Source: Virgibacillus natechei
GTDB lineage: Bacteria > Bacillota > Bacilli > Bacillales > Amphibacillaceae
Reading direction: 5' to 3'
NCBI RefSeq assembly: GCF_026013645.1
Contig: NZ_CP110224.1
Coordinates: forward strand, 558,001-622,000
Length of the DNA stretch: 64,000 nucleotides
The notes under the pieces were generated by a model, which saw only the letters and a list, made by a program, of their open reading frames with translations, did no database searches and was not told the origin of the DNA. Of this stretch, positions 1 to 64,000 are shown piece by piece. The position numbers and the translations under genes are program-made. How positions within the stretch are numbered: position 1 is the first letter of the stretch; each line of letters opens with the position of its first letter.

Positions 1-17
1 CGGAATGAAGTTTTCTT

Positions 18-611
18 TTATAAAACATCAATCATAACTACCAATGCGATTAGTAATTGCAGAAGAGCTTGAACATTGACTGCTAAGTCGGTGTCTGTCG
101 TCGATATATTAATATCTTTGGAGTTATAGATGAAAATTTTCTGCTTATTTACTTGTTCCGCATTAAAATACTCTACGAGCTCTTGTGATACAGCTTCCCC
201 CTGGTTAGAATCAGCAACTGTAAGATTAATAACTAACGTGATAGCCAACTGTAAACCTGCTTGAAGGGAGACTCCAACTTGTGTGTCTGTTGTATCGACT
301 TTGATGTTGCAAGATTCTTTTACCCAAATCATTTCAGCGGACTCTTGCTCCATAAAAGAATATTGATCTGCTTCTTGAACAACTGTTGCGTCTTGGTTAC
401 TAGTAAATGTTTCATATTGATTCAATGGTCTACTAGACGGACTGGCATGATCGTGATCATGATGGTGCTGTTTCTTGCACGTTTCGCAGTCTGTACTGCA
501 TTTATTGCAGTCTCTTACTTTAAAATCATGACAACATTCCTTCTGTCCTTCATAGTAAAGGGTAAGGTATCTATTGGGATAATTAGTTTTGGATGGTTTA
601 TATGACGCCAT
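18..611 (-). CDS. Spore coat protein, CotX/CotV family (two CotX repeats)
   Basis: 197-residue protein. The N-terminal part is rich in Cys and His (CCHDF, CNKC, CETCKK, then a run of HHHDHDHDH-type residues), which could bind metal or cross-link. Two copies of the CotX/V domain follow, about residues 85-140 and 145-197; each holds an I-(K/N)-(V/I)-(D/S)-T-T-D-T motif followed by a hydrophobic V-x-A-x-L-Q-L stretch. In Bacillus subtilis CotX, CotV and CotW form the insoluble coat/crust layer. An in-frame GTG lies 12 bases upstream, directly against the AAAGGAGTG ribosome site, so the ATG at 611 with 9-base spacing is preferred. A sigma-K-like -10 (CATAGATTA) lies 33 bases upstream. The CotW-like gene next door supports a small coat cluster. 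Confidence 0.87.
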   Translation of the reverse strand: MASYKPSKTNYPNRYLTLYYEGQKECCHDFKVRDCNKCSTDCETCKKQHHHDHDHASPSSRPLNQYETFTSNQDATVVQEADQYSFMEQESAEMIWVKESCNIKVDTTDTQVGVSLQAGLQLAITLVINLTVADSNQGEAVSQELVEYFNAEQVNKQKIFIYNSKDINISTTDTDLAVNVQALLQLLIALVVMIDVL

Positions 612-643
612 ATTAATGAACACTCCTTTCTTTCGTTATACAA

Positions 644-652
644 TAATCTATG
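644..652 (-). promoter_or_regulatory. Candidate sigma-K -10 element for the cotX-like gene
   Basis: On the minus strand CATAGATTA fits the sigma-K -10 pattern CATANNNTA exactly and sits 33 bases before the ATG at 611. No convincing -35 at the usual distance was found, so this rests on the -10 and on gene function. Confidence 0.4.
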
Positions 653-710
653 GATTTAACTATTATAAGACTGTACACATTAACTAGAATCGCTACTTTT
701 TCCAAAAATA

Positions 711-741
711 AAGAAAACACCTATTAGATAGGTGTTTTCTT
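711..741 (-). terminator. Rho-independent terminator after the cotW-like gene
   Basis: Perfect inverted repeat AAGAAAACACCTAT / ATAGGTGTTTTCTT with a 3-base loop, 11 bases beyond the stop of the minus-strand CotW-like gene and ahead of the cotX promoter. Confidence 0.8.
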
Positions 742-751
742 TAATAGACCT

Positions 752-967
752 TTATTCACTTGATTGATTCGTATTTTTCTGTTTTTCACTGAATTGTTCA
801 ACCTGTGTTTTTAAATCGTCGACCATCTCTTTAAGCATTTGTTTCTGTTCATCTGAGATATTTTTTTTAACTTGTTCAGGTTTAACACCATTCTTTCTAA
901 ATATATCATCAACCATTAGTTGCACTACCTTTTCTGGGACTGCCTTCTGTTTAGATGAATCGTCCAT
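752..967 (-). CDS. CotW-like spore coat protein
   Basis: 71-residue hydrophilic protein. The core resembles B. subtilis CotW from memory: an (M/L)-V-x-(D/N)-IF-x-K-x-GV motif, then SDE-(Q/E)-K-(Q/E)-ML and a lysine-rich tail. It has no signal peptide or membrane segment. The longer reading from a TTG at 991 is disfavoured because the ribosome site AGGTGA lies 7 bases before the ATG at 967. A sigma-K-like -10 (CATAATATA) lies upstream at 1002-1010 and a terminator follows. Its position just upstream of a CotX/V gene matches the cotVWX arrangement. Assignment rests on recalled similarity, so it is probable rather than certain. Confidence 0.7.
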   Translation of the reverse strand: MDDSSKQKAVPEKVVQLMVDDIFRKNGVKPEQVKKNISDEQKQMLKEMVDDLKTQVEQFSEKQKNTNQSSE

Positions 968-1001
968 ATTTATTTCACCTGCCTTCTTCAACTATTTATT
1001 T

Positions 1002-1010
1002 TATATTATG
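1002..1010 (-). promoter_or_regulatory. Candidate sigma-K -10 element for the cotW-like gene
   Basis: Minus-strand CATAATATA matches CATANNNTA and lies 35 bases upstream of the ATG at 967. The -35 is not clear. Confidence 0.4.
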
Positions 1011-1256
1011 GTGCGTAACATAATTTGATTGTGTTGTTGTCTATGAAAATTACAAGATTTGGGTATTTGATATATTCTCATTTAATAGGAATATTGGTTA
1101 TAAGCTTTAGAAAATTAGCACCTGGCACTTCAAATAGACCACAAGGTTGTTAAGTGGCAGGGATTCAGGAAGTTAGATCTGAAATTGCATGCAAGTGCGT
1201 GTCATTTTTACCGGACTTTTTGAACAACCTCTGCAAACACTTTTTACAAAAGGTAA

Positions 1257-1285
1257 TTGCTTTACGGTAGTGGTTTAGATATAAT
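1257..1285 (+). promoter_or_regulatory. Sigma-A promoter for the yfcC-type transporter/amidohydrolase operon
   Basis: TTGCTT and TATAAT separated by exactly 17 bases, about 75 bases before the start codon at 1360. The rest of the 390-base gap (968-1359) holds no other feature I can support. Confidence 0.6.
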
Positions 1286-1359
1286 ATTTCCGTGTTAAAC
1301 GTTTTCGAATAACCTTGAAGAAAAAGGTTAGTTTAGAGATAAGGAGGAAGATTACAACG

Positions 1360-2757
1360 ATGAATAAAGAAGACACATCTAAGAAAAAAATTGAATTTCC
1401 TCACGTATTTGTTATTTTATTTTGTATTATTTTGATTGCATCCGTTTTTACTTATTTTATACCAGCAGGAGAATACGAAAGAGAGACAACCGAAGATGGC
1501 GTGGAAACGGTCGTTGACGGTACATATGGTGAAGTAGAATCTGAACCGATTGGTTTTTTTGAGATATTTCAATCCATTCATGCGGGGATGGTTGAAGGTG
1601 CAGAAATTATTTTCTTCATCTTTATTGTTGGTGGGGCATTCGGAATTATGAATGCAACCAATGCTTTAACGAGTGCGTTTGGTTCCTTATCGAGGAAGTT
1701 GGCTGGGAAGGAATTGTTTTTAATTCCGATAACGATGACAGCCTTCGCGATAGGCGGAGCAACTTTTGGTATGGCTGAAGAAACCATTCCTTTTATCATC
1801 ATATTGATACCAATCGCTATGATGGTTGGTTTTGATTCCATGGTAGGAACGGCGATGGTGCTTATCGGTGTATATGCCGGTTTTACGGCAGCGTTTATGA
1901 ACCCATTTACAGTAGGAGTAGCACAAGGAATTGCTGGTTTACCAACCTTTTCAGGGATGGGAATCAGGGCTGTTTTTTTTGTTGTTTTTCTATCTGTAAG
2001 TATTTTGTATGTTATGAGGTATGCAAGAAAAGTTAAAAAAGATCCTTTAAAAAGTATGGTTTATGAAGAGGATCAGCGAAGAGACGTCAAACAAAGTTTA
2101 GCTGATCAAGCCGCTATGACAAAGAGACAGGGGGCCATTATTGGTGTTTTGATTTTAACGATAATTGGTCTGGCACTAGGTGTTACCATCGAAGGCTGGT
2201 ATATGAGAGAAATTGCAGGATTATTTTTCTTAATGGGTATTGTCATCGGGCTTATCGCTAAAATGAGAGTGAATGAAATTGCGACATCATTTCTGAAAGG
2301 GTGCGAAGAACTGGTCTTAGGAGCTCTTGTAGTTGGTTTTGCTTATGGGATTTTAGTTGTACTGGAAGACACAAATACCATCGACACCATTTTATACGGA
2401 ATATCTTCACTAGTTTCCGGATTGCCGACAGGATTAACAGCTATGGGGATGCTCGTGACCCAAAGCCTATTAAACTTTGTAGTACCTTCTGGAAGTGGGC
2501 AGGCTGCGCTTAGTATGCCAATTATGGCTCCACTTGGAGATTTGGTAGGTGTTGACAGGCAGACAGCTGTATTAGCCTTCCAATTTGGTGATGGTATTTC
2601 CAATATCTTAACACCAACGGCTGGTGTTCTGATGGCTGCGTTAGCCCTTGCTAAAATATCATGGGTTAAGTGGGTGAAATGGGTTTGGCCATTAATTGTA
2701 ATTTGGTATGTGTTGGGAGCAATATTTGTAACTGTTGTTCATATGTTCATTTGGTAG
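1360..2757 (+). CDS. YfcC/DcuC-family membrane transporter
   Basis: 465-residue polytopic membrane protein of the C4-dicarboxylate anaerobic carrier-like superfamily (YfcC branch). The first transmembrane helix is at about residues 12-35 and is followed by YFIPAGEY, a motif typical of the family (FxPAGxY). About 11-12 helices can be seen; the loop FGMAEETIPF and the late segment NFVVPSGSGQAA are also family-like. The AAGGAGG site lies 12 bases before the ATG at 1360, which is why the longer TTG reading at 1315 is rejected. The next gene starts 9 bases after the stop and encodes an M20 amidohydrolase, so the substrate is probably an N-acylated or peptide-like compound that the enzyme hydrolyses (inference). 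The substrate cannot be read from sequence. Confidence 0.85.
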   Translation: MNKEDTSKKKIEFPHVFVILFCIILIASVFTYFIPAGEYERETTEDGVETVVDGTYGEVESEPIGFFEIFQSIHAGMVEGAEIIFFIFIVGGAFGIMNATNALTSAFGSLSRKLAGKELFLIPITMTAFAIGGATFGMAEETIPFIIILIPIAMMVGFDSMVGTAMVLIGVYAGFTAAFMNPFTVGVAQGIAGLPTFSGMGIRAVFFVVFLSVSILYVMRYARKVKKDPLKSMVYEEDQRRDVKQSLADQAAMTKRQGAIIGVLILTIIGLALGVTIEGWYMREIAGLFFLMGIVIGLIAKMRVNEIATSFLKGCEELVLGALVVGFAYGILVVLEDTNTIDTILYGISSLVSGLPTGLTAMGMLVTQSLLNFVVPSGSGQAALSMPIMAPLGDLVGVDRQTAVLAFQFGDGISNILTPTAGVLMAALALAKISWVKWVKWVWPLIVIWYVLGAIFVTVVHMFIW

Positions 2758-2766
2758 GAGGAGAAT

Positions 2767-3930
2767 ATGTTGGAACATTTATATAGTAAATTACAGGAAA
2801 TATATCCTGAATTAGTGGAATTTCGGAGAGATCTTCACATGTATCCAGAACTTTCACATCAGGAAGTAAATACGCCAGAAAAAATTGCTGCTTATTTAAA
2901 GAATTTAGGAGTAGAAGTGAGAACGGGAGTAGGTGAAAGAGGTGTAGTCGGAACGCTAAAAGGTGGGAAGCCTGGCAAAACGATAGCCTTACGTGCAGAC
3001 TTTGATGCGCTCCCTATTCAGGAAGAGAATGATCTAGCGTATAAGTCACGGATTCCTGGAGTTATGCATGCTTGTGGTCACGATGTGCATACGGCAACCC
3101 TGCTTGGTGTAGCAAAAGTTTTAACGGGAGTGAAAGCGGAAATTCCAGGGACAGTCGTGTTCATCCATCAATTTGGCGAAGAAGCAACACCTGGTGGAGC
3201 AAAGTTGATGATCGAGGATGGATGTCTGGATGGTGTTGATGTTATCTATGGTGCGCATGTCATGGCTTCAGAAGAATTTGGCACAGTTAAGGTGAAAGAA
3301 GGGTATAACTCCACAGCACAGGATGACTTCTTTATTAAAATTCATGGAAAGGGTGGACATGGCTCTGAACCGCATCAGACGGTGGACCCGTTAGTAACAG
3401 GCAGTCAATTAGTTGTGAACCTGCAGCAAATTGTTAGTCGAAGGGTGAGCCCACAGCGTTCTGCCGCTGTGACAGTCGGTTCTTTTATTAGTGGTGATGC
3501 GACCAATGTTATTCCTGACACTGCAGTCATTAAAGGGACAGTACGTACGTTTGATGAGGATTCTCGGGCTATTATAGAAAAAGCTATGGAACAAATTGTG
3601 AAATCCACCTGTGAAGCGGCTGGTGCTACGGTTGAATACGAGTATGTAAAAGATTGCCCATCGATTTGGAACGATCCTGTAACAGCAAAAAATGTGCAAG
3701 AAAAAGCCGCTGTACTAGTTGGTGAAGAAAATTTGAATCGCATTGATCCAATGATGGGAAGTGAGGATTTCGCATTCTATCAAAAGGAAATACCAGGTGT
3801 ATATTTCACAGTAGGTGGCAGAAACTCGGAGATTGACGCTACGTATCCGCATCATCACCCAAGGTTTAATGTAGATGAACGAGCAATGATTAATATTGGA
3901 AAGATGTTTTTAAGTATTGTGATGGAGTAA
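2767..3930 (+). CDS. M20 family amidohydrolase (N-acyl amino acid hydrolase type)
   Basis: 387-residue cytoplasmic zinc hydrolase of the HipO/AmhX/YxeP branch of peptidase family M20. Metal and catalytic motifs are in order: ALRADFDALP, HACGHDVHTA, FGEEATPGG, the GGHGSEPHQT dimerisation-domain motif and the late MGSEDFAFY. The length is usual for the family, which removes acyl or aminobenzoyl groups from amino acids. The ribosome site AGGAGGAG overlaps the stop codon of the upstream transporter, implying coupled expression: uptake of an N-acyl compound followed by hydrolysis. The exact substrate is unknown. Confidence 0.88.
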   Translation: MLEHLYSKLQEIYPELVEFRRDLHMYPELSHQEVNTPEKIAAYLKNLGVEVRTGVGERGVVGTLKGGKPGKTIALRADFDALPIQEENDLAYKSRIPGVMHACGHDVHTATLLGVAKVLTGVKAEIPGTVVFIHQFGEEATPGGAKLMIEDGCLDGVDVIYGAHVMASEEFGTVKVKEGYNSTAQDDFFIKIHGKGGHGSEPHQTVDPLVTGSQLVVNLQQIVSRRVSPQRSAAVTVGSFISGDATNVIPDTAVIKGTVRTFDEDSRAIIEKAMEQIVKSTCEAAGATVEYEYVKDCPSIWNDPVTAKNVQEKAAVLVGEENLNRIDPMMGSEDFAFYQKEIPGVYFTVGGRNSEIDATYPHHHPRFNVDERAMINIGKMFLSIVME

Positions 3931-4019
3931 GTAGATATAGCTAATAGTTACTTGTCAAAGAGAAAAGGCGGTATTGTATTATGACCACATCCCTTCCTTT
4001 ACAAGATACTCCAAGTTTA

Positions 4020-4061
4020 AAGCCAGTCACTCCTCGTGTTTTATCGATTCGTGACTGGCTT
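4020..4061 (+). terminator. Terminator after the amidohydrolase
   Basis: Perfect 11-bp stem AAGCCAGTCAC / GTGACTGGCTT with a 20-base loop, followed by a short T-rich run. It lies between convergent genes, so it may also serve ykoF on the other strand. Confidence 0.65.
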
Positions 4062-4073
4062 ATTTGTTAGTTC

Positions 4074-4664
4074 TTATTTATGGCTAGGGCTGTTTGCTGA
4101 GATAGAAACGGTCATAACCGTATGACTGGAACCTGCTTCAACAGTTGTCTGAAAAACTTGCTCTAACCCATTAAATATTGAAATGGCTTCTCCATTGAGG
4201 TGAGTAGAGTAATGTGCTGATGAGACAGTAACATGCTCTTTCATTGCTTCAATTTGGTCATAGATAATGTCCATATAATTTCCACCACCTAGTGGGTAAA
4301 GTGAAAATTTTGCTGCAACAGGTTGTTTGGTATTTTTTATCTGATCACGGTTAACAGGACTTTCATCTTCTGACATATAAACATCTCCTGAAGAATCACC
4401 AGGACATCCTAATGAATAGGTGGCTTGGAATGCAATATGCTCTCCTGTTTTTGCTGCATGTGTGAAGATTGCTTTTGTCACGTCAAATACGTGAATAAGT
4501 TTTCCACGTACAGTGGTCGTTACGTCGTCTGTATTCATCCAAACTTTAGATGTGTCTACTTCATTTAAGGCACCTTCGATAATTTGGATAAAATTGTCAC
4601 TCATTGGGTGAAGCGAAAAGCTAACTCCTGCAATGTTACTATCGTTACAAGATTGATTCGTCAT
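4074..4664 (-). CDS. ykoF: YkoF-type thiamine/HMP-binding protein
   Basis: 196-residue cytoplasmic protein made of two similar halves (residues about 10-95 and 110-190), each with F-S-L-(H/Y)-P and, later, G-x-x-I-x-(V/I)-F. This is the tandem layout of YkoF, which binds thiamine and hydroxymethylpyrimidine. Immediately upstream is a TPP riboswitch with a terminator, which confirms the thiamine connection. The start at 4664 is preferred because AAGGAGCG lies 6 bases before it; the longer reading to 4766 would run through the terminator hairpin. In B. subtilis ykoF leads an operon with the transporter ykoEDC; here it stands alone, since the downstream neighbour is convergent. Confidence 0.88.
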   Translation of the reverse strand: MTNQSCNDSNIAGVSFSLHPMSDNFIQIIEGALNEVDTSKVWMNTDDVTTTVRGKLIHVFDVTKAIFTHAAKTGEHIAFQATYSLGCPGDSSGDVYMSEDESPVNRDQIKNTKQPVAAKFSLYPLGGGNYMDIIYDQIEAMKEHVTVSSAHYSTHLNGEAISIFNGLEQVFQTTVEAGSSHTVMTVSISANSPSHK

Positions 4665-4714
4665 ATGAAACGCTCCTTTTTCGCAATGGTCGTGGCCCCA
4701 AGTTAAAATCAGAA

Positions 4715-4746
4715 ATAAAAAAACTGCACTCTCAGAGGAATGCAGT
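4715..4746 (-). terminator. Riboswitch-controlled terminator before ykoF
   Basis: Minus-strand stem ACTGCA / TGCAGT followed by a run of seven T, between the TPP aptamer and the ykoF start. Thiamine pyrophosphate binding would be expected to favour this hairpin and stop transcription. Confidence 0.8.
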
Positions 4747-4794
4747 CGGTTTGTATGGTTTGTCATATAAAGTTAATTATACCCAAAGTTCGAC

Positions 4795-4884
4795 TACACT
4801 TCCCCACGCTGGTATTATCCAGTTCGGGTAAGAGGGTCAGAACCATGCAGTTCTTCTCAGCCATATATAGCTCCCCTAGTGCCA
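4795..4884 (-). promoter_or_regulatory. TPP riboswitch (thi box) upstream of ykoF
   Basis: Minus strand shows the thi-box elements in order: CACTAGGGGAGC, GGCTGAGAAG, GACCCTCTTACCCGAACTGG and ATAATACCAGCGTGGGGAAG. P1 can close by CACT/AGTG. The aptamer is followed by a terminator and then ykoF, consistent with repression by thiamine pyrophosphate. Confidence 0.95.
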
Positions 4885-4968
4885 CTATTGCTTATTTAGT
4901 TTATATGTCTATTTTAACATAGATGGTTTTATTGTTAAAGCCATGATCACTAGACTTGTTTCATAACT

Positions 4969-5859
4969 TTATGTTTTTTTACCAATTAGAATATCCAGGT
5001 CAACGGTTATTTCAGCAGAGTCCTTTTCTAAAAATGAATTTACTTGCTCGTTTGTAGCTGCCCATGATAAAGGCGTCATTTGAACGAGTGCCTGAATAAA
5101 TGGGTTATCTAGATTCACGGTATAGCGTAGCCTTGAGTGATCTACAAAATGGAAATTCTCATTAAAACGTTTAACAGTTTCAGCATTCGTATAACGCTGT
5201 TTTTCTGGATCATCAAAAAGACCCTCTCTTAATTCTTTTAAGTAATCACTTTGAGGGACTACCTTTACGACTAACCCATTCGTATTTAAAAGTCTATTGA
5301 ATTCTTCATAATTTGAAGGTGATAAGATATTAAGAATAACATCAAAAGTACCGTTTTGAAACGGTGTGTTTGTTAGATCAGCAACGGACCAGATTTTATC
5401 TGAATAGTTCTTGGCAGCTGTCAAAATACCTTCTTTCGAAATATCAATACCTACTCCCATGACTTCCTTTTTAAAATCAGAGCTCAGCCTATCACAGATG
5501 GTACTAAGATGTGAGCCTTCTCCGCAACCGGTATCGAGCACAGCTATTTCATCTTTTTTATTTCCACTGTGTTCATTTATCACAGTGGAAATAAACTGAA
5601 TTAGAGGGTCAAAAAAGTCAGCTTCTGTCATAAGCTTTCTTCGAGCTTCGAAAAGCTCCCTACTATATTTTGTTTTCATTTGGTTTGTTGCTAAGTTGAG
5701 ATATCCTTGCTTGGTAAAATCAAATGTATGATTACGTGAGCAGGTTAAACTTTTTGATTCAGAAACCTTCATAGATGAACCACAGGTAGGGCACTTAAAT
5801 ATGGATTCAAAATGACGTACATAGATTGCACTCTTTACTCGTTTATTTATTTTATTCAA
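4969..5859 (-). CDS. 23S rRNA (guanine-N1)-methyltransferase, RlmA family
   Basis: 296-residue protein. An N-terminal zinc ribbon (FKCPTCGSS, then CSRNHTFD) precedes GYLNLAT, the typical RlmA-I/II linker, and a class I methyltransferase fold with VLDTGCGEGSHLS as the SAM-binding motif I. A later LSPSNYEEFNRLL segment also fits. Family members methylate G745 or G748 in helix 35 of 23S rRNA using SAM; Gram-positive members are usually of the G748 (TlrB-like) type. The preferred start is the TTG at 5859, 5 bases after GAGGTGG; a GTG at 5868 overlaps that site. Transcribed alone. Confidence 0.85.
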   Translation of the reverse strand: MNKINKRVKSAIYVRHFESIFKCPTCGSSMKVSESKSLTCSRNHTFDFTKQGYLNLATNQMKTKYSRELFEARRKLMTEADFFDPLIQFISTVINEHSGNKKDEIAVLDTGCGEGSHLSTICDRLSSDFKKEVMGVGIDISKEGILTAAKNYSDKIWSVADLTNTPFQNGTFDVILNILSPSNYEEFNRLLNTNGLVVKVVPQSDYLKELREGLFDDPEKQRYTNAETVKRFNENFHFVDHSRLRYTVNLDNPFIQALVQMTPLSWAATNEQVNSFLEKDSAEITVDLDILIGKKT

Positions 5860-6073
5860 AAAAGCCACCTCATTTATTTGCGTTATTTAACTATGGGAAT
5901 AATGTACACCGTTATCTTTCTTATAAATATAACATAAGTGTCCACCTATTCCGTCGATCATTCAACAGATAATTAATTGCACAATCTTAAGTAAGCATAA
6001 AATAAAACCTCATTTAGTAAGGATAGACGTACAGGACATGCTAGTATGGAATGGCAGAGGAAAGGAAACGTCC

Positions 6074-6113
6074 CGTGAAAAACGTCAAACGCAAAAAAGA
6101 TTTCTTTTTCACG
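6074..6113 (+). other. Stem-loop in the gap before the SHOCT gene
   Basis: CGTGAAAAA and TTTTTCACG form a 9-bp stem around a 22-base loop, flanked by CAGGA (upstream) and TCCTG (just downstream) that could extend the fold. No T-run follows, so it is not an ordinary terminator. The gap 5860-6206 otherwise shows nothing I can name. Confidence 0.35.
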
Positions 6114-6206
6114 AAAATCCTGTTTAGTCGATCTACCAGTTAAACGATGCCTAACCGTATGATTAAAAACAAGTGTAAAAGGTAATTGTAATAAAGAGGT
6201 GATAAA

Positions 6207-6404
6207 ATGCTGACAGAATCTGTAATACGTATTATCTTGTCCGTCATAATTCTAATCATTATGATCGTCATTTTAACTCGTTTTAGAGCAGGTAAATCTC
6301 AAGCTCCTCCAAGAGATTCGCTTCATGTTTTGAAAAAAAGACTCGAAAAAGGGGAGATAACGCAAGAGGAATATGATGAAGCAAAGAAAAAACGCGGAAA
6401 GTAA
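6207..6404 (+). CDS. Small SHOCT-domain membrane protein
   Basis: 65 residues. One transmembrane helix (about residues 5-24) is followed by a linker and a C-terminal SHOCT domain, recognisable from L-K-K-R-L-E-K-G-E-I-T-Q-E-E-Y-D-E. SHOCT segments are short helical pairs thought to mediate oligomerisation; no enzymatic role is known. A GAGGTGAT site lies 4 bases before the ATG. It is monocistronic, with a weak terminator after it. Confidence 0.8.
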   Translation: MLTESVIRIILSVIILIIMIVILTRFRAGKSQAPPRDSLHVLKKRLEKGEITQEEYDEAKKKRGK

Positions 6405-6469
6405 ATATGTACGGAATTATATTTCGTCATTTCCCGGGAAATAGTGATAAAATATCTCTACTAAATTAA

Positions 6470-6512
6470 CAAGCTGCCGAGATACTCGACAGCTTGAAAA
6501 CTTTTAGGCTTA
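6470..6512 (+). terminator. Probable terminator after the SHOCT gene
   Basis: AAGCTG ... CAGCTT inverted repeat enclosing a second short repeat (CGAG/CTCG), followed by GAAAACTTTT. It lies between convergent genes. Confidence 0.5.
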
Positions 6513-6546
6513 TTATTTTGCGAATCAAGTTAGTTTTTAGTGAAAT

Positions 6547-6699
6547 TTAAAACCAAGCCGCACCTACGATTATGAGGAGAATAAATAGTACGACGATTAA
6601 CGCAAATCCACCGCCGCCAGCACCGGCACCAGGTGCGCCATATCCGTGCCCGCAGGCACCAGCACCATATCCAGCTCCGTAGCCGCCATATCCAAACAT
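6547..6699 (-). CDS. YjcZ family sporulation peptide
   Basis: 50-residue peptide. The Gly/Tyr-rich N-terminal half (MFGYGGYGAGYG) has one Cys and one His, and a single transmembrane helix (FALIVVLFILLIIVGAAW) ends at the C-terminus. This is the YjcZ family layout, small peptides made during sporulation. AGGAGTG lies 5 bases before the ATG. It follows a second YjcZ-type gene by 39 bases and is probably co-transcribed with it. Confidence 0.85.
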   Translation of the reverse strand: MFGYGGYGAGYGAGACGHGYGAPGAGAGGGGFALIVVLFILLIIVGAAWF

Positions 6700-6738
6700 A
6701 GAAACACTCCTAACATTATTTTTTATTTAACTCAGTTC

Positions 6739-6849
6739 TTAATATCCGTAACCACCGAAAGAAGCACCAACAATAATTAATAGGATAAACAATACTACGA
6801 CAAAGGCGAAGCCTCCACCATAGCCTGCTCCTGCAACAGCTCCACTCAT
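6739..6849 (-). CDS. YjcZ family sporulation peptide
   Basis: 36-residue peptide: MSGAVAGAGYGGG, then the transmembrane helix FAFVVVLFILLIIVGASF and a short GGYGY tail. It is a paralogue of the downstream 50-residue peptide; both share the FILLIIVGA core. GGAGGTG lies 8 bases upstream of the ATG. A sigma-K-like -10 (CATATATTA) on the minus strand at 6882-6890 fits expression in the mother cell late in sporulation (inference). Confidence 0.87.
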   Translation of the reverse strand: MSGAVAGAGYGGGFAFVVVLFILLIIVGASFGGYGY

Positions 6850-6881
6850 TAATAAAACACCTCCATATGTTCATTTGTTAG

Positions 6882-6890
6882 TAATATATG
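6882..6890 (-). promoter_or_regulatory. Candidate sigma-K -10 element for the yjcZ pair
   Basis: Minus-strand CATATATTA matches CATANNNTA exactly, 33 bases before the ATG at 6849. An AC dinucleotide 15 bases further up could be the -35. Confidence 0.45.
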
Positions 6891-7075
6891 TAGATGATTC
6901 AATTAGTGATATGGACACTATCCCAAATTTGGCGCCTTGGAATTAAAAAATGGAAAATATGTTTGAAGTATTCTCTAGAATAATTTTTCACCAATAACTA
7001 ATGCAATTGTCCATTACGATAATACAGGAAGTACATATACTGTCGTATGCTTCATAAAGATACGGGGGTGAATGA

Positions 7076-7396
7076 ATGTCAGCTGGACATTATTATGGAC
7101 TATGCCAACAATATAGAGGAAGAGCTGTTGAAATTAAAACGCGTACTGGAGTAACTCATAGAGGGGTTATTTGTCACGTTGATGAGCATAATGTATATTT
7201 GCAGCCACTTGGTCGTCAAGGTGGCTTTGGTGGTTTTGGCTATGGAGGCTTCGGCGGCATCGGTTATGGTGGACCCGGAGGATTCGGGGGCTACGGCGGC
7301 TTTGCTGGACCAGGCTATGGCGGCGGTTTAGGAATGGGCGTTGCGTTAGGATCCATTGGTACGTTGGCCTTACTTCCATTGGTAGGATTTATTTAA
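7076..7396 (+). CDS. Small protein with Sm-like N-terminus and Gly-rich tail
   Basis: 106 residues. Residues 1-48 (G-R-A-V-E-I-K-T-R-T-G-V-T-H-R-G-V-I then VDEHNVYLQP) look like a short Sm-fold beta-barrel: two strands, a conserved turn Gly and a final N-V-Y-L strand. Residues 49-90 are Gly/Phe/Tyr repeats (GFGGFGYGGFGG type), and the protein ends with a hydrophobic segment. GGGGGTGA precedes the ATG. It lies among small spore-type genes and is probably spore-associated (inference); I do not recognise a named family. Confidence 0.65.
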   Translation: MSAGHYYGLCQQYRGRAVEIKTRTGVTHRGVICHVDEHNVYLQPLGRQGGFGGFGYGGFGGIGYGGPGGFGGYGGFAGPGYGGGLGMGVALGSIGTLALLPLVGFI

Positions 7397-7408
7397 GGCT
7401 TAAAAATA

Positions 7409-7439
7409 AAGAACAGACGGGTATTTTTCGTCTGTTCTT
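7409..7439. terminator. Bidirectional terminator
   Basis: AAGAACAGAC / GTCTGTTCTT, a perfect 10-bp stem with an 11-base loop, between convergent genes at 7396 and 7452. Confidence 0.8.
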
Positions 7440-7451
7440 ATCTCTTTATAA

Positions 7452-8240
7452 TCACTCCGTTTTTATTTGTGCGATTTTAGACGTAGGAAAAGAAAGTAAA
7501 TCCTTACTCAACGTATTATTTTCGTCTATATACTTTTTAACTAAATAATAGCCAACACTATAACCTACCATTTTTGGATAAAACCGTAATCCGTACAATA
7601 TTTCTTGATGTTTTCTCTCCTGATTGTGTACATCTTTTTTCGGTAGAATTAAATGATTAAATAACTTTTTGAGTTCTTCATTTGAATAATACGCAGTCCA
7701 ATTAGCAAGGTATTCTTCTCCAAATTTTTCACGTACAGCATTCTCCGCTAATCCTTCCAGAATGATTGTGTCTAGCAATACGTAATCCTTTTCACTTTTT
7801 TTAAATTTGGACAAGCGGCATATATGATTATACTCATGTGCGAATAATGCTCGTATTTCTTCTTCCTTATTTTCATTGGAAATAAATAAAAATAGCTTAT
7901 TTTTGAAAGCTAGCCCGGATTTACCATTAAAATCTTGTTTAAGTTTTCTGTTGCTCGTATCAGATGGAAAAATGAAAATGGGGATATTTGGTCCTGACCA
8001 CAGTTTTCTTAGTTTTTGACTTTCATCTTGCACGATATGCCAAACCTTCTTTTCTTTTAAATGATCGACTATCTCATTGTTTCCGTTTCTGGATGGCTGC
8101 CGGTACATTCCATGGGAAAGTAAGTAATTATATATTTCGGAAGCTGATGCACCATCAAAATATTTCTCCAAATTTTCACATATATCTATCGGCTTATCAT
8201 AAGAGTCCATTAACCATTTATCTGTTCTAATAACACCCAT
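7452..8240 (-). CDS. DUF2268 (YjaZ-like) putative zinc protease
   Basis: 262-residue protein with no obvious signal peptide. The central LFAHEYNHICRL carries the HExxH zinc-binding motif, followed by LLDTIILEGLAE, whose Glu would be the third ligand; both are typical of DUF2268 proteins such as B. subtilis YjaZ. Later NWTAYY and GYSVGYYLVKKY also fit the family. The start at 8240 is chosen because AGGGGTG lies 5 bases before it; the longer reading has no ribosome site. The physiological substrate is unknown. Confidence 0.8.
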   Translation of the reverse strand: MGVIRTDKWLMDSYDKPIDICENLEKYFDGASASEIYNYLLSHGMYRQPSRNGNNEIVDHLKEKKVWHIVQDESQKLRKLWSGPNIPIFIFPSDTSNRKLKQDFNGKSGLAFKNKLFLFISNENKEEEIRALFAHEYNHICRLSKFKKSEKDYVLLDTIILEGLAENAVREKFGEEYLANWTAYYSNEELKKLFNHLILPKKDVHNQERKHQEILYGLRFYPKMVGYSVGYYLVKKYIDENNTLSKDLLSFPTSKIAQIKTE

Positions 8241-8411
8241 CGTAACACCCCTATTTACACATCTCGTCTGATAAAGTATGCATTTTACTAACAATTGTTA
8301 CTAATGGTTGATACTCACTAGAAAATTTTTGTGAAACAGGACAAAAACCTTCTCATAAAACGTTATTCTGAATACGATGTAGCAGACCGTTAAATAGGAG
8401 GTGTAATGTTT

Positions 8412-8714
8412 ATGTTTCCTGCAAGACCAAGACGACCAATGCCACCATTTCAATCACGTCCACCTGGACCACCTTTTCAATTTGGCCCACCTCAAAGACC
8501 ACCTCAAAGGCCACCTCAAAGGCCACCTCAAAGGCCACCTCAAGGGCAACAGCCAAACAAACCAAGTTTAAAGTCTCAATTTCAAACACCTGAAGGACGG
8601 TGGGATTTTGAGAAAATATCATCAACTGCCCAACAAATGCACGGGATATACAACCAGGTAAGTCCGATGATTACGCAAGTGGGTCCAATGGTTTCCAAAT
8701 TTTTTACAAGGTAA
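8412..8714 (+). CDS. YppG-like proline/glutamine-rich spore protein
   Basis: 100-residue protein. The N-terminal half is low-complexity Pro/Arg/Gln with five PPQR-type units. The C-terminal half, F-Q-T-P-E-G-R-W-D-F-E-K-I followed by QQMHGIYNQVSPM and ending in a Phe-rich tail, resembles the YppG family. YppG is reported as a spore protein in Bacillus. The ATG at 8412 is preferred over 8406 because AGGAGGTG lies 8 bases from the former and only 2 from the latter. Expression late in sporulation is plausible, but no clear sigma-K promoter was found. Confidence 0.72.
   Translation: MFPARPRRPMPPFQSRPPGPPFQFGPPQRPPQRPPQRPPQRPPQGQQPNKPSLKSQFQTPEGRWDFEKISSTAQQMHGIYNQVSPMITQVGPMVSKFFTR
8487..8546 (+). 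repeat. 12-bp tandem repeat encoding PPQR units
   Basis: Five copies of CCACCTCAAAGG, nearly perfect, in frame within the YppG-like gene. This is a likely site of copy-number change between strains. Confidence 0.9.
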
Positions 8715-8786
8715 ATAATAGGAATCTCTTGATTTGAAAGTAACGTAATGACAGGGCTCGTTATTTATCCTTCCATTTCTAAATAT

Positions 8787-8824
8787 CCAAGCTTGTAGGA
8801 GGGTAATTCTTTTTACAAGCTTGG
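8787..8824 (+). terminator. Stem-loop downstream of the yppG-like gene
   Basis: CCAAGCTTGTA / TACAAGCTTGG, a perfect 11-bp stem with a 16-base loop, 70 bases after the stop. It lacks a T-run, so its terminator function is uncertain. The rest of 8715-9040 holds a copy of a dispersed repeat (8930-8995). Confidence 0.4.
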
Positions 8825-8929
8825 AATTAAATATAGTAATGAACTATTTTATCCAAAAATCATAATGTATGGTAGTTACTTTCTAGTCCTGTGCTTTTTA
8901 CCAGTCGCACCGCCGGCATTAGCACGTAC

Positions 8930-8995
8930 TGGGGCTGGGACTGCGCTTACTCGTCCCACCGAAGACATTTGCGATTACTCGCCCCAACACAAACA
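8930..8995 (+). repeat. Dispersed repeat segment (CTGCGCTTACTCGTCCCACC type)
   Basis: GGGACTGCGCTTACTCGTCC and CACCGAAGACATTTGCG recur at 26365-26420 and, diverged, at 11544-11570 and (minus strand) 11965-12020. It is noncoding here. Confidence 0.75.
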
Positions 8996-9040
8996 TTAAG
9001 CAATGAGGGGTAGGTTATAGAAGGGGGAAGGGGCACTAAA

Positions 9041-9751
9041 TTGAAACATTCATATCTCGATTTTTTGGCATTATTTGGGGTTGGGGGTGCACATCCTGGG
9101 GGACTTAAGCTTACAAAAGCTATATTAGCGACAGAAAATTTAGATGAAAAGAAGTCCGTTCTTGATGTTGGTTGTGGAACCGGTCAAACCTCTGCATATA
9201 TTCAGGAACAGTATCAATGTACGGTTACGTCATTAGATTCCAACAAGATAATGGTGGATAAGGCAAGACAGCGGTTCTTATCCTTACAATTACCAGTGGA
9301 AGTTATAGAGGGGAGCGCTGAGGCCCTCCCTTTTAATGAATCCGTATTTGATATGGTTCTTTCTGAATCCGTAGCATCATTTACAGATGCATCTTTAACT
9401 ATTCCAGCGTTCAAAAGGATGCTCAAATCAGATGGTGTGTTGATTGTAGTGGAGATGGTACTTGAAAAGCCACTTATTGAAAAAGAAATGAAACCAATTG
9501 TTGATTTTTACGGTGTTCATCAGTTATTAACGGAATCCCAATGGTATGACAGATTCAAAAGAGTAGGTTTCACTCATATAGATATCCAGAAAGTTACGTT
9601 AGGAGATGGGGGAGAGGATCTGGAAAATGCTCCAGACTTTTCTGTATCTGAAAATATAGACGATGCATACTTTGAGATTCTCGAAAAACATGAACACTTA
9701 ACGAAATTTTATAAGGATATATTAGGTTTTCGCATTTTTAAATGTTATTAG
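9041..9751 (+). CDS. Class I SAM-dependent methyltransferase
   Basis: 236 residues. LDVGCGTGQTSAY is SAM-binding motif I, EGSAEALPFNESVFDMVLSES gives the acidic and post-I motifs, and FKRMLKSDGVLIVVEM the later strand; this is the Methyltransf_11/25 type fold. The start is TTG with a purine-rich AAGGGG site 7 bases upstream. The substrate is unknown; such small methyltransferases act on small molecules or quinones. The next gene, a GNAT acetyltransferase, starts 71 bases downstream. Confidence 0.8.
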   Translation: MKHSYLDFLALFGVGGAHPGGLKLTKAILATENLDEKKSVLDVGCGTGQTSAYIQEQYQCTVTSLDSNKIMVDKARQRFLSLQLPVEVIEGSAEALPFNESVFDMVLSESVASFTDASLTIPAFKRMLKSDGVLIVVEMVLEKPLIEKEMKPIVDFYGVHQLLTESQWYDRFKRVGFTHIDIQKVTLGDGGEDLENAPDFSVSENIDDAYFEILEKHEHLTKFYKDILGFRIFKCY

Positions 9752-9822
9752 TGCCCTGATAAATATCATGTGAAGTCTTGTCACTTGTTCCAGATATCAT
9801 TCAAAAGGGTGGTGAAAGGTTA

Positions 9823-10275
9823 ATGACTATTAGAGTAGCTACTTATAGTGAAACACAAAAAATTTTAAAGTATGCTCCTGCTGTATTAAAAGAAGCTACG
9901 GTGGGTTATTATGAACCAAGGCGAGATATAGCGCGGCAATTAGCGTCCTCCTTTTTAATTGGTGGTGGGTATTATATTGTTTATACCGAAAATAATGTTA
10001 TTCAGGGTTGGGTTGGTGTAGGAGAGATCTTTGATAATTATTCCAGTGAAAAGATCGGTTTTATTCCAGAAATTTATGTTATGCCAAATGATAGAAAAAA
10101 GGGAATAGCAGATAAATTATGTAAAGAAGTATTTAGAAAACTGAAAGAAAGTGGACATAAAAAAGTACAATTAAATGTGTTCTCAGGGAATCATGCAAAA
10201 GATCTTTATCACAAACTTGGGTTTCAAGATATATCCACAATAATGGAGAAAGGTTTAGATGGCGATGACCTTTAA
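9823..10275 (+). CDS. GNAT family N-acetyltransferase
   Basis: 150-residue acetyltransferase. Residues 85-110 (IPEIYVMPNDRKKGIADKL) form the acetyl-CoA binding motif A (R-x-x-G-I/x-A), followed by KKVQLNVFSGNHAKDLYHKLGF, the typical motif B ending. The start is the ATG at 9823, after GGTGGTGA; an earlier TTG at 9778 has no site. The substrate is unknown. Confidence 0.82.
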   Translation: MTIRVATYSETQKILKYAPAVLKEATVGYYEPRRDIARQLASSFLIGGGYYIVYTENNVIQGWVGVGEIFDNYSSEKIGFIPEIYVMPNDRKKGIADKLCKEVFRKLKESGHKKVQLNVFSGNHAKDLYHKLGFQDISTIMEKGLDGDDL

Positions 10276-10321
10276 CTTTTGTCTAAACAGATGTTGTATA
10301 CGGATGTAAATTGTGATTTTT

Positions 10322-10330
10322 TGATATAAT
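10322..10330 (+). promoter_or_regulatory. Extended -10 promoter for the response regulator
   Basis: TGATATAAT is an extended -10 (TGnTATAAT), about 50 bases before the chosen start. No good -35 was found, as is common with extended -10 promoters. Confidence 0.5.
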
Positions 10331-10379
10331 ATTAATTGAAGTAAGAGGTAAGTGATATATTATGTCAGAGGTGACCCTA

Positions 10380-10934
10380 TTGAATAAAGTTCTTTTAGTA
10401 GATGATGAACAACGGATGCTAGATTTATTGGGACTGTACTTGAAGCCATATAATTATACGTATAAAAAAGCCCTGGGATCCAAAGAAGCCTTATCTTACA
10501 TGGAACAGGAATCTTTTCAGCTTGTTTTACTTGATATTATGATGCCAGATTTAGATGGTTGGGAACTTTGCCGAAAGATTAGAAGAATTTCGGATGTCCC
10601 TATTATTATGATAACTGGTCGCGACCAACCAGGTGATATCATTAAAGGACTGCGATTAGGTGCTGACGATTATATGATTAAGCCATTTCATAAGGATGAA
10701 TTATTAGCCAGAATGGAAGCATTGTTACGCAGGAGAAATCCTAGGAATCCTAATCAAGTATTTGCGAGGGAACAATTAATTGATTTGGTATGGGGATACA
10801 CTTCCGTTACGGATGAAAGAACAGTAGATTCCCACGTGAGGAATATGCGAGGGAAAATTAGAGATGCAGGATTTCCAATCGATAAGCATCTAAAAACAGT
10901 TTGGGGGGTAGGATATAAATGGATGAATGCTTAA
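10380..10934 (+). CDS. OmpR-type response regulator with internal deletion in the DNA-binding domain
   Basis: 184 residues from a TTG at 10380 preceded by AGAGGTGA (an ATG at 10362 is the alternative, giving 190). The receiver is complete: VLLVDDE, phospho-acceptor Asp in LLDIMMPD, MITGR and the conserved Lys in MIKPFHKDEL. After ALLRRRNP the sequence jumps straight to NPNQVFAREQLIDLVWGY, the second half of the winged helix, then the recognition helix region ERTVDSHVRNMRGKIRD and the wing GVGYKW. About 40 residues, including the beta-sheet and first helix of the effector domain, are missing compared with the usual 225-235. No histidine kinase is adjacent. It is probably defective in normal DNA binding, or a decaying gene. 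Confidence 0.8.
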   Translation: MNKVLLVDDEQRMLDLLGLYLKPYNYTYKKALGSKEALSYMEQESFQLVLLDIMMPDLDGWELCRKIRRISDVPIIMITGRDQPGDIIKGLRLGADDYMIKPFHKDELLARMEALLRRRNPRNPNQVFAREQLIDLVWGYTSVTDERTVDSHVRNMRGKIRDAGFPIDKHLKTVWGVGYKWMNA

Positions 10935-10936
10935 CG

Positions 10937-10970
10937 TTTTTTCGTTTTGATTAAGTGCGAAACGAAAAAA
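10937..10970 (+). terminator. Terminator-like hairpin after the response regulator
   Basis: TTTTTTCGTTT / AAACGAAAAAA, an 11-bp stem with a 12-base loop starting 3 bases after the stop codon. Confidence 0.5.
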
Positions 10971-10995
10971 GAGCTATTGCAGGGAACAGCTCTTT
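10964..10995 (-). terminator. Terminator of the cupredoxin gene
   Basis: Minus-strand AAAGAGCT / AGCTCTTT with a 12-base loop, followed by TTTTCG. It lies 10 bases past the stop of the cupredoxin gene. Confidence 0.65.
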
Positions 10996-11004
10996 CAGAA
11001 TAGA

Positions 11005-11379
11005 TTATTCTACGATCAATGTAGTTACCATGTCATCATGTCCTTCACCACATGGGATATTACAATATATGGTGTATTTACCAGGTTCATCTGCTGTAAA
11101 TGTTGTCTCGCCCTCACCATCAAGATGTACATCAAGTTCATCGATGGAAATTCCGTGCATACCTTCTTCATTCGTGAGCGTTAGACTAATTTCTTCACCA
11201 GCTGGTACTGTGACGTCTTCGCCTAAGTCAAAGTTAGTTGCAGTTATATTAACTTCATTGGCGGCATCTCCTGCTCCTGCATCTTCACCACTCGCCGGTT
11301 CACTGCTATCGCCACCACCGCAGGCTGCAAGAATCAAAACCAGGCCTAAAAATAAAGTTGCTAATAGACTTTTTTTCAT
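11005..11379 (-). CDS. CuA-type cupredoxin lipoprotein
   Basis: 124-residue lipoprotein: signal peptide with lipobox LAAC (lipidated Cys at residue 20), then an acidic Gly/Ala/Ser linker and a single cupredoxin domain (about 42-124). The C-terminal loop CNIPCGEGHDDM has the Cys-x3-Cys-x3-His-x2-Met spacing of the binuclear CuA site of cytochrome c oxidase subunit II, and MHGISI supplies the first His. There are no membrane helices as in subunit II. A role in copper handling or electron transfer at the outer membrane face is inferred. AGGGGGA lies upstream of the ATG, and no other oxidase genes are near. Confidence 0.82.
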   Translation of the reverse strand: MKKSLLATLFLGLVLILAACGGGDSSEPASGEDAGAGDAANEVNITATNFDLGEDVTVPAGEEISLTLTNEEGMHGISIDELDVHLDGEGETTFTADEPGKYTIYCNIPCGEGHDDMVTTLIVE

Positions 11380-11543
11380 AAATAAGTCCCCCTAAATGAT
11401 ATTTAATTACCTTTACAATAATGATTATAGAGATTAAATATGCAGTTTTTATGGAGAACTTAAGGCAAATCTATGAACAATAATGCACAAGCTAAATTAT
11501 GAATCTTTTAATGAAGCTTTTTTCTAAAAGATTGTGACTGTGG

Positions 11544-11770
11544 TTACTTGTCCCACTGAAAAGAATTGTTGTTTTGATACAAAATCTATAAAAGACGACA
11601 TAGTTTGAAATTAAGGTTGATGCTTTTTACCCGCTACGGAAATACACTACGCTTTCCGCGGGTGACCCGTGAGCCTTCTCGAACTCCGTTCTGCGGGGTC
11701 TCACTTTGGCCACTGTTCCCGCAGGAGTCTCCGTGTATTTCCTTCGCTGGTATTGTTCATTGTAACTTTT
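11544..11770 (+). repeat. Dispersed GC-rich intergenic repeat, copy A
   Basis: Begins with TTGTCCCACTGAAAAGAATT and TTGTTGTTTT, passes TATAAAAGACGAC, then CGCTTTCCGCGGG, GCGGGGTCT, TTCCCGCAGGAGTCT and CTTCGCTG. These blocks recur in inverted orientation at 11920-12198 (copy B). Base composition is far above the surroundings. Short reading frames inside are not genes. Confidence 0.8.
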
Positions 11771-11919
11771 TAGAAAACTTCGGCAGCATTATATCCCATG
11801 AAAAAATCGGTGTTTGTATTTTTGAGGAGTCTCGCGTCTTCCGCGGCTTCTAACCGTTTTCTTCATGTGAGAAGAACTAATCAAAAACGTTAATTTCATG
11901 GGCTACAACAAATCGATAA

Positions 11920-12198
11920 CCAGAATGCCTCAGATCAGCGAAGGCAGAATACGTAGACTCCTGTGGGAACAATGGTTTTCGGTGGGGCGAGCATTTACGC
12001 GCAGCCCCAGCACGTGACCGAAGACCCCGCAGCGGCGATCTTCCGCGAGGAGGCTGAGGCCGTGCCCACGGAAAGCGGAGTATTCTGCCGTAGCGAATCC
12101 AAGCACCAACCATCATTAGAACGAGAGGCAGCGTCACGAAAGAGAATTGTCACTGCGTCGTCTTTTATATCAACTCCGAAAATGTAAAAACAACAATA
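11920..12198 (-). repeat. Dispersed GC-rich intergenic repeat, copy B (inverted)
   Basis: Read on the minus strand: TTGTTGTTTTTAC, GTTGATATAAAAGACGACG, GCTACGGCAGAATACTCCG, CTTTCCGTGGGCACGG, TGCGGGGTCTTCGG, then an inserted CTGCGCGTAAATGCTCGCCC module and ACAGGAGTCTACG. Together with copy A it forms a long imperfect palindrome filling the 870-base gap between the cupredoxin gene and lipA. Confidence 0.8.
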
Positions 12199-12230
12199 CT
12201 TACAAAAAGAGCCTGTAATAGATGACGATT

Positions 12231-12258
12231 CCTTATCAAGATGTAAACCTCGATAAGG
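12231..12258 (-). terminator. Possible terminator after lipA
   Basis: CCTTATC / GATAAGG stem with a 14-base loop just past the lipA stop. A T-run (CTCTTTTTG) comes about 20 bases later. Weak. Confidence 0.35.
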
Positions 12259-12270
12259 GACCTTCGCTTT

Positions 12271-13215
12271 TTAAAAGTTAAATTTAACTTCTGTATTTTC
12301 CTGGTCTTCTACGCCTTTCATATAATCAATTCTACGCTGTGCGGATGCTTGGGTTACTTGCTCATCCGCATGGTACGAGGAGCGTACAAACGGGCCGGCT
12401 TCACAATGGCGAAATCCCATTTCTAATGCAATTTGTTTTAGTTCTTCAAACTCATCTGGATGGTAATAACGCTCGACCGGTAAGTGTTTTTTTGTTGGTT
12501 GTAAATATTGACCGATTGTTACAATGTCTACATCGTGAGCTAATAAATCATCCATTGCTTGAATTAGTTCTTCCTTTGTTTCACCAAGCCCAACCATAAT
12601 GCTTGATTTCGTAGGTGTATCTGGAGCGATCTCTTTCACACGCTGTAAAAGCTGTAATGAACGGTCATACATCGCTATTGCTCTAACTTTTTTTGTCAAA
12701 CGCCGTACGGTTTCAATGTTGTGGTTAAATATGTCTGGTCCGCTATCCATTAGTGTATGCAGACTCTCATAATCGCCCTTCATATCAGAAGGTAAGATTT
12801 CAATGGTGGATCCAGGATTTTGGGTGCGAATTTGTCGGACTGTTTCAGCAAAAACTGCTGCACCGCCATCTTTCAAGTCATCGCGTGCAACTGCTGTAAT
12901 CACCGTATGCTTTAACCCCATAATGGCAACAGATTCAGCAACTCGTTTCGGTTCTCCCCAGTCGAGTTCATTTGGCAATCCTGTTTTCACTGCACAAAAG
13001 CGGCAACCACGCGTACATGTATCGCCTAAAATCATAAATGTAGCCGTTTGTCGTTCGCTCCAGCACTCATAGATATTTGGGCATCGTGCTTCTTCACAAA
13101 CGGTATTTAATTTCTTGTCCCGCATCAGGTGCTTAAGCTCTCTGTATGATTCATTGGTGTTAATCTTCGTCTTCAGCCATTTCGGTTTACGTATATACGT
13201 TGCTTGTTCTGCCAC
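12271..13215 (-). CDS. lipA: Lipoyl synthase
   Basis: 314-residue radical-SAM enzyme that inserts two sulfur atoms into protein-bound octanoyl groups. Both iron-sulfur clusters are marked: the auxiliary cluster motif [12 protein letters not shown] and the radical SAM motif CTRGCRFC, plus the C-terminal RSSYHA. Length is normal for the family. The start is GTG at 13215 with AAGGAGCG 8 bases upstream; it overlaps the end of the upstream lipM by 29 bases in another frame, so the two are translated from one message. Together they make lipoyl groups from octanoyl-ACP. Confidence 0.96.
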
Positions 13216-14047
13216 TTATAACACGCTCCTTCGATTTATTATTCCATAACGATGAATCATATTTTGTATTCGCTAAATGGTATACTTCTTCCCACTGGCT
13301 TTTCGATAGCTCTATGGGGTTTAGCTCAATATCTAACCCTGTTCGAAAACCTTCTTTGAAAGCTACTGTCATCATGTCATACGTATGCTTTTGGTTCGTT
13401 AGCTGATCAATGGTAATAGCCTTTTTTTCAAAGGATTCACGCTTTCGTTGTTTTATCGCTTCAGAAGGGAAAAGGAACATGTCAAATAACATCTCTGCGT
13501 CAATACTCATAGGAATGGAACCATGTTGCAGAAGGACACCTTTTTTCCTTGTTTGTGCGTTACCAGAGATTTTCTTGCCATCAACGACCATTTCATAAGA
13601 TGCTGGCTTTTCAAAGCAGATAGCTGTTCTGTCCTTATTCCTTTTCTTTTCCGGTATGGCATAATCGGCTTGGATACCTAAATTTTTATACCCCTCCAGA
13701 ACACCTTTTGATAACACATAGTAGGCTTCTTTTACCGACTTTGGAAGGGAAGGGTCCTGTTCAGAAATGACAAGACTATATGTAAGTTCATTGTCATGTA
13801 ATACAGCACTTCCTCCAGTTAGCCGACGGACGTATTGACAACCGTGTTTCTCCAGAGCATTAAAATCAATCGATTTCTCTGCCTTTTGAAAATGGCCAAC
13901 GGTTAAACTGGGTACTTTCCATCCATAAAGCCGTAATGTGGGTGGAATTTCTCCTTTGCTATGCCAATTTAATAAAGCTTCATCCAATGCCATATTAACT
14001 GCTGCATTGTGGAACCCGGTATTCAAAAAACCCCATTCTTTTTCCAA
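13187..14047 (-). CDS. lipM: Octanoyl-ACP:GcvH octanoyltransferase (LipM type)
   Basis: 286-residue member of the biotin/lipoate ligase fold. It begins [21 protein letters not shown] and has [18 protein letters not shown], then [11 protein letters not shown] with the catalytic Cys of LipM, and [11 protein letters not shown] with the conserved Lys and Gly. B. subtilis LipM (YqhM) has the same order of motifs. It transfers octanoate from ACP to GcvH as the first step of lipoyl synthesis. The start is the TTG at 14047, 5 bases after a strong GGAGGTGA. Upstream lies a TPP riboswitch and terminator and no strong separate promoter, so thiamine pyrophosphate control of lipoate synthesis is possible. 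Confidence 0.9.
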
Positions 14048-14169
14048 AAAATCACCTCCGATTATAAAAAAAATTTTTATAAACAAGCTAGAAATTAACG
14101 TAATGAGCCCTTAGGGGGAATTCGTCTAATATTGTATACTGTTCCGATTGAAATACATGGTTTTAATGT

Positions 14170-14210
14170 TAAAAAAAACAGACTACATCCCTTAAGAAAT
14201 GCAGTCTGTT
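14170..14210 (-). terminator. Terminator associated with the second TPP riboswitch
   Basis: Minus-strand AACAGACTGCAT / ATGTAGTCTGTT, a 12-bp stem with one G-T pair, then eight T. It closely resembles the ykoF leader terminator, between aptamer and lipM. Confidence 0.82.
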
Positions 14211-14249
14211 TGTATGTTTATTCCTAAACATATATGAATATACAAAAAA

Positions 14250-14344
14250 ACGCACATCCCCACGCTAGTATTATCTATTTCGGGTACAAAGGGTCAGAAC
14301 TATTCAGTTCTTCTCAGCTACTTTTACAGCACCCCTAGTGCTCA
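14250..14344 (-). promoter_or_regulatory. TPP riboswitch upstream of lipM-lipA
   Basis: Minus strand has GAGCACTAGGGGTGC, GCTGAGAAG, GACCCTTTGTACCCG and GATAATACTAGCGTGGGGAT. Compared with the ykoF copy, the CTGG/CCAG helix reads TAG/CTA, with base changes on both sides that keep pairing, so the aptamer looks under selection. The first downstream gene on this strand is lipM. Confidence 0.88.
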
Positions 14345-14481
14345 TCGTTATATACAATTTCTATACTTAGCGTATAGGAAATACTTCCAATTGTAAAGGA
14401 AATAACTGTTTATTTTGTTTTGTTGAACAAAGGGAATTGGCTGAAAACGAGGCTAAGTCGTATTTCTTTTCCTCTAAAGAA

Positions 14482-15273
14482 TTAATGGTTGATTTCAAGC
14501 TTTAAACTCCCATGTATCAAGTCTTTAATTTCATCGGTTTTTCCTTTGTGTAATAAATCTACAATCTTGCTTCCAACGATCACACCATCACAATAGGAAC
14601 TGAGATCACGGGCTTGTTGGATATCTGAGACCCCGAATCCTGCCAAGACAGGGACGGAACTGTGCTCCTTCAGCATCTGCAGGTAATCTTCTACCATTGC
14701 GTCATGTACCGTGCGAGCTCCCGTTGTTCCCGTAACAGAAACAGCATAGAGGAACCCTTCCGATCGTTTTGCTAGTTCGACCAAACGCTCTTTCGGACTT
14801 GTCATTGCTGCAAGTCGAATAAAAGCAATCGAATTTTCCTGTAAGTGTCCAGCTAGAATCGATTCCTCCTCTAACGGCAAGTCGGGAATAATCACACCGT
14901 CAACACCGGATTCCCTGCAATCAACAGCAAATTTTTCTGTACCATATGCTACGATCGGATTTAAATACGTCATTAAGATAATAGGAACAGAACGATTTTC
15001 TTTAAAATCCTGCAATTTCTTGAGTATGGACATAAGTGTTGTTCCATTTTCCAATGCGCGAATCCCTGCTTCCTGAATGGTTGGGCCGTCTGCAACTGGA
15101 TCGGAAAAGGGGATGCCAAGCTCAATTGCTGCCACACCACATTCCTGTAAAAACTGAATCCGTTCTTCTAAACGATCGAGTCCACCATCACCAGCCATAA
15201 TGTAAGGGACAAATAATTTCTCATTAGCTGCTTGTTTTTCCTGAAAGGATTGATCTATTTTTGATTTCCCCAT
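14482..15273 (-). CDS. trpA: Tryptophan synthase alpha subunit
   Basis: 263 residues, TIM-barrel fold. FVPYIMAGD, the catalytic Glu in AAIELGIPFSDPVADGP (also containing the catalytic Asp), and the phosphate-binding loop near GFGVSD and VIVGSKIV are present. It cleaves indole-3-glycerol phosphate to indole, which is channelled to TrpB. GGAGGA lies 8 bases before the ATG and the gene starts 1 base after trpB ends. It is the last gene of the operon; no clear terminator was found downstream. Confidence 0.96.
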   Translation of the reverse strand: MGKSKIDQSFQEKQAANEKLFVPYIMAGDGGLDRLEERIQFLQECGVAAIELGIPFSDPVADGPTIQEAGIRALENGTTLMSILKKLQDFKENRSVPIILMTYLNPIVAYGTEKFAVDCRESGVDGVIIPDLPLEEESILAGHLQENSIAFIRLAAMTSPKERLVELAKRSEGFLYAVSVTGTTGARTVHDAMVEDYLQMLKEHSSVPVLAGFGVSDIQQARDLSSYCDGVIVGSKIVDLLHKGKTDEIKDLIHGSLKLEINH

Positions 15274-15274
15274 A

Positions 15275-16480
15275 TTATTTTTCCTCCAATCTGTCTTTTA
15301 CTTGTTCAACATCTTTATCACCACGGCCGGACAAGCAAATGACCAATGTCTGATCTTGTTTCATTTCTTCAGCGAATTTCATGGCATAAGCCACGGCATG
15401 TGCGCTTTCTAGTGCTGGGATAATTCCTTCTGATTTGGATAATTCCTGTAATGCATTTAATGCTACTTCATCTGTTATCGATGTGTATGTCACACGATCT
15501 GTTTGGTGTAAATGACTATGCTCAGGGCCAACACCTGGATAGTCGAGACCTGCTGAAATGGAGAACGCCTCTTTAATTTGGCCATCGTTGTCCTGTAATA
15601 AATGGCTTAATGTCCCATGTAATATACCTGTCGTACCATGAGATAATGTAGCAGCATGGTTACCAGTTTCCAAACCTTCCCCACCAGCCTCAACACCGAA
15701 TAGCTTTACATTTTGGTCCTGAATAAATGGATAAAACATTCCCATCGCATTACTGCCCCCACCCACACAGGCAACAATGGCATTCGGTAACGCGCTCGTC
15801 TGATCAACAATTTGTTTTTTTGTTTCCTCGCCAATCACAGATTGAAAGTCACGAACTATTTTTGGAAAAGGATGTGGGCCAACGACGGAACCTATAATAT
15901 AGTGGGTGTCATTCACATGACTTACCCAGTAGCGTAAGGCTTCGTTGACTGCATCTTTTAAGGTTCCACTGCCATGCGAAACACTTCGGACTTCAGCTCC
16001 TAATAATTCCATTCGAAAAACATTCAATTTCTGGCGACGAATGTCCTCCTCACCCATAAAAACGACACAATCGAGATCCAGTAGTGCACAGACTGTGGCG
16101 GTCGCTACCCCGTGCTGTCCTGCACCTGTTTCAGCGACCACTTTTTTCTTCCCCATTCTTCGTGTTAGAAGGGCTTGGCCGACTGTGTTATTAATTTTGT
16201 GTGCACCGGTATGGTTTAAGTCCTCGCGCTTTAAATAAATTTGCGGTCCACCTATTTTTTTCGAAAGTTTTTCAGCATAGTAAAGCGGTGTTTCACGACC
16301 TACATACTGTTTAAGGTAATAATTTAGTTCGTCAATAAATTCAGGATCATTCTTTGCCTCGTCATATGCTTTTTCCAACTCAATTACGGCCGGCATTAAT
16401 AATTCCGGGACAAACCGCCCGCCGAAATCACCGTATTTTCCTGTTTTGTCAGGCATTGTGTATGTTGTCAATTGACTCAT
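15275..16480 (-). CDS. trpB: Tryptophan synthase beta subunit
   Basis: 401-residue PLP enzyme that joins indole and serine. Signature motifs are present: [11 protein letters not shown], the PLP lysine in [28 protein letters not shown], the phosphate loop [18 protein letters not shown] and CLSGRGDKD. The listed ATG has a poor ribosome site; the TTG three codons later lies 9 bases after AAAGG and may be the real start. It overlaps the end of trpF by 32 bases. Confidence 0.96.
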
Positions 16481-17087
16481 CCTTTCGTGTGCTTTTTGCT
16501 AATCGGATAAAATTCATGATCTTTTTAGGATCCTTTTCGCCGTTTGTTTCGACGCCGCTAGAAACATCAACGCAGCCAGGGTTAACTTGCTTCCTTGCCT
16601 GTTGGATGTTTTCAGGTGTTAACCCACCAGCTAACATAATTTTTGCTCGATCAATGGATAGATTGCGCGTTACATCCCAGTCAAATACAGTTCCGTTGCC
16701 TCCGCGGTTTTTCCCAAAAGGACTATCGAGAAGATAAAAATCACTCGGATACGTATGCATTGCTGAAAAATGTTCAGGCTCGGCTGGAAATGCTTTAATA
16801 ATTTTGAATGGAAGCTGTTCAGCCAATTCTGGAGTCTCATCCCCGTGAAGCTGAATGAAATCTAAACCAACAAGTGTTGCGATCTCCGTCATTGTCTCGA
16901 TTGTTTCATTTACAAAAACACCAACTTTTTTAACGGAAGGGGGGATCGACTGAGCAATGGTAGCAGCATCTTCGGCTGTGATTTCGCGTTTACTTGGTGC
17001 AAAAACAAATCCGATAAAGTCAGCGCCAGCATTTACTGCGGTCTGAGCTGCCTCTTCTGTTTTAATCCCACAAATTTTCACCAGCAC
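16449..17087 (-). CDS. trpF: Phosphoribosylanthranilate isomerase
   Basis: 212 residues. [10 protein letters not shown] with the catalytic Cys, [25 protein letters not shown], then the catalytic Asp in FDWDV and [13 protein letters not shown] with the phosphate-binding SSGVE all match TrpF. The start is GTG at 17087, 3 bases beyond the end of trpC. Confidence 0.95.
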
Positions 17088-17090
17088 GTT

Positions 17091-17876
17091 CTATCTCACC
17101 CCTTTTTCAGGGGTTGGTACCTTTAGATCCTGAAAGGTTTCTGTTAGATTATCCGCACGCATCAATGTTTCACCAACTAGAATGGCATCTGCACCAGCTT
17201 CGCTGACACGTATTACATCTTGTTTTGTTTTAATCCCACTTTCACTGACAAGGATTGTATTCGGATTTGTTACCATAGATGCTAAATTATTGGTTGTCAT
17301 CAGATCAACTTCAAATGTTTTTAAATTTCGATTATTTATTCCGATAATCTCTGGATTCACCTCAAGTGCCCGTTCCATTTCTTCTTCATTATGCACTTCA
17401 CAAAGTACCTCTAAATCTTGGCTTAATGCATAACGATAAAGTTTTTTAAAATTTTCATCCGATAAGGCGGCAACAATTAATAAAATAATGGTGGCACCAG
17501 ATGCCTTAGCCTGATCAATCTGAACCGGGTCAATCATAAAATCCTTGCATAAAATCGGTAAATCAACTGCTTGCCGAATCGCGCGTAAGTCATCCATCGA
17601 CCCATTAAAGAAAGGTTTATCGGTCAATATAGAAATGGCAGCAGCACCTGAAGCTTCGTACTTTTTCGCTTGTTCTACTGGGTTGACTCCCATATTAATT
17701 TCTCCTTTGGATGGGGAGGAACGTTTTATTTCAGAAATAACGTTTATCTTGTCTGATGCTGCTACCTTTTCCTTGAAGGTTGTTGGTCTGTTAAATGAGA
17801 CTTGATCAAACGTTTGATTAAGAAGCAGAGAAACCTCTTTTTCTTTTTCCGCTAAAATTTTATCTAAAATGGTCAC
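17091..17876 (-). CDS. trpC: Indole-3-glycerol phosphate synthase
   Basis: 261 residues. VISEIKRSSPSKG with the catalytic Lys, PILCKDFMIDP, LCEVHNEEEM, IGINNRNL and VSESGI are all TrpC motifs. The start is GTG, abutting the trpD stop, with GAGGTGA upstream. Confidence 0.95.
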   Translation of the reverse strand: MTILDKILAEKEKEVSLLLNQTFDQVSFNRPTTFKEKVAASDKINVISEIKRSSPSKGEINMGVNPVEQAKKYEASGAAAISILTDKPFFNGSMDDLRAIRQAVDLPILCKDFMIDPVQIDQAKASGATIILLIVAALSDENFKKLYRYALSQDLEVLCEVHNEEEMERALEVNPEIIGINNRNLKTFEVDLMTTNNLASMVTNPNTILVSESGIKTKQDVIRVSEAGADAILVGETLMRADNLTETFQDLKVPTPEKGVR

Positions 17877-18902
17877 TTACATCACCTCACTTGGAATTTT
17901 TCTACTGTACTCAATTAAATATTGTAACCTTTCCATGGCAGCACCTGATTCAATACTTTCTCTTGCTAATTCTATCCCAGCCTTAATCGTTTCCGCACTT
18001 CCATTGGCGTACAGTCCCAAACCTGCATTCAAAAGAACCGTATCATAATAAGCGTCTTTTTGACCGTTTAGTACGTTTTGTAAAATCGTTGCGTTATCTA
18101 TCGCGTCGCCACCGCGAATTTGCTCATTTGGATAGGTTGGCAATCCTACCTCTTCAGGATGTAGGGTGAAGGTAGTTATGTTTCCTTGGTCAAGAAGGGA
18201 AATTTTGTTATCACCTGCTAATGATGCCTCATCCATTTCTCCTGCACCGTTTATCACAATAGCACGGCGTCTGCCTAATTTACGCAATGCCTCTGCTAGC
18301 ATCTGAACCATGTCTGGACGATAGACACCAAGTAACTGGGAATCAAGGGAAACCGGGTTTGTTAATGGTCCGATCGCATTAAAAATGGTTGGCAGTCCCA
18401 GCTCTTGACGAACCTTTGAAAAAGGCTTCAACGCAGCATGAACATGTGGTGCAAATAAAAAGGCGATCTTATTCTCATGTAGCATTTCTTCTACATGATC
18501 ATTCGTGAATGACAGGGAAACACCTAAATGCTCGAGCACGTCTGCACTACCAGTTTTACTGGATATGCTGCGGTTGCCGTGCTTGGCAACTGGTATACCT
18601 GCACCGGCTATGACAAATGCTGAAGTTGTACTGATATTGAAGCTATAGGATTTATCACCGCCAGTGCCACAATTATCCATCGCATTTGGTATATGCGCCG
18701 TGTTAAAAGAAGACCTGGAACGAATCACCTCTACAATTCCCGCAATTTCATCCGCCGTTTCTCCTTTTACTTGTAAAGCAGTTAAAAAGGAAGCAATTTC
18801 AGAATCGGTGATGGTATCCGTGAAACAATGATTGGCTGCATCCTTCATTTCCGCCACCGTTAGGTCTTCCTGATTAATCAATTTTTCAAGATAGTTTTTC
18901 AT
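17877..18902 (-). CDS. trpD: Anthranilate phosphoribosyltransferase
   Basis: 341 residues. DNCGTGGDKSYSFNISTTSAF (PRPP-binding glycine loop), VAKHGNRSISSKTGSADVLE and the late GAGEMDEAS motif identify it. The ATG overlaps the trpG stop by four bases (ATGA), indicating translational coupling. Confidence 0.96.
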   Translation of the reverse strand: MKNYLEKLINQEDLTVAEMKDAANHCFTDTITDSEIASFLTALQVKGETADEIAGIVEVIRSRSSFNTAHIPNAMDNCGTGGDKSYSFNISTTSAFVIAGAGIPVAKHGNRSISSKTGSADVLEHLGVSLSFTNDHVEEMLHENKIAFLFAPHVHAALKPFSKVRQELGLPTIFNAIGPLTNPVSLDSQLLGVYRPDMVQMLAEALRKLGRRRAIVINGAGEMDEASLAGDNKISLLDQGNITTFTLHPEEVGLPTYPNEQIRGGDAIDNATILQNVLNGQKDAYYDTVLLNAGLGLYANGSAETIKAGIELARESIESGAAMERLQYLIEYSRKIPSEVM

Positions 18903-19489
18903 TTTGCCTCGATCTCCTTTCCCATTTCCTGTACGAAATTTTGAATGATATGCTTTCCTGTATCCGTGCCAATCGATTCCGGATGGAACTGCACCCCGTA
19001 TACTGGGTAATCACGATGTTGGATGGCCATTACTTCATTATCTTCGAGTGACGAAGCAACAACTTCCAACTGTGCTGGAACTGATTTTCTATCAACTACG
19101 AAAGAGTGATAACGCATTACCTCCAGTGGATCAGGTAGGTTATGAAATGGCCCAGAAGTGTTATGTGTGATCAGCGATGTTTTCCCGTGTTTGATTTGTT
19201 TTGCTTTCGTTAATTTGGCTCCTAATGCTTCGGCAATAATTTGCTGGCCTAAACATATTCCAAGGATCGGTATCTTTTTATGAAAATGTCTAACCATATC
19301 TACACAAATTCCAGACTCTTCAGGTAGACCAGGTCCTGGGGAAATTATGATAGCCTCCGGATTTAAGGCTTCAATCTCTGCCAGTGTAATTTGATCATTA
19401 CGGGCTACGTTGATTTCGTTATGCACCTCTGAAAAGTACTGGTAAACGTTGTATGTGAACGAATCATAATTATCCATTAACAAGATCAA
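18899..19489 (-). CDS. trpG: Anthranilate synthase glutamine amidotransferase subunit
   Basis: 196-residue class I amidotransferase. LLMDNYDSFTYN, ISPGPGLPEESG, the nucleophile in GICLGQQ, and the His/Glu pair in YGVQFHPESI are present. The start is TTG at 19489 (GGAGGTGA, 6-base spacing) and overlaps the trpE end by 20 bases. Having trpG inside the trp operon differs from B. subtilis, where the shared subunit lies in the folate operon. Confidence 0.94.
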   Translation of the reverse strand: MILLMDNYDSFTYNVYQYFSEVHNEINVARNDQITLAEIEALNPEAIIISPGPGLPEESGICVDMVRHFHKKIPILGICLGQQIIAEALGAKLTKAKQIKHGKTSLITHNTSGPFHNLPDPLEVMRYHSFVVDRKSVPAQLEVVASSLEDNEVMAIQHRDYPVYGVQFHPESIGTDTGKHIIQNFVQEMGKEIEAK

Positions 19490-20882
19490 TATTATTCACC
19501 TCCATTAATGACTTTGCTTTTTGTAATGTCTCTGCAAATTCCTTTTCAGGTACGGAATCATAAACGATACCAGCACCGGTTTGTAAATAGGCTTGGTTTT
19601 TTTTGATGACAAGTGACCTGATGGCAAGGGCTATATTGACATCGTGATTGAAACTGATATAGCCAATTCCCCCTGCATAGGCACCACGCTTTTTTTCTTC
19701 CAAGTCGTTAATAATTTGCATTGCCCTAATCTTGGGCGCACCTGAAACGGTACCAGCTGGTAAACAAGCAATTAGTGCATCAATACTGGTGAAATTGGAA
19801 TTCAATTTTCCTTTAACTTCAGAAACGATATGCATAACGTGCTGATATTTCTCTATGGTCATATAGGTTGGAAGACTGATGCTGCTAATTTCACAAACAC
19901 GACCCAGATCATTTCTGCTTAAATCCACTAGCATCCGGTGCTCAGCAATTTCTTTTTCATCTGCAAGTAGATCCGCCATCAGTGCCTCGTCTTCGTCCGC
20001 TGTTTTTCCGCGGGCTCGGGTACCAGCAATCGGATTTGTAACAACCTCATCGCCAGTCGTCTGTATGAGGCTTTCCGGCGATGCCCCCAACACGAGATAA
20101 TCGTCAAAGTCGATATAGAACATGTAGGGGGAAGGGTTTGCTTTTCTAAGCTTTCGGTAAAAGGAAAAAGGATCGCCATCAATTGTCGCTTTCATCCGCT
20201 GTGATAAAACAACTTGAAAAATATCCCCCTGATGAATATGTTTCTTAGCTATCTCCACTTTTTCTTTAAATTGTTCTTCTGTACTATCAGGTTGAAACTG
20301 TACATTGCTAAGGTCACCTTCTGTAGTATCTACTGGTGTTGTAAGCATCCTTTGTAGATGCGCTAACCGATGATCCAGTTGGGACTGGGCCTGGTGATCT
20401 GGATTCATGGCAATTAAATAGACAACTTCTTTCGTGTGATCAAAAACAATCACATTTTTATAAATCATGAAATGAATGTCCGGCATGTTTAACTCATCTG
20501 GTAAGGTCTCACCTATATTTTCAAATTCCCGGATCGCATCATAGCCGATATATCCAATAGCGCCACCATGAAAAGGGAGTGGGAGATCTGTATCAATTTT
20601 TGGTAACTGTTCTTGTAAATAGGGCAATGCAGATTGTGCGATTGTCTCGACAGTGCTTTCTTCATGTTTTACATCCGTTGTTATGTTCCCATGACCAATT
20701 ATTTCTCGATATGGATCCGAACCAATAAATGAATACTTACCCTTTTTTTCATGTTGAAAAGAACTTTCCAGTAAAAACTTCTTCTTTCCATTTACCCTTT
20801 TGAAAATTTCAATTGGGGTTAATGTGTCCGCATTTTGTTTTATAAATTGATACGGAGTTGTCTTTACGCCAGTATTTTTCAT
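19470..20882 (-). CDS. trpE: Anthranilate synthase component I
   Basis: 470 residues, chorismate-binding enzyme. The N-terminal domain has KFLLESSFQ with the LLES motif used for tryptophan feedback binding. The C-terminal domain has FQVVLSQRM, PSPYMFYID, SPESLI, NPIAGTRARG, AEHRMLVDLSRNDLGRV and PAGTVSGAPK. The preferred ATG is 20882, 9 bases after AAAGGA; an ATG at 20891 directly abuts that site. It is first in a seven-gene operon and follows two T-box leaders. Confidence 0.95.
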   Translation of the reverse strand: MKNTGVKTTPYQFIKQNADTLTPIEIFKRVNGKKKFLLESSFQHEKKGKYSFIGSDPYREIIGHGNITTDVKHEESTVETIAQSALPYLQEQLPKIDTDLPLPFHGGAIGYIGYDAIREFENIGETLPDELNMPDIHFMIYKNVIVFDHTKEVVYLIAMNPDHQAQSQLDHRLAHLQRMLTTPVDTTEGDLSNVQFQPDSTEEQFKEKVEIAKKHIHQGDIFQVVLSQRMKATIDGDPFSFYRKLRKANPSPYMFYIDFDDYLVLGASPESLIQTTGDEVVTNPIAGTRARGKTADEDEALMADLLADEKEIAEHRMLVDLSRNDLGRVCEISSISLPTYMTIEKYQHVMHIVSEVKGKLNSNFTSIDALIACLPAGTVSGAPKIRAMQIINDLEEKKRGAYAGGIGYISFNHDVNIALAIRSLVIKKNQAYLQTGAGIVYDSVPEKEFAETLQKAKSLMEVNNIDLVNG

Positions 20883-20904
20883 CCGTTTCATTCCTTTCTT
20901 TACG

Positions 20905-21240
20905 ATATAAAAAAAACCTCTATAAACACATATGTAAATGTGTTTATAGAGGACGATTGTGACCGCGGTGCCACCTCTGTTGAAAAGAAACTAAATCTTT
21001 TCATCTTATTCAGATACGGGAATCATTATAAATAAAGCCTTCCAGTGAGGATGGCTAGTGAAATGATCCGATATCCTATCCGTGTAACGGCGGAGCCCGT
21101 GTTTCCCTACTTTTCATTGTTCAGGAAACCTCTCATAAGTCCATTCAGCATTTGTCACGTACTGGAATTCCACCAACACCAGCTCTCTGTTACGTTACAA
21201 ATAATGCTTACTACTCTTAATCCATGATTTTACTATTAAA
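20905..21240 (-). promoter_or_regulatory. Tryptophan T-box leader, proximal
   Basis: Minus strand: AGAGAGCTGGTGTTGG at the Stem I base, a specifier loop GCTGAATGGACTTATGAG with TGG (Trp) as specifier, and the T-box GAGGTGGCACCGCGG. The terminator is CCTCTATAAACACA / TGTGTTTATAGAGG followed by eight T (20909-20953). Uncharged tRNA-Trp would pair with the T-box and prevent termination ahead of trpE. Confidence 0.93.
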
Positions 21241-21256
21241 TTTTCGTAAGTGAATA

Positions 21257-21312
21257 TTAGAAAACTTGGATTTTGCCGAGCCTTCACGGCAAAGTCCTTA
21301 GTTGCGCTTATG
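21257..21312 (-). repeat. Dispersed repeat family 2, partial copy between the T-boxes
   Basis: Minus strand CATAAGCGCAACTAAGGACT, GCCGTGAAGGCTCGGCAAAA and CCAAGTTTTCTAA match the right half of the element at 21718-21805. It sits between the two T-boxes. Confidence 0.7.
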
Positions 21313-21317
21313 AATAT

Positions 21318-21590
21318 AAAAAAATCCTTCATCCGAAAAGGACGAGGAATCGTGGTACCACCTTTATTAGCTGAAAACAGCTCACTTTGGTAATATCAAA
21401 CAAATTTGCTTGATATCGTCTCGTGTAACGATGAGACATGTTCGCCAAAGCCTACTGCCTGTTAGGTTCGGTTTGGAAGCTCAAAAGCCCATTCATCTAC
21501 CAGAATCACACTGGTTTGCACCAACCACCAGCTCTCTAAGGTGTTCAAATAGATTACTATCTTCTTCAACGCTTTAGTTAATTAAATTAT
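21318..21590 (-). promoter_or_regulatory. Tryptophan T-box leader, distal
   Basis: Minus strand: AGAGAGCTGGTGGTTGG, a specifier loop GATGAATGGGCTTTTGAG with TGG, and the T-box AAGGTGGTACCACG. The terminator ATTCCTCGTCC / GGATGAAGGAT is followed by seven T (21319-21350). It is the first of two tandem T-boxes with the same specifier. Confidence 0.93.
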
Positions 21591-21598
21591 TAATTTTT

Positions 21599-21627
21599 AT
21601 AATAGAGTAGTTTGAATAAAAAGTCAA
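21599..21627 (-). promoter_or_regulatory. trp operon promoter
   Basis: Minus strand TTGACT, 17 bases, TATTAT, directly before the distal T-box. Confidence 0.65.
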
Positions 21628-21634
21628 GTGGTTT

Positions 21635-21663
21635 TTGACAATTATATGATTGTTTTTTCTAAT
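21635..21663 (+). promoter_or_regulatory. Promoter for ddl
   Basis: TTGACA, 17 bases, TCTAAT. It is divergent from and only 8 bases away from the -35 of the trp promoter, so the two may influence each other. Confidence 0.55.
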
Positions 21664-21717
21664 GTTTCTGTTCTACATACAAGCTGATTTATGCTATTTT
21701 AAATATATAGCTATTTA

Positions 21718-21805
21718 GCAGATAAGAAAGTATAAAAACTTTCTTACTGCATAAGTGCAACTAAGCCTTTTGCCGTAAAGGCTAGGCAAAAGCCAAGTTT
21801 TCTAA
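21718..21805 (+). repeat. Dispersed repeat family 2, complete copy upstream of ddl
   Basis: First hairpin GCAGATAAGAAAGT / ACTTTCTTACTGC (one bulged A), then CATAAGTGCAACTAAG, then a second hairpin TTTTGCC / GGCAAAA, ending AAGTTTTCTAA just before the ddl ribosome site. Other copies are at 62470-62555, 38499-38532 (partial) and 21257-21312 (partial). Confidence 0.8.
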
Positions 21806-21822
21806 GGAAGGATGTCTGTTGT

Positions 21823-22926
21823 ATGGCAAAAACAAAAGTTGGTATTATATTTGGTGGGAAATCTGCTGAACACGAAGTTTCACTGCAATCTGCTAAAAAT
21901 ATTGTAGAAGCAATTGATAGAAATAAATATGATGTTGTATTAATTGGAATTGATAAAGATGGAAAGTGGCATTTAAATAATGAAGATTCTTATTTGTTAA
22001 ACGCTGAAAATCCAAAGCTTATAGAACTAAATAAGTCGAACGACATGATTGCACTCGTTCCTGGTGAATCGGAGAATCAATTAATTCATGCTGCAAGCGC
22101 ACGTCAGTTGGATCAGCTAGACGTTGTATTTCCAATTGTCCATGGAACGTCAGGGGAGGATGGAAGTTTACAGGGAATGCTTCGTATAGCCAACATTCCA
22201 TTTGTAGGTTCAAGTGTTCTAGGGTCATCTGTTAGTATGGATAAAGATATTGCAAAACGTCTATTAAAAGAATCGAATATAAATGTAGCTAAAGGACTTG
22301 CATATACCAGAGCAAAGAAGCCGCAGATAAATTATAAGGAAGCGGCAGAATATTTAGGTGTCCCGATGTTTATCAAACCAGCAAATCAAGGCTCATCTGT
22401 CGGTGTAAGTAAGGTGTCTACAAAGGCCGAATTTGAAGCTGGTGTAGAATTCGCTTTTCAATTTGATCATAAAATTATCATTGAAGAAAATCTAGTAGGA
22501 CGAGAAATAGAATGTTCGGTACTTGGAAACGCTGAACCAAAGGCTTCCTTATTGGGGGAAATACTACCACAAACAGAGTTCTATTCTTATGAATCCAAAT
22601 ATATAGATGAAAAGGGCGCTGACTTGGCAATACCTGCGGATATTACGAATGAAATGACGAAACGTATGCAGGAAGTTGCGGTCAATGCTTTCGAAGCGCT
22701 TCAATGTGAAGGCTTGTCCCGTGTTGATTTTTTCTTAACAGATGAGGGTACTATCTACGTGAATGAAGTAAATACACTGCCAGGATTTACAAAAATCAGC
22801 ATGTATCCAAAATTATGGGAGATAAGTGGCATCTCTTATCCGGAACTAATTAGTGAATTAATCGAGCTGGCAATTGAACGCCAGCAAAATGATAGCATGC
22901 TTAAGAACACTGTCTGGGATCATTAA
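21823..22926 (+). CDS. ddl: D-alanine--D-alanine ligase
   Basis: 367-residue ATP-grasp ligase that makes the D-Ala-D-Ala end of the peptidoglycan stem. VGIIFGGKSAEHEVSL, VFPIVHGTSGEDGSLQG, PFVGSSVLGSSVSMDK, MFIKPANQGSSVGV and the metal-binding YVNEVNTLPGF are all present. The Tyr-type residue in EFYSYESKYID agrees with a D-Ala rather than a D-Lac ligase. It is monocistronic with its own terminator, and its leader contains a dispersed repeat. Confidence 0.96.
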   Translation: MAKTKVGIIFGGKSAEHEVSLQSAKNIVEAIDRNKYDVVLIGIDKDGKWHLNNEDSYLLNAENPKLIELNKSNDMIALVPGESENQLIHAASARQLDQLDVVFPIVHGTSGEDGSLQGMLRIANIPFVGSSVLGSSVSMDKDIAKRLLKESNINVAKGLAYTRAKKPQINYKEAAEYLGVPMFIKPANQGSSVGVSKVSTKAEFEAGVEFAFQFDHKIIIEENLVGREIECSVLGNAEPKASLLGEILPQTEFYSYESKYIDEKGADLAIPADITNEMTKRMQEVAVNAFEALQCEGLSRVDFFLTDEGTIYVNEVNTLPGFTKISMYPKLWEISGISYPELISELIELAIERQQNDSMLKNTVWDH

Positions 22927-22929
22927 AAA

Positions 22930-22965
22930 AACCACCAAATGTTGAGTGACATTTGGTGGTTTTTT
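22930..22965 (+). terminator. Terminator of ddl
   Basis: AACCACCAAATGT / ACATTTGGTGGTT, a perfect 13-bp stem with a 6-base loop and trailing T. Confidence 0.92.
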
Positions 22966-22969
22966 CGCA

Positions 22970-23115
22970 TTTGCAGCCATTTGTTCAACGTACGATCTGA
23001 TTCATTCCGCGTACGATCGAATTTATCCCGCGCTCGCAACCATTTGTTCTGTTCCGCGTACAATCGTATTTATCCCGACAAACCGTAAATGCTCGCTCAT
23101 CGAAAAGGTTTGTGT
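22970..23115. repeat. Short degenerate intergenic repeats
   Basis: TTCCGCGTACGATCGAATTT and TTCCGCGTACAATCGTATTT lie about 50 bases apart, each followed by ATCCCG and one preceded by CATTTGTTC, which itself recurs. Most of the 22966-23227 gap is this material; no gene was seen. Confidence 0.55.
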
Positions 23116-23227
23116 GTCGTAAGTGGGGGCTTTGGCTATCGCTATAAGGCTTGCACTCCAAAGCATAAAGGGTATTAACAAAGCAGAGAACGCTTTCTAA
23201 GAATACCTTTAACGAATGCCACGTTTT

Positions 23228-23788
23228 CTAACCTTCAAATCTACTGAATTTCTCTGTTGCCTGTATTCTTGGTTTTTTTATTGGCATATCGTCAAAGTAC
23301 CCAAGATGGACAAAGGCTGCAATTTTTTCATTTTCACCAACATTTAAGATTTCTTTTACATTTGGATCATAAATATGTGGATTTGTTTTCCATACGACGC
23401 CAAGTTGCTTTTCCCATGCGAGTAGCCAGAAATTTTGGATCATAGCTGCAGTCGCACCAAAATTTTCATCCCACGTTTTTTGGGTTTCGGGTTCTTCCAT
23501 AATAACCACTAAAATGGCATTCGGTTCATTTAAATAGTCTTCACGATTTTGTTGTCTTTCTTCAGGATATGTTGCTGCCACCTTTTTGGCAAAACTTCCT
23601 AATTGATCAGGTCCAACAAAAATAAAACGCCAAGGCTCACGCATGCCATGTGTCGGCGCCCATATTGCATCGTCTAATAGCTCTTTAACGGTTTCCTCTG
23701 TAACAGCTTTATTATTATATCCTTTTTTAACCGCACGACGTTCACGGATAATCTTCGCTAGTTCTGTCTGATTTTTTGTTTGTTCCAT
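23228..23788 (-). CDS. Nitroreductase family protein
   Basis: 186-residue FMN-dependent oxidoreductase of the small YfhC/YdjA type. RERRAVKKGY starts the FMN-phosphate binding helix, DAIWAPTHGMREPWRF is the second flavin motif, GATAAMIQNFWLLAWEKQLG is the dimer interface helix and HLGYFDD lies near the end. The electron acceptor is unknown. AGAGGAGAG precedes the ATG. It is transcribed alone. Confidence 0.85.
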   Translation of the reverse strand: MEQTKNQTELAKIIRERRAVKKGYNNKAVTEETVKELLDDAIWAPTHGMREPWRFIFVGPDQLGSFAKKVAATYPEERQQNREDYLNEPNAILVVIMEEPETQKTWDENFGATAAMIQNFWLLAWEKQLGVVWKTNPHIYDPNVKEILNVGENEKIAAFVHLGYFDDMPIKKPRIQATEKFSRFEG

Positions 23789-23840
23789 TTCATCTCTCCT
23801 CTTTCAAACAAAATCTTTATACACTGATAACGGTTATCAA

Positions 23841-24221
23841 TTAAATTGTAGCCGATAATGCGAGGAAAAGCAACTGGCTGGATGAGGGCGGGTCCTGGAT
23901 GCGGCGGGAAATGAGGGAACCGAGGGAGCGCGCTGAAATCGGTAGAGACTTCGACTTGGACGTTTTGGTGCTCGAGTGGGCGGGAGATTGCTTCACTCGA
24001 GCGACAGATGCTTCTACTCGAGCGAACGGGAGTAGAAGTCGAGCGAGAGCGATAATTTTGTAGTCTGGCGCTCGATCTGGGGGGGTGGCGCTCGACCTGG
24101 GCGTGTTGGTGCTCGAGTGAGCGGGAGACCCGAACCAGGAGAGAGCGGCCCGAAATCGGGAGAGCAGGACCCAGAACAGGGAGACAACACCCAAAATCAT
24201 ATTAAATTTAATTTTTTTCAA
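23841..24221. repeat. GC-rich low-complexity intergenic stretch with CTCGAGYG repeats
   Basis: Contains two copies of TTGGTGCTCGAGTGRGCGGGAGA and many CTCGAGCG, GGGAGA and GCTCGA words. Composition is far from the surrounding genes. A reading frame spanning it has a biased Ser/Arg/Ala translation and is judged spurious. Confidence 0.6.
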
Positions 24222-24300
24222 AAAACGCTTGATATGTGAAACAATTAACGTAATAATAGGTAATTAACAGGACGTATAATGAGCAAGATCACACAATGCA

Positions 24301-24316
24301 TGTGAATGTATTCACA
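24301..24316 (+). promoter_or_regulatory. Palindromic candidate operator before the PTS-like gene
   Basis: TGTGAATGTATTCACA has 7-bp perfect arms around GT and lies directly ahead of the AAGGAGGG ribosome site. The regulator is unknown. Confidence 0.45.
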
Positions 24317-24332
24317 GGTAAGGAGGGAGAAC

Positions 24333-25352
24333 ATGAGAAATTTTCTTGAGCGAAAAGGGGTTTCGCTTTCGATTAGAGAATATTCGATCACTGCTTTGAG
24401 CTATATGGCATTGGGGCTATTTTCATCGTTAATCATTGGACTTATTATTAAAACAATCGGGGAACAAGTGGCATTTTTAGATTTTTTTGTAGAAATGGGA
24501 GAGTTTGCCATGGATACAAAAATTATGGGTGCTGCGATTGGAGTTGCGATCGCATATGGTTTAAAGGCACCGCCGTTAGTGTTATTTTCAACAATTTTTG
24601 CTGGGGCTTTCGGTGCTGAATTAGGGGGGCCTGCTGGTAGTTATGTCTCAGCATTATTTGCGACTGAACTTGGAAAGTTAGTCTATAAGGAAACACGTGT
24701 GGACATTATTATAACGCCATTTGTAACCATACTAGTCGGATTTGCAACCGGTACATTTATAGGACCCCCGATTGATTCATTTATGGTAGGATTTGGTGAG
24801 GTAATCAATTGGTCTACAGCGCAGCAACCATTTATCATGGGAATTTTGGTAGCGGTGCTCATGGGATGGGCGTTAACAGCCCCAATATCTGCTTTAGCAA
24901 TTGCTATGATGCTATCATTAGACGGACTCGCTGCTGGTGCAGCAACGATCGGATGCGCTGCTCAAATGATGGGTTTTGCTACATCAAGCTACCGGGATAA
25001 TGGTTTTGGAGGGTTTTTGGCACAAGGGATCGGGACGTCGATGCTGCAGGTTGCTAATATTATTAAAAAACCGATCATCATACTACCGCCAACTATTGCT
25101 GGGATTGTTTTGGCGCCTTTTGCTACAGTTTGGCTAGGGTTAACAAATAATGCATCGGGTGCAGGCATGGGGACGAGTGGTCTAGTAGGGCAGATCATGA
25201 CCTTCGAATCAATGGGCTTTTCGATGAATATTTTTTGGAGTATTTTAATTCTACATATTATTGCTCCAGCAATTATTAGCCTCGGAATTTCAGAGTGGTT
25301 CCGTGTGAAAGGGTGGATAAAGCCGGGAGATATGAAGATAACGTATGAGTAA
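24333..25352 (+). CDS. PTS EIIC-like membrane protein (PTS_EIIC_2 type)
   Basis: 339 residues with about 9-10 hydrophobic helices. The repeated small-residue segments (GAFGAELGGPAGSYVSALFA, TGTFIGPPIDSFM, GWALTAPISALAIA) and ASGAGMGTSGLVGQ are typical of the PF13303 group of PTS IIC-like proteins, which stand alone without IIA or IIB domains. The substrate is unknown. The ATG at 24333 follows AAGGAGGG; an earlier start at 24306 is unsupported. The next gene, 28 bases downstream, is a fructosamine-kinase-family protein, so a glycated compound is one possible substrate (inference). Confidence 0.8.
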   Translation: MRNFLERKGVSLSIREYSITALSYMALGLFSSLIIGLIIKTIGEQVAFLDFFVEMGEFAMDTKIMGAAIGVAIAYGLKAPPLVLFSTIFAGAFGAELGGPAGSYVSALFATELGKLVYKETRVDIIITPFVTILVGFATGTFIGPPIDSFMVGFGEVINWSTAQQPFIMGILVAVLMGWALTAPISALAIAMMLSLDGLAAGAATIGCAAQMMGFATSSYRDNGFGGFLAQGIGTSMLQVANIIKKPIIILPPTIAGIVLAPFATVWLGLTNNASGAGMGTSGLVGQIMTFESMGFSMNIFWSILILHIIAPAIISLGISEWFRVKGWIKPGDMKITYE

Positions 25353-25380
25353 GTAGTTGTTAATAAAAAGGAGTAGCCAA

Positions 25381-26244
25381 ATGAATCATTTAATTGAAAA
25401 AGCATTATATAAGGCTAATGATCACTCCGCCTTAAAAAATAGGAAACAGATACAAGGCGGATCAATTAATAAAAGCTATTATGTTGAAACAGAGGCTAAT
25501 CGATACTTCATCAAATATCATACCGATGCACCGGATAATTTTTTTAGGTTGGAAGCGGAAGGTATCGAACTTATAAGGAGTACCGATTCCATAGCTGTGC
25601 CAGAAATAGTGGCATTTTCCGATGAAGAAAAGGAAGGCTTTCTAATGATGGAATGGGTGGAAGGAAGGAAAACACAGAAAACAGCAGGGATGCTAGGGGA
25701 TCATATTGCAAAAATGCACCAAACATTTGGAGAACAGCATGGATTTTACCAGGACACATTCATTGGTTTGTTGCCACAGCCAAATGGCTTGTTCACGAGT
25801 TGGTTGGAATATTATCGGGATCAGAGACTACGTGCGCAATTGCAATTAGGGGTAAGGCAAAATGCTATTACTGGAAAACGGCGCGATCGACTGGAGAATC
25901 TATTGGGAAAGCTGGAAAAGTGGATACCTGAAAAGGTCGATCCCTCGTACCTGCATGGAGATTTATGGGGCGGGAACTGGCTAGTAGGTCAGGGTGGCAT
26001 TCCGTGTGTGATCGATCCATCCTTTTTATATGGAGATAGACATTTTGAACTAGCTTTTACGGAGCTATTCGGTGGGTATTCGGGTGAATTTTATGAAGTC
26101 TATAAAGAGAGATTCCCGCTCGCAGACTACTATGAAGAAATAAAAGCCCTTTATCAGCTTTATTATTTGTTGGTGCATCTGAATATTTTTGGTGAAGGGT
26201 ATGGAAATGCTGTGGATTCGATTTTGAAAAGATATGTAGGCTAA
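25381..26244 (+). CDS. Fructosamine kinase family protein
   Basis: 287-residue protein of the FN3K/aminoglycoside-phosphotransferase-like fold. GGSINKSYYVET resembles the nucleotide loop, YFIKYH holds the ATP-binding Lys, MEWVEG the hinge, YLHGDLWGGN the catalytic loop with Asp, and CVIDPSFLYGDRHFELAF the metal-binding segment. Family members phosphorylate protein-bound or small ketoamines, marking them for deglycation. AAAAGGAG lies upstream of the ATG at 25381. It is co-transcribed with the PTS-like gene. Confidence 0.88.
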   Translation: MNHLIEKALYKANDHSALKNRKQIQGGSINKSYYVETEANRYFIKYHTDAPDNFFRLEAEGIELIRSTDSIAVPEIVAFSDEEKEGFLMMEWVEGRKTQKTAGMLGDHIAKMHQTFGEQHGFYQDTFIGLLPQPNGLFTSWLEYYRDQRLRAQLQLGVRQNAITGKRRDRLENLLGKLEKWIPEKVDPSYLHGDLWGGNWLVGQGGIPCVIDPSFLYGDRHFELAFTELFGGYSGEFYEVYKERFPLADYYEEIKALYQLYYLLVHLNIFGEGYGNAVDSILKRYVG

Positions 26245-26353
26245 TGAAAGTTCACTAAATTGTTATAACGAAGTGGTTTAGTGTGTGGTAAATCACACCC
26301 CCTATCTATCTATAACGGTATGATTAATTTGGAAGGCTCTTTTCGTAAGTGTT

Positions 26354-26626
26354 GGGACTGGGACTGGGACTGCGCTTACTCGTCCCACCGAAGACATTTG
26401 CGCTTACTCGTCCCACCGAAAACAATTGTTGTTTTTAAATCTTTGTAGTTGATATAAACTGTGGCATAACTGCTGGTTGCATTCCGCTCAAATCAACTGC
26501 CATAATAGTGAAGAATCATGATTTCTATTATTCACCACAGCCGCTCGCGGAAAGCATCATGTATTTCCTGCAGCGGTAGATTAAGACTACGCCGTACTTT
26601 ATAGATCTTATGTCAAAAACAACAAC
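26354..26626 (+). repeat. Dispersed intergenic repeat, copy C, with GGGACT triplet
   Basis: Starts with three tandem GGGACT, then two copies of a GCGCTTACTCGTCCCACCGA module, then TTGTTGTTTTTAAATC and GTTGATATAAA, and ends with AAAAACAACAA, the inverse of the opening TTGTTGTTTTT. The TIR-like ends match copies A and B. It occupies most of the gap 26245-26671. Confidence 0.7.
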
Positions 26627-26671
26627 CTTTTAGAAAATAGCCATTTGAAAAGATAGTAGGGAGTTTAAGCC

Positions 26672-27124
26672 ATGACATTCTATGAATTACTTCTATTTGT
26701 TCATATTTTTTCAGCCATATTAGGTTTAGGGCCAGGATTTGTGATGATATATGTTGTGAAACAAGCGACAAACATGACACAGTTGAAACATGCCTATAAT
26801 ATCCGTAATCGATTGCATATTTTTGTGATGGTTGGAGGGACACTCCTAATAATCACAGGTTTATGGATGGGATTTATAAACACCTATCTATTTACAACGG
26901 GTTGGTATGTGACAAGCTTAACCCTGTATTTAATCGCTTTAGCATTTGGTCCATTGGTTTTATCCCCACGGTCTAAACCAGTTAAGGCATTGTTAAAGGA
27001 GCATGAAGGGGAAGAGATTCCAGCAGAATATTATACGTTATCCAAAAGATTATTCTTTTACGAACGGATTGAAAATGTCATCTTTTTAATTGTTATTGCA
27101 TTAATGATAGTAAAGCCTTTTTAA
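26672..27124 (+). CDS. DUF2269-type integral membrane protein
   Basis: 150 residues with four transmembrane helices (about 5-25, 50-70, 78-98 and 125-148). The FVHIFSAILGLGPGF start and GGTLLIITGLWMG centre are typical of DUF2269/YrvI-like membrane proteins. Function is unknown. A weak AGGGAG site lies 8 bases before the ATG. It ends at a bidirectional terminator shared with fruA. Confidence 0.7.
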   Translation: MTFYELLLFVHIFSAILGLGPGFVMIYVVKQATNMTQLKHAYNIRNRLHIFVMVGGTLLIITGLWMGFINTYLFTTGWYVTSLTLYLIALAFGPLVLSPRSKPVKALLKEHEGEEIPAEYYTLSKRLFFYERIENVIFLIVIALMIVKPF

Positions 27125-27135
27125 AAAAACTAAAC

Positions 27136-27166
27136 TAGCGCATCAACATATATTGCTGATGCGCTA
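27136..27166. terminator. Bidirectional terminator between the DUF2269 gene and fruA
   Basis: TAGCGCATCA / TGATGCGCTA with an 11-base loop. On the minus strand it is followed by GTTTAGTTTTTTT. Confidence 0.8.
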
Positions 27167-27182
27167 ATTTCTATGATAATAA

Positions 27183-29075
27183 TTAAATTTTCTTTTTCAA
27201 TAATCCAGCTGCAAAGGCGGTGACAATCGTACCAACTGCAATCGCTAATAGGTAGAGTAATATTTGTCCCAATCCACCATCTACAAAGCCGATAACGAAT
27301 ACCCCACCATGTGGTGCAGGCAACCCTATATTAAATAACATTGTTAACGCACCAGTTGTAGCCGCACCTAATACGGCAGAAGGAATAACACGAGCCGGAT
27401 CAGCTGCTGCAAAAGGGATGACACCCTCTGTAATGAAGGCTGCACCTAATACATAGGAAGTTTTTCCTGCTTCACGTTCTGTCTTCGTAAACCGGTTCTT
27501 AAATAAGGTTGTAGCAAGAGCCATTCCGAGTGGTGGCACCATACCTGCAGCCATTGCCGTTGCAATAAATGAGTGGTTGCCAGCATCTAGCATGGCTATC
27601 CCGAATGTATAGGCAGCTTTATTAACCGGACCTCCCATATCAACAGCCATCATACCACCTAATATAATCCCTAGAAGTACCTGGTTTGTTCCACCCATTC
27701 CTTCTAAAAATGTTGTTAGACCCGTATATATTTGTGTTAATGGAGGATTGATCGTCATCATGATTAATCCAGTGATTGCTATACTGAATACAGGAAAGAA
27801 TAAAACAGGCTTTAATCCATCTAATGACTCAGGAATACGAGAGAATGCTTTCTTCACAAGGAGCGTGACATAACCGGCAAGGAAACCAGCAATTAGACCA
27901 CCAAGGAAACCAGATCCACCGTCTGCGCCTTCAGCTCCTGATACGCTTACTGCAATTAGACCACCAACCATACCTGGTGCAAAACCTGGACGATCAGCAA
28001 TACTTGACGCAATAAAACCTGCTAGTACTGGAACCATAAGGAAGAATGCCATTCCTCCTCCAATTTCATCGAGCATTGCTGCAAATTGATTATACTGATC
28101 ACTTGTTGGATCAGAAGCATCTATTCCCCAGAAGAAGGAAAGTGCGATCAAAATACCGCCACCGACAACGAATGGAAGCATATTGGAGACACCGTTCATT
28201 AAGTGTTTGTAGAAACCGTTTTTGCCTTCTTTTTCAGAGGATTCACTTGCTGATTCCTCATGGGAATACGTTGATGTATCCTTTTTCATGGCACGATTTA
28301 ATATCTCTGTTGTTTCGTGAATGGCTTTTCCAACAGGTATTTGTAGAACGGACTTCCCGTGAAAACGAGCCATTTCCACCTTCGTGTCCGCTGCGACAAT
28401 AATAGCGTCAGCCTCTTCAATATCTTTTTCTGTTAGCCGATTTTTAACACCGCTTGACCCGTTCGTTTCAACTTTAATCGGGATGTTCATTTCTTTCGCT
28501 GTTTCATTTAATTTTTCAGCAGCCATATACGTATGTGCAATCCCAGTTGGACATGCTGTAACAGCTAGTATTTTAGATGCATCGCTGTCAGTTTCCGTTT
28601 CTTCTTCTGGGCCGTCCACTTCTATTTCTTTTTCATTTACAGCTTGTAAAATTTGCTCTTTTGAAGTAGCTTGTAAAATAGTTTTACGGAAGTTCTCGTC
28701 CATCAAAAAGGTGGAAAGGCGAGACAGAGCCTCTAAATGGTCGTTATTAGCACCTTCACTTGCAGCAATCATGAAAAAGAGTTGTGCCGGTTGTCCATCA
28801 AGTGAATCAAAATCAATACCATCCAACGAACGGCCAAAGGCAATTGCTGGTGTTTTTACAGCACTTGATTTTGCATGTGGGATGGCGATGCCTTCCCCAA
28901 TTCCGGTTGTGCTTTGTTCTTCTCTAGCTAAAATCCCTTCCGTAAAAGTTGCTTGATCGTTTAAACGTCCCGCCTGATCAAGTTGACCAATTAATTCGGT
29001 CAAGACTTCTTGCTTCGTGCTCGCACTTACATCAAGGATAATCGTTTCTTCTTTTAGCAGTTCCGTGATTTTCAT
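27183..29075 (-). CDS. fruA: PTS fructose transporter subunit IIABC
   Basis: 630-residue fusion. The IIA domain is at about 1-145 (phospho-His in GIAIPHAKSS), IIB at about 163-265 (phospho-Cys in AVTACPTGIAHTYMAA), and the membrane IIC domain at about 290-630 with multiple helices and the GGPVNKAAYTF motif. It imports fructose as fructose-1-phosphate, which FruK then phosphorylates. The ATG at 29075 is chosen (AGGATGTGA, 5 bases); a GTG at 29084 overlaps the ribosome site. It is last in fruRKA, 12 bases after fruK. Confidence 0.96.
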   Translation of the reverse strand: MKITELLKEETIILDVSASTKQEVLTELIGQLDQAGRLNDQATFTEGILAREEQSTTGIGEGIAIPHAKSSAVKTPAIAFGRSLDGIDFDSLDGQPAQLFFMIAASEGANNDHLEALSRLSTFLMDENFRKTILQATSKEQILQAVNEKEIEVDGPEEETETDSDASKILAVTACPTGIAHTYMAAEKLNETAKEMNIPIKVETNGSSGVKNRLTEKDIEEADAIIVAADTKVEMARFHGKSVLQIPVGKAIHETTEILNRAMKKDTSTYSHEESASESSEKEGKNGFYKHLMNGVSNMLPFVVGGGILIALSFFWGIDASDPTSDQYNQFAAMLDEIGGGMAFFLMVPVLAGFIASSIADRPGFAPGMVGGLIAVSVSGAEGADGGSGFLGGLIAGFLAGYVTLLVKKAFSRIPESLDGLKPVLFFPVFSIAITGLIMMTINPPLTQIYTGLTTFLEGMGGTNQVLLGIILGGMMAVDMGGPVNKAAYTFGIAMLDAGNHSFIATAMAAGMVPPLGMALATTLFKNRFTKTEREAGKTSYVLGAAFITEGVIPFAAADPARVIPSAVLGAATTGALTMLFNIGLPAPHGGVFVIGFVDGGLGQILLYLLAIAVGTIVTAFAAGLLKKKI

Positions 29076-29087
29076 ATGAATCACATC

Positions 29088-30005
29088 CTATTCGTCAAAA
29101 TTTTTAATCAAAACGTTAGATAGCAATGCTTCTACATCGGTTTCTTTACATAAATCCGTCTGAAATGCTGTGGCGCTACCACTTGCGACACCATAACGGA
29201 ATGCTGCGGCTGCATCTTTATTCGCCATATAAGAGGCAAGGAATCCAGATACTAACGAGTCGCCGGCGCCCACTGTATTAACAACTGTTCCTTTTGGAGA
29301 TTCAGCTGTTAATACGAGATTATTGGTAACTAAAATGGCACCTTCTCCGCCCATGGAAACAATCACATGCTCAAGGCCAGCCGCAACAAGCTGCTTGGCA
29401 TAATATACGGCTTCCGCTTTATTAGAAATGGTGGTATCAAATAGTTCACCAAGCTCATGCTCGTTTGGTTTAATCAAGAATGGTTTTGTCTGAACCAATT
29501 GTTTAAGGGCTGATCCAGATGTGTCCAGAACAAAATGGACACCATTTTCCCGACAAGCTGCTGCAAGTTCCTCGAAAAAAGACGAAGGAATTGATTCAGG
29601 AAGACTACCAGCAAGTACGAACCAATCACCCTGCTTGAAGTTCTTAACTTTTTGAAGTAATTCTTCCAACTGTGCTCCCTCTATAGTAGGTCCAGGCCCG
29701 TTTAGTTCAGACTCTGTATCAGCTTTCACTTTTACATTGATTCGTGTAACTTGATTCGTTTCCGTAAAATCAGTTTGAATACTCTCATCACTTAAGAATT
29801 GCTTGATATAATCGCCAGTAAATCCTCCGGCGAAACCTAAAGCAATACTGTCTCGCCCCAACCGTTGCAGAACCCTGGATACATTGATTCCTTTTCCACC
29901 TGGATAATAATAAACTTCATCTGCTCGATTAAGCGCTCCCGCTTTAAATGTAGGTAAATAGGTTGTGTAATCAATCGAAGGTGTAATGGTGCATGTATAA
30001 ATCAT
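29088..30005 (-). CDS. fruK: 1-phosphofructokinase
   Basis: 305-residue PfkB-family sugar kinase. TPSIDYTTY, GGKGINVSRVLQRLG, GPTIE, KPNEHELGE and the catalytic GAGDSLVSGFLA are in order. It converts fructose-1-phosphate to fructose-1,6-bisphosphate. AAGGAGCG lies 8 bases upstream of the ATG, 3 bases after fruR. Confidence 0.95.
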   Translation of the reverse strand: MIYTCTITPSIDYTTYLPTFKAGALNRADEVYYYPGGKGINVSRVLQRLGRDSIALGFAGGFTGDYIKQFLSDESIQTDFTETNQVTRINVKVKADTESELNGPGPTIEGAQLEELLQKVKNFKQGDWFVLAGSLPESIPSSFFEELAAACRENGVHFVLDTSGSALKQLVQTKPFLIKPNEHELGELFDTTISNKAEAVYYAKQLVAAGLEHVIVSMGGEGAILVTNNLVLTAESPKGTVVNTVGAGDSLVSGFLASYMANKDAAAAFRYGVASGSATAFQTDLCKETDVEALLSNVLIKNFDE

Positions 30006-30008
30006 GTG

Positions 30009-30755
30009 TTATACGCTCCTTACTGTAGTTAATTTTTGTAAGGCTAACCGATCGGACTCTGAAAGGTTGCTTGTAATAATGGTTGCATCTTCTAGCTCGC
30101 TTATTTTTGCAAAATTTGTTTTCTGATATTTGGAATGATCCGTTAGTACGTAAGATTGGTTTGACAGATTTTGAGCGGTTTGCTTCATTATAGCTTCCTC
30201 CGGATCAGGGGTTGTATACCCAATACCAAATTTAAATCCATTAATACCAATAAAACATTTATCAAAGCGATAACGTTGAAGGTTTTGTACAGCTTGTGGA
30301 CCGATAAGGGCGCGTGTTTTCATCTTAATTTTCCCACCTGTCAAATAGGACGTGATTTCATGCTCAATCAGGGATTCTATATGTGTAAGTCCGTTGGTAA
30401 CAACAACAATATCCTTTTCTTTTAAGTAAGGTATCATTTGGAATGTAGTCGTTCCTGCGTCAAGATATATGCAATCGCCGTTTTGAACGAGCGAAGCAGC
30501 CTCTTTTGCAATGGCCATTTTGGCTTCCAGATTTTGGGATGATTTTTCCGATACACTGAGCTCTTGTTGTTTTCTTTCAGTCCAAGTTGCGCCACCATGG
30601 ATCCGCGCTAATTTATTTTGCCTTTCCAACTCCGTTAAGTCACGGCGGATAGTAGATTCTGAAGCAGCGGTAATCTCCGTGATTTCCTGTATTGTAATGG
30701 TTTGTTTTTGTTTTAATAAATCGATAATAATAGCATGTCTCTCCGTGGTCAGCAT
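30009..30755 (-). CDS. fruR: DeoR-family repressor of the fructose operon
   Basis: 248 residues. The N-terminal DeoR helix-turn-helix ITEITAASESTIRRDLTELER (residues 20-40) is followed by IHGGA, and the C-terminal sugar-phosphate sensor domain has LDAGTTTFQMIPYL and VTNGL. As first gene of its own operon it is expected to autoregulate, responding to fructose-1-phosphate (family knowledge). AAGGTGAT precedes the ATG. Confidence 0.92.
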   Translation of the reverse strand: MLTTERHAIIIDLLKQKQTITIQEITEITAASESTIRRDLTELERQNKLARIHGGATWTERKQQELSVSEKSSQNLEAKMAIAKEAASLVQNGDCIYLDAGTTTFQMIPYLKEKDIVVVTNGLTHIESLIEHEITSYLTGGKIKMKTRALIGPQAVQNLQRYRFDKCFIGINGFKFGIGYTTPDPEEAIMKQTAQNLSNQSYVLTDHSKYQKTNFAKISELEDATIITSNLSESDRLALQKLTTVRSV

Positions 30756-30788
30756 GTTCGAACATCACCTTCTATTATTTATAAATTT

Positions 30789-30817
30789 ATTATAGCGTAA
30801 ACGATTACAATAATCAA
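30789..30817 (-). promoter_or_regulatory. fruRKA promoter with cre site in its spacer
   Basis: Minus strand TTGATT, 17 bases, TATAAT. The spacer contains TGTAATCGTTTACG (30796-30809), which agrees with the CcpA cre consensus at all but the last base. CcpA binding here would block RNA polymerase. Confidence 0.82.
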
Positions 30818-30844
30818 TCAAAATATATCAATTTCAATCAAAAT
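30815..30844 (-). promoter_or_regulatory. Candidate FruR operator repeats
   Basis: ATTTTGATTG occurs twice on the minus strand (30815-30824 and 30835-30844), exactly 20 bases apart (two helical turns), overlapping and upstream of the -35. Assignment to FruR is inference. Confidence 0.5.
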
Positions 30845-30971
30845 AAACCACTTTTATACGACAACACTAATTTCATCACTGTTCATTCGTAACCATTTGT
30901 GTTTCTTTCAAATTTTTGTGGGAATTGGTTATTTGTATTTTTGCTGAAAAAATATAGCCGTTGCGATTAGT

Positions 30972-30989
30972 GGATTCCGTTACCTATCA
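30972..30989 (+). repeat. Left inverted repeat flanking the DUF3139 gene
   Basis: GGATTCCGTTACCTATCA; its inverse, TGCGATAGGTAACGGAACCC, lies at 31625-31644 on the other side of the gene. Confidence 0.6.
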
Positions 30990-31072
30990 CAAATATTTAA
31001 AATACCACTTAAAATAACTACTAAATTGTAAAATGGAATATATGGAATTATTTAAAGAAAGGAATGAAAAAT

Positions 31073-31456
31073 ATGAAAGCAGCGATGAAAATCTCTATAT
31101 GGTCATTGATTGGGTTATTAATTGTTTTCATTTTGGGTTTTGCTTACTATTTATATGAAGGGAATCCATGGTTAAGAAGTGATAGAATGGAGCAGGTGGA
31201 AAACTATATTGTTGAAACAGGGGGAGATATAGATAATATTAAAGAAATGGAGAGTCGTTGGCTTACTAGTTCGGGAGACTATGATATTAACGTTGTTTTT
31301 GAAGATGAGCCGGAGTTAACATATGTCTATCTTTATAATGATAATGAAGGCGGAGTTATTCTTACAGGTATTTTTGAAGGAGAACCATTTCAAGGAGATA
31401 GACAAGAAGAAGGAAAAAATGGATCATTAGAAGAAGACGATTTAGATCATAATTAA
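31073..31456 (+). CDS. DUF3139-like membrane-anchored protein
   Basis: 127 residues. An N-terminal membrane helix (about 7-28) is followed by YYLYEGNPW, the hallmark of DUF3139 proteins, and an acidic extracellular domain with Tyr-rich strands, ending in an acidic Asp/Glu tail. Function is unknown. AAAGGA is 9 bases before the ATG at 31073; the ATG at 31064 directly abuts it. The gene stands alone between inverted repeats of about 17 bases. Confidence 0.65.
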   Translation: MKAAMKISIWSLIGLLIVFILGFAYYLYEGNPWLRSDRMEQVENYIVETGGDIDNIKEMESRWLTSSGDYDINVVFEDEPELTYVYLYNDNEGGVILTGIFEGEPFQGDRQEEGKNGSLEEDDLDHN

Positions 31457-31624
31457 TGTTATTTCATTACCAGATGTTTAGCTTAACGAGAAATTGAAAA
31501 CATTTATAAGAAATAGGTTAGATCCCTGAACTGTCCCATTTTATTTTTGCAAACAAAAAGAACCACATTTGTGGTGCAATTAATTATACAAATTCACTAA
31601 GATTTGGCCTATAAATTAGGCTTT

Positions 31625-31644
31625 TGCGATAGGTAACGGAACCC
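31625..31644 (-). repeat. Right inverted repeat flanking the DUF3139 gene
   Basis: TGCGATAGGTAACGGAACCC, the inverse of 30972-30989 with few mismatches. Confidence 0.6.
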
Positions 31645-31692
31645 GTTATGTTACGATCACTTTCTTTCTAAATAAAAGAAAATGAAACATAA

Positions 31693-31722
31693 AGAAACCT
31701 GCCCATAGGTGAGCAGGTTTCT
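31693..31722 (-). terminator. Terminator of the VanY-type gene
   Basis: AGAAACCTGC / GCAGGTTTCT with a 10-base loop, then TTTATGTTT on the minus strand. Confidence 0.75.
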
Positions 31723-31730
31723 AAATAATA

Positions 31731-32753
31731 TTATTCAACGCCATAGTATTCCTCTAATGTGATTGCTTGAGCTGTAATTTCTTGAGCCGTTTTTTCTCCA
31801 ACATATCTGATATGCCATGGCTCAAATTGATATTCGGTTATTTCTTCTTTTCCTTCAGGATAACGAATGATAAATCCGTATTCAGCTGCATGTTCTTCAA
31901 CCCATTTTCCTTCAGCTGTCTCCCCAAATTCGATCGTTAATTCGTTGTTTATATGAGGCGTCGTTACATCCATGGTTAAGCCAGTCTGGTGTTCGCTTTC
32001 GCCAGGTTGCGCACTGAAATTATTTGCCGCTTCCTCGCCATGAGCTTCTACGTTAGATGCGAAGATGGTATCTTGTCGATCATAGGAACGATAACCAGAT
32101 TGGGCTACTAAATCAAGTCCAGCTTCATCCGCTGCTTGAAACAATTCCTCCAAAGCATCTGCCGCTACTGCGCGCAATTGTTTCTGTGGTAAGTCCTCGT
32201 CAAATGGGAACGGAACGTCTGGTACTACAAGATCATCGGGCGTGTAATCGGACGGTAATGCATATTGCTTATTAACGAGTGCCAGTTGATCGTACGGGTT
32301 TGCAAGAACGTGCGTGTCCTCGTGTGATGTACTAGCTTCTTCCGCATCTAGAGGAAGACCGGCCTCCGCTTCGACTGTATCCCCCGTGGAAAGTAGCTCT
32401 TCCAATGCCTCTTTTGTTTCCGCATTATACACCCCTAATGCTAGTAAATCTTCTTGCTGTAATTGGAAATCGGTCACTGCCCATGTTGTAGTATCGTCAA
32501 AGTTTCCGTTAGATGTAATGGAATAACCAATTTCATTTAACACTTCTTGTAGTGCTTGGACAGCCGTCCCTTCATCCATTTTTTGTAAATCCGTTTCAGG
32601 AAGTTTAAGCTCTTCTGCTGCGTCAGCGGTTTTTGTTTCGTTATTATCGTTTTCTTGAGAGGGATCATTAGTTGTTTCATCTGTCGAACAAGCGGTGACC
32701 AGTAGTAAAAGCATAAGTAAACCTATTACATAGGATGCATATTTTTTTAACAT
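31731..32753 (-). CDS. VanY-type D-Ala-D-Ala carboxypeptidase lipoprotein (M15B)
   Basis: 340-residue lipoprotein: lipobox LVTAC (Cys 22), an acidic linker, a peptidoglycan-binding type 1-like segment (about 55-118: TAVQALQEVLNEIGY ... ALGVYNAETKEALEEL), then the M15B catalytic domain (about 160-335). Zinc and catalytic motifs are SGYRSYDRQ, SEHQTGLTMDV and the late EPWHIRYVG. It trims D-Ala from peptidoglycan stem peptides at the cell surface. GAGGAGCG precedes the ATG. There are no vancomycin-resistance neighbours, so it is a housekeeping wall enzyme rather than a van gene. Confidence 0.88.
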   Translation of the reverse strand: MLKKYASYVIGLLMLLLLVTACSTDETTNDPSQENDNNETKTADAAEELKLPETDLQKMDEGTAVQALQEVLNEIGYSITSNGNFDDTTTWAVTDFQLQQEDLLALGVYNAETKEALEELLSTGDTVEAEAGLPLDAEEASTSHEDTHVLANPYDQLALVNKQYALPSDYTPDDLVVPDVPFPFDEDLPQKQLRAVAADALEELFQAADEAGLDLVAQSGYRSYDRQDTIFASNVEAHGEEAANNFSAQPGESEHQTGLTMDVTTPHINNELTIEFGETAEGKWVEEHAAEYGFIIRYPEGKEEITEYQFEPWHIRYVGEKTAQEITAQAITLEEYYGVE

Positions 32754-32918
32754 ATTCTTCGCTCCTCATAAACTAACCTCTTGATATAATCAACGTTAAG
32801 TTTCTCATAGAATATGCTTAGGAGCAATGGAAATACTCTTATAAAGATATGTCAAAATGATGAATTATTACAGGGGCTGTTTGCACACAGCAGCATTTTT
32901 CATTAAAAGGTGACGGGT

Positions 32919-34148
32919 TTACTTCGACTCAAGTAATCTGCAAATCTCTACAATAACATTCGTTGCTTTTTCCATATTATCGACAGAAATATATTCATAT
33001 TTTCCGTGGAAATTCTCCCCGCCTGTGAAAAGGTTAGGTGTCGGTAGTCCCTTATAGGAAAGTTGTGAACCATCCGTTCCACCGCGTACTGGCTTAATAG
33101 CTGCTTCAATGTTCAAGTTATCCATTGCTTGTTGTGCGATGTCCACGATCTCCATTACAGGTTCAATTTTTTCGCGCATATTATAATATTGATCATTCAT
33201 TTCAAGTACAACGTTGTCTTCTCCGTATTTTTCCTGTAATTCATTCGTAAATCGCTTCATTGTCTCTTTTCTAGCTTCAAACTTTTCTGTATCAAAGTCA
33301 CGTATGATATAGGAAACGTTCGTGTTCTCTACATCGCCATTAAGCGATAACAAATGATAAAAGCCTTCGTACTTCTCTGTGTGTTCGGGTGCTTCTTGTT
33401 CAGGGAATTTGCGGATGAATTCTGCGGCCATTTTACCAGCGTTTACCATTTTGTTTTTAGCTGTTCCAGGATGAACATTGTTTCCTTTGAAAGAAACCTT
33501 TGCTGCAGCAGCATTAAAGCTCTCATATTGTAATTCACCTAATGGGCCACCATCTACTGTATAGGCGTATTTAGCATCAAACCGTTCAACATCAAATTTA
33601 TGTGGACCGCGCCCGATTTCCTCGTCAGGGGTAAAAGCGATACGTACTTTCCCATGTTTGATTGCTGGGTTTTTAATCAAATAGGCCATTGCTGTCATAA
33701 TTTCAGCAATTCCAGCCTTATTATCTGCGCCGAGAAGTGTGGTTCCATCCGTTGTTATCAACGTATGCCCTTTATAACGGGGGAGCTCAGGGAAATCCTT
33801 TGCTGACAAAACAATGTTTAACTCCTCATTGAGGGTGAGGTCGTTTCCATCGAAATCTTTCATAAGTTGTGGCTTTACATTTTCCCCAGTGAAGTCGGTT
33901 GCTGTGTCGATATGTGCCAAGAATCCAATTGTCGGTATTTCTTTATCCGTATTAGAAGGAAGTGTTGCCATGACATATCCGTTGGCATCAACGGTTACAT
34001 CATCCATGCCGATTTCTTTTAGTTCCGCAACCAGCACATTTGCCAGCTCGAACTGTCCTGGTGTCGAAGGTGTTTCTTGATTATCCTCATTTGACTGTGT
34101 ATCCATTTTTACATATGTAGTAAAGCGATTGATTATTTCTTCTTTCAT
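32919..34148 (-). CDS. pepT: Peptidase T (tripeptide aminopeptidase)
   Basis: 409-residue zinc aminopeptidase of family M20B, which releases the N-terminal residue of tripeptides in the cytoplasm. [12 protein letters not shown] gives the first metal ligands, [12 protein letters not shown] the bridging Asp, [10 protein letters not shown] the catalytic Glu, and [19 protein letters not shown] the late motif. AAGGAGATG lies upstream of the ATG. It is monocistronic. No good terminator was found downstream. Confidence 0.95.
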
Positions 34149-34198
34149 GGCGGACTCATCTCCTTAGATTCATTTCCTATTATACTATCACAAAGTAA

Positions 34199-34333
34199 AA
34201 CTTCATTCAGTGGAGGGGGTTCGGTGCACAAGACGTGGCGTATTTAGTCTGCCTCCTCGCCGGACGAGATCAATTTTATACTGTACAAGGAGTATTAGAA
34301 GGACAAGAATGTTTAGATGAATTATTTGAATAA
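34199..34333 (+). pseudogene. Orphan C-terminal protein fragment
   Basis: 45 open codons without a start, reading GFGAQDVAYLVCLLAGRDQF then YTVQGVLEGQECLDELFE and a stop. The amino-acid sequence looks like genuine protein (amphipathic, acidic end) rather than random translation, but the upstream part is missing and a stop lies just before. I do not recognise the family. It lies in the 334-base gap between pepT and the sulfurtransferase gene. Confidence 0.35.
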
Positions 34334-34482
34334 TTGGAAGGTTTGCCTTTATTTCAACAGCTTCATGGGTTAAAATGAATAGTAATTAATGAAATCCATA
34401 GTGGCTATAAAAGGTAAAAAATCATTGGTTTTTAAATAAAAGAGGACAGATCATGAGCAAGCTATTGGAGGGGAAAGATAAA

Positions 34483-35325
34483 ATGTCATATGTGATTAAT
34501 GTAAATCGTTTAAAGAACCGATTGGAAAACAATCAGGGCAACACCGTGATTGTGGACGTCAGGTTTCAGTTAGATGATCCGGATGCCGGGAGGAAAATGT
34601 ATTTGGAAAGTCATCTCCCTGGTGCGGTCTATATGGATTTAAACAAAGATTTATCCGAAAGAGCTGAAAAGCACGGTGGTAAACATCCGCTACCAGATAT
34701 GGATATGTTTGCTGCAAAAGTTGGCAAAATCGGAATTGATCATGACACATCTGTTGTCATTTATGATCAGGAAAATGATATGTTTGCAGCGCGATTATGG
34801 TGGTTACTTCATTATTTAGGTCATAAAAAAGTGTATGTACTAGAAGGTGGATACGAGGGTTGGATAATGGACGGAAACGAAGTCACCGATGAAATTCCTG
34901 CGCTAGAATCGAAGGCGTTTGAGCCAGATATAAGTGGTGGGCAGATCGCGGACATAGAAGAAGTAAAAGAGAAATTAGAGGATCGTTCCGCAACCTTAAT
35001 CGATTCACGGGCGAAGGAAAGGTATTTAGGCAAAGTGGAACCCTTATATATCAAAGCAGGGCATATACCTGGCGCAAAAAATTACTTCTGGAAGGATGTT
35101 TTCACAGCGAAAGGTTCTTGGAAAAAGGAAAAAGAACTGCAGGAACATTTCACTTCGTTGCCTAAAGATGATGAAATCATTGTTTCCTGTGGATCAGGTA
35201 TCTCTGCATGCCCAAATGTACTTGCATTGAAAATGGCAGGGTATAGGAATGTGAAGTTATATCCAGGTAGTTTTAGTGACTGGATTTCGTATGAAGAAAA
35301 TGTGGTAGAGACGAGGGAAGAGTAG
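34483..35325 (+). CDS. Thiosulfate/3-mercaptopyruvate sulfurtransferase (two rhodanese domains)
   Basis: 280 residues. The N-terminal rhodanese domain is inactive in structure (ends VLEGGYEGW). The C-terminal one carries the active-site loop CGSGISACPN, close to the CGSGVTAC of mercaptopyruvate sulfurtransferases. It moves sulfur from thiosulfate or mercaptopyruvate to acceptors such as cyanide or thiols. The start at 34483 follows GGAGGGG by 9 bases; an ATG at 34453 has no site. The tag gene starts 2 bases after its stop. Confidence 0.88.
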   Translation: MSYVINVNRLKNRLENNQGNTVIVDVRFQLDDPDAGRKMYLESHLPGAVYMDLNKDLSERAEKHGGKHPLPDMDMFAAKVGKIGIDHDTSVVIYDQENDMFAARLWWLLHYLGHKKVYVLEGGYEGWIMDGNEVTDEIPALESKAFEPDISGGQIADIEEVKEKLEDRSATLIDSRAKERYLGKVEPLYIKAGHIPGAKNYFWKDVFTAKGSWKKEKELQEHFTSLPKDDEIIVSCGSGISACPNVLALKMAGYRNVKLYPGSFSDWISYEENVVETREE

Positions 35326-35327
35326 AA

Positions 35328-35915
35328 ATGAGTCAAAATCGTTGCGCTTGGGTCACATCCGATCAACTATATCTAGATTACCACGATCACGAATGGGGCA
35401 GACCAACCCATGACGACCGAGAATTGTTTGAAATGCTATCATTGGAAGGCGCTCAGGCAGGTTTGAGCTGGATTACCATTTTGAAACGAAGGGAAAATTA
35501 CCGAAAAGCATTTGATTATTTTGATGTTGCAACAATAAGTGAATATAATGAGGAGAAAATTCAGGAACTATTAGAAGATGAAGGTATTATTCGAAATAAA
35601 CTTAAGGTCCGTTCCGTCGTCACGAATGCACAGTGCTTTTTAAATGTGCAAGCAGTGTTCGGGAGTTTTGATGCGTATATTTGGCAATTTGTAGGCGGTG
35701 AACCGATTATAAATGAATGGGGGACACATGCAGAGGTACCAGCATTTACAAAGGAATCAGAGGAAATGAGCAAAGATTTGAAAAAGCGCGGATTTAAATT
35801 TGTAGGACCAACGATTTGTTATGCATTCATGCAAGCGACTGGTATGGTGAATGATCATACGAAGGAGTGCTTTTTAGCAGATAAAGATTCGTTCGAAGGT
35901 CACCGAAGAGAATGA
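35328..35915 (+). CDS. tag: DNA-3-methyladenine glycosylase I
   Basis: 195 residues. RCAWVTSDQLYLDYHDHEWG at the start, then LFEMLSLEGAQAGLSWITIL (helix-hairpin-helix glycosylase core with the conserved Glu), FVGPTICYAFMQATGMVNDH and CF near the end; the Cys/His residues correspond to the Tag zinc site. It removes 3-methyladenine from alkylated DNA. It is translationally linked to the sulfurtransferase gene. Confidence 0.95.
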   Translation: MSQNRCAWVTSDQLYLDYHDHEWGRPTHDDRELFEMLSLEGAQAGLSWITILKRRENYRKAFDYFDVATISEYNEEKIQELLEDEGIIRNKLKVRSVVTNAQCFLNVQAVFGSFDAYIWQFVGGEPIINEWGTHAEVPAFTKESEEMSKDLKKRGFKFVGPTICYAFMQATGMVNDHTKECFLADKDSFEGHRRE

Positions 35916-35940
35916 CTATCCAGGCAATGTCCTGAAAAGA

Positions 35941-35972
35941 AAAATAGCTACCCTCCAAGGTAGCTATTTTTC
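35941..35972. terminator. Bidirectional terminator between tag and the chemotaxis receptor gene
   Basis: AAAATAGCTACC / GGTAGCTATTTT, a perfect 12-bp stem with a 6-base loop. Confidence 0.9.
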
Positions 35973-35980
35973 ATCAAACA

Positions 35981-37765
35981 TTAAACAAACCGAAATGCCC
36001 TAAGTTCTTCATGCAATTGATCGGCAAGCTCCGCTAGTTCATCTGCACTGTTCGAAACTTCCTCCATGGAGCTGGATGTTTGTTGTGCGGAAGCGGCAGC
36101 CTGTTCAACCCCTGCTGCTGATTCTTCTGAAACGGAGGCAATTTCTTCAATAAGATTATTCATATCTACACTGCTTCCTGCGATTTCCCTTAAATTGGTC
36201 GATATACCAGTTATCTTATGAACCATGTCTGTTACCGAATGATTGATCGTTTCAAAGTTTCTTCCGGTAGTCTCGATTTGAATTGTTCCTTCTTTTACCT
36301 CGCGATAGCCTGTATTTAATGAATCAACAACCTGATTTGTTTCGGATTGAATATTTCCTACAATCGTTGTAATCTCTCCGACGGATGATGCTACCTGTTC
36401 TGAAAGTTTCCGGACCTCATCAGCTACGACAGCAAATCCTCTTCCATGCTCACCTGCTCTTGCTGCTTCGATAGCAGCATTTAAAGATAATAGATTCGTT
36501 TGATCCGCAATATTTTTTATAACGAGTACCAATTGAGATATTTCATTGGATTGTTTAGCCAAACCTTGTACGTTATCGACAGCATCAGCAACAATAGCAT
36601 CGATTTGCTTCATTTGATCTACTGATTTTTCCATAAGTTCCGTACCTTCAGTAGTTAATGTAAGGACGTTGTCAGAACTGGATGCAATCTCTTTACCGTT
36701 TTCTTCGGATTGTCGAACCTTCTGTACAAAATCATTCATGCTCTCCGCTATATCGGAAGCACCGTTTGCTTGTGTTTCTGCTCCTGACGAGAGTTCTTCC
36801 ATTGTTGATGCTATTTGTCCATTACCTTCTGTTATTTCATTTGCTGATTGTGTTAATTCTTCGCTTCTTGACTGCACAGCTGTAGAAGCAGATGCTACCT
36901 TATAAAGGATGCCATGGATGTTATCCTTCATTTGATTGACAGCCCCAGCCAATTGTCCGATCTCATCTTTCCCTTCATAATCCATTGATTTTACTTTTAA
37001 ATTCCCGTCTGCAACCTCTGACGTTATTGAAACAACTTGTCGCAGGTGTGCTGTTATTCGGCGGCTAATTAGAATCATTAGGGCGACACCCAGTAAAATC
37101 ACTGTTATGTTTGAAATAGCCATGACGGCAGTGCTATTATCGGTTTTTTGTGTGACTGCTTCAACGGTCGCTTCCTGTTCCATTTGGACAATTTCGATTA
37201 AGTCATCGACTAAATCAATTGTTTCGCCTCGAAGTCTGGATGAGTAATCTCGTAGTGAATTTGCCAAAGCCGTATCCCCACTATCAACAGCTCCTACCAA
37301 CCTATCTGTAAATGTACTATCAATAATTTCATTGTTCGTCACTATTTGATCAAAGGTATCGACTTGTTCTTCGGTATTCATGGTCGGTTCTAATTCTGCT
37401 GCTAAATGAGCAATTTCATCTTGGTATTCACTGAATGAATCAATATAAGTGGCATTTCCAGTGATGAGATAATCCGCACTTTGCACGTCTTTAGCCTGAA
37501 TAAGTGTAGCCATCTGTGCCATGCCATTTGCTCGTACACTTTGATTATCTATCGTTTCGACATCCTGCTGTACTTCCTGTAATTGAATGTATACGATAAC
37601 ACTTGACATGAGGAACAAGATTGCAGTCAAAAAGAATACGGATAGGTACTTCTTGCCTATTCTGACATCTTTCCAATTAAATTTGTTTCCTTTTATTTTT
37701 GCTTGTAACTTTGGTATAGACCCCCTCATATTCGGTATCTTAACCCCTTTTAATCTCTTTTTCAT
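35981..37765 (-). CDS. Methyl-accepting chemotaxis protein
   Basis: 594 residues. A basic N-terminal tail is followed by TM1 (about 40-62), an extracellular four-helix-bundle sensor (63-205), TM2 (213-236), HAMP (237-290, ending in [13 protein letters not shown]) and the long cytoplasmic coiled coil. The hairpin tip [24 protein letters not shown] region is complete. Predicted methylation sites are not flanked by a CheR-tethering pentapeptide; the C-terminus is RAFRFV. The ligand is unknown. GGGGGA lies before the ATG. It is transcribed alone. Confidence 0.93.
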
Positions 37766-37948
37766 ATGTATCCCCCATCGACATAATAAACATTTCTTCT
37801 TATATCGACAACTTCTATCTGATTATTAAGTACTATTCATTTTAAAATGAAATTTCTAACAGTTGAAACCTAACTCGAATATATAGTAATATGACAAATT
37901 GTGTGCTCAACCGAAGCAGACAATTAATCCGTTAGATAGGTGATTTAC

Positions 37949-38461
37949 ATGGTATATTCTGCTTTTATGGAGAAGCCAAAAGATACAGATGAAATAAAAC
38001 AAGAACTGGATTCATTAGAAATACAATTATTCCGAATGCAAAATAATATGAAAGAAATTGCGAAAAGTTCAGAAATTATTAGCATTGATCAAGCAAGAGA
38101 TGAACAATGGGTAATTATTTATGCCGATAAAAAAGAGGGTGTATTTCAAATTATGCTTCATGACTGCACAAAACCTTATCGAGGAAAATGGAACTCAGCT
38201 ATTCAAGCAGAATATAAAGATGAGCATACGATTCATATTGCAGATATAAAAGGGGAAGAAAACAAAGGTTACGGATCTGTTCTATTGAAACATTTAAAAG
38301 AAACGGCACGAGAGAAGAATGTCCAAGCAATTACCGGTGATATTGTAAAACGAGATTTCGACCACGTTAACCGGTTGAAGTATTTTTACAACAAGCATGA
38401 CTTTGATGTACAGATTGATCATCAAAAACAGTATGGAAAGATTGTTTGGAAGGATGATTGA
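37949..38461 (+). CDS. GNAT-like acetyltransferase domain protein
   Basis: 170 residues. The N-terminal helix (about 10-45, coiled-coil like) precedes a domain whose later part has IKGEENKGYGSVLLKHLKE (acetyl-CoA motif A with G-x-G-S) and VNRLKYFYNKHDF (motif B). Substrate is unknown. AGGTGAT precedes the ATG at 37949; the GTG at 37940 lies in the ribosome site. The last roughly 120 bases of this gene are duplicated at 52335-52455. Confidence 0.7.
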   Translation: MVYSAFMEKPKDTDEIKQELDSLEIQLFRMQNNMKEIAKSSEIISIDQARDEQWVIIYADKKEGVFQIMLHDCTKPYRGKWNSAIQAEYKDEHTIHIADIKGEENKGYGSVLLKHLKETAREKNVQAITGDIVKRDFDHVNRLKYFYNKHDFDVQIDHQKQYGKIVWKDD

Positions 38462-38463
38462 GG

Positions 38464-38497
38464 GGCTATTTTTGTATGAAGTAGCCTGTTTTTTTGA
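38464..38497 (+). terminator. Terminator of the GNAT-like gene
   Basis: GGCTA / TAGCC stem with a 13-base loop, then TGTTTTTTT. Confidence 0.6.
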
Positions 38498-38498
38498 C

Positions 38499-38532
38499 GC
38501 AGATAAAAACTTTCTTACTGCATAAGCGTGGG
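38499..38532 (+). repeat. Dispersed repeat family 2, partial copy
   Basis: GCAGATAAAAACTTTCTTAC followed by TGCATAAGCG; the left hairpin arm is deleted compared with the copy at 21718. Confidence 0.6.
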
Positions 38533-38640
38533 CTAGGATATTCGACTAACATACTCTATGGTATGTTTACTTGTGGATTGGCACCATAATTTTAAACAAA
38601 ATAAATCCTTTGAAAACTCCTCACCGCGCAGGTTAAGGCT

Positions 38641-39771
38641 TTAATTTAGTTTGGCTTTTTTCCATTGCTTGTACCATTTAGTTACACTCGGACTAACCTC
38701 TAAACTCAGTTCATCCAACGCCTTTTCCAATTGATGATACTGCCGGTTTATTTGTAAACCGAATCCCAGCCTTCCATATAATTTCATTAATGAAAAGTGA
38801 GCATCTTCCTCTTCCGGACTTGTGGTACAAATTTTAACATACCACGCTTCTGCCTTTTCCAAATTATCCTGCTTATCATAATAACCTGCCATTTGATAAG
38901 CGGTTTTTAGCCATAGCTGTTCTAATCGATACCGCTCTGCTTCCACCCATAAATAGTCATACTCCTGTAAATAGGCACCCGTATATAATTTCATGATTTC
39001 TTCATAACGGTCTATGGTTTCTGAATTAAGTGGCAGAGCAGATTTTAGCTTATTTTCCCACTTGACCAGATCAATGAAAACATTTTTTGTAGATAAAACG
39101 TAGCCTTCTCTCATGTTCTCTATCTTAAAATGGCTGCTGTATTTATTTATTATTTTTCGTATATGATATATTGCTGTGTATAATTGTGAATATGCTCTGT
39201 CTTCTTCAAAATCTGTCCAAATTAATTCGACCAGTTCTGATTTACGAATCGTTTTATCACGGTGATGAAGTAAGTAGAGAAATAATTCCTGGGATTTTGT
39301 AGTTCGCCATTGAACGAATTCAGGTTTCCCATTTATAAATTCGAAACGAAGCTCCCTGGATACATTTATCCGCAGCATTTTGTTTTTTATGAAAGGTTTA
39401 TGTATTCGATTATTTACCTTTAATTCCACTCTTTCCAGCGTTTTTTTCAAGCGCTCCAATTGGATGGGTTTAAGAACATAATCCAATGCATTTAATTCAA
39501 ATGCTCGTACGGCATAATCATTAAAAGCGGTCACAAAAACAATGGAAATGTCCGCGTTAATTTCCAGTATTTTTTCTGCCAGTTCAAGCCCATTAATCTC
39601 AGGCATTTCTATATCTAAAAATATAACATCTACTTCCTCCAAGAGAGTAGCATTCTTCTCGAGGACCAAGTTATTAAATCTTCCAATTACTTCAATACTG
39701 CCAATTTTATTTACTTGGAGTTCCAGAAATTCCAAAGCGAGTGCTTCATCATCCACAAGAATTGCTTTCAT
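38641..39771 (-). CDS. SARP-like response regulator (receiver, winged helix, BTAD)
   Basis: 376 residues. The receiver (1-120) has AILVDDEA, phospho-acceptor Asp in IFLDIEMP, FVTAF and LKPI. A winged-helix segment (about 150-230: ELFLYLLHHRDKTIRKSELVE, then YTAIYHIRKIINK) follows, then a bacterial transcriptional activator domain of helical repeats (about 240-365: YLQEYDYLWVEAERYRLEQLW, EEDAHFSLMKLYGRLG). This combination is the SARP-like regulator type seen in bacilli and clostridia. AAGGAGGG precedes the ATG. It is divergent from the giant adhesin and near a hybrid kinase, which is its likely phosphodonor (inference). Confidence 0.88.
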   Translation of the reverse strand: MKAILVDDEALALEFLELQVNKIGSIEVIGRFNNLVLEKNATLLEEVDVIFLDIEMPEINGLELAEKILEINADISIVFVTAFNDYAVRAFELNALDYVLKPIQLERLKKTLERVELKVNNRIHKPFIKNKMLRINVSRELRFEFINGKPEFVQWRTTKSQELFLYLLHHRDKTIRKSELVELIWTDFEEDRAYSQLYTAIYHIRKIINKYSSHFKIENMREGYVLSTKNVFIDLVKWENKLKSALPLNSETIDRYEEIMKLYTGAYLQEYDYLWVEAERYRLEQLWLKTAYQMAGYYDKQDNLEKAEAWYVKICTTSPEEEDAHFSLMKLYGRLGFGLQINRQYHQLEKALDELSLEVSPSVTKWYKQWKKAKLN

Positions 39772-39866
39772 AAGGCTTCCCTCCTTGGTATATTTCTAGA
39801 CTCCATTATACAGTTGTAGTGCTAGGAAATAAAAGAATTGCGCGCTTATTTTCCATTATTAATCTA

Positions 39867-39902
39867 TTTGTAGATAATTTGTAGAGTATTACCTTATATA
39901 CT
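39867..39902 (+). promoter_or_regulatory. Candidate SARP-type operator and -10 for the adhesin gene
   Basis: TTTGTAGA occurs twice (39867-39874 and 39878-39885) with an 11-base period, 11 bases upstream of TATACT (39897-39902). No -35 is present. SARP activators of Streptomyces bind direct heptamer repeats with 11-base spacing near the -35 position, so this is a likely target of the adjacent regulator. Confidence 0.5.
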
Positions 39903-39956
39903 GTCTCTTGGGTATGGCATTAGTGCTATTCATATAAGGAAGGAGAGTATGTGGAA

Positions 39957-42900
39957 ATGAACAAACGATTAAGCATTCTGTTTATATTTATGCTGACCTT
40001 TCAGACGATTTCCGGTAGTTTATTTTTACCCTCACAAGCTGCAGCAGAGGGATCGGATTCGGAGCAAAGCGTTTTTACTGGAATATCGTTCACAGATGAA
40101 GATGGAAAAGCAGTAAATAATGACGAAATGGATGGCGAATCAGCAGTGAATGTTCATGTTGATTGGTCAATTGAGCATGTAGAAGTAGAAGAGGGAAGCA
40201 CTGATTCATTTTTACTTCCAGATGAATTACATATGGAAGAGGAACAACAGGGTGCATTAACAGATGGTGAGAAAGAAGTTGGAACTTACCAGGCTGCTAT
40301 GGATGGAGAAGTGTCGGTTAGTTTTAATGATGTGGTTGAGGAATACACAGCAGCAGAAGGAACCTTTGTTGTAAATGCTGTAGCGGTTGAACAACTAGCA
40401 GATCAGGGTGAAGAAGCTGTTGAAGAAGAGGGGTCAGAAGCAAATCAAGAGGAAGAAGTAGTTGAAGAAGAGTTTGAAGAAGCAGCAACAGAAGAAGACC
40501 CCGAGAAGCAAGAAGCAGAAGCGATTGACGAATCTGACGAACAATCGTTGAATTCTGAGGAAATAGTTGAAGAAGACAATGCGCTGGAGGAAGACATTAC
40601 AACTTTTAATGCCTCAGCAGTAGAATCACTTGATGGGAATCTTTCAGAAAATATATTCACTTTCGTAAGTTTGACTCATTATGGTAATGAAATTGTGGAT
40701 GGATCATTTGTCGACATTAGTGATGGAACACAAGTAGAGATTGAATTTGCTTGGGATACCGAAGGACTTGATGTTCAAAGCGGAGACACTGTTTCAATGC
40801 AGTTACCTGATACTTTTGAACAAGTCACTACACCGAACACACCTATAGTTACAAGTGGTACCACAGTTGGAACGTACAGTATTCAAGATGGTGAATTGAT
40901 ATTTGTATTTGACGACACTATTGAAGATGGTGATGTTTCCAACGGAGAAGTTGGCTTGAATTTAGACTTTAACTTACAAAAGTTTGAAGAAAACATTGAA
41001 CAAGTCATTCAATTTAGTGACTCAGATAATACAGAGATTAATGTTATGGCTAGACCCACTAATACTGCAGAAGATATTACAAAAGAAGGACATCCAGATC
41101 AAAGTCACAACGCAAGTGAAATTACTTGGACTGTCGAGGTAATTAATAACAGTGATGAAGCAGTATCTGATGCTACATTATCAGACGTTTTACCTGATGG
41201 TCTAGGTTCTCCAGAGAATTTCGTTGTAACAGAATTATCTACTGGATTAAATGGTGACAAAGCTATTGGTGAAGTAGTTGATGATATTTCACCAAGTGTT
41301 GATGGTAATGAATTCAACTTTGCATTTGATGATTTGGAGCCTTATCAAGGATATCGTATAGAATATGCTACGGCTGTTACTGATAGGGATCAAACAGAAT
41401 TCACAAATGATGCTACATTTTACAATGGTGAAGAGAATTTGCTTGCAGACGCGACTGTGTCTGGTCTGACTGCAAGTAATCCAGTTGAAAAGTCTGGTTC
41501 ATATAATAATGAAACAGGTCAAATAGATTGGACAATCGTAGCAAATGAGAATGGTTTTAATATCGAAAGTGCAATCATTGATGATGATCTACCAGCAGGA
41601 TTGACTGTCGATGGAGACACATTAACAGTTGAAAAATATGTTGATGGTTCTCATGATGAAAGTATAAGAATTGATACAAATGATTTCCCAATTGAACTTG
41701 GAGGAACAGATGCAAATGAACATTATGTAATCAACTTTAGTACAGATATTGATTATGAAGAGGTTAACGAAAGTGAATATCAACGTGAAAACAGCTTTAC
41801 TAACGTTGCCACTTTAAAAGATGGTGATGAAGAACTGGCTGAAGATGATACAACTGTTGAATTTAATAGAGAACCGCTTTTAGAAAAATCAGGTGAATCT
41901 AATGTTGACTATGAAAATAAAACGTTAAGTTGGACAATTGATGTAAACAAAGCGCAACATCCGCTTAATGAACTTGTAATTACAGACATGATTCCAGCAG
42001 GCTTAAGCATCACGGAAGAAGATATCGTAATTACTAACGAAAATGAAGTTACTGTAGAAGCAGATATTGAAATCATAGATGATGATCAACAAGAAGTTGT
42101 TATCAATCTTAGTGATGTTGGTACACAACATATAACGATAGAGTACACAACAGAGATTGAAGATTTTGAGATTGATAGTTTCAAAAATGCTGTTGGCATA
42201 GGCGGGGACGGTATCGGTGAAGGTGACCATGATACTGGTGCACAAATTAATCCACCAGGAAACTCTTTTGGAAAGACTTATGTAGAAGATAGCATAAACT
42301 ACAATGAAAAGACCATGGAATGGCAACTTACAGTTAATCCTCGACGTGAAGCTATAGATGAGCTGCAAATAGTAGACACATTTCCTAATAAGGGATTGAT
42401 TCTATTACCAGGTACATTGAGTATTACAGTAGACGGTCAGGATATTACAGGTAGCGTTGATCTTTCTCCAAATACAGAGGATGGGGAAACGGGCTATCAA
42501 AAAGGATTTACGCTTGATTTTGATGACCGCACTTTACCATTAAATAATAATGTAATTGTCACGTATAAAACGTCCTATGATCCACAAGAGGAAGTCGAAG
42601 GTGATTTTCTAGATCCACATGAAGGTGAAGAGCAAAATCAAATATATGATAACGAGGCTCTATTCACTGGAACCACTGTTAATGAAAATGACTTCGAACC
42701 AGTTAGAGCTGATTATGTAGAGGTGAGAGAAGACTCCTGGAACAGTGGTAAAAAGGAAGGTCAGCTCGTAAGCGTCGATGAAGAAGGAAATATAGTAAAT
42801 GATAATGATTGGCAGAGCGGTTCGGAAAGAAAAATTGCTTGGCAACTATTTACTAACTACCAACAACAAAATCTTGGAACAGGTGTTGTGATTACAGATA

Positions 42901-45900
42901 CCTTGGAGTATGAAGGTGCGATTGATGAAGGTAGTGTCACAGTGACTGTTTATGATGTTGATGCCGATGGTGACACATCAATTTCTGAGGACGCTACTGT
43001 ACTAACTGAGAACGAAGACTATACAATTGAGCACGCTGGTGACGAGTTTACTTTAACATTCAATGATGATTTTACTGTCGACGAAAGATATGTTGTTGAA
43101 TTTACAACAACAGTACCAAACATTTCCCAAGAAAATTATACGAACGAAGCGACAGTTTCAGTTGGTGATGACGAGTATCCGTATACTGGTACAGTCAGCT
43201 ACGATAACTATAATAACTTCTTAGATAAATCAGCGATTGGGCAAGAAGGTTCTGAAGTTTATATTGGTGATAAAGTTAATTGGGAAGTTAAAGTAAATGA
43301 TAGCTTATCCATTATCAATAATGCAGAAATTAAAGATATCATTAGTGATGGAATGGAATATGTGGAAGGCACACTTGAGATTTCAACAGGAGACGGTAAT
43401 TCACTAAATGAAGGCGAAGACTACATCTTTTCGAATACCAAAACTGAAGATGATAGAACAATCCTTTCAATTGAACTTAGTGAATCACTAAACCAAGCAC
43501 TAAACCAAGCACTGACTCTAAACTATACAACAGTAGTCACAGCAGAGGATGGAGATACAGTCAGCAACGAAGTTAGTTTAAATGGAGAAGATATTGAAGT
43601 AGATTCTATTAGTTCTCAAGAACTGACTGCAGAAGAATTTAGTTGGGTATCTGGTGAATTTAACGAAAACCGCGGGGCATTGCAAATTGTCAAAGCCGAC
43701 TCTGAAACAGGAGACCCAATTGAAAATAATTCAGCTACGTTCGAGTTGTATTATGATTTAAACGGAGAGCGTGTGCAATTTGGCGACCAGTTTGAAATAG
43801 AAGAAAATGGTGAAATCGTGATTGGTAACTTACCACTTAGAACATATTACTTACAAGAAGTAGAAGCACCTACTGGCTATACCATTGATGAAGAAGAGCA
43901 AGTAATCGAGGTTACTGAGCCATACGGTAATGAAGAACATGTTTATGAATCGGAATTTTTAAACACTAAGATAAAAACAGATATCTCAGTTACTAAAGAA
44001 TGGGATGATGCTGACAACCAGGACGATTTACGTCCGGGATTTATTGAAGTTCAGTTGCTCGCGAACGATGAGGAAGTTGGAGATGCGCAGACACTTTCAG
44101 ATGACAGCGAGTGGGCACATACTTGGACAGATTTAGATGAGTATCAGTCTAATGGACAAATAATTGACTATACAGTTGAAGAAGTTAATGTACCTAATGG
44201 TTATGAGTCATCAATTGATGTTGATGAGGATGGCTATATAACTATCACTAACTCTCATGCACCGGAAATGACTCAAGTTTCAGTCTCCAAAGAATGGGAT
44301 GATGCAAATGATCAAGACGGTGTCCGTCCAACTAATGTAACGGTAAATCTATTAGCTGACGGTGAGATTGAAAGTCAAACTGTTTTAAATGAAGATAAAG
44401 ATTGGGAACACCTATTCGCCGATCTTCCAGTATATGAAAATGGAGAAGAAATCAGCTATAGCGTCACGGAAGATGCAGTGACTGATTATTCAACAGATAT
44501 TAAATTTACTGGAACAGAGGAAGAACCAGCTTATACGGTAATAAACTCCTATACACCAGGAGAAACAAGTGTGACCGTAACAAAAGCATGGGATGATGCA
44601 GACAACCAAGACGGTAATCGCCCAGAAACACTCGAAGTTCAACTTTTAGCAAACGGTGAGGAACACGGTAATCCTGTAACTCTAGATGGATCTGATTGGT
44701 CCCACACATGGAATGAACTAGATGCTAATTCAAATGGTGAACCAATCGAGTATACGGTTCAAGAAATTGAAGTTCCAGAAGACTATGAAGTAAGCGTGAA
44801 TGACGATGACCACGGAAACATCATCATTACAAACAGTTACGAACCAGAAACAACGGAAATAGCTGTAAGTAAATCATGGGATGATGCAAATGATCAAGAC
44901 GGTGTCCGTCCAACTAACGTAACGGTAAATCTATTAGCTGACGGTGAGATTGAAAGTCAGACTGTATTAAATGAAGATAAAGATTGGGAACACCTATTCA
45001 CCGATCTTCCAGTATATGAAAATGGTGAAGAAATCAGCTATAGCGTCACGGAAGATACAGTGACTGATTATTCAACAGATGTTAAATTTACTGGAACAGA
45101 GGAAGAACCAGCTTATACGGTAATAAACTCCTATACACCTGGTGAAACAAGTGTAACCGTAACAAAAGGTTGGGATGATGCCACTAACCAAGATGGTAAT
45201 CGTCCAACAAGCATTGAAGTTCAATTAACAGCAGATGGAGAAGCCCATGGTGAGCCTGTAACGCTAAATCAATCGAATTGGACACATACGTGGGGAGAAT
45301 TAGATGCCAATGCAAATGGTCAACCAATCGAGTATACGGTTCAAGAAATTGAAGTTGCAGAAGGCTATGAAGTCTCTGTAAATGACGCGGACCATGGAAA
45401 TATTATGATTACAAACAGTTATGAACCCGAAACAACGGAAAGAACGGTTCGTAAAGCATGGGATGACGCGGATAATCAAGATGGGATCCGTCATGATAAT
45501 GTAACAGTCAATCTATTAGCTAATGGAGAGGTTGTCAGCACAACCGTTTTAGATGATGAAAATGACTGGCAGCACACATTCTCTAATCTTCCAGTAAATC
45601 AAAATGGGGAAGAAATTAATTATAGAGTGACAGAAAATAACGTAGCCAATTATACGGCTTCCATTGATGCCGATCCAGACAATGAGAATGGATTTGTTAT
45701 CACAAATAGCTATACACCAGAAGAAACTGCAGTAACCGTAACAAAAGCATGGAATGATGGAGACAATCAAGATGGTAATCGACCAGATACAATCGAAGTA
45801 CAGCTTATTGGAAATGATGAAGAAATTGGAGATCCAGTAGAAATAGATGCATCCAATGATTGGACGCACCAATGGACTGGATTAGATTTAAATGAAGACG

Positions 45901-48900
45901 GGGAAGCAATTGAATACACGGTTGTAGAACAAGATGTACCTGAAGAATATACAGTAACAGTGAATAATAATGATCACGGTAACATCATTATTACAAATAA
46001 TTATACGCCTGAAGTAACAGAAATTCCTGTTACCAAAGTATGGGATGATGATAAAGACAGAGATCGCGTTCGTGCATCAAATGTGAGAGTAATTCTTCTT
46101 GCAGATGGTACAATTGTTGAAGAATCAATATTAAACGAAGCTCGTGATTGGGAGCATACATTCACCAATCTTCCTGTGTATGAAGATGGGACGGAGGTTA
46201 ACTACAGTGTTACGGAGTTAACCGTTCCAGAATATTCTACTTCGGTTGAAGCGGATGATGATGGATTTGTAGTGACAAACTCTTACACACCAGAAGAAAC
46301 AACAGCAACCGTAATAAAAAATTGGAACGATGCCGATAACCAAGATGGTATCCGACCAGAAAGTATCGAAGTTCAATTAACAGCAAATGGCGAAGCAACA
46401 GGATATCCAGTAGAAATAGATGCAGAAGATGGATGGACGTATACTTGGGATAGTCTTCCATTAAATGCAGATGGTGAAGCAATTAACTACTCTGTTGAAG
46501 AACTTAATGTACCAGAAGGATATGAAACTGCAGTAAACGATGAAGATCATGGCAATCTCATCCTAAAGAATAATCATACACCTGAGGAAATTAATATTAC
46601 TGGTACGAAAAATTGGGATGACGCCGATAACCAAGATGGCATTCGTCCGGAAGCAATTACAGTAAACTTATTTGCAAACGACAACTTTGTCGAGTCAGTA
46701 AATGTAACAGAATCAGATGAGTGGAACTATAGCTTTGAAGACCTGCCGAAATTCGAAGCAGGCGAGGAAATAAATTACACGATTACAGAGAATAAGGTGG
46801 AAGGATACGAACCTGAAATAGACGGATTCGATATTACCAACACCCATACACCTGAAGTAATCGATGTAAATGGTACGAAAACATGGGATGACGCCGATAA
46901 CCAAGACGGCATTCGCCCAGAATCAATCACCGTAAACCTGTTAGCGGATGGCGAGCCAATTGACTCTACTGAAGTAACAGCAGATGATGATTGGTCATAC
47001 AGCTTCACAGAGTTACCGAAGTTTGAAGCAGGTGAAGAAATCGTCTACACAGTTACAGAAAACACAGTAGAAGATTACACACAAACCATCAATGGATTCG
47101 ACATCAAGAACGAATACACACCAAGCAAAACAGCAGTAACGGTAACGAAGAACTGGGATGATGCGTTTAACCAAGATGGCATCCGACCAGAAACGATTGA
47201 AGTTCAACTAACAGCTGACGGGGAAGACCAGGGTGAACCAGTAGAGCTATCTGAAGATAACAACTGGACACACACTTGGACGGAACTAGATGAAAAAGCA
47301 GCTAGTGAACAAATTGTTTACTCTGTTGTAGAAGTTACAGAGTTAGGGGAATATGAAACGACTACCGATGACGAAGATCACGGAAATATTATCATTACAA
47401 ACAGTTACACACCAGAAACAACAGCAGTAACTGGTACAAAAACATGGGATGATGCTGAGAACCAAGACGGCATCCGCTCAGAATCAATCACGGTGAACCT
47501 CCATGCAAATGGTGAAGCAATTGATTCAGAAGAAGTAACAGAAGAAGATGATTGGAGCTACAACTTCGAAAACTTGCCGAAATACGAAGCAGGTGAAGAA
47601 ATAACTTACACAATTACAGAGGATGAGGTAGAAGGTTATGAAACCGAAATAAACGGATTTGATATCACGAACACCCATACACCTGAAATGATTGATGTAA
47701 ATGGTACGAAAACATGGGATGATGCGAACAACCAAGACGGTATCCGTTCAGAATCGATTACAGTCAATCTACATGCTGATGGTGACTTAGTTGATACTGC
47801 TGAAGTAACAGCAGCAGACAATTGGAACTATATGTTCACAGATCTACCGAAATATAAAGATGGAACAGAAATAGATTACACAATCACAGAAGAAACTGTA
47901 GAAGCTTATGAAACCGAAATCGACGGATTTAATATTACAAACAGCTACACACCAGAAACAACAGAAATAACTGGAATAAAAACATGGGATGACGCTGACA
48001 ATCAAGATGGTAATCGTCCAGACTCAATTACAGTGAACCTGTTAGCAAATGGTGAGCAAGTTGATTCAGTTGAAGTAACCGCAGAAGATGATTGGGAATA
48101 TAGTTTCATAGATTTACCAAAATACGAAGCGGGTGAAGAGATTGTTTACACGGTTACAGAGAACCCTGTAGAAGGATATACACAAACAATCGATGGATTC
48201 GACATGACGAACCAATACACACCAGGACAAACAGCAGTAACGGTAACAAAAAACTGGGATGATGCAAACAATCAAGATAGCATCCGCCCGGAAGTAATCG
48301 AAGTTCAATTAACAGCAGACGGTGAAGAACAAGGTGAGGCAGTAGAGCTTTCTGATGAAAATAACTGGACACACACTTGGACGGAACTGGATGAAAAAGT
48401 AGCAGGAGAAACAATTGATTATTCAGTAGTTGAATTAACAGAAGTACCCGAGTATGAAACAACAGTGAATGATGCTGATCATGGAAACATCATCATCACC
48501 AATGCCTACACACCGGAAGAAATAGAAATCTCTGGTACAAAGACATGGGAAGATGCTGATAACAAGGACAACACTCGTCCAGAATCCATTATAGTTAATA
48601 TTTTGGCAAATGGAGAAGTCGTTCATTCAATTGAAGTAACCGAAGCTGATGATTGGAATTATAGCTTCACAAACTTGCCGAAATACGAAGCTGGAAAAGA
48701 GGTCGTTTACTCTGTTTCAGAGGATACTGTAGAAGGTTACGAATCGAGAGTGGAAGGTTATGACATCACAAACACTGTAATACCTGTTACTCCAGAAACG
48801 GAAGAGCTAGGAGGAACTACACCTGATTCTACAGACAAACCAAGTGGTTCAGCAGAAGAAGTATCAGGTACAACAGAACCAGCAGATACAGCTAGAGATA

Positions 48901-49022
48901 CTGGCAGTAAATTACCAGATACAGCAACAAATATGTTTAATTTACTTGTGCTTGGAATTGGGTTGTTAATCGTTGGGATTGTTATATTACTAGCTTATAG
49001 AAGGAAAGAAAAAGCTTCATAA
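39957..49022 (+). CDS. Giant Cna-B repeat surface adhesin with LPDTA sorting signal
   Basis: 3021 residues. A signal peptide (about 1-31, ending SQAAAEG) is followed by an extremely acidic Glu-rich segment (about 145-205). Residues about 210-1235 form roughly eight related adhesion-type domains (SDVLPDGL, DDLPAGL and DMIPAGL recur, DUF11/isopeptide style). A SpaA-like domain follows at about 1238-1335 (ALQIVKADSETG ... VEAPTGYT). Then come 17 Cna-B domains (about 1341-2943), each with a VTK-x-WDD start, an internal Y-(T/S)-V-x-E and an ITNSYTPE end: the Lys, Glu and Asn of self-made isopeptide bonds. A Ser/Thr linker, LPDTA (2986-2990), a membrane helix and RRKEKAS end it. It is a wall-anchored stalk-like adhesin. 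AAGGAGAG lies 9 bases before the ATG at 39957. Confidence 0.95.
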   Translation: MNKRLSILFIFMLTFQTISGSLFLPSQAAAEGSDSEQSVFTGISFTDEDGKAVNNDEMDGESAVNVHVDWSIEHVEVEEGSTDSFLLPDELHMEEEQQGALTDGEKEVGTYQAAMDGEVSVSFNDVVEEYTAAEGTFVVNAVAVEQLADQGEEAVEEEGSEANQEEEVVEEEFEEAATEEDPEKQEAEAIDESDEQSLNSEEIVEEDNALEEDITTFNASAVESLDGNLSENIFTFVSLTHYGNEIVDGSFVDISDGTQVEIEFAWDTEGLDVQSGDTVSMQLPDTFEQVTTPNTPIVTSGTTVGTYSIQDGELIFVFDDTIEDGDVSNGEVGLNLDFNLQKFEENIEQVIQFSDSDNTEINVMARPTNTAEDITKEGHPDQSHNASEITWTVEVINNSDEAVSDATLSDVLPDGLGSPENFVVTELSTGLNGDKAIGEVVDDISPSVDGNEFNFAFDDLEPYQGYRIEYATAVTDRDQTEFTNDATFYNGEENLLADATVSGLTASNPVEKSGSYNNETGQIDWTIVANENGFNIESAIIDDDLPAGLTVDGDTLTVEKYVDGSHDESIRIDTNDFPIELGGTDANEHYVINFSTDIDYEEVNESEYQRENSFTNVATLKDGDEELAEDDTTVEFNREPLLEKSGESNVDYENKTLSWTIDVNKAQHPLNELVITDMIPAGLSITEEDIVITNENEVTVEADIEIIDDDQQEVVINLSDVGTQHITIEYTTEIEDFEIDSFKNAVGIGGDGIGEGDHDTGAQINPPGNSFGKTYVEDSINYNEKTMEWQLTVNPRREAIDELQIVDTFPNKGLILLPGTLSITVDGQDITGSVDLSPNTEDGETGYQKGFTLDFDDRTLPLNNNVIVTYKTSYDPQEEVEGDFLDPHEGEEQNQIYDNEALFTGTTVNENDFEPVRADYVEVREDSWNSGKKEGQLVSVDEEGNIVNDNDWQSGSERKIAWQLFTNYQQQNLGTGVVITDTLEYEGAIDEGSVTVTVYDVDADGDTSISEDATVLTENEDYTIEHAGDEFTLTFNDDFTVDERYVVEFTTTVPNISQENYTNEATVSVGDDEYPYTGTVSYDNYNNFLDKSAIGQEGSEVYIGDKVNWEVKVNDSLSIINNAEIKDIISDGMEYVEGTLEISTGDGNSLNEGEDYIFSNTKTEDDRTILSIELSESLNQALNQALTLNYTTVVTAEDGDTVSNEVSLNGEDIEVDSISSQELTAEEFSWVSGEFNENRGALQIVKADSETGDPIENNSATFELYYDLNGERVQFGDQFEIEENGEIVIGNLPLRTYYLQEVEAPTGYTIDEEEQVIEVTEPYGNEEHVYESEFLNTKIKTDISVTKEWDDADNQDDLRPGFIEVQLLANDEEVGDAQTLSDDSEWAHTWTDLDEYQSNGQIIDYTVEEVNVPNGYESSIDVDEDGYITITNSHAPEMTQVSVSKEWDDANDQDGVRPTNVTVNLLADGEIESQTVLNEDKDWEHLFADLPVYENGEEISYSVTEDAVTDYSTDIKFTGTEEEPAYTVINSYTPGETSVTVTKAWDDADNQDGNRPETLEVQLLANGEEHGNPVTLDGSDWSHTWNELDANSNGEPIEYTVQEIEVPEDYEVSVNDDDHGNIIITNSYEPETTEIAVSKSWDDANDQDGVRPTNVTVNLLADGEIESQTVLNEDKDWEHLFTDLPVYENGEEISYSVTEDTVTDYSTDVKFTGTEEEPAYTVINSYTPGETSVTVTKGWDDATNQDGNRPTSIEVQLTADGEAHGEPVTLNQSNWTHTWGELDANANGQPIEYTVQEIEVAEGYEVSVNDADHGNIMITNSYEPETTERTVRKAWDDADNQDGIRHDNVTVNLLANGEVVSTTVLDDENDWQHTFSNLPVNQNGEEINYRVTENNVANYTASIDADPDNENGFVITNSYTPEETAVTVTKAWNDGDNQDGNRPDTIEVQLIGNDEEIGDPVEIDASNDWTHQWTGLDLNEDGEAIEYTVVEQDVPEEYTVTVNNNDHGNIIITNNYTPEVTEIPVTKVWDDDKDRDRVRASNVRVILLADGTIVEESILNEARDWEHTFTNLPVYEDGTEVNYSVTELTVPEYSTSVEADDDGFVVTNSYTPEETTATVIKNWNDADNQDGIRPESIEVQLTANGEATGYPVEIDAEDGWTYTWDSLPLNADGEAINYSVEELNVPEGYETAVNDEDHGNLILKNNHTPEEINITGTKNWDDADNQDGIRPEAITVNLFANDNFVESVNVTESDEWNYSFEDLPKFEAGEEINYTITENKVEGYEPEIDGFDITNTHTPEVIDVNGTKTWDDADNQDGIRPESITVNLLADGEPIDSTEVTADDDWSYSFTELPKFEAGEEIVYTVTENTVEDYTQTINGFDIKNEYTPSKTAVTVTKNWDDAFNQDGIRPETIEVQLTADGEDQGEPVELSEDNNWTHTWTELDEKAASEQIVYSVVEVTELGEYETTTDDEDHGNIIITNSYTPETTAVTGTKTWDDAENQDGIRSESITVNLHANGEAIDSEEVTEEDDWSYNFENLPKYEAGEEITYTITEDEVEGYETEINGFDITNTHTPEMIDVNGTKTWDDANNQDGIRSESITVNLHADGDLVDTAEVTAADNWNYMFTDLPKYKDGTEIDYTITEETVEAYETEIDGFNITNSYTPETTEITGIKTWDDADNQDGNRPDSITVNLLANGEQVDSVEVTAEDDWEYSFIDLPKYEAGEEIVYTVTENPVEGYTQTIDGFDMTNQYTPGQTAVTVTKNWDDANNQDSIRPEVIEVQLTADGEEQGEAVELSDENNWTHTWTELDEKVAGETIDYSVVELTEVPEYETTVNDADHGNIIITNAYTPEEIEISGTKTWEDADNKDNTRPESIIVNILANGEVVHSIEVTEADDWNYSFTNLPKYEAGKEVVYSVSEDTVEGYESRVEGYDITNTVIPVTPETEELGGTTPDSTDKPSGSAEEVSGTTEPADTARDTGSKLPDTATNMFNLLVLGIGLLIVGIVILLAYRRKEKAS
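43975..48785 (+). repeat. Seventeen tandem Cna-B coding repeats
   Basis: Units of roughly 260-295 bases. Adjacent units tend to alternate between two types. The stretches 44278-44575 and 44860-45157 are almost identical at DNA level, 582 bases apart, showing recent duplication of a two-unit block. Confidence 0.9.
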
Positions 49023-49069
49023 TATGGCATACTCATTAAAACGAATCATTTCTTTAATTCGTAAAAACC

Positions 49070-49110
49070 AAAAAAGCTTTTCACATCTAAGTATGTGAAA
49101 AGCTTTTTTG
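49070..49110. terminator. Bidirectional terminator between the adhesin and sensor kinase genes
   Basis: AAAAAGCTTTTCACA / TGTGAAAAGCTTTTT, a perfect 15-bp stem with an 8-base loop. Confidence 0.95.
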
Positions 49111-49138
49111 CTTATTTGATAATATATACAAATTCTAT

Positions 49139-52100
49139 TTATCTACTTAAGTCTTCTTTAATCGGAATTTGAAACGTCACGGTAGTTCCGTGGTTAGGTG
49201 TGCTTTGGATAACCAACCCTTTCCCGTATCGTTTCTTTAATCGGCGGTTTGTATTTGCGATTCCAATCCCATCTTTAATGTTCGTTTTCTCACTAAGGAT
49301 TTCTTGTAATTTTTCTGGCTCTATTCCTACGCCGTCGTCTATAATCGCTAGTTGAGCGTAGGAGCCATGGTCCGTAATGTGAATAGAAACGGTTCCACCA
49401 TTTACTCGATGAAGTACACCATGATTTACAGCATTTTCAACAATTGGTTGTATGGATAATGGCGGAACTTCAATAAGTAAATCATCTACCTGCCATTTGA
49501 CTTGCAGCCTATCTCCAAAACGTACTTGTTGAATATATAAATAAGAGCGAGTAAGATCAAGCTCGTTCTCTAAAGGACCTAGCATTTTTGTTGTATTTAT
49601 ATTAAAGCTTCTTCGTAAATAATTGCCAAATTCATTTAGAAGTTTAACCATTCTGGCTGTATCAATTTCACTTAGTGAAGCAATAGTATTTATTGTATTA
49701 AATAAGAAGTGTGGATGGATTTGTGCTTGGAGCAAGGCAGCTTCCATCCTGAGTTGCTCATGAACTGACTTTTTCACATCCGTTAAAGCTTTAACGCGAG
49801 CTGTCAATTCCATTGTATCCATCGGTTTCGTTACATAATCGTTAGCACCTGAAAGAAACCCTGTATAAATATCTTCCGATTGGTTTCGTGCAGTTAAAAG
49901 CAATATAGGCAGTTCGGATACAGAAAACTGCTCACGAATAATTCGCGTTAATTCATAGCCGGACATGTTCGGCATCATCACATCAGAGATGACCAAATCC
50001 CATTCTTCTGCATCAATAAGTTGTAAAGCTGTTTTTCCGTTCGTTGCTGTAGCAACATAATATTCGGCCGAAAGTATATTAGATAAAATCTGTAAATTAA
50101 TTGGATCATCATCAACAACCAATATCTTAGCTATGCTTCTGTAGGTTTTGGATAAAGACGCAGCAGAATCACTGACTATTTTATCCGATTCAGTGGACAG
50201 TTCAACTGGATGAATGGATGCAGCTGCTTCTAGACCATCTTTTGTTTCTTTTGTCGACTTGCCTGCTAATGGTAAGGTGAAAGAAAAAATAGATCCTTTC
50301 AAAAGGGTTGATTCTACAGAGATCTCACCACCATGCAGTTCCACTAATTGCTTGGAAATACTGAGCCCTAACCCGATCCCACCTCCAATGGAAGTCATAC
50401 TGCTATCTTCTTGTGTATAAGCCTGGAAAACTTTTCTTCTGATTTCTTCGCTCATTCCAACTCCAGTATCTTTCACGTAAACAGTAGCCATTCCATTTTT
50501 GTGATCAGCTTCTATGGTGATCCGTCCATGATTCGTATATTTGACAGCATTATGGATTAAATTAAATAAAATTTGAATCAAGCGATTTTTATCTGCATCT
50601 ACCTTAGGAAAAGAATCTGGAATATTTAGTTGTATCTGTAAGTCTTTGGCCTCTGTCATAAAACGGATCATATCAATTACACCAAAGGCAGTCGTATTAA
50701 GGCTAACAGGTTTTCTGACCAGCTGAATATGATACTCTTGTAATCGTGTTATATCAACAATATCATTCAGTGTATATGTCATTCTCTTACCTACACGTAC
50801 AAGTGTTTTTAAACTCTCCTTGTTTTTTGGGCTTAATGATTCTGTTTCATCATTCAGAATCGTTTGCGTTATATTGATCATCCCATGGAGTGGATTTCGT
50901 AATTCATGTGAAGTGTTCGTTAAAAATTCATCTTTTTTCTTATCTGCCTCCTGAAGCTCTTTCGTTTGTTCTTCATTTAAACGAGTCATATCAATATGCC
51001 GTTTAAATAAGAGAAATGCGATAGCAATAATGGAAATAATAAAATCAAATGGATAATAAGGAATGTTACTCAAGTTAAGTTTGATTAATGCCCCCCAAAT
51101 TGTGTTTGAAGTGTAACTTGTAATGAAAAGAAGTATAAAGATGGCATCCATAGAGCCATTTCGAATAAATTGTATTGTTTTGACAAATAAAAATATAATC
51201 CCCAAAATATAGAAAATTGCAACGAATATTCCAAAATAGAGAAAATGTTCAAAAGGAACGATCCATTCACTGATGGATAAAAGGATATATAGCGTAACAA
51301 GAAATGAAAAAAATCGTGTTTTCAACTGAAATAAGTGTTTAATAAAAGTAAGCATAACGATTAAGGTACTATTCATTAAAAATAGTAGTAGTTTGAAATA
51401 GGTTTCAATATGAATTGGTAGTTGTAATACAATATCATCGTCTATTAAAATAGTAAAAGCACTTATTAGAAGCATTAAACCGTAATAAAATTCTTTTTGG
51501 TACCTTCCTTTACCAAAATAATATACGCTAAAAGCATACACACCGTGTAACAGTAAAATGACACTGACAACAATTTGTAAGGTTGATGACGCTGTCGATT
51601 CTTGCGTAATTGCTGATTCTGTACCAATTCTAACAGATTCAGAGATTCCACCCCAGAAGGGAATTTCATGATTGGATAGATGTATCGTCAGGTTCACTTC
51701 ATTATTGCTTGTATGAAATAATGTGTTAAATGGACCAGGTTTTCCCTCTGAATCATTCGCAGATTCCGCAGGTTGACCGGATTGTGTTACTAACTCCCCA
51801 TCTATATACACCTTGCTAGCTGCTGTATTTCTTTCAAATCGAATGCCGTATAGTTCCTGCTCATCTTCAGGAAGAAGGATTTTTAAATGATACGTACCAT
51901 AACCATGAGCGGGTATTTCGTTATCAGCGAATTCTTCACTCCAATCTTCTGGAACTGATATAAAATTCTTCTGTTCCTCTTTATATTGATTATTATCTGA
52001 ATCAGGATTTAGGAATTGACTTGGGTAAAATTCCCATTCACCATCAAGTGTGAGGGTTTGATTATCATTAAATGACCAATTCGTTAAATCAATTACACCC

Positions 52101-52237
52101 TTTTCGGCAGGCGGGTTATCGGGAGATTCATGATAGATAACCCAACCAACGCGAAAACTGCTAAGTATAAGTAGGAATAAACTAATTATAAGGAGAATTT
52201 TCTTCGTCGACATTGGTTTATCATTAGTCATGATCAA
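49139..52237 (-). CDS. Hybrid sensor kinase with two kinase cores (7TM, HisKA, REC, LytS-type)
   Basis: 1032 residues. An N-terminal helix is followed by an extracellular 7TMR-DISMED2-like sugar-binding-type domain (about 45-190), a seven-helix 7TMR-DISM membrane domain (about 205-415), HisKA (His in FLTNTSHELRNPLHG), HATPase_c (NLIHNAVKYTNHG, GGGIGLGLSISKQL), a receiver (about 705-820: LVVDDD, ISDVMMP, VTKP), then a second kinase of the LytS/His_kinase type (His in QIHPHFLFNTINT) with a second ATPase (IQPIVENAVNHG). The start is TTG at 52237 with AAAGGA 6 bases away. It converges on the adhesin and is the likely sensor for the SARP-like regulator (inference). Confidence 0.92.
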   Translation of the reverse strand: MIMTNDKPMSTKKILLIISLFLLILSSFRVGWVIYHESPDNPPAEKGVIDLTNWSFNDNQTLTLDGEWEFYPSQFLNPDSDNNQYKEEQKNFISVPEDWSEEFADNEIPAHGYGTYHLKILLPEDEQELYGIRFERNTAASKVYIDGELVTQSGQPAESANDSEGKPGPFNTLFHTSNNEVNLTIHLSNHEIPFWGGISESVRIGTESAITQESTASSTLQIVVSVILLLHGVYAFSVYYFGKGRYQKEFYYGLMLLISAFTILIDDDIVLQLPIHIETYFKLLLFLMNSTLIVMLTFIKHLFQLKTRFFSFLVTLYILLSISEWIVPFEHFLYFGIFVAIFYILGIIFLFVKTIQFIRNGSMDAIFILLFITSYTSNTIWGALIKLNLSNIPYYPFDFIISIIAIAFLLFKRHIDMTRLNEEQTKELQEADKKKDEFLTNTSHELRNPLHGMINITQTILNDETESLSPKNKESLKTLVRVGKRMTYTLNDIVDITRLQEYHIQLVRKPVSLNTTAFGVIDMIRFMTEAKDLQIQLNIPDSFPKVDADKNRLIQILFNLIHNAVKYTNHGRITIEADHKNGMATVYVKDTGVGMSEEIRRKVFQAYTQEDSSMTSIGGGIGLGLSISKQLVELHGGEISVESTLLKGSIFSFTLPLAGKSTKETKDGLEAAASIHPVELSTESDKIVSDSAASLSKTYRSIAKILVVDDDPINLQILSNILSAEYYVATATNGKTALQLIDAEEWDLVISDVMMPNMSGYELTRIIREQFSVSELPILLLTARNQSEDIYTGFLSGANDYVTKPMDTMELTARVKALTDVKKSVHEQLRMEAALLQAQIHPHFLFNTINTIASLSEIDTARMVKLLNEFGNYLRRSFNINTTKMLGPLENELDLTRSYLYIQQVRFGDRLQVKWQVDDLLIEVPPLSIQPIVENAVNHGVLHRVNGGTVSIHITDHGSYAQLAIIDDGVGIEPEKLQEILSEKTNIKDGIGIANTNRRLKKRYGKGLVIQSTPNHGTTVTFQIPIKEDLSR

Positions 52238-52334
52238 TTTCAGTCCTTTAATAGAAATAAGTTATATTCTACTACTATTATAGATTAATTATAAAGAATA
52301 TAACATTGTTATGTTAGCGGTTATGGATTACTGG

Positions 52335-52455
52335 TATCGTAAAACGAGATTTCGACCACGTTAACCGGTTGAAGTATTTTTACAACAAGCATGTCTTTGA
52401 TGTGCAGATTGATTATCAAAAGCGGTATGGAAAGATATTTTGAAAGGACGGTTGA
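52335..52455 (+). pseudogene. Duplicated 3' end of the GNAT-like gene
   Basis: About 120 bases matching 38344-38462 with roughly 11 differences. The translation VKRDFDHVNRLKYFYNKH is shared; it ends at an earlier stop. There is no start codon or ribosome site. It marks the right boundary of the adhesin locus. Confidence 0.9.
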
Positions 52456-52542
52456 GGGTAAATTTCTCTATTAATGAGGGGAAATCGAAGAGGTCGCTGA
52501 TCAACAAGAAGCAAGTTTTAGATAGTGGTAGCATCCATTAAG

Positions 52543-52576
52543 AAAATGCTTGCAACCATTGTGTTGCAAGCATTTT
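52543..52576 (-). terminator. Terminator of the aromatic acid exporter gene
   Basis: AAAATGCTTGCAAC / GTTGCAAGCATTTT, a perfect 14-bp stem with a 6-base loop, past the stop of the minus-strand gene. Confidence 0.85.
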
Positions 52577-52597
52577 CCAAAGTGTGTTTGGATCCAA

Positions 52598-53638
52598 CTA
52601 AAACGTCCGCTCCTGCTTTCGGATATATTTGTCCAATTTTTCAAGTTCTACCATTAGCTTAACGATACTGCTTGCTACAGGGAAAATTTCAATCCATTTT
52701 TCAATTTCGGATTGCTGTAATTCATTGATTAGGTCGTTAATGGTTAAATTCATGGCTGTAAAGCTTTCTTTTTGAAGTGTTTTTTGTACAGTTATTTTGT
52801 CTTCGTATGTCAGTATAATATTCTCATGGTACTCGACAATCTTAGTGACTAACTTTTTGACCAAAAAGGACTGGTTTGGTGATATTTCCTCAATCTTATC
52901 TATTTTTTCTTCCAGATTTTCAATTAAATCAGCTTCAAGGTCGACCACTTTATACATCTGTCTGAAAACCACAATATCACGCATAAAATGGTACCGGTTT
53001 CGAATGAACATTCGGCTTTTTTCGTCATCGATAATTTCGAGATAATCACTTATTTCCTTGAGATCCTTATCCAAATCCCCTTCCCTTTGTCTCAGCTCTC
53101 GAACTTTCATTGTTTTATTCGGAATAACCCGTAATAAAAAACTCGTTTTATCCAATGATTTTTTAATCATATTATAAAGCAGTTTTTGATGATTTGGCGG
53201 AAAAATAAATGCATTTACTAAAAATGCAGACGAAATACCGATGAAAATTAAGGATAAGCGTTCAATAAGGTACATTAAATGAATTTGTTCATCGCCAGAA
53301 AGCATGATAATCGCGATGGTCAAAATCGTAATGTTAACTGTCTTCACCCAGCCCATCTTGATGTTAACCGCAATCGCAATGATCACCGTTATACCAATAG
53401 AAACCGGATGTAAACCAAGTATATATGCTCCAGCTAATGCAAATACAACCCCGATCAGCGTGGACAACGCAGTTTCTTTAATGTAGGTGAATGATCGCAT
53501 GATGGAAGGCTGCATCGCGATGACGGCGGTGAGGACAGCGACCATTCCGAGTTCGAAATTCAGACTCTCTGTTACCAATATTGCTAAGGCAACAGCCAAA
53601 CCGGTTTTCATCATCCTCGGTCCAATATTAAAACTCAC
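52598..53638 (-). CDS. Aromatic acid exporter family 1 (FUSC/DUF939) membrane protein
   Basis: 346 residues. Six N-terminal membrane helices (about 10-160, with LGMVAVLTAVIAMQPSI and IGVVFALAGAYILG as typical ArAE/FUSC segments) are followed by a long cytoplasmic helical domain (about 165-346). This is the layout of B. subtilis YgaE-like proteins, proposed exporters of aromatic acids. The start is GTG with AGGAGGA 6 bases away. Confidence 0.85.
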   Translation of the reverse strand: MSFNIGPRMMKTGLAVALAILVTESLNFELGMVAVLTAVIAMQPSIMRSFTYIKETALSTLIGVVFALAGAYILGLHPVSIGITVIIAIAVNIKMGWVKTVNITILTIAIIMLSGDEQIHLMYLIERLSLIFIGISSAFLVNAFIFPPNHQKLLYNMIKKSLDKTSFLLRVIPNKTMKVRELRQREGDLDKDLKEISDYLEIIDDEKSRMFIRNRYHFMRDIVVFRQMYKVVDLEADLIENLEEKIDKIEEISPNQSFLVKKLVTKIVEYHENIILTYEDKITVQKTLQKESFTAMNLTINDLINELQQSEIEKWIEIFPVASSIVKLMVELEKLDKYIRKQERTF

Positions 53639-53851
53639 TTATTTTCCTCCTAGAAAAAGACCCATTCTTCTTGCAGTTTCATTTTACATTTATATGATAA
53701 TAGTATCATTTCCTGGCAAAGCTATCCATATGTAGGCGAACATTTGATAAATGAACCATCCAATCCGAGCTACTCCTGTAAACATCAATTGTTATCTGGC
53801 GGCGTGGTTTAGAAGAAGTGTATCTCTTAACAACCTCAGAATAAGTAATTA

Positions 53852-53880
53852 TTGAGAAAGTCAACGATTAATGATATATT
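53852..53880 (+). promoter_or_regulatory. Promoter for the structured RNA
   Basis: TTGAGA, exactly 17 bases, TATATT, directly upstream of the structured RNA region. Confidence 0.6.
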
Positions 53881-53887
53881 AATAATA

Positions 53888-54024
53888 GATAAAGCATATA
53901 ATATTATTGCAAGGGTTTCAGAGGATGGAACAGGCAGCCATCACCCTTTGTTTGGAGATGCGGGAGTGCCACCCCGCCTAAACCTTGTATATTAAAGTCA
54001 TAGCATTCCCGCTATGGCTTTTGT
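53888..54024 (+). ncRNA. Unassigned structured RNA (riboswitch or small RNA)
   Basis: From a good promoter to a good terminator the sequence folds into a three-way junction: closing helix CAAGG(G)TTT / AAACCTTG, hairpin GATGG / CCATC around AACAGGCAG, and hairpin GCGGG / CCCGC around an AGTGCCAC-type loop. The terminator follows. There is no open frame. I could not match it to TPP, SAM, glycine, lysine, T-box, GEMM, ZTP, fluoride, guanidine, 6S or tmRNA motifs. The region downstream is a truncated pglZ, so if it was a leader its gene has gone. Confidence 0.5.
53996..54022 (+). terminator. Terminator of the structured RNA
   Basis: AGTCATAGC / GCTATGGCT with a 6-base loop, then TTTTG. Confidence 0.75.
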
Positions 54025-54210
54025 TTATCTCATTCCTTGTTATACTTAATTTAAAGCACCTGTTTCTCTATACCTTCTTACTTTATTTTTATTTATAACA
54101 AATAAAGTCCTAGCAAACATAACTCCGGAATTAGTAGCCCGTACAGCTACTAGAACATAATCATTTTTCTCATTATCATAATATGTTTTGATGTATTCAA
54201 TTGAATCTTT

Positions 54211-55017
54211 GTGGGGATGCTTTGTAATAACGCGTCAACGGAAATGGAAGTTTTCCAAGCAGCAGAGGAAACGATCAATGATATACGCGTGCTTGTTAAT
54301 AAGCTGGTGCAGAATGTCAGTGCATCGAACATTGTTATAACCGCAGATCATGGATTTATGTATCAACGAGATGCGCTTACCAAGAGTCAGAAGACACCGA
54401 AGCACATAGATGATGCAGTGCTTGCCAAACGCCGCTTTATGATAACTGATGAACCAGTGGAAGTGGAGGGAACCTTAACCTATGCAATGGATGACGTTAG
54501 GGAGCAGGAGAAAGACTTGTTTGTCACTGTTCCAAAGGGCATTAGTCGATTTGCTGTCCAGGGAGCGGGGGCGAATTTTGTACATGGTGGAGTGATGCTA
54601 CAGGAAATCGTGGTTCCTGTTATTACGTTCAAAAATGATCGCAGTCGTTCGTCAGCGAATAAAGCACGTAGAGTAGATGTGAAACTGACGACGCCAACGC
54701 GCAAAATCACCAATACCATTACGTATTTGACGTTTCTGCAAACAGCCAAGATTGAGGACAAGAAATTGCCGCTCCTCCTGAAATTGTATTTCGTGGATGA
54801 AAACGGACAACGTGTTTCAAATGAGAATATTATAATCGCTGAGAGTGTTTCATCCCAACCAGGAGATAGGACATATCGTGAGAAATTTGTATTCAAATCA
54901 ATGACTTATGACAAGCGGAAAACGTACTATCTTGTTTTAGAAGATGAGGACGAGAAGACAGATGGTTTTTATGAACGGTATCCGTTTCATATAGATATTG
55001 CGTTTGCTGGGGAATAG
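54211..55017 (+). pseudogene. pglZ: Truncated BREX phosphatase-domain gene pglZ (3' part)
   Basis: 268 codons matching only the C-terminal third of PglZ. The alkaline-phosphatase-like motif IVITADHGFMYQRDAL is present, then GISRFAVQGAGANFVHGG and LQEIVVPVITFK, and a beta-rich tail ending FHIDIAFAGE. Intact PglZ proteins of BREX systems are about 800 residues or more; the N-terminal part and all other brx/pgl genes are absent. The GTG used as start has no ribosome site. This is a remnant of a lost phage-defence island. Confidence 0.82.
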
Positions 55018-55168
55018 GTATCTGCGATGGGATAGAAAATACACTAAAAAACTGAATCAGGAGTAATTAGGTTGAAATTGAAACAGAAAATGTATTTGAA
55101 TGGAATGAATAAGAGAAAGATTGCCAAGAAAAAAAGTGGTAGTAGACGATGAAACTGTTGTCGCACAA

Positions 55169-55202
55169 TAAAGGCCGAGAACTAGTGTCCTCGGCTTTTA
55201 TT
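55169..55202. terminator. Bidirectional terminator before the phosphonate transporter operon end
   Basis: AAAGGCCGAG / CTCGGCTTTT with a 10-base loop and T-rich sides. Confidence 0.75.
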
Positions 55203-55215
55203 CTATCTATAATCA

Positions 55216-56016
55216 TTACTCGGAAGCCTTAATTGTGGCAAGGTCTGCACGATGCTTTAGAAATCTGGTCAAATATTCTGCTCCCACTACCATAAAAAAC
55301 ATGACAATTGTAATACCAAGCATCTCATTGTATGCAATCATGCGTGAAGCACGGACAAGTTCCCATCCAATGCCCCCGGCACCAACAACACCTAGAACAG
55401 CTGCATAGCGCAGATTAATATCAAATCGGAACACGGACCACGAAATAAAGGTACTCATAATCGTAGGAATAATACCTTGCATTATGACTTGAAATGTACT
55501 ACCTCCCGTTGCTTTAATCGCTTCAATAACACCAACTTCAATTTCCTCAATTGATTCGGCATATACTTTTACAAGCATACCGATACTATTCACAGCCAAA
55601 GCTAGAATGCCCGGAGTAGGTCCGAGTCCCACAGCAATAATAAACAGGAGAGCCCAGATCAATGCTGGAACAGCTCTTACAAATGCTGCAAAAGATTTGA
55701 CTAAATAACTGACAGAAATGTGTGGAGTCATATTTTTAGCAGCAACGAAAGACAATATAATAGAAAATATGATCCCCAACATCGTTCCCATAACAGCAAT
55801 TTGTAAAGATTCAATAGCGGCCATCATTACATTGGATGGTTCATCCATGGTAGGTGGTAGCATATGATCCACTAGATTTTGAGTTCTGGAGAAACTGTTC
55901 ACTATTTTTTCTGGTACAATATCCAGCTGCAGCATACTTATAATTAGAAATAATATTGCTAAACCACCTAAAATCCACTTGGTCAGTTTGCTTTTGTGCT
56001 CAGACATCTCATTCAT
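55216..56016 (-). CDS. phnE: Phosphonate ABC transporter permease, second copy
   Basis: 266 residues with about six helices. The ABC permease EAA-type loop is recognisable at EAIKATGGSTFQVIMQGIIP, and LGVVGAGGIGWEL is the PhnE signature. It is paralogous to the gene directly upstream, whose stop it overlaps by four bases (ATGA). The two permeases would form a heterodimer serving PhnC and PhnD. Confidence 0.92.
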   Translation of the reverse strand: MNEMSEHKSKLTKWILGGLAILFLIISMLQLDIVPEKIVNSFSRTQNLVDHMLPPTMDEPSNVMMAAIESLQIAVMGTMLGIIFSIILSFVAAKNMTPHISVSYLVKSFAAFVRAVPALIWALLFIIAVGLGPTPGILALAVNSIGMLVKVYAESIEEIEVGVIEAIKATGGSTFQVIMQGIIPTIMSTFISWSVFRFDINLRYAAVLGVVGAGGIGWELVRASRMIAYNEMLGITIVMFFMVVGAEYLTRFLKHRADLATIKASE

Positions 56017-56855
56017 AAAATCCTCTCCCGTATCTTGGCTGTTGTGAATTCAACGATCAGAATGAGTACAAAAATAAATAAAATTCCAACCGTAGTCTGT
56101 CGGTACTGAAATAAATTAATACTGCTTTCCAAGGTATAACCAATTCCTCCTGCACCTACGACTCCCAACACCGCTGCTTCCCGAATATTTAAATCCATTT
56201 TGTATAAGGACCAGGATACAAAACCGGGTTTAAATTGTGGCCATACACCTTGCCCCATGATTTGCAACCAACTTGCCCCTGTGGCTCTCACGGCATCTAC
56301 TTGGTGATGGTCAATTTCTTCAAGCAGATCGGAAAATGCTTTGCCAAGTATACCTATCCCCGCTAGTCCTAAAGCTAATGTACCTGCAAGAGGGCCTAAT
56401 CCAATAGCTGCAACTAGAAGGATACCCCATACAATAGCGGGAATCGAGCGTAATAAGGCAATGAACGACCGACTTATCACCGCTGCAATAGGATGTATAG
56501 TCGTATTCTTTGCTGCCATAAATCCAAAGAAAATGGAAAAAACCAAAGAAAATATCAACCCAATATAACTCATATATAATGTTTCCAGAGCGGGACTCAC
56601 AAAGGATCCAATTGTAGAGAAGTCTGGTGGTAATAAATCTTGGAAGATAAAAGCAGTTATATTAGTGGCTCCGGAAAAGAGAGCCACCATACTGAAGCTT
56701 GTACCGATCCAGGACCATATCACTAACCCGGCGATAATTAACCAAATCATTAACCGATTTTTAAGTAGTTTGCGCTGTCTGCGTTTCAACTCTGCATACT
56801 GTTTCTCACGCTGATTGAACGGGAGGAATTTTACTCGCTCAAGAGGTATACTCAT
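56013..56855 (-). CDS. phnE: Phosphonate ABC transporter permease, first copy
   Basis: 280 residues, longer N-terminus than its partner and about six helices. DAVRATGASWLQIMGQGVWP is the EAA-type loop, and LGVVGAGGIGYTL the PhnE motif. The ATG at 56855 (AGGGGGA, 8 bases) is preferred over 56885, and the gene overlaps the phnC end by 17 bases. Confidence 0.92.
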   Translation of the reverse strand: MSIPLERVKFLPFNQREKQYAELKRRQRKLLKNRLMIWLIIAGLVIWSWIGTSFSMVALFSGATNITAFIFQDLLPPDFSTIGSFVSPALETLYMSYIGLIFSLVFSIFFGFMAAKNTTIHPIAAVISRSFIALLRSIPAIVWGILLVAAIGLGPLAGTLALGLAGIGILGKAFSDLLEEIDHHQVDAVRATGASWLQIMGQGVWPQFKPGFVSWSLYKMDLNIREAAVLGVVGAGGIGYTLESSINLFQYRQTTVGILFIFVLILIVEFTTAKIRERIL

Positions 56856-57612
56856 ATGTCCGATCCCCCTGAAAATAAATGTCATCGATCATAAGATTAG
56901 ACAGTTCATTTGGACGACCATCAAATACAACTTCACCTGCTTTAATCCCAATGATACGATGAGCAAAATGTTTAGCGAAATCGACCTGATGCAAATTGAC
57001 AATCGTTGTAATACCATCTTCTTCACTAATCTTCTTCAAATAGTTCATTACATTGTTTGAAGAAGAAGGATCAAGACTGGCTATGGGTTCATCTGCCAAA
57101 ATTAAAGACGGTTTTTGGGCAATGGCTCTAGCAATCCCTACACGTTGTTGTTGACCTCCGCTGAGTTCATCTGCTCTCTTAAACGCATGATCTTCCAATC
57201 CTACACGTTTTAAAATAGCTAAGCCTTCATGAACATCATATTCCGAAAACCTTCCGATGCCTCCCTTTAAAGATGACATATAACCGAGTCTCCCATGTAA
57301 AACATTTCGGATTGTACTAGAACGTTTTATGAGATTGAAATCTTGAAATACCATACCGATTTGCCGTCGAATCAACCTTAACTTCTTTCCGTTGGCCCTA
57401 GTGATATTTTGGTTTTGAAATAGTACTTCTCCAGAAGTAGGTTTATTTAAACAGTTAATCGAACGGAGAAACGTACTCTTTCCAGCACCACTTGGACCAA
57501 TGATGGAGACTAACTCTCCTTGTTTGAACGTTAGAGAGATCTTTTTCAATGCTTCTGTTCCGTCCAGATATACTTTTGTCAATTCTCGCGTCTCTAAAAA
57601 TACATCTTCCAT
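56839..57612 (-). CDS. phnC: Phosphonate ABC transporter ATP-binding protein
   Basis: 257-residue ABC ATPase. Walker A GPSGAGKST, Q-loop MVFQDFNLI, signature LSGGQQQR, Walker B LILADEP and the switch His in VNLHQVD. The phrase LIKRSSTIRNVLHGRLGY is typical of PhnC. It energises uptake through the PhnE pair. Confidence 0.94.
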   Translation of the reverse strand: MEDVFLETRELTKVYLDGTEALKKISLTFKQGELVSIIGPSGAGKSTFLRSINCLNKPTSGEVLFQNQNITRANGKKLRLIRRQIGMVFQDFNLIKRSSTIRNVLHGRLGYMSSLKGGIGRFSEYDVHEGLAILKRVGLEDHAFKRADELSGGQQQRVGIARAIAQKPSLILADEPIASLDPSSSNNVMNYLKKISEEDGITTIVNLHQVDFAKHFAHRIIGIKAGEVVFDGRPNELSNLMIDDIYFQGDRTYEYTS

Positions 57613-57631
57613 TGTGTATTCTCCTCTGTTG

Positions 57632-58600
57632 TTATTCTAACAATTCTTCCGGACTCATACCCAAATCCTCAGACGTCTGACGCACGATATCATAGTCTGC
57701 ATCTTCTGATGGATAGAAACCAGTAATTCCTCGTTCTTCAAAAAACTGCTCATCTTCATATGCATAATAAAATTCTCTGATTTCCTCTTTAAGGTCTTCT
57801 GGAAGATCCCCCCGATATGCGTCAGGACCACGTGGAATGTCATCAGAAGCATGAATGATTTTGAAATCATCTTCATCCACTTGACCTTGAGCAATCATAG
57901 CGTCCATAACATCTGTGGCAATACCTGCCCCATCTACATCACCGTTGATAACTGATAAGATCGATGCATCATGACTTCCTGAGAAAGAAATATTACCAAA
58001 GTATGAATCTACTTCTTCATTGGTAATCCCTATTTCATCAATCACAGAAGACCGGGGAAAAATATGACCGGAAGTAGATGCAGGGTCCACAAACAAGAAA
58101 TCTTGTCCTTCCAAATCAGAAATATCTTCCGCTTCAGAGTCTGCTGGTACGATAAAAGCACTTTGATAAGTAATATCGTCTTCACTTTCAGCACCAATAG
58201 CAAATACTTCAGCACCACTTCGTTCATTGGCAAGTGTGTAGGCAAACGGGCCAAAGAATGCTATGTCAACATGTTCATTGTTCATCCCTTCAATCACAGC
58301 GTTATAATTTGACCCCATAAAAACATCAACTTCAATTTCTAGTTCTTCACCTAATTCATCGCCAAATTGTTCTACACGTGGAGACACGGAAGTCTGGTCT
58401 TCAGCAGGTATGACCCCCATGACAAGTTCTTCTGGCCATTCACTAGAACTCTCTTGTTCTGCTGCTGCATTCTCATTTGCTTCGTCATCATTTGGTTCTT
58501 CCTCTAGTCCATTCTCTTCTGCCGCACATGCTGCTAGTACAAGAACAGTCAATACTGAATAGATAAAAAGGACAAATCCTTTTTGTTTAATTTTGTTCAT
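57632..58600 (-). CDS. phnD: Phosphate/phosphite/phosphonate-binding lipoprotein
   Basis: 322-residue substrate-binding lipoprotein. Lipobox LAAC (Cys 25), acidic Glu/Asn linker, then PhnD-like domain: MGVIPAEDQ, NNEHVDIAFFGPFAY, FVDPASTSGHIFPRS and SHDASILSVINGDVDGAG. These residues line the oxyanion pocket in this family; phosphonate, phosphite or phosphate esters are all possible ligands. First gene of phnDCEE, preceded by a PhoP-like box. Confidence 0.92.
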   Translation of the reverse strand: MNKIKQKGFVLFIYSVLTVLVLAACAAEENGLEEEPNDDEANENAAAEQESSSEWPEELVMGVIPAEDQTSVSPRVEQFGDELGEELEIEVDVFMGSNYNAVIEGMNNEHVDIAFFGPFAYTLANERSGAEVFAIGAESEDDITYQSAFIVPADSEAEDISDLEGQDFLFVDPASTSGHIFPRSSVIDEIGITNEEVDSYFGNISFSGSHDASILSVINGDVDGAGIATDVMDAMIAQGQVDEDDFKIIHASDDIPRGPDAYRGDLPEDLKEEIREFYYAYEDEQFFEERGITGFYPSEDADYDIVRQTSEDLGMSPEELLE

Positions 58601-58642
58601 TTTATTCCTCCTCTTTTTTGATTTATTTCTTCTTACAAATTC

Positions 58643-58685
58643 ACTATAACAACAAAATGTTTATTTAGTATTAATATTATGTAAA
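58643..58685 (-). promoter_or_regulatory. Candidate PhoP box and -10 upstream of phnD
   Basis: On the minus strand TTTACA, TTAATA, TAAACA and TTGTTA follow each other with exactly 5 bases between them (58680-58685, 58669-58674, 58658-58663 and 58647-58652), the 11-base period of PhoP direct repeats (TTAACA-like). TATAGT (58643-58648) is the -10. Phosphate-starvation induction is inferred. Confidence 0.65.
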
Positions 58686-58774
58686 TTTTTATTAATATTT
58701 GATAAATATAATTTTTTTACAATTGTCAGAAGGTAGAGTTTTAAAAACCGCCACAACCTATCGAGTATAATGAT

Positions 58775-59128
58775 TTGCGATTGGAAGGTGGCATAAGTGG
58801 GAAGTCACAAGAAACTGCAACAATTGGTTTGAAAAACTCATTGTTTGCAGTGTGTATATACGATAAAAACACATTAATCGGGATGGGTCGTGTAATTGGT
58901 GATGGAGAAGCTTTTTTTCAGGTAGTTGATATCGTCGTAAAACCAAGTTATCAAGGGAAAGGACTAGGAAAGATGGTTATGAAGGAAATAATGAACTATC
59001 TAGACCAAAACACGTACCCCGGCTCTTATGTAAGCCTGATAGCGGATGATCCAGCTAACAAACTTTATGAACAATTTGAATTTAGGTATACTTACCCTGG
59101 ATCACATGGTATGTGTAGAATGTATTAG
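58775..59128 (+). pseudogene. GNAT acetyltransferase with disrupted 5' end
   Basis: The frame contains a good acetyltransferase core: IGMGRVIGDG, VDIVVKPSYQGKGLGKMVMK (acetyl-CoA motif A) and DPANKLYEQFEF. The homologous frame continues upstream as PPQPIEYNDLRLEGG but meets a stop (58740 region) before any ATG, and only TTG codons without a ribosome site are available. Either an unusual TTG start is used or the first codons were lost. Confidence 0.6.
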
Positions 59129-59239
59129 ATTTGGTTCTTCCTCAACTTTATGAAAAATGTTTTGTAGCTCCGTTCTAGGCAACAAAAAATGTACGTGAAA
59201 AAAATGTGTGTTTTGATACGATAAGATGGTGAAACTTTT

Positions 59240-59270
59240 TTGACTTTTGCGTTTAATACTTGTTTATACT
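59240..59270 (+). promoter_or_regulatory. Promoter for the acidic lipoprotein gene
   Basis: TTGACT followed by TTTATA at 17 bases (or TATACT at 19), about 55 bases before the ATG. Confidence 0.55.
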
Positions 59271-59322
59271 AAAATCAAAGGATGCAGTAATTGTATGGAT
59301 GAGTTAATGGGAGGTAGTTAGG

Positions 59323-59916
59323 ATGAAACATCATTATTTGAAGCTTTTCGTCATTTCTATATTTGCAGTGATGCTTTTGGGTGCATGTGGAGCTGATGAA
59401 GAAGCACATGGTGAAAATGAGAATGGAGAGGAAAATGCAACCGAGCAGGATAAAGCTGAGATGGAAAGTGAAGGCCAACAGGATGATGAATCTGCTTCGG
59501 AGGAAGAAGAGGCTGACACCTCAGGAGCTGTAGCCCCTCAATCCTCGGAGGATGAAGTTTCGTTTGAGCAGGTTTCATGGATAATGGGGTCTCCTGACCG
59601 TCGAGCGGAAGCAGGGATCTGGTTTTATACAGAAGACGAACATCCAGAGGACTATGATAGTAGTTTCGATTGGGAAGAGGAAGATATTCTTCTCTGGCAA
59701 ATCAGCGATGAAAAATACGCGGGACATAGTCCAGATACGGAACAGCTTGTCAAAATGGATGATGATGTGATTAAGATAGTGGTCGTGTTTGATGAGGATG
59801 AAGAGCCTTCTGATGAAAAGATGCCACGCAATTATCTAAAAGCACCCAAGGGAGAACTTGAAGGTAAAAATTATATGATCGAGACCATCGACGGAGAAGA
59901 ACTATCTCTTGAATAA
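59323..59916 (+). CDS. Acidic lipoprotein of unknown function
   Basis: 197 residues. Signal peptide with lipobox LLGAC (Cys 22), a 50-residue low-complexity linker of Glu, Asp, Ser and Gln, then a small domain (about 75-197) with WIMGSPDRRAEAGIWFYTED, DILLWQISDEKYAGH and DDDVIKIVVVFDEDE. I do not recognise the domain. The high acidity fits a salt-adapted extracellular protein. AGGTAG is close to the ATG. Confidence 0.72.
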   Translation: MKHHYLKLFVISIFAVMLLGACGADEEAHGENENGEENATEQDKAEMESEGQQDDESASEEEEADTSGAVAPQSSEDEVSFEQVSWIMGSPDRRAEAGIWFYTEDEHPEDYDSSFDWEEEDILLWQISDEKYAGHSPDTEQLVKMDDDVIKIVVVFDEDEEPSDEKMPRNYLKAPKGELEGKNYMIETIDGEELSLE

Positions 59917-60002
59917 AAAGCGAAATGTGGTGGCTCCTTTGTGGGCAGACTACACAGGAGAGATTAGCGAAAATATAATAGATTTATATACTAATTTTAA
60001 TG

Positions 60003-60046
60003 AATCCCAACCCTTATTTCGTATGAGGGATTTGGGGTTTTTTAAT
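60003..60046 (+). terminator. Terminator downstream of the acidic lipoprotein
   Basis: ATCCCAACCCT / AGGGATTTGGGGT imperfect stem around a TATTTCGTATG-type loop, then TTTTTT. Confidence 0.55.
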
Positions 60047-60183
60047 ACACTTAATGCTCAAGGTCAGCATAATATTTGATGGTAGTTTCGTATAGAAAAT
60101 ATTATATGTAGTTTTTTGCTCATATAATTGAACTTTATCCTTGTTAAAGGCCTTGAAAATCATTTTTCAACGTACAATAGAAA

Positions 60184-60212
60184 TTGCAAGCGGAATAAAA
60201 TAGCAGTATACT
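60184..60212 (+). promoter_or_regulatory. Promoter of toxin-antitoxin module 1
   Basis: TTGCAA, exactly 17 bases, TATACT. The same region is duplicated before module 3 with altered spacing. Confidence 0.7.
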
Positions 60213-60250
60213 AAAACCAATCATTTAGAAATCACATGAGGAGGTTTGAA

Positions 60251-60517
60251 ATGAAAAATATTAATTCACCAGAAGAATTATATGAAGAACTGGAGAAATT
60301 GGGTAAAGACAATTCTCTTACACGGTTTTCAATTCCTGGCAAGGGGAAATTCACACTTGTTTATGAAGAGAATGAGAAAACGATTCAAGAAGAAGTGGAA
60401 GAAGATGAGGAGCTAAAACAAATGATCCATGAAAGCAGGAAGGATTATAAGGAAGGAAGATATAAGACCACAAGTGAAATTATCGAATCCATGTATAATA
60501 AGGACTTTTTTAAATGA
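60251..60517 (+). CDS. Antitoxin of a ParE/RelE-type module (copy 1)
   Basis: 88-residue acidic protein. An N-terminal helix (SPEELYEELEKLG) precedes a small beta segment (LTRFSIPGKGKFTLVYE) and a C-terminal toxin-binding tail (MIHESRKDYKEGRYKTTSEI). Translation starts at the ATG at 60251 (GAGGAGG, 6 bases). The stop overlaps the toxin start (ATGA). It has a close paralogue at 61475. Confidence 0.75.
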   Translation: MKNINSPEELYEELEKLGKDNSLTRFSIPGKGKFTLVYEENEKTIQEEVEEDEELKQMIHESRKDYKEGRYKTTSEIIESMYNKDFFK

Positions 60518-60789
60518 AGCATGTTGTTTGGTCTGAGACAGCGGAAAATAAAGTGATATTTTATAAAAGTGAGCATTATACGGTAGAAGAAACACGTGAT
60601 TTTATTGCTCGGCTTATGAGCGATATAGAAAGCCTCTTGCTAAACCCTTTCCTAAGCAAACGATACCTAGAAGATCAAGGGAAATATAAAGGAGTATCTC
60701 GCATTGTTCTTCATAAATTTATATTCTATTATAAAAAAGTAGATGATGAAATTATTGTTTTAGCCGTAAAATATCCTGGAGAAATGTGA
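60514..60789 (+). CDS. ParE/RelE-superfamily toxin (copy 1)
   Basis: 91 residues. The fold signals are a first strand HVVWSETAENKV, two helices, then NPFLSKRYLEDQGKYKGVSRIVLHKF and the closing strands IFYYKKVDDEIIVLAVKYPGEM. The overlap with the antitoxin gene and small size fit type II toxin-antitoxin modules. Whether it acts on ribosome-bound mRNA (RelE) or gyrase (ParE) cannot be told here. Confidence 0.75.
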   Translation: MKHVVWSETAENKVIFYKSEHYTVEETRDFIARLMSDIESLLLNPFLSKRYLEDQGKYKGVSRIVLHKFIFYYKKVDDEIIVLAVKYPGEM

Positions 60790-60971
60790 AACCCCATACC
60801 ATAATAAACAATAACTTATAATCCACTTATTGATAAATAACTCCAGCTAGAAAAAAACCACGCTGCTATGGTTATATAAATAAGAAGCCCCTTTTCAATT
60901 ATTCTGAGGATGATAAGGAGAAATCATTCATTATCCCTATGTTATACTACCGTAAAAGGACGGTGTTGGAT

Positions 60972-61253
60972 ATGGAATATATTTCGCGAGATCAATTTGA
61001 TGACATTGTTCAGGATAAGCAAAGTATTAAAGTTGCAGATCTGGTTTATGTATTGGAAGAAAAAATGGGTTATGCTGTTACCCTTGAAAAGAAGACGCAA
61101 TTAACTGAAATGCAAAGAAAAAGAATGACAGATCTTATTTTTTCGAATGAGGATATTCTAAGTCAATTAAGAAAAGCAGCCCAAGACCAGGACTATATTG
61201 AAAATGACGAAGAGGCATTTGAAATTATTCGTAGGTCCCGTGATGGAAAATAA
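60972..61253 (+). CDS. Antitoxin-like protein with degraded partner
   Basis: 93 residues. Helical, acidic: DQFDDIVQDKQSIKVADLVY, then LEEKMGYAVTLEKKTQLTE, and an acidic end EAFEIIRRSRDGK. It sits between two toxin-antitoxin copies, and a short toxin-like frame overlaps its stop, so it is probably the antitoxin of a third module. The ATG at 60972 is preceded by AAAAGGACGGTG; the ATG at 60939 is less likely. Confidence 0.6.
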   Translation: MEYISRDQFDDIVQDKQSIKVADLVYVLEEKMGYAVTLEKKTQLTEMQRKRMTDLIFSNEDILSQLRKAAQDQDYIENDEEAFEIIRRSRDGK

Positions 61254-61305
61254 GCGATATCGTCTTGTTTGGGAAAGAAACGCGCTTGATGGATTAGTAA
61301 GTTAA
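61243..61305 (+). pseudogene. Toxin N-terminal remnant
   Basis: 20 codons, MENKRYRLVWERNALDGLVS, overlapping the preceding stop as toxin starts do. The sequence resembles the first strand and helix of ParE/RelE toxins (Y-x-L-x-W-x-x-x-A). The rest of the toxin is missing. Confidence 0.6.
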
Positions 61306-61398
61306 ATGAAAACGGGATAATAAATCTAGGATAATAGAATTATTTATCGCAAGAATTTACAAGGTTAAGTTTTTGAAAAACCATGGTTCGTATGTAAA

Positions 61399-61436
61399 TT
61401 GCAAGCGGAGTAAAAGGAGTAAAATAGCAGTATACT
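61399..61436 (+). promoter_or_regulatory. Altered promoter of toxin-antitoxin module 3
   Basis: TTGCAA and TATACT match module 1, but a tandem duplication of GGAGTAAAA widens the spacer from 17 to 26 bases. Confidence 0.55.
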
Positions 61437-61474
61437 AAAACCAATCTTTTAGAAATCATATGAGGAGGTTTGAA

Positions 61475-61744
61475 ATGAAAAATATTAATTCAGCAGAAGA
61501 GTTATATGAAGAACTGGAGAAATTGGGTAAAGACAATTCTCTTACACGGTTTTCAATTCCTGGCAAGGGGAGATTCACGCTTGTTTATGAAGAGAATGAG
61601 AAAACAATTCAAGAAGAAGTGGATGAAGATGAAGAATTAAAACAAATGATCCATGAAAGCAGGAAGGACTATAAGGAAGGAAGGTACGTGACCATTAGTG
61701 AATTTATAAAATCTACCTATGAAAAGGATTTTTTCAATGAATAA
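61475..61744 (+). CDS. Antitoxin of a ParE/RelE-type module (copy 2)
   Basis: 89 residues, near-identical to copy 1 over the first 70 (SAEELYEELEKLGKDNSLTR, then GKGRFTLVYEENEKT). The C-terminal toxin-binding tail differs (GRYVTISEFIKSTYEKDFFN versus copy 1), suggesting each antitoxin fits its own toxin. GAGGAGG precedes the ATG at 61475. Confidence 0.75.
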   Translation: MKNINSAEELYEELEKLGKDNSLTRFSIPGKGRFTLVYEENEKTIQEEVDEDEELKQMIHESRKDYKEGRYVTISEFIKSTYEKDFFNE

Positions 61745-61997
61745 AGTGGTTTTGTCTGCACTTGCACGAGATAAACTGAAACGTTACAAAAGTGAATATT
61801 ATACCGAAGATGAAACCAGAGAATATTTACGAAAACTTTCAACAGAATTAGAAAGTCTTCTGCTAAATCCTTTCCCAAGCAAACGATACCTAGAAGAGCA
61901 GGGGAAATATAAAGGAGTATCTCGCATTGTTCTTCATAAATTTATATTCTATTATGAAAAAGTAGATGATGAAATTATTGTTTTAGCCGTAAAATAA
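61737..61997 (+). CDS. ParE/RelE-superfamily toxin, shortened (copy 2)
   Basis: 86 residues. It shares YLEEQGKYKGVSRIVLHKF and IFYYEKVDDEIIVLAVK with copy 1, but the next codon, TAT in copy 1, is TAA here, so the last five residues (YPGEM) are lost. The downstream bases still encode them. It overlaps the antitoxin by 8 bases. Activity may be reduced. Confidence 0.72.
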   Translation: MNKVVLSALARDKLKRYKSEYYTEDETREYLRKLSTELESLLLNPFPSKRYLEEQGKYKGVSRIVLHKFIFYYEKVDDEIIVLAVK

Positions 61998-61999
61998 CC

Positions 62000-62469
62000 T
62001 GGAGAAATGTGACTCCTAGATCCTCCACCCCCATTACTAACCAATCACTTATCGTTAAGTAGCTTTAGATTGATTTTATCATTTTTATGTTGAGGCAAGA
62101 AAAGAAATAGCACACGCCTACACTACTATTATGACAAACACTAGGAAAATTTCACCATGCTCGAGGCATTTATTCATGTACTTTCCATTGCATTCCAAAT
62201 AGAACGATTTGTCCGCTACCATATAAAAATAAAGCTCCGTTAAATCTTCTAAGTTATTTATATCCGTGTATTAGTATAGTTTCCCCAATAGTGTGGCTTT
62301 ATATCAGTCTTTTTTTTACCCTTCCACTTTGATTGATTCGGATATAGAAAATTATTCGATGAACACAGACAAAAACATTACATGAGTTTTCTTTAACATT
62401 GATATTACTGTATCAGGAGAGTATGATTATTAGCATTAGAGGGTATTCGCTTGATAAAAGTGTATCTCG
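62000..62469. other. Intergenic stretch with no recognised gene
   Basis: About 470 bases between the last toxin and a dispersed repeat. All frames are broken and AT content is high. I see no RNA gene or clear promoter. Confidence 0.4.
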
Positions 62470-62555
62470 GCAGATAAGAAAGTTAAAAACTTCTTACTGC
62501 ATAAGTGCGAGCTTTGGCATTAACCGAAAAGCTTGGTAAATGCCAAGTTTTCTAA
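62470..62555 (+). repeat. Dispersed repeat family 2, complete copy before the acyltransferase gene
   Basis: GCAGATAAGAAAGTTAAAAA and CTTCTTACTGCATAAGTGCG, then GCTTTGGCATTAACCG and TGCCAAGTTTTCTAA. It ends 3 bases before GAGGAGG, the ribosome site of the next gene, as the copy before ddl does. Confidence 0.8.
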
Positions 62556-62571
62556 TGAGGAGGTAGAGCTG

Positions 62572-63840
62572 ATGGAGGACGACCAATTATGGTACAGGCT
62601 TGATAATGCAGGAAAATTGTATTCGTCTATTATTTCATCTCGGGCAACAACTCTTTTTCGGGTGTCTGCAACGCTCACTTCTACAATTGATTCAGGGTTT
62701 CTTCAAGCGGCTCTTGAGTCGACTTTGGAACGTTTTCCTTTTTATAAAGTGCAACTTAAACAAGGGTTTTTTTGGTATTATTTTGAAGGAACCGACCAAA
62801 TCCCACAAGTTGCAGAAGAAGTTTATTATCCATGTATGAGTTTATCAATTAAAAAGCGGGGGTCATTTCCGTTTAGGGTGTTATATTTTAATAAACGAAT
62901 TTCCTTGGAATTATCTCACAGTATTACAGATGGTACGGGTGCGCTTAACTTCATACGTGAACTCGTTACCAATTATTTGCATTTAAAAGAGTCCGTCCCT
63001 TTACAGAAGGGGCAGGTAAGTGATGAACAGCTGAGACTGGAAACGGAAAATTCATTTCGAAGACACTATGAAAAAGATATTCCTGTTTCAACGTCGCAGG
63101 TTGGCAAGTCATTTAAGATTCCAATTGACCTGGACAAAAAAGGTCATTATTACATAACAACAGGGATTATGAATTTGGAATCCTTAAAGCAGAAAGCCAA
63201 AGAATATGATACGTCTATTACGATATTGCTTACTGCTGTTTATATGCAAACGCTATTAAAAATTCAAGAAAGTACGATGCATCGCAAACAACCAATTGTC
63301 ATTAATGTTCCCGTTAATATGCGGTCTTTTTTTGAAAGTGAAACAATGCGAAATTTCTTTGTTAGCATAACGCCTTCCATTGATGCCAGACTCGGTGAAT
63401 ACGAATTTGAAGAGATTATTGAAGAATTAAAGATTGAGTTTAGACGATTACTTACGCGGAAAAAGTTAAAGCAATACATTAAGCGAAGTGTAGTTGGCGA
63501 GGAATCATTGGGTTTGCGGTTAATGCCAACGCCAATGAAGAATATTATTGCGCCATCACTTTATTCCTTTTTTGGTGAAGGAAAATATACAAGTGGCTTG
63601 TCCAACTTGGGACTTGTTCAAGTGCCAAGTGAAATGGAGGAGTTCATTGAACGATTTGAGTTTTATCCGCCCCCTAGTATCGGAAATAAAGTAAAAGCAA
63701 TGGTGATTAGTTATAAGGAGCATATTAACATCTCCTTTGGAAATTTATCGAAGAATCGAATGGTAGAACGCGAATTTTTTCGCAGGATTCGCGCACTGGA
63801 AATTGATGTATCCATCGAAACAAATGATGAGGAGAATTAA
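62572..63840 (+). CDS. Condensation-type acyltransferase (alcohol acetyltransferase-like)
   Basis: 422 residues. ELSHSITDGTGALNF holds the catalytic HxxxDG motif of the condensation/chloramphenicol-acetyltransferase superfamily. PIVINVPVNMRSFF and LSNLGLVQVP fit the second half of the two-lobed fold. It resembles small stand-alone alcohol acetyltransferase/PapA-like enzymes, not NRPS modules. GAGGAGG lies 8 bases before the ATG at 62572. A zinc-ribbon protein starts directly after it, a pairing known from bacilli and lactic acid bacteria (recalled). Confidence 0.78.
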   Translation: MEDDQLWYRLDNAGKLYSSIISSRATTLFRVSATLTSTIDSGFLQAALESTLERFPFYKVQLKQGFFWYYFEGTDQIPQVAEEVYYPCMSLSIKKRGSFPFRVLYFNKRISLELSHSITDGTGALNFIRELVTNYLHLKESVPLQKGQVSDEQLRLETENSFRRHYEKDIPVSTSQVGKSFKIPIDLDKKGHYYITTGIMNLESLKQKAKEYDTSITILLTAVYMQTLLKIQESTMHRKQPIVINVPVNMRSFFESETMRNFFVSITPSIDARLGEYEFEEIIEELKIEFRRLLTRKKLKQYIKRSVVGEESLGLRLMPTPMKNIIAPSLYSFFGEGKYTSGLSNLGLVQVPSEMEEFIERFEFYPPPSIGNKVKAMVISYKEHINISFGNLSKNRMVEREFFRRIRALEIDVSIETNDEEN

Positions 63841-63841
63841 C

Positions 63842-64000
63842 ATGGCCTATTGTCCGAAATGTGGTGTTGCGGTTGAAAAAGATAATCACCCCTGCCCATT
63901 ATGCGGTTTTCATATCCCAAAGGTGAATGAGTCGAAAGAGCCTGTGGAACGAAAATTCCCTAAAGCTGACAATCCCTATCCTGCACATATGCGAAGAGTG
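63842..64000 (+). CDS. Zinc-ribbon protein, DUF6320-like (5' part only)
   Basis: The first 53 codons are inside the window. AYCPKCGVAVEKDNHPCPLCG is a zinc ribbon with two Cys-x2-Cys knuckles; IPKVNE follows. GAGGAG lies just upstream, overlapping the end of the acyltransferase gene. Proteins starting this way continue into a multi-helix membrane domain (DUF6320). The gene runs past the window edge, so this cannot be confirmed. Confidence 0.65.
   Translation, partial: MAYCPKCGVAVEKDNHPCPLCGFHIPKVNESKEPVERKFPKADNPYPAHMRRV

Follow-up and report, generated by a model that had tools for sequence, protein, structure and literature searches.

A proposed recurring sensor-regulator-adhesin module in Bacilli and its predicted direct-repeat operator, viewed from a locus of Virgibacillus natechei

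The SARP proteins known from actinomycetes switch antibiotic clusters. Their operators are direct repeats that have an 11- or 22-bp period and whose final unit stands some 8 bp from the -10 element (PMC10936776). Regulation of a different kind is described for CbpA of Bacillus thuringiensis, a giant LPXTG-containing Cna-B/collagen-binding surface protein that is switched by a c-di-GMP riboswitch (PMC7423583), and in Bacillus cellulosilyticus a class D sortase serves LPXTA anchoring, the substrate being a carbohydrase (PMC3617157). The locus of Virgibacillus natechei analyzed here resembles each of these systems, as well as the LytTR two-component systems LytSR and BtsSR, in some respects and departs from each in others.

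The window, that is, the whole stretch of DNA that was analyzed (64,000 nucleotides of contig NZ_CP110224.1), contains a regulator gene (minus strand), an adhesin gene (plus strand), and a kinase gene (minus strand) in this order, and by open reading frames and Pfam these are the only three genes in 38463-52331. The gene order and sizes reported in the initial annotation proved to be right. The features of the locus are the following.

37940..38461, plus strand: GNAT-like gene of 173 aa, intact and followed directly by a terminator of its own (ORF; homologs in 13 of 40 other genomes)
38338..38480, plus strand: repeat copy 1, 3' end of the GNAT-like gene (self-BLAST)
38641..39771, minus strand: response regulator, 376 aa, with a LytR-type receiver, a winged helix, and BTAD, the SARP output (Pfam)
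39868..39886, plus strand: predicted operator, units 39868-39875 and 39879-39886, 11-bp period, agreeing with 11 of 12 positions of TTGTNNAG-N3-TTGTNNAG
39897..39902, plus strand: predicted -10 box, 10 nt 3' of the operator (offset peak across 54 sites)
39951..49022, plus strand: giant adhesin of the Cna-B/collagen-binding type (ORF, Pfam)
43983..48800, plus strand: region of Cna_B repeats in 17 Pfam stretches (bounds approximate, taken from the positions of the repeat motif)
48912..49007, plus strand: LPxTATN cell-wall sorting signal (NF058670, 47.6 bits, cut-off 32)
49139..52237, minus strand: double-core hybrid kinase, putatively of the 7TMR-DISM type, 1032 aa (Pfam)
52332..52474, plus strand: repeat copy 2, decayed fragment of the GNAT-like 3' end (self-BLAST, comparison with relatives)

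The Pfam matches of the regulator are a receiver, Trans_reg_C (26.3 bits, cut-off 26.2), and BTAD, and the protein shows the hallmark of SARPs, an OmpR-like winged helix followed by BTAD; no LytTR DNA-binding family is found among its three Pfam matches at E <= 0.001. The receiver scores highest against the BtsR and LytR models, below their whole-protein cut-offs, and its best PDB sequence match is the LytR receiver. The VIA-align list consists mostly of receiver domains, and the absence of other families from it is uninformative. In the kinase, the domains follow in the order HisKA-HATPase, receiver, and His_kinase (PF06580)-HATPase, and we take the PF06580 core to be of the LytS type. A 7TMR-DISM match (PF07695) scores 28.9 bits against a cut-off of 29, that is, 0.1 bit under it; a scan of five other double-core kinases, long or partial, showed three above this cut-off (L057, L096, and L116).

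Compared with the SARP activators (AfsR, ActII-ORF4; EmbR fold), the SARP module here belongs to Bacilli and serves a two-component receiver as its output; the repeat word (TTGTNNAG) differs, and the predicted targets are surface proteins, not antibiotic clusters. As in the LytTR systems, the receiver is nearest to BtsR/LytR and the second core of the kinase is a PF06580 His_kinase, but the SARP module replaces the LytTR DNA-binding domain, and a HisKA core and an internal receiver are additional parts of the kinase.

The adhesin comprises 3023 aa when read from GTG and 3021 aa when read from the ATG at 39957, which by eye is better spaced from the ribosome site. Its Pfam domains are Big_8, Collagen_bind (PF05737, six stretches), SpaA, and Cna_B (PF05738, 17 stretches); a collagen-binding-like A region, Cna_B repeats, and a sorting signal are all present, and from these features it is predicted to be a wall-anchored adhesin of the Cna-B/MSCRAMM type. 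Both sortases of the genome belong to class D, are LPxTATN-specific, and match the LPxTATN signal of the adhesin. This pairing is similar to the class D sortase/LPXTA system, though the substrate is a giant adhesin rather than the carbohydrase of B. cellulosilyticus, and the sortase genes lie outside the block. Like CbpA, the adhesin is a giant Cna-B/collagen-binding surface protein of a Bacillus relative, but upstream of it an operator-like repeat takes the place of the c-di-GMP riboswitch. Such a riboswitch upstream of the adhesin was considered and rejected, none being found in 36.0-55.5 kb at the Rfam gathering score.

The same gene set recurs elsewhere. Among 60 loci of the regulator family, 48 of them on named contigs, 45 contain an ORF that matches the second core of the kinase or more of it (not all 45 need be orthologs), 37 of these being at least 900 aa long, and 30 contain, fully in view, a surface protein of 700 or more residues whose anchor is LPXTG-like or of the SLH type. 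Such a surface protein was found at two of the 17 control loci with LytTR regulators, a set of uneven locus length drawn in part from other genomes. All three genes occur at other sites in the family members G004, G006, G019, and G020 (there at a second locus) and in members of other families; their order and orientation vary, and the GNAT repeat is missing. A distant version is also present in the congener G001, at a different place (L065). The surface protein at Paenibacillus loci can be an SLH-domain protein, and some loci of the regulator family have a sortase gene next to them. The initial annotation was aware of no described system composed in this way. Among the matches listed from the open-access literature, none reports a receiver-SARP regulator acting on surface proteins in Bacilli; the composition itself, on the other hand, is not unique to this genome.

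In the regulator tree, the window's protein falls into a well-supported set of seven from mixed families, together with Gracilibacillus orientalis, G006, G019, G121, G270, and a contig labelled Bacillus subtilis DE0224, and not with the congener G001, which forms a long branch of unsure placement. The scattered occurrence and the tree suggest that the module often moves or is lost.

The operator was derived from the upstream regions of the surface genes. Among 9-mer direct repeats in 39 such regions, a period of 11 forms the peak (12 regions, compared with one to six for other periods), and the words repeated at this period are alike: TTGTNNAG. At the discovery loci, which include those where the motif was first noticed by eye, so that only the hold-out and genome-level tests are independent, 27 of 38 surface-gene upstream regions score at least 10 of 12 positions (1.08 expected by shuffling) and 19 score at least 11 (0.06 expected), and 11 surface genes score below 10 (for instance, at L061, L084, and L103). 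At the higher threshold, sites precede four of 61 regulator genes (the BTAD regulator genes of L065, L085, L086, and L104) and none of 47 kinase genes. All upstream windows include the first 30 nt of the annotated ORF; for L082 and L094, where the ORF start is probably called too early, the site falls at or within that start.

The hold-out consisted of 27 new stretches around the stronger of 59 places, with the already used places and most of the weaker ones excluded; the motif, the threshold of at least 10 of 12, and the controls were fixed before it was read, and scores of at least 11 are reported in addition. Nine of its 16 anchored surface ORFs have a site at the fixed threshold and eight at the higher one, compared with four and one for the reversed upstream regions. 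Removal of the near-duplicates L218 and L224 and of two ORFs without upstream sequence leaves 12, of which seven and six, respectively, have sites, whereas dinucleotide shuffling gives expectations of 0.6 and 0.055. For other ORFs the counts are 16 and 6 of 253 (Fisher test against the hold-out surface genes at the higher threshold, 1.7e-6). Four more surface-like ORFs are cut by the end of the stretch, and two of them reach the lower threshold and one the higher.

In total, 69 sites were found in the discovery and hold-out loci, and 54 were retained after position and duplication filters. Though the -10 box played no part in their selection, a TATAAT-like hexamer stands at offset 29 in these 54 sites, with 4.36 and 4.28 of 6 matches, compared with 2.83 and 2.72 at the next-best offset and a mid-range background of about 2.0. 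The density of sites is 0.81-0.84 per 20 kb at BTAD loci and 0.19 at the control loci with LytTR regulators.

At the genome level we searched for an exact composite of the two words and TANNNT. Within the order, it is present in 14 of 47 genomes with the regulator family versus five of 252 without it, and the reversed pattern in one and five, respectively. Within the class (398 genomes of Bacilli), the composite is found in 56 of 117 versus four of 281 genomes and the reversed pattern in none versus four; when counted by genus, the composite occurs in 16 of 39 genera with the family versus one of 107 without it. In genomes lacking the regulator the composite thus equals the reversed control and is at chance level. 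The order- and class-level samples overlap, the order-level sample shares genomes with the discovery and hold-out loci, and relatives and congeners are not independent; the contrast between genera in these sequence counts stands despite this overlap and kinship. The exact composite is absent from 61 of the 117 regulator-bearing genomes. Among 29 further sites read, 11 precede genes of CheY-like receivers and not surface proteins, all 11 in one genus (f68 g166).

These counts bear on another reading, in which the direct repeat belongs to a different regulator of the OmpR/PhoP type or is a variant of the core promoter, with the BTAD regulator acting on other targets. Direct repeats, namely 7-bp motifs with a 4-bp spacer, are also bound by PhoP, a member of the OmpR/PhoB family (PMC4832192), and the exact pattern does occur in a few genomes without a detected BTAD regulator, albeit no more often than its reverse. 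We regard this reading as unlikely, since the composite follows the BTAD regulator across both genomes and genera, sites are less dense at the LytTR control loci than at BTAD loci, and some of them precede the BTAD regulator gene itself. The enrichment of the operator, its fixed offset from the -10 box, and its co-occurrence with the regulator family indicate that the regulator very likely controls the adhesin. The proposal of the initial annotation to this effect is therefore strongly supported in silico, by the comparative operator evidence and the co-occurrence of the regulator.

In the window itself, ATTTGTAGA occurs twice, at a distance of 11 bp, in the 179-nt region that separates the divergently oriented regulator and adhesin genes. 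The arrangement described above for SARP operators is reproduced here with a period of 11 and a gap of 8-10 nt to the -10 box, depending on where the word is taken to end. The exact composite is absent from this genome, the adhesin operator having one mismatch and being the only site with at most one mismatch to the pattern, and the predicted regulon therefore consists of the adhesin promoter alone. At two mismatches, 17 matches are found against 29 for the reversed control, that is, noise. An earlier and narrower pattern, two copies of TTTGTAG, was set aside; it gave one exact and three one-mismatch sites in this genome against seven for the reversed control.

Taken together, we observe recurrence of the genes, an operator-like repeat, its fixed distance to a -10-like box, and its co-occurrence with the regulator family. 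Our main reading, to which we assign a probability of about 0.8, is that the three genes constitute a sensor-regulator-adhesin module that recurs, and that the regulator likely switches the adhesin on through the 11-bp direct repeat at 39868-39886. We suggest that the kinase would sense an envelope or ligand signal and that its second, LytS-type core would phosphorylate the LytR-type receiver of the regulator, with the first core and the internal receiver modulating this phosphorylation. The phosphorylated regulator could then bind head-to-tail over the -35 region and recruit RNA polymerase in the manner of SARPs, and the adhesin, once exported, would be anchored in the wall through the action of one of the genome's two class D (LPxTATN) sortases.

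The block is flanked by a direct repeat, and the claim of the initial annotation that it is real holds, with 12 differences in the 123 nt of the coding part where about 11 in 120 had been given. The two copies (143 nt, 87% identity, E 1.4e-45 by self-BLAST) are the only pair more than 5 kb apart within 34-57 kb at E <= 1e-3, and a genome search revealed no further copies in the 3.87 Mb. The label GNAT-like for the flanking gene is a tentative one, the best Pfam GNAT match (E 0.006) being below its cut-off; by eye, the terminator-like stretch 3' of this gene resembles that in the congener G002 (L049). Copy 2 has a premature stop, and at nine of the ten sites that differ between the copies in the 111 nt compared, more of the eight relatives examined agree with copy 1. 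A foreign origin of copy 2 was rejected, since it is closer to the window's own gene (101 of 111 nt identical) than to the relatives (at most 82 of 111). Copy 1 itself shares at most 86 of 111 nt with the relatives, and thus the duplication looks, from these identities, younger than the split from the examined congeners. A 55-nt stretch, 38345-38399, is identical between the copies, with the differences clustering 3' of it (simulated probability of an identical run of at least 54 nt, 0.008), and may mark gene conversion or a crossover point.

An identical core, a diverged 3' part, and a regenerated gene end resemble integration into the 3' end of a gene, so that the block could be a site-specific integrative element with the GNAT 3' end as the attachment site and the 55-nt stretch as the att core. 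This seems unlikely to us. The block has no integrase or recombinase, its three genes being all that ORFs and Pfam show in 38463-52331; the changes in copy 2 are mostly derived and include a stop, as decay would give; and no comparable flanking gene-end repeat was found in a self-comparison of the 60 regulator-family loci, a result that also led us to reject the repeat as a part of the system. Also against an integrative element, no plasmid or phage record matched the regulator at E <= 1e-30, and its carriage by a plasmid or phage was likewise rejected. Distant repeat pairs are seen at several loci (e.g., L056, L061, L064, L066, L103, L112, L126, and L127) and look like dispersed intergenic or mobile sequences. 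The GC content of the block (0.374) is close to that of its flanks (0.384 and 0.374), so that composition gives no sign of transfer.

The neighborhood of the GNAT-like gene was read in eight of the 13 other genomes holding it, among 40 searched. Upstream of it, pepT, a rhodanese-like gene, and tag are kept in all eight relatives, and a chemotaxis-receptor gene in five, with a fragment in a sixth (these names are readings of the translations). In none of the eight are the regulator, adhesin, and kinase present at this locus, with 15-19 kb read in each. The genes on the right-hand side of the window are not conserved there, except for two matches: a 42%-identical relative of the small toxin-like ORF 60514-60789 directly after the GNAT-like gene in the congener G002, and a 30% ABC-ATPase match farther from it in the congener G001. 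The initial annotation expected that relatives lacking the block would join the GNAT-like gene to the exporter region; the lack of the three genes was borne out in all eight, but the exporter gene that adjoins copy 2 in the window is beside the GNAT-like gene in none, and no such empty site was found among them, the right flanks being different. Arrival of the 14-kb block as a unit at the GNAT-like gene is accordingly favored by the relatives that keep the left-hand genes without the block, and weakened by the lack of an empty site; on these comparisons we consider it plausible, and likely but unproven.

A competing possibility, which we hold to be less probable but worth keeping, is that the fragment at 52332 is unrelated filler, such as a templated insertion or a remnant of an older local duplication, that the genes arrived or were assembled separately, and that the flanking is coincidental. 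It agrees with the absence of the repeat at other regulator-family loci, with the exporter gene adjoining the GNAT-like gene in no relative, and with the placement of the regulator in a mixed-family clade apart from the congener, which fits transfer at any time. Against it, exactly the three genes, and no others, lie between the two copies, and synteny is lost just after the gene end at which the left breakpoint falls.

The initial annotation had also tied the repeat to the three-gene set, and this link did not survive: the same genes without a repeated GNAT end were found in many genomes, and the repeat does not define the system. Since the set recurs elsewhere and the repeat is local, the latter is likely the scar of one lineage-specific insertion rather than a part of the system, and given the mobility or loss of the module it is most simply explained as the scar of the latest arrival. 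The insertion could have been, for instance, a single-crossover integration of circular DNA carrying the GNAT end and would have no part in the function of the switch, though the repeats could allow one-step loss of the module by recombination at this locus. Thus the conspicuous repeat is most likely a local scar, and the general feature is the promoter.

More broadly, we lean towards the view that the receiver-SARP regulators of Bacilli constitute an undescribed family. Across many genera its members would share one operator code (two TTGTNNAG words at an 11-bp period, 10 nt before the -10 box), pair with a double-core 7TMR-DISM kinase, and be connected to whichever giant surface protein the host possesses, be it LPXTG-, LPXTA-, or SLH-anchored, which would make a portable, anchor-independent switch of surface display. 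A SARP DNA-reading module would then operate in Bacilli under a two-component receiver and with a predictable operator. The operator gives a sequence rule for finding switched surface proteins where little is known about the regulation of adhesins, and the mechanism of SARP activation would thereby become testable in Bacillus subtilis.

Four features lie in the window to the right of the block, in which the regulator, adhesin and kinase genes stand between two copies of the 3' end of the GNAT-like gene:

53914-53984 (+), skipping-rope RNA (RF02924), 52.4 bits
54211-55017 (+), PglZ-like ORF
60236-60789 (+), small two-gene unit, first copy
61460-61997 (+), small two-gene unit, second copy in tandem

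The match of the ORF to PglZ is confined to the C-terminal part of the model (residues 590-850 of 855 positions), and the ORF is probably a truncated BREX-type defence gene. The tandem units resemble each other on visual comparison, and a match to ParE_toxin in the second copy, in its second gene, suggests that they are probably duplicated toxin-antitoxin pairs. In the congener G002, the GNAT-like gene is adjoined by a relative (42% identical) of the second gene of the first copy.

The nearest named relative of the regulator (50%) is found at locus L080, on a contig labelled Bacillus subtilis DE0224, a label that may be wrong. At four other loci (L066, L111, L114, and L123), regulators of the BTAD family are adjoined by short kinases of 605-654 aa, in which the LytS-type core alone is retained; these kinases are a natural domain-deletion series.

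Predicted operators also precede other genes. In two congeneric genomes, G114 (L257) and G221 (L258), such an operator, located away from the regulator locus, lies upstream of a protein gene, and the L257 protein has a LysM-like stretch, spotted by eye in the translation. In one genus (f68 g166; L300, L302-L304, and L308-L312), the same predicted operator precedes genes, sometimes in tandem, encoding CheY-like single-domain receivers (assigned by eye), which indicates that the predicted regulon extends past surface proteins.
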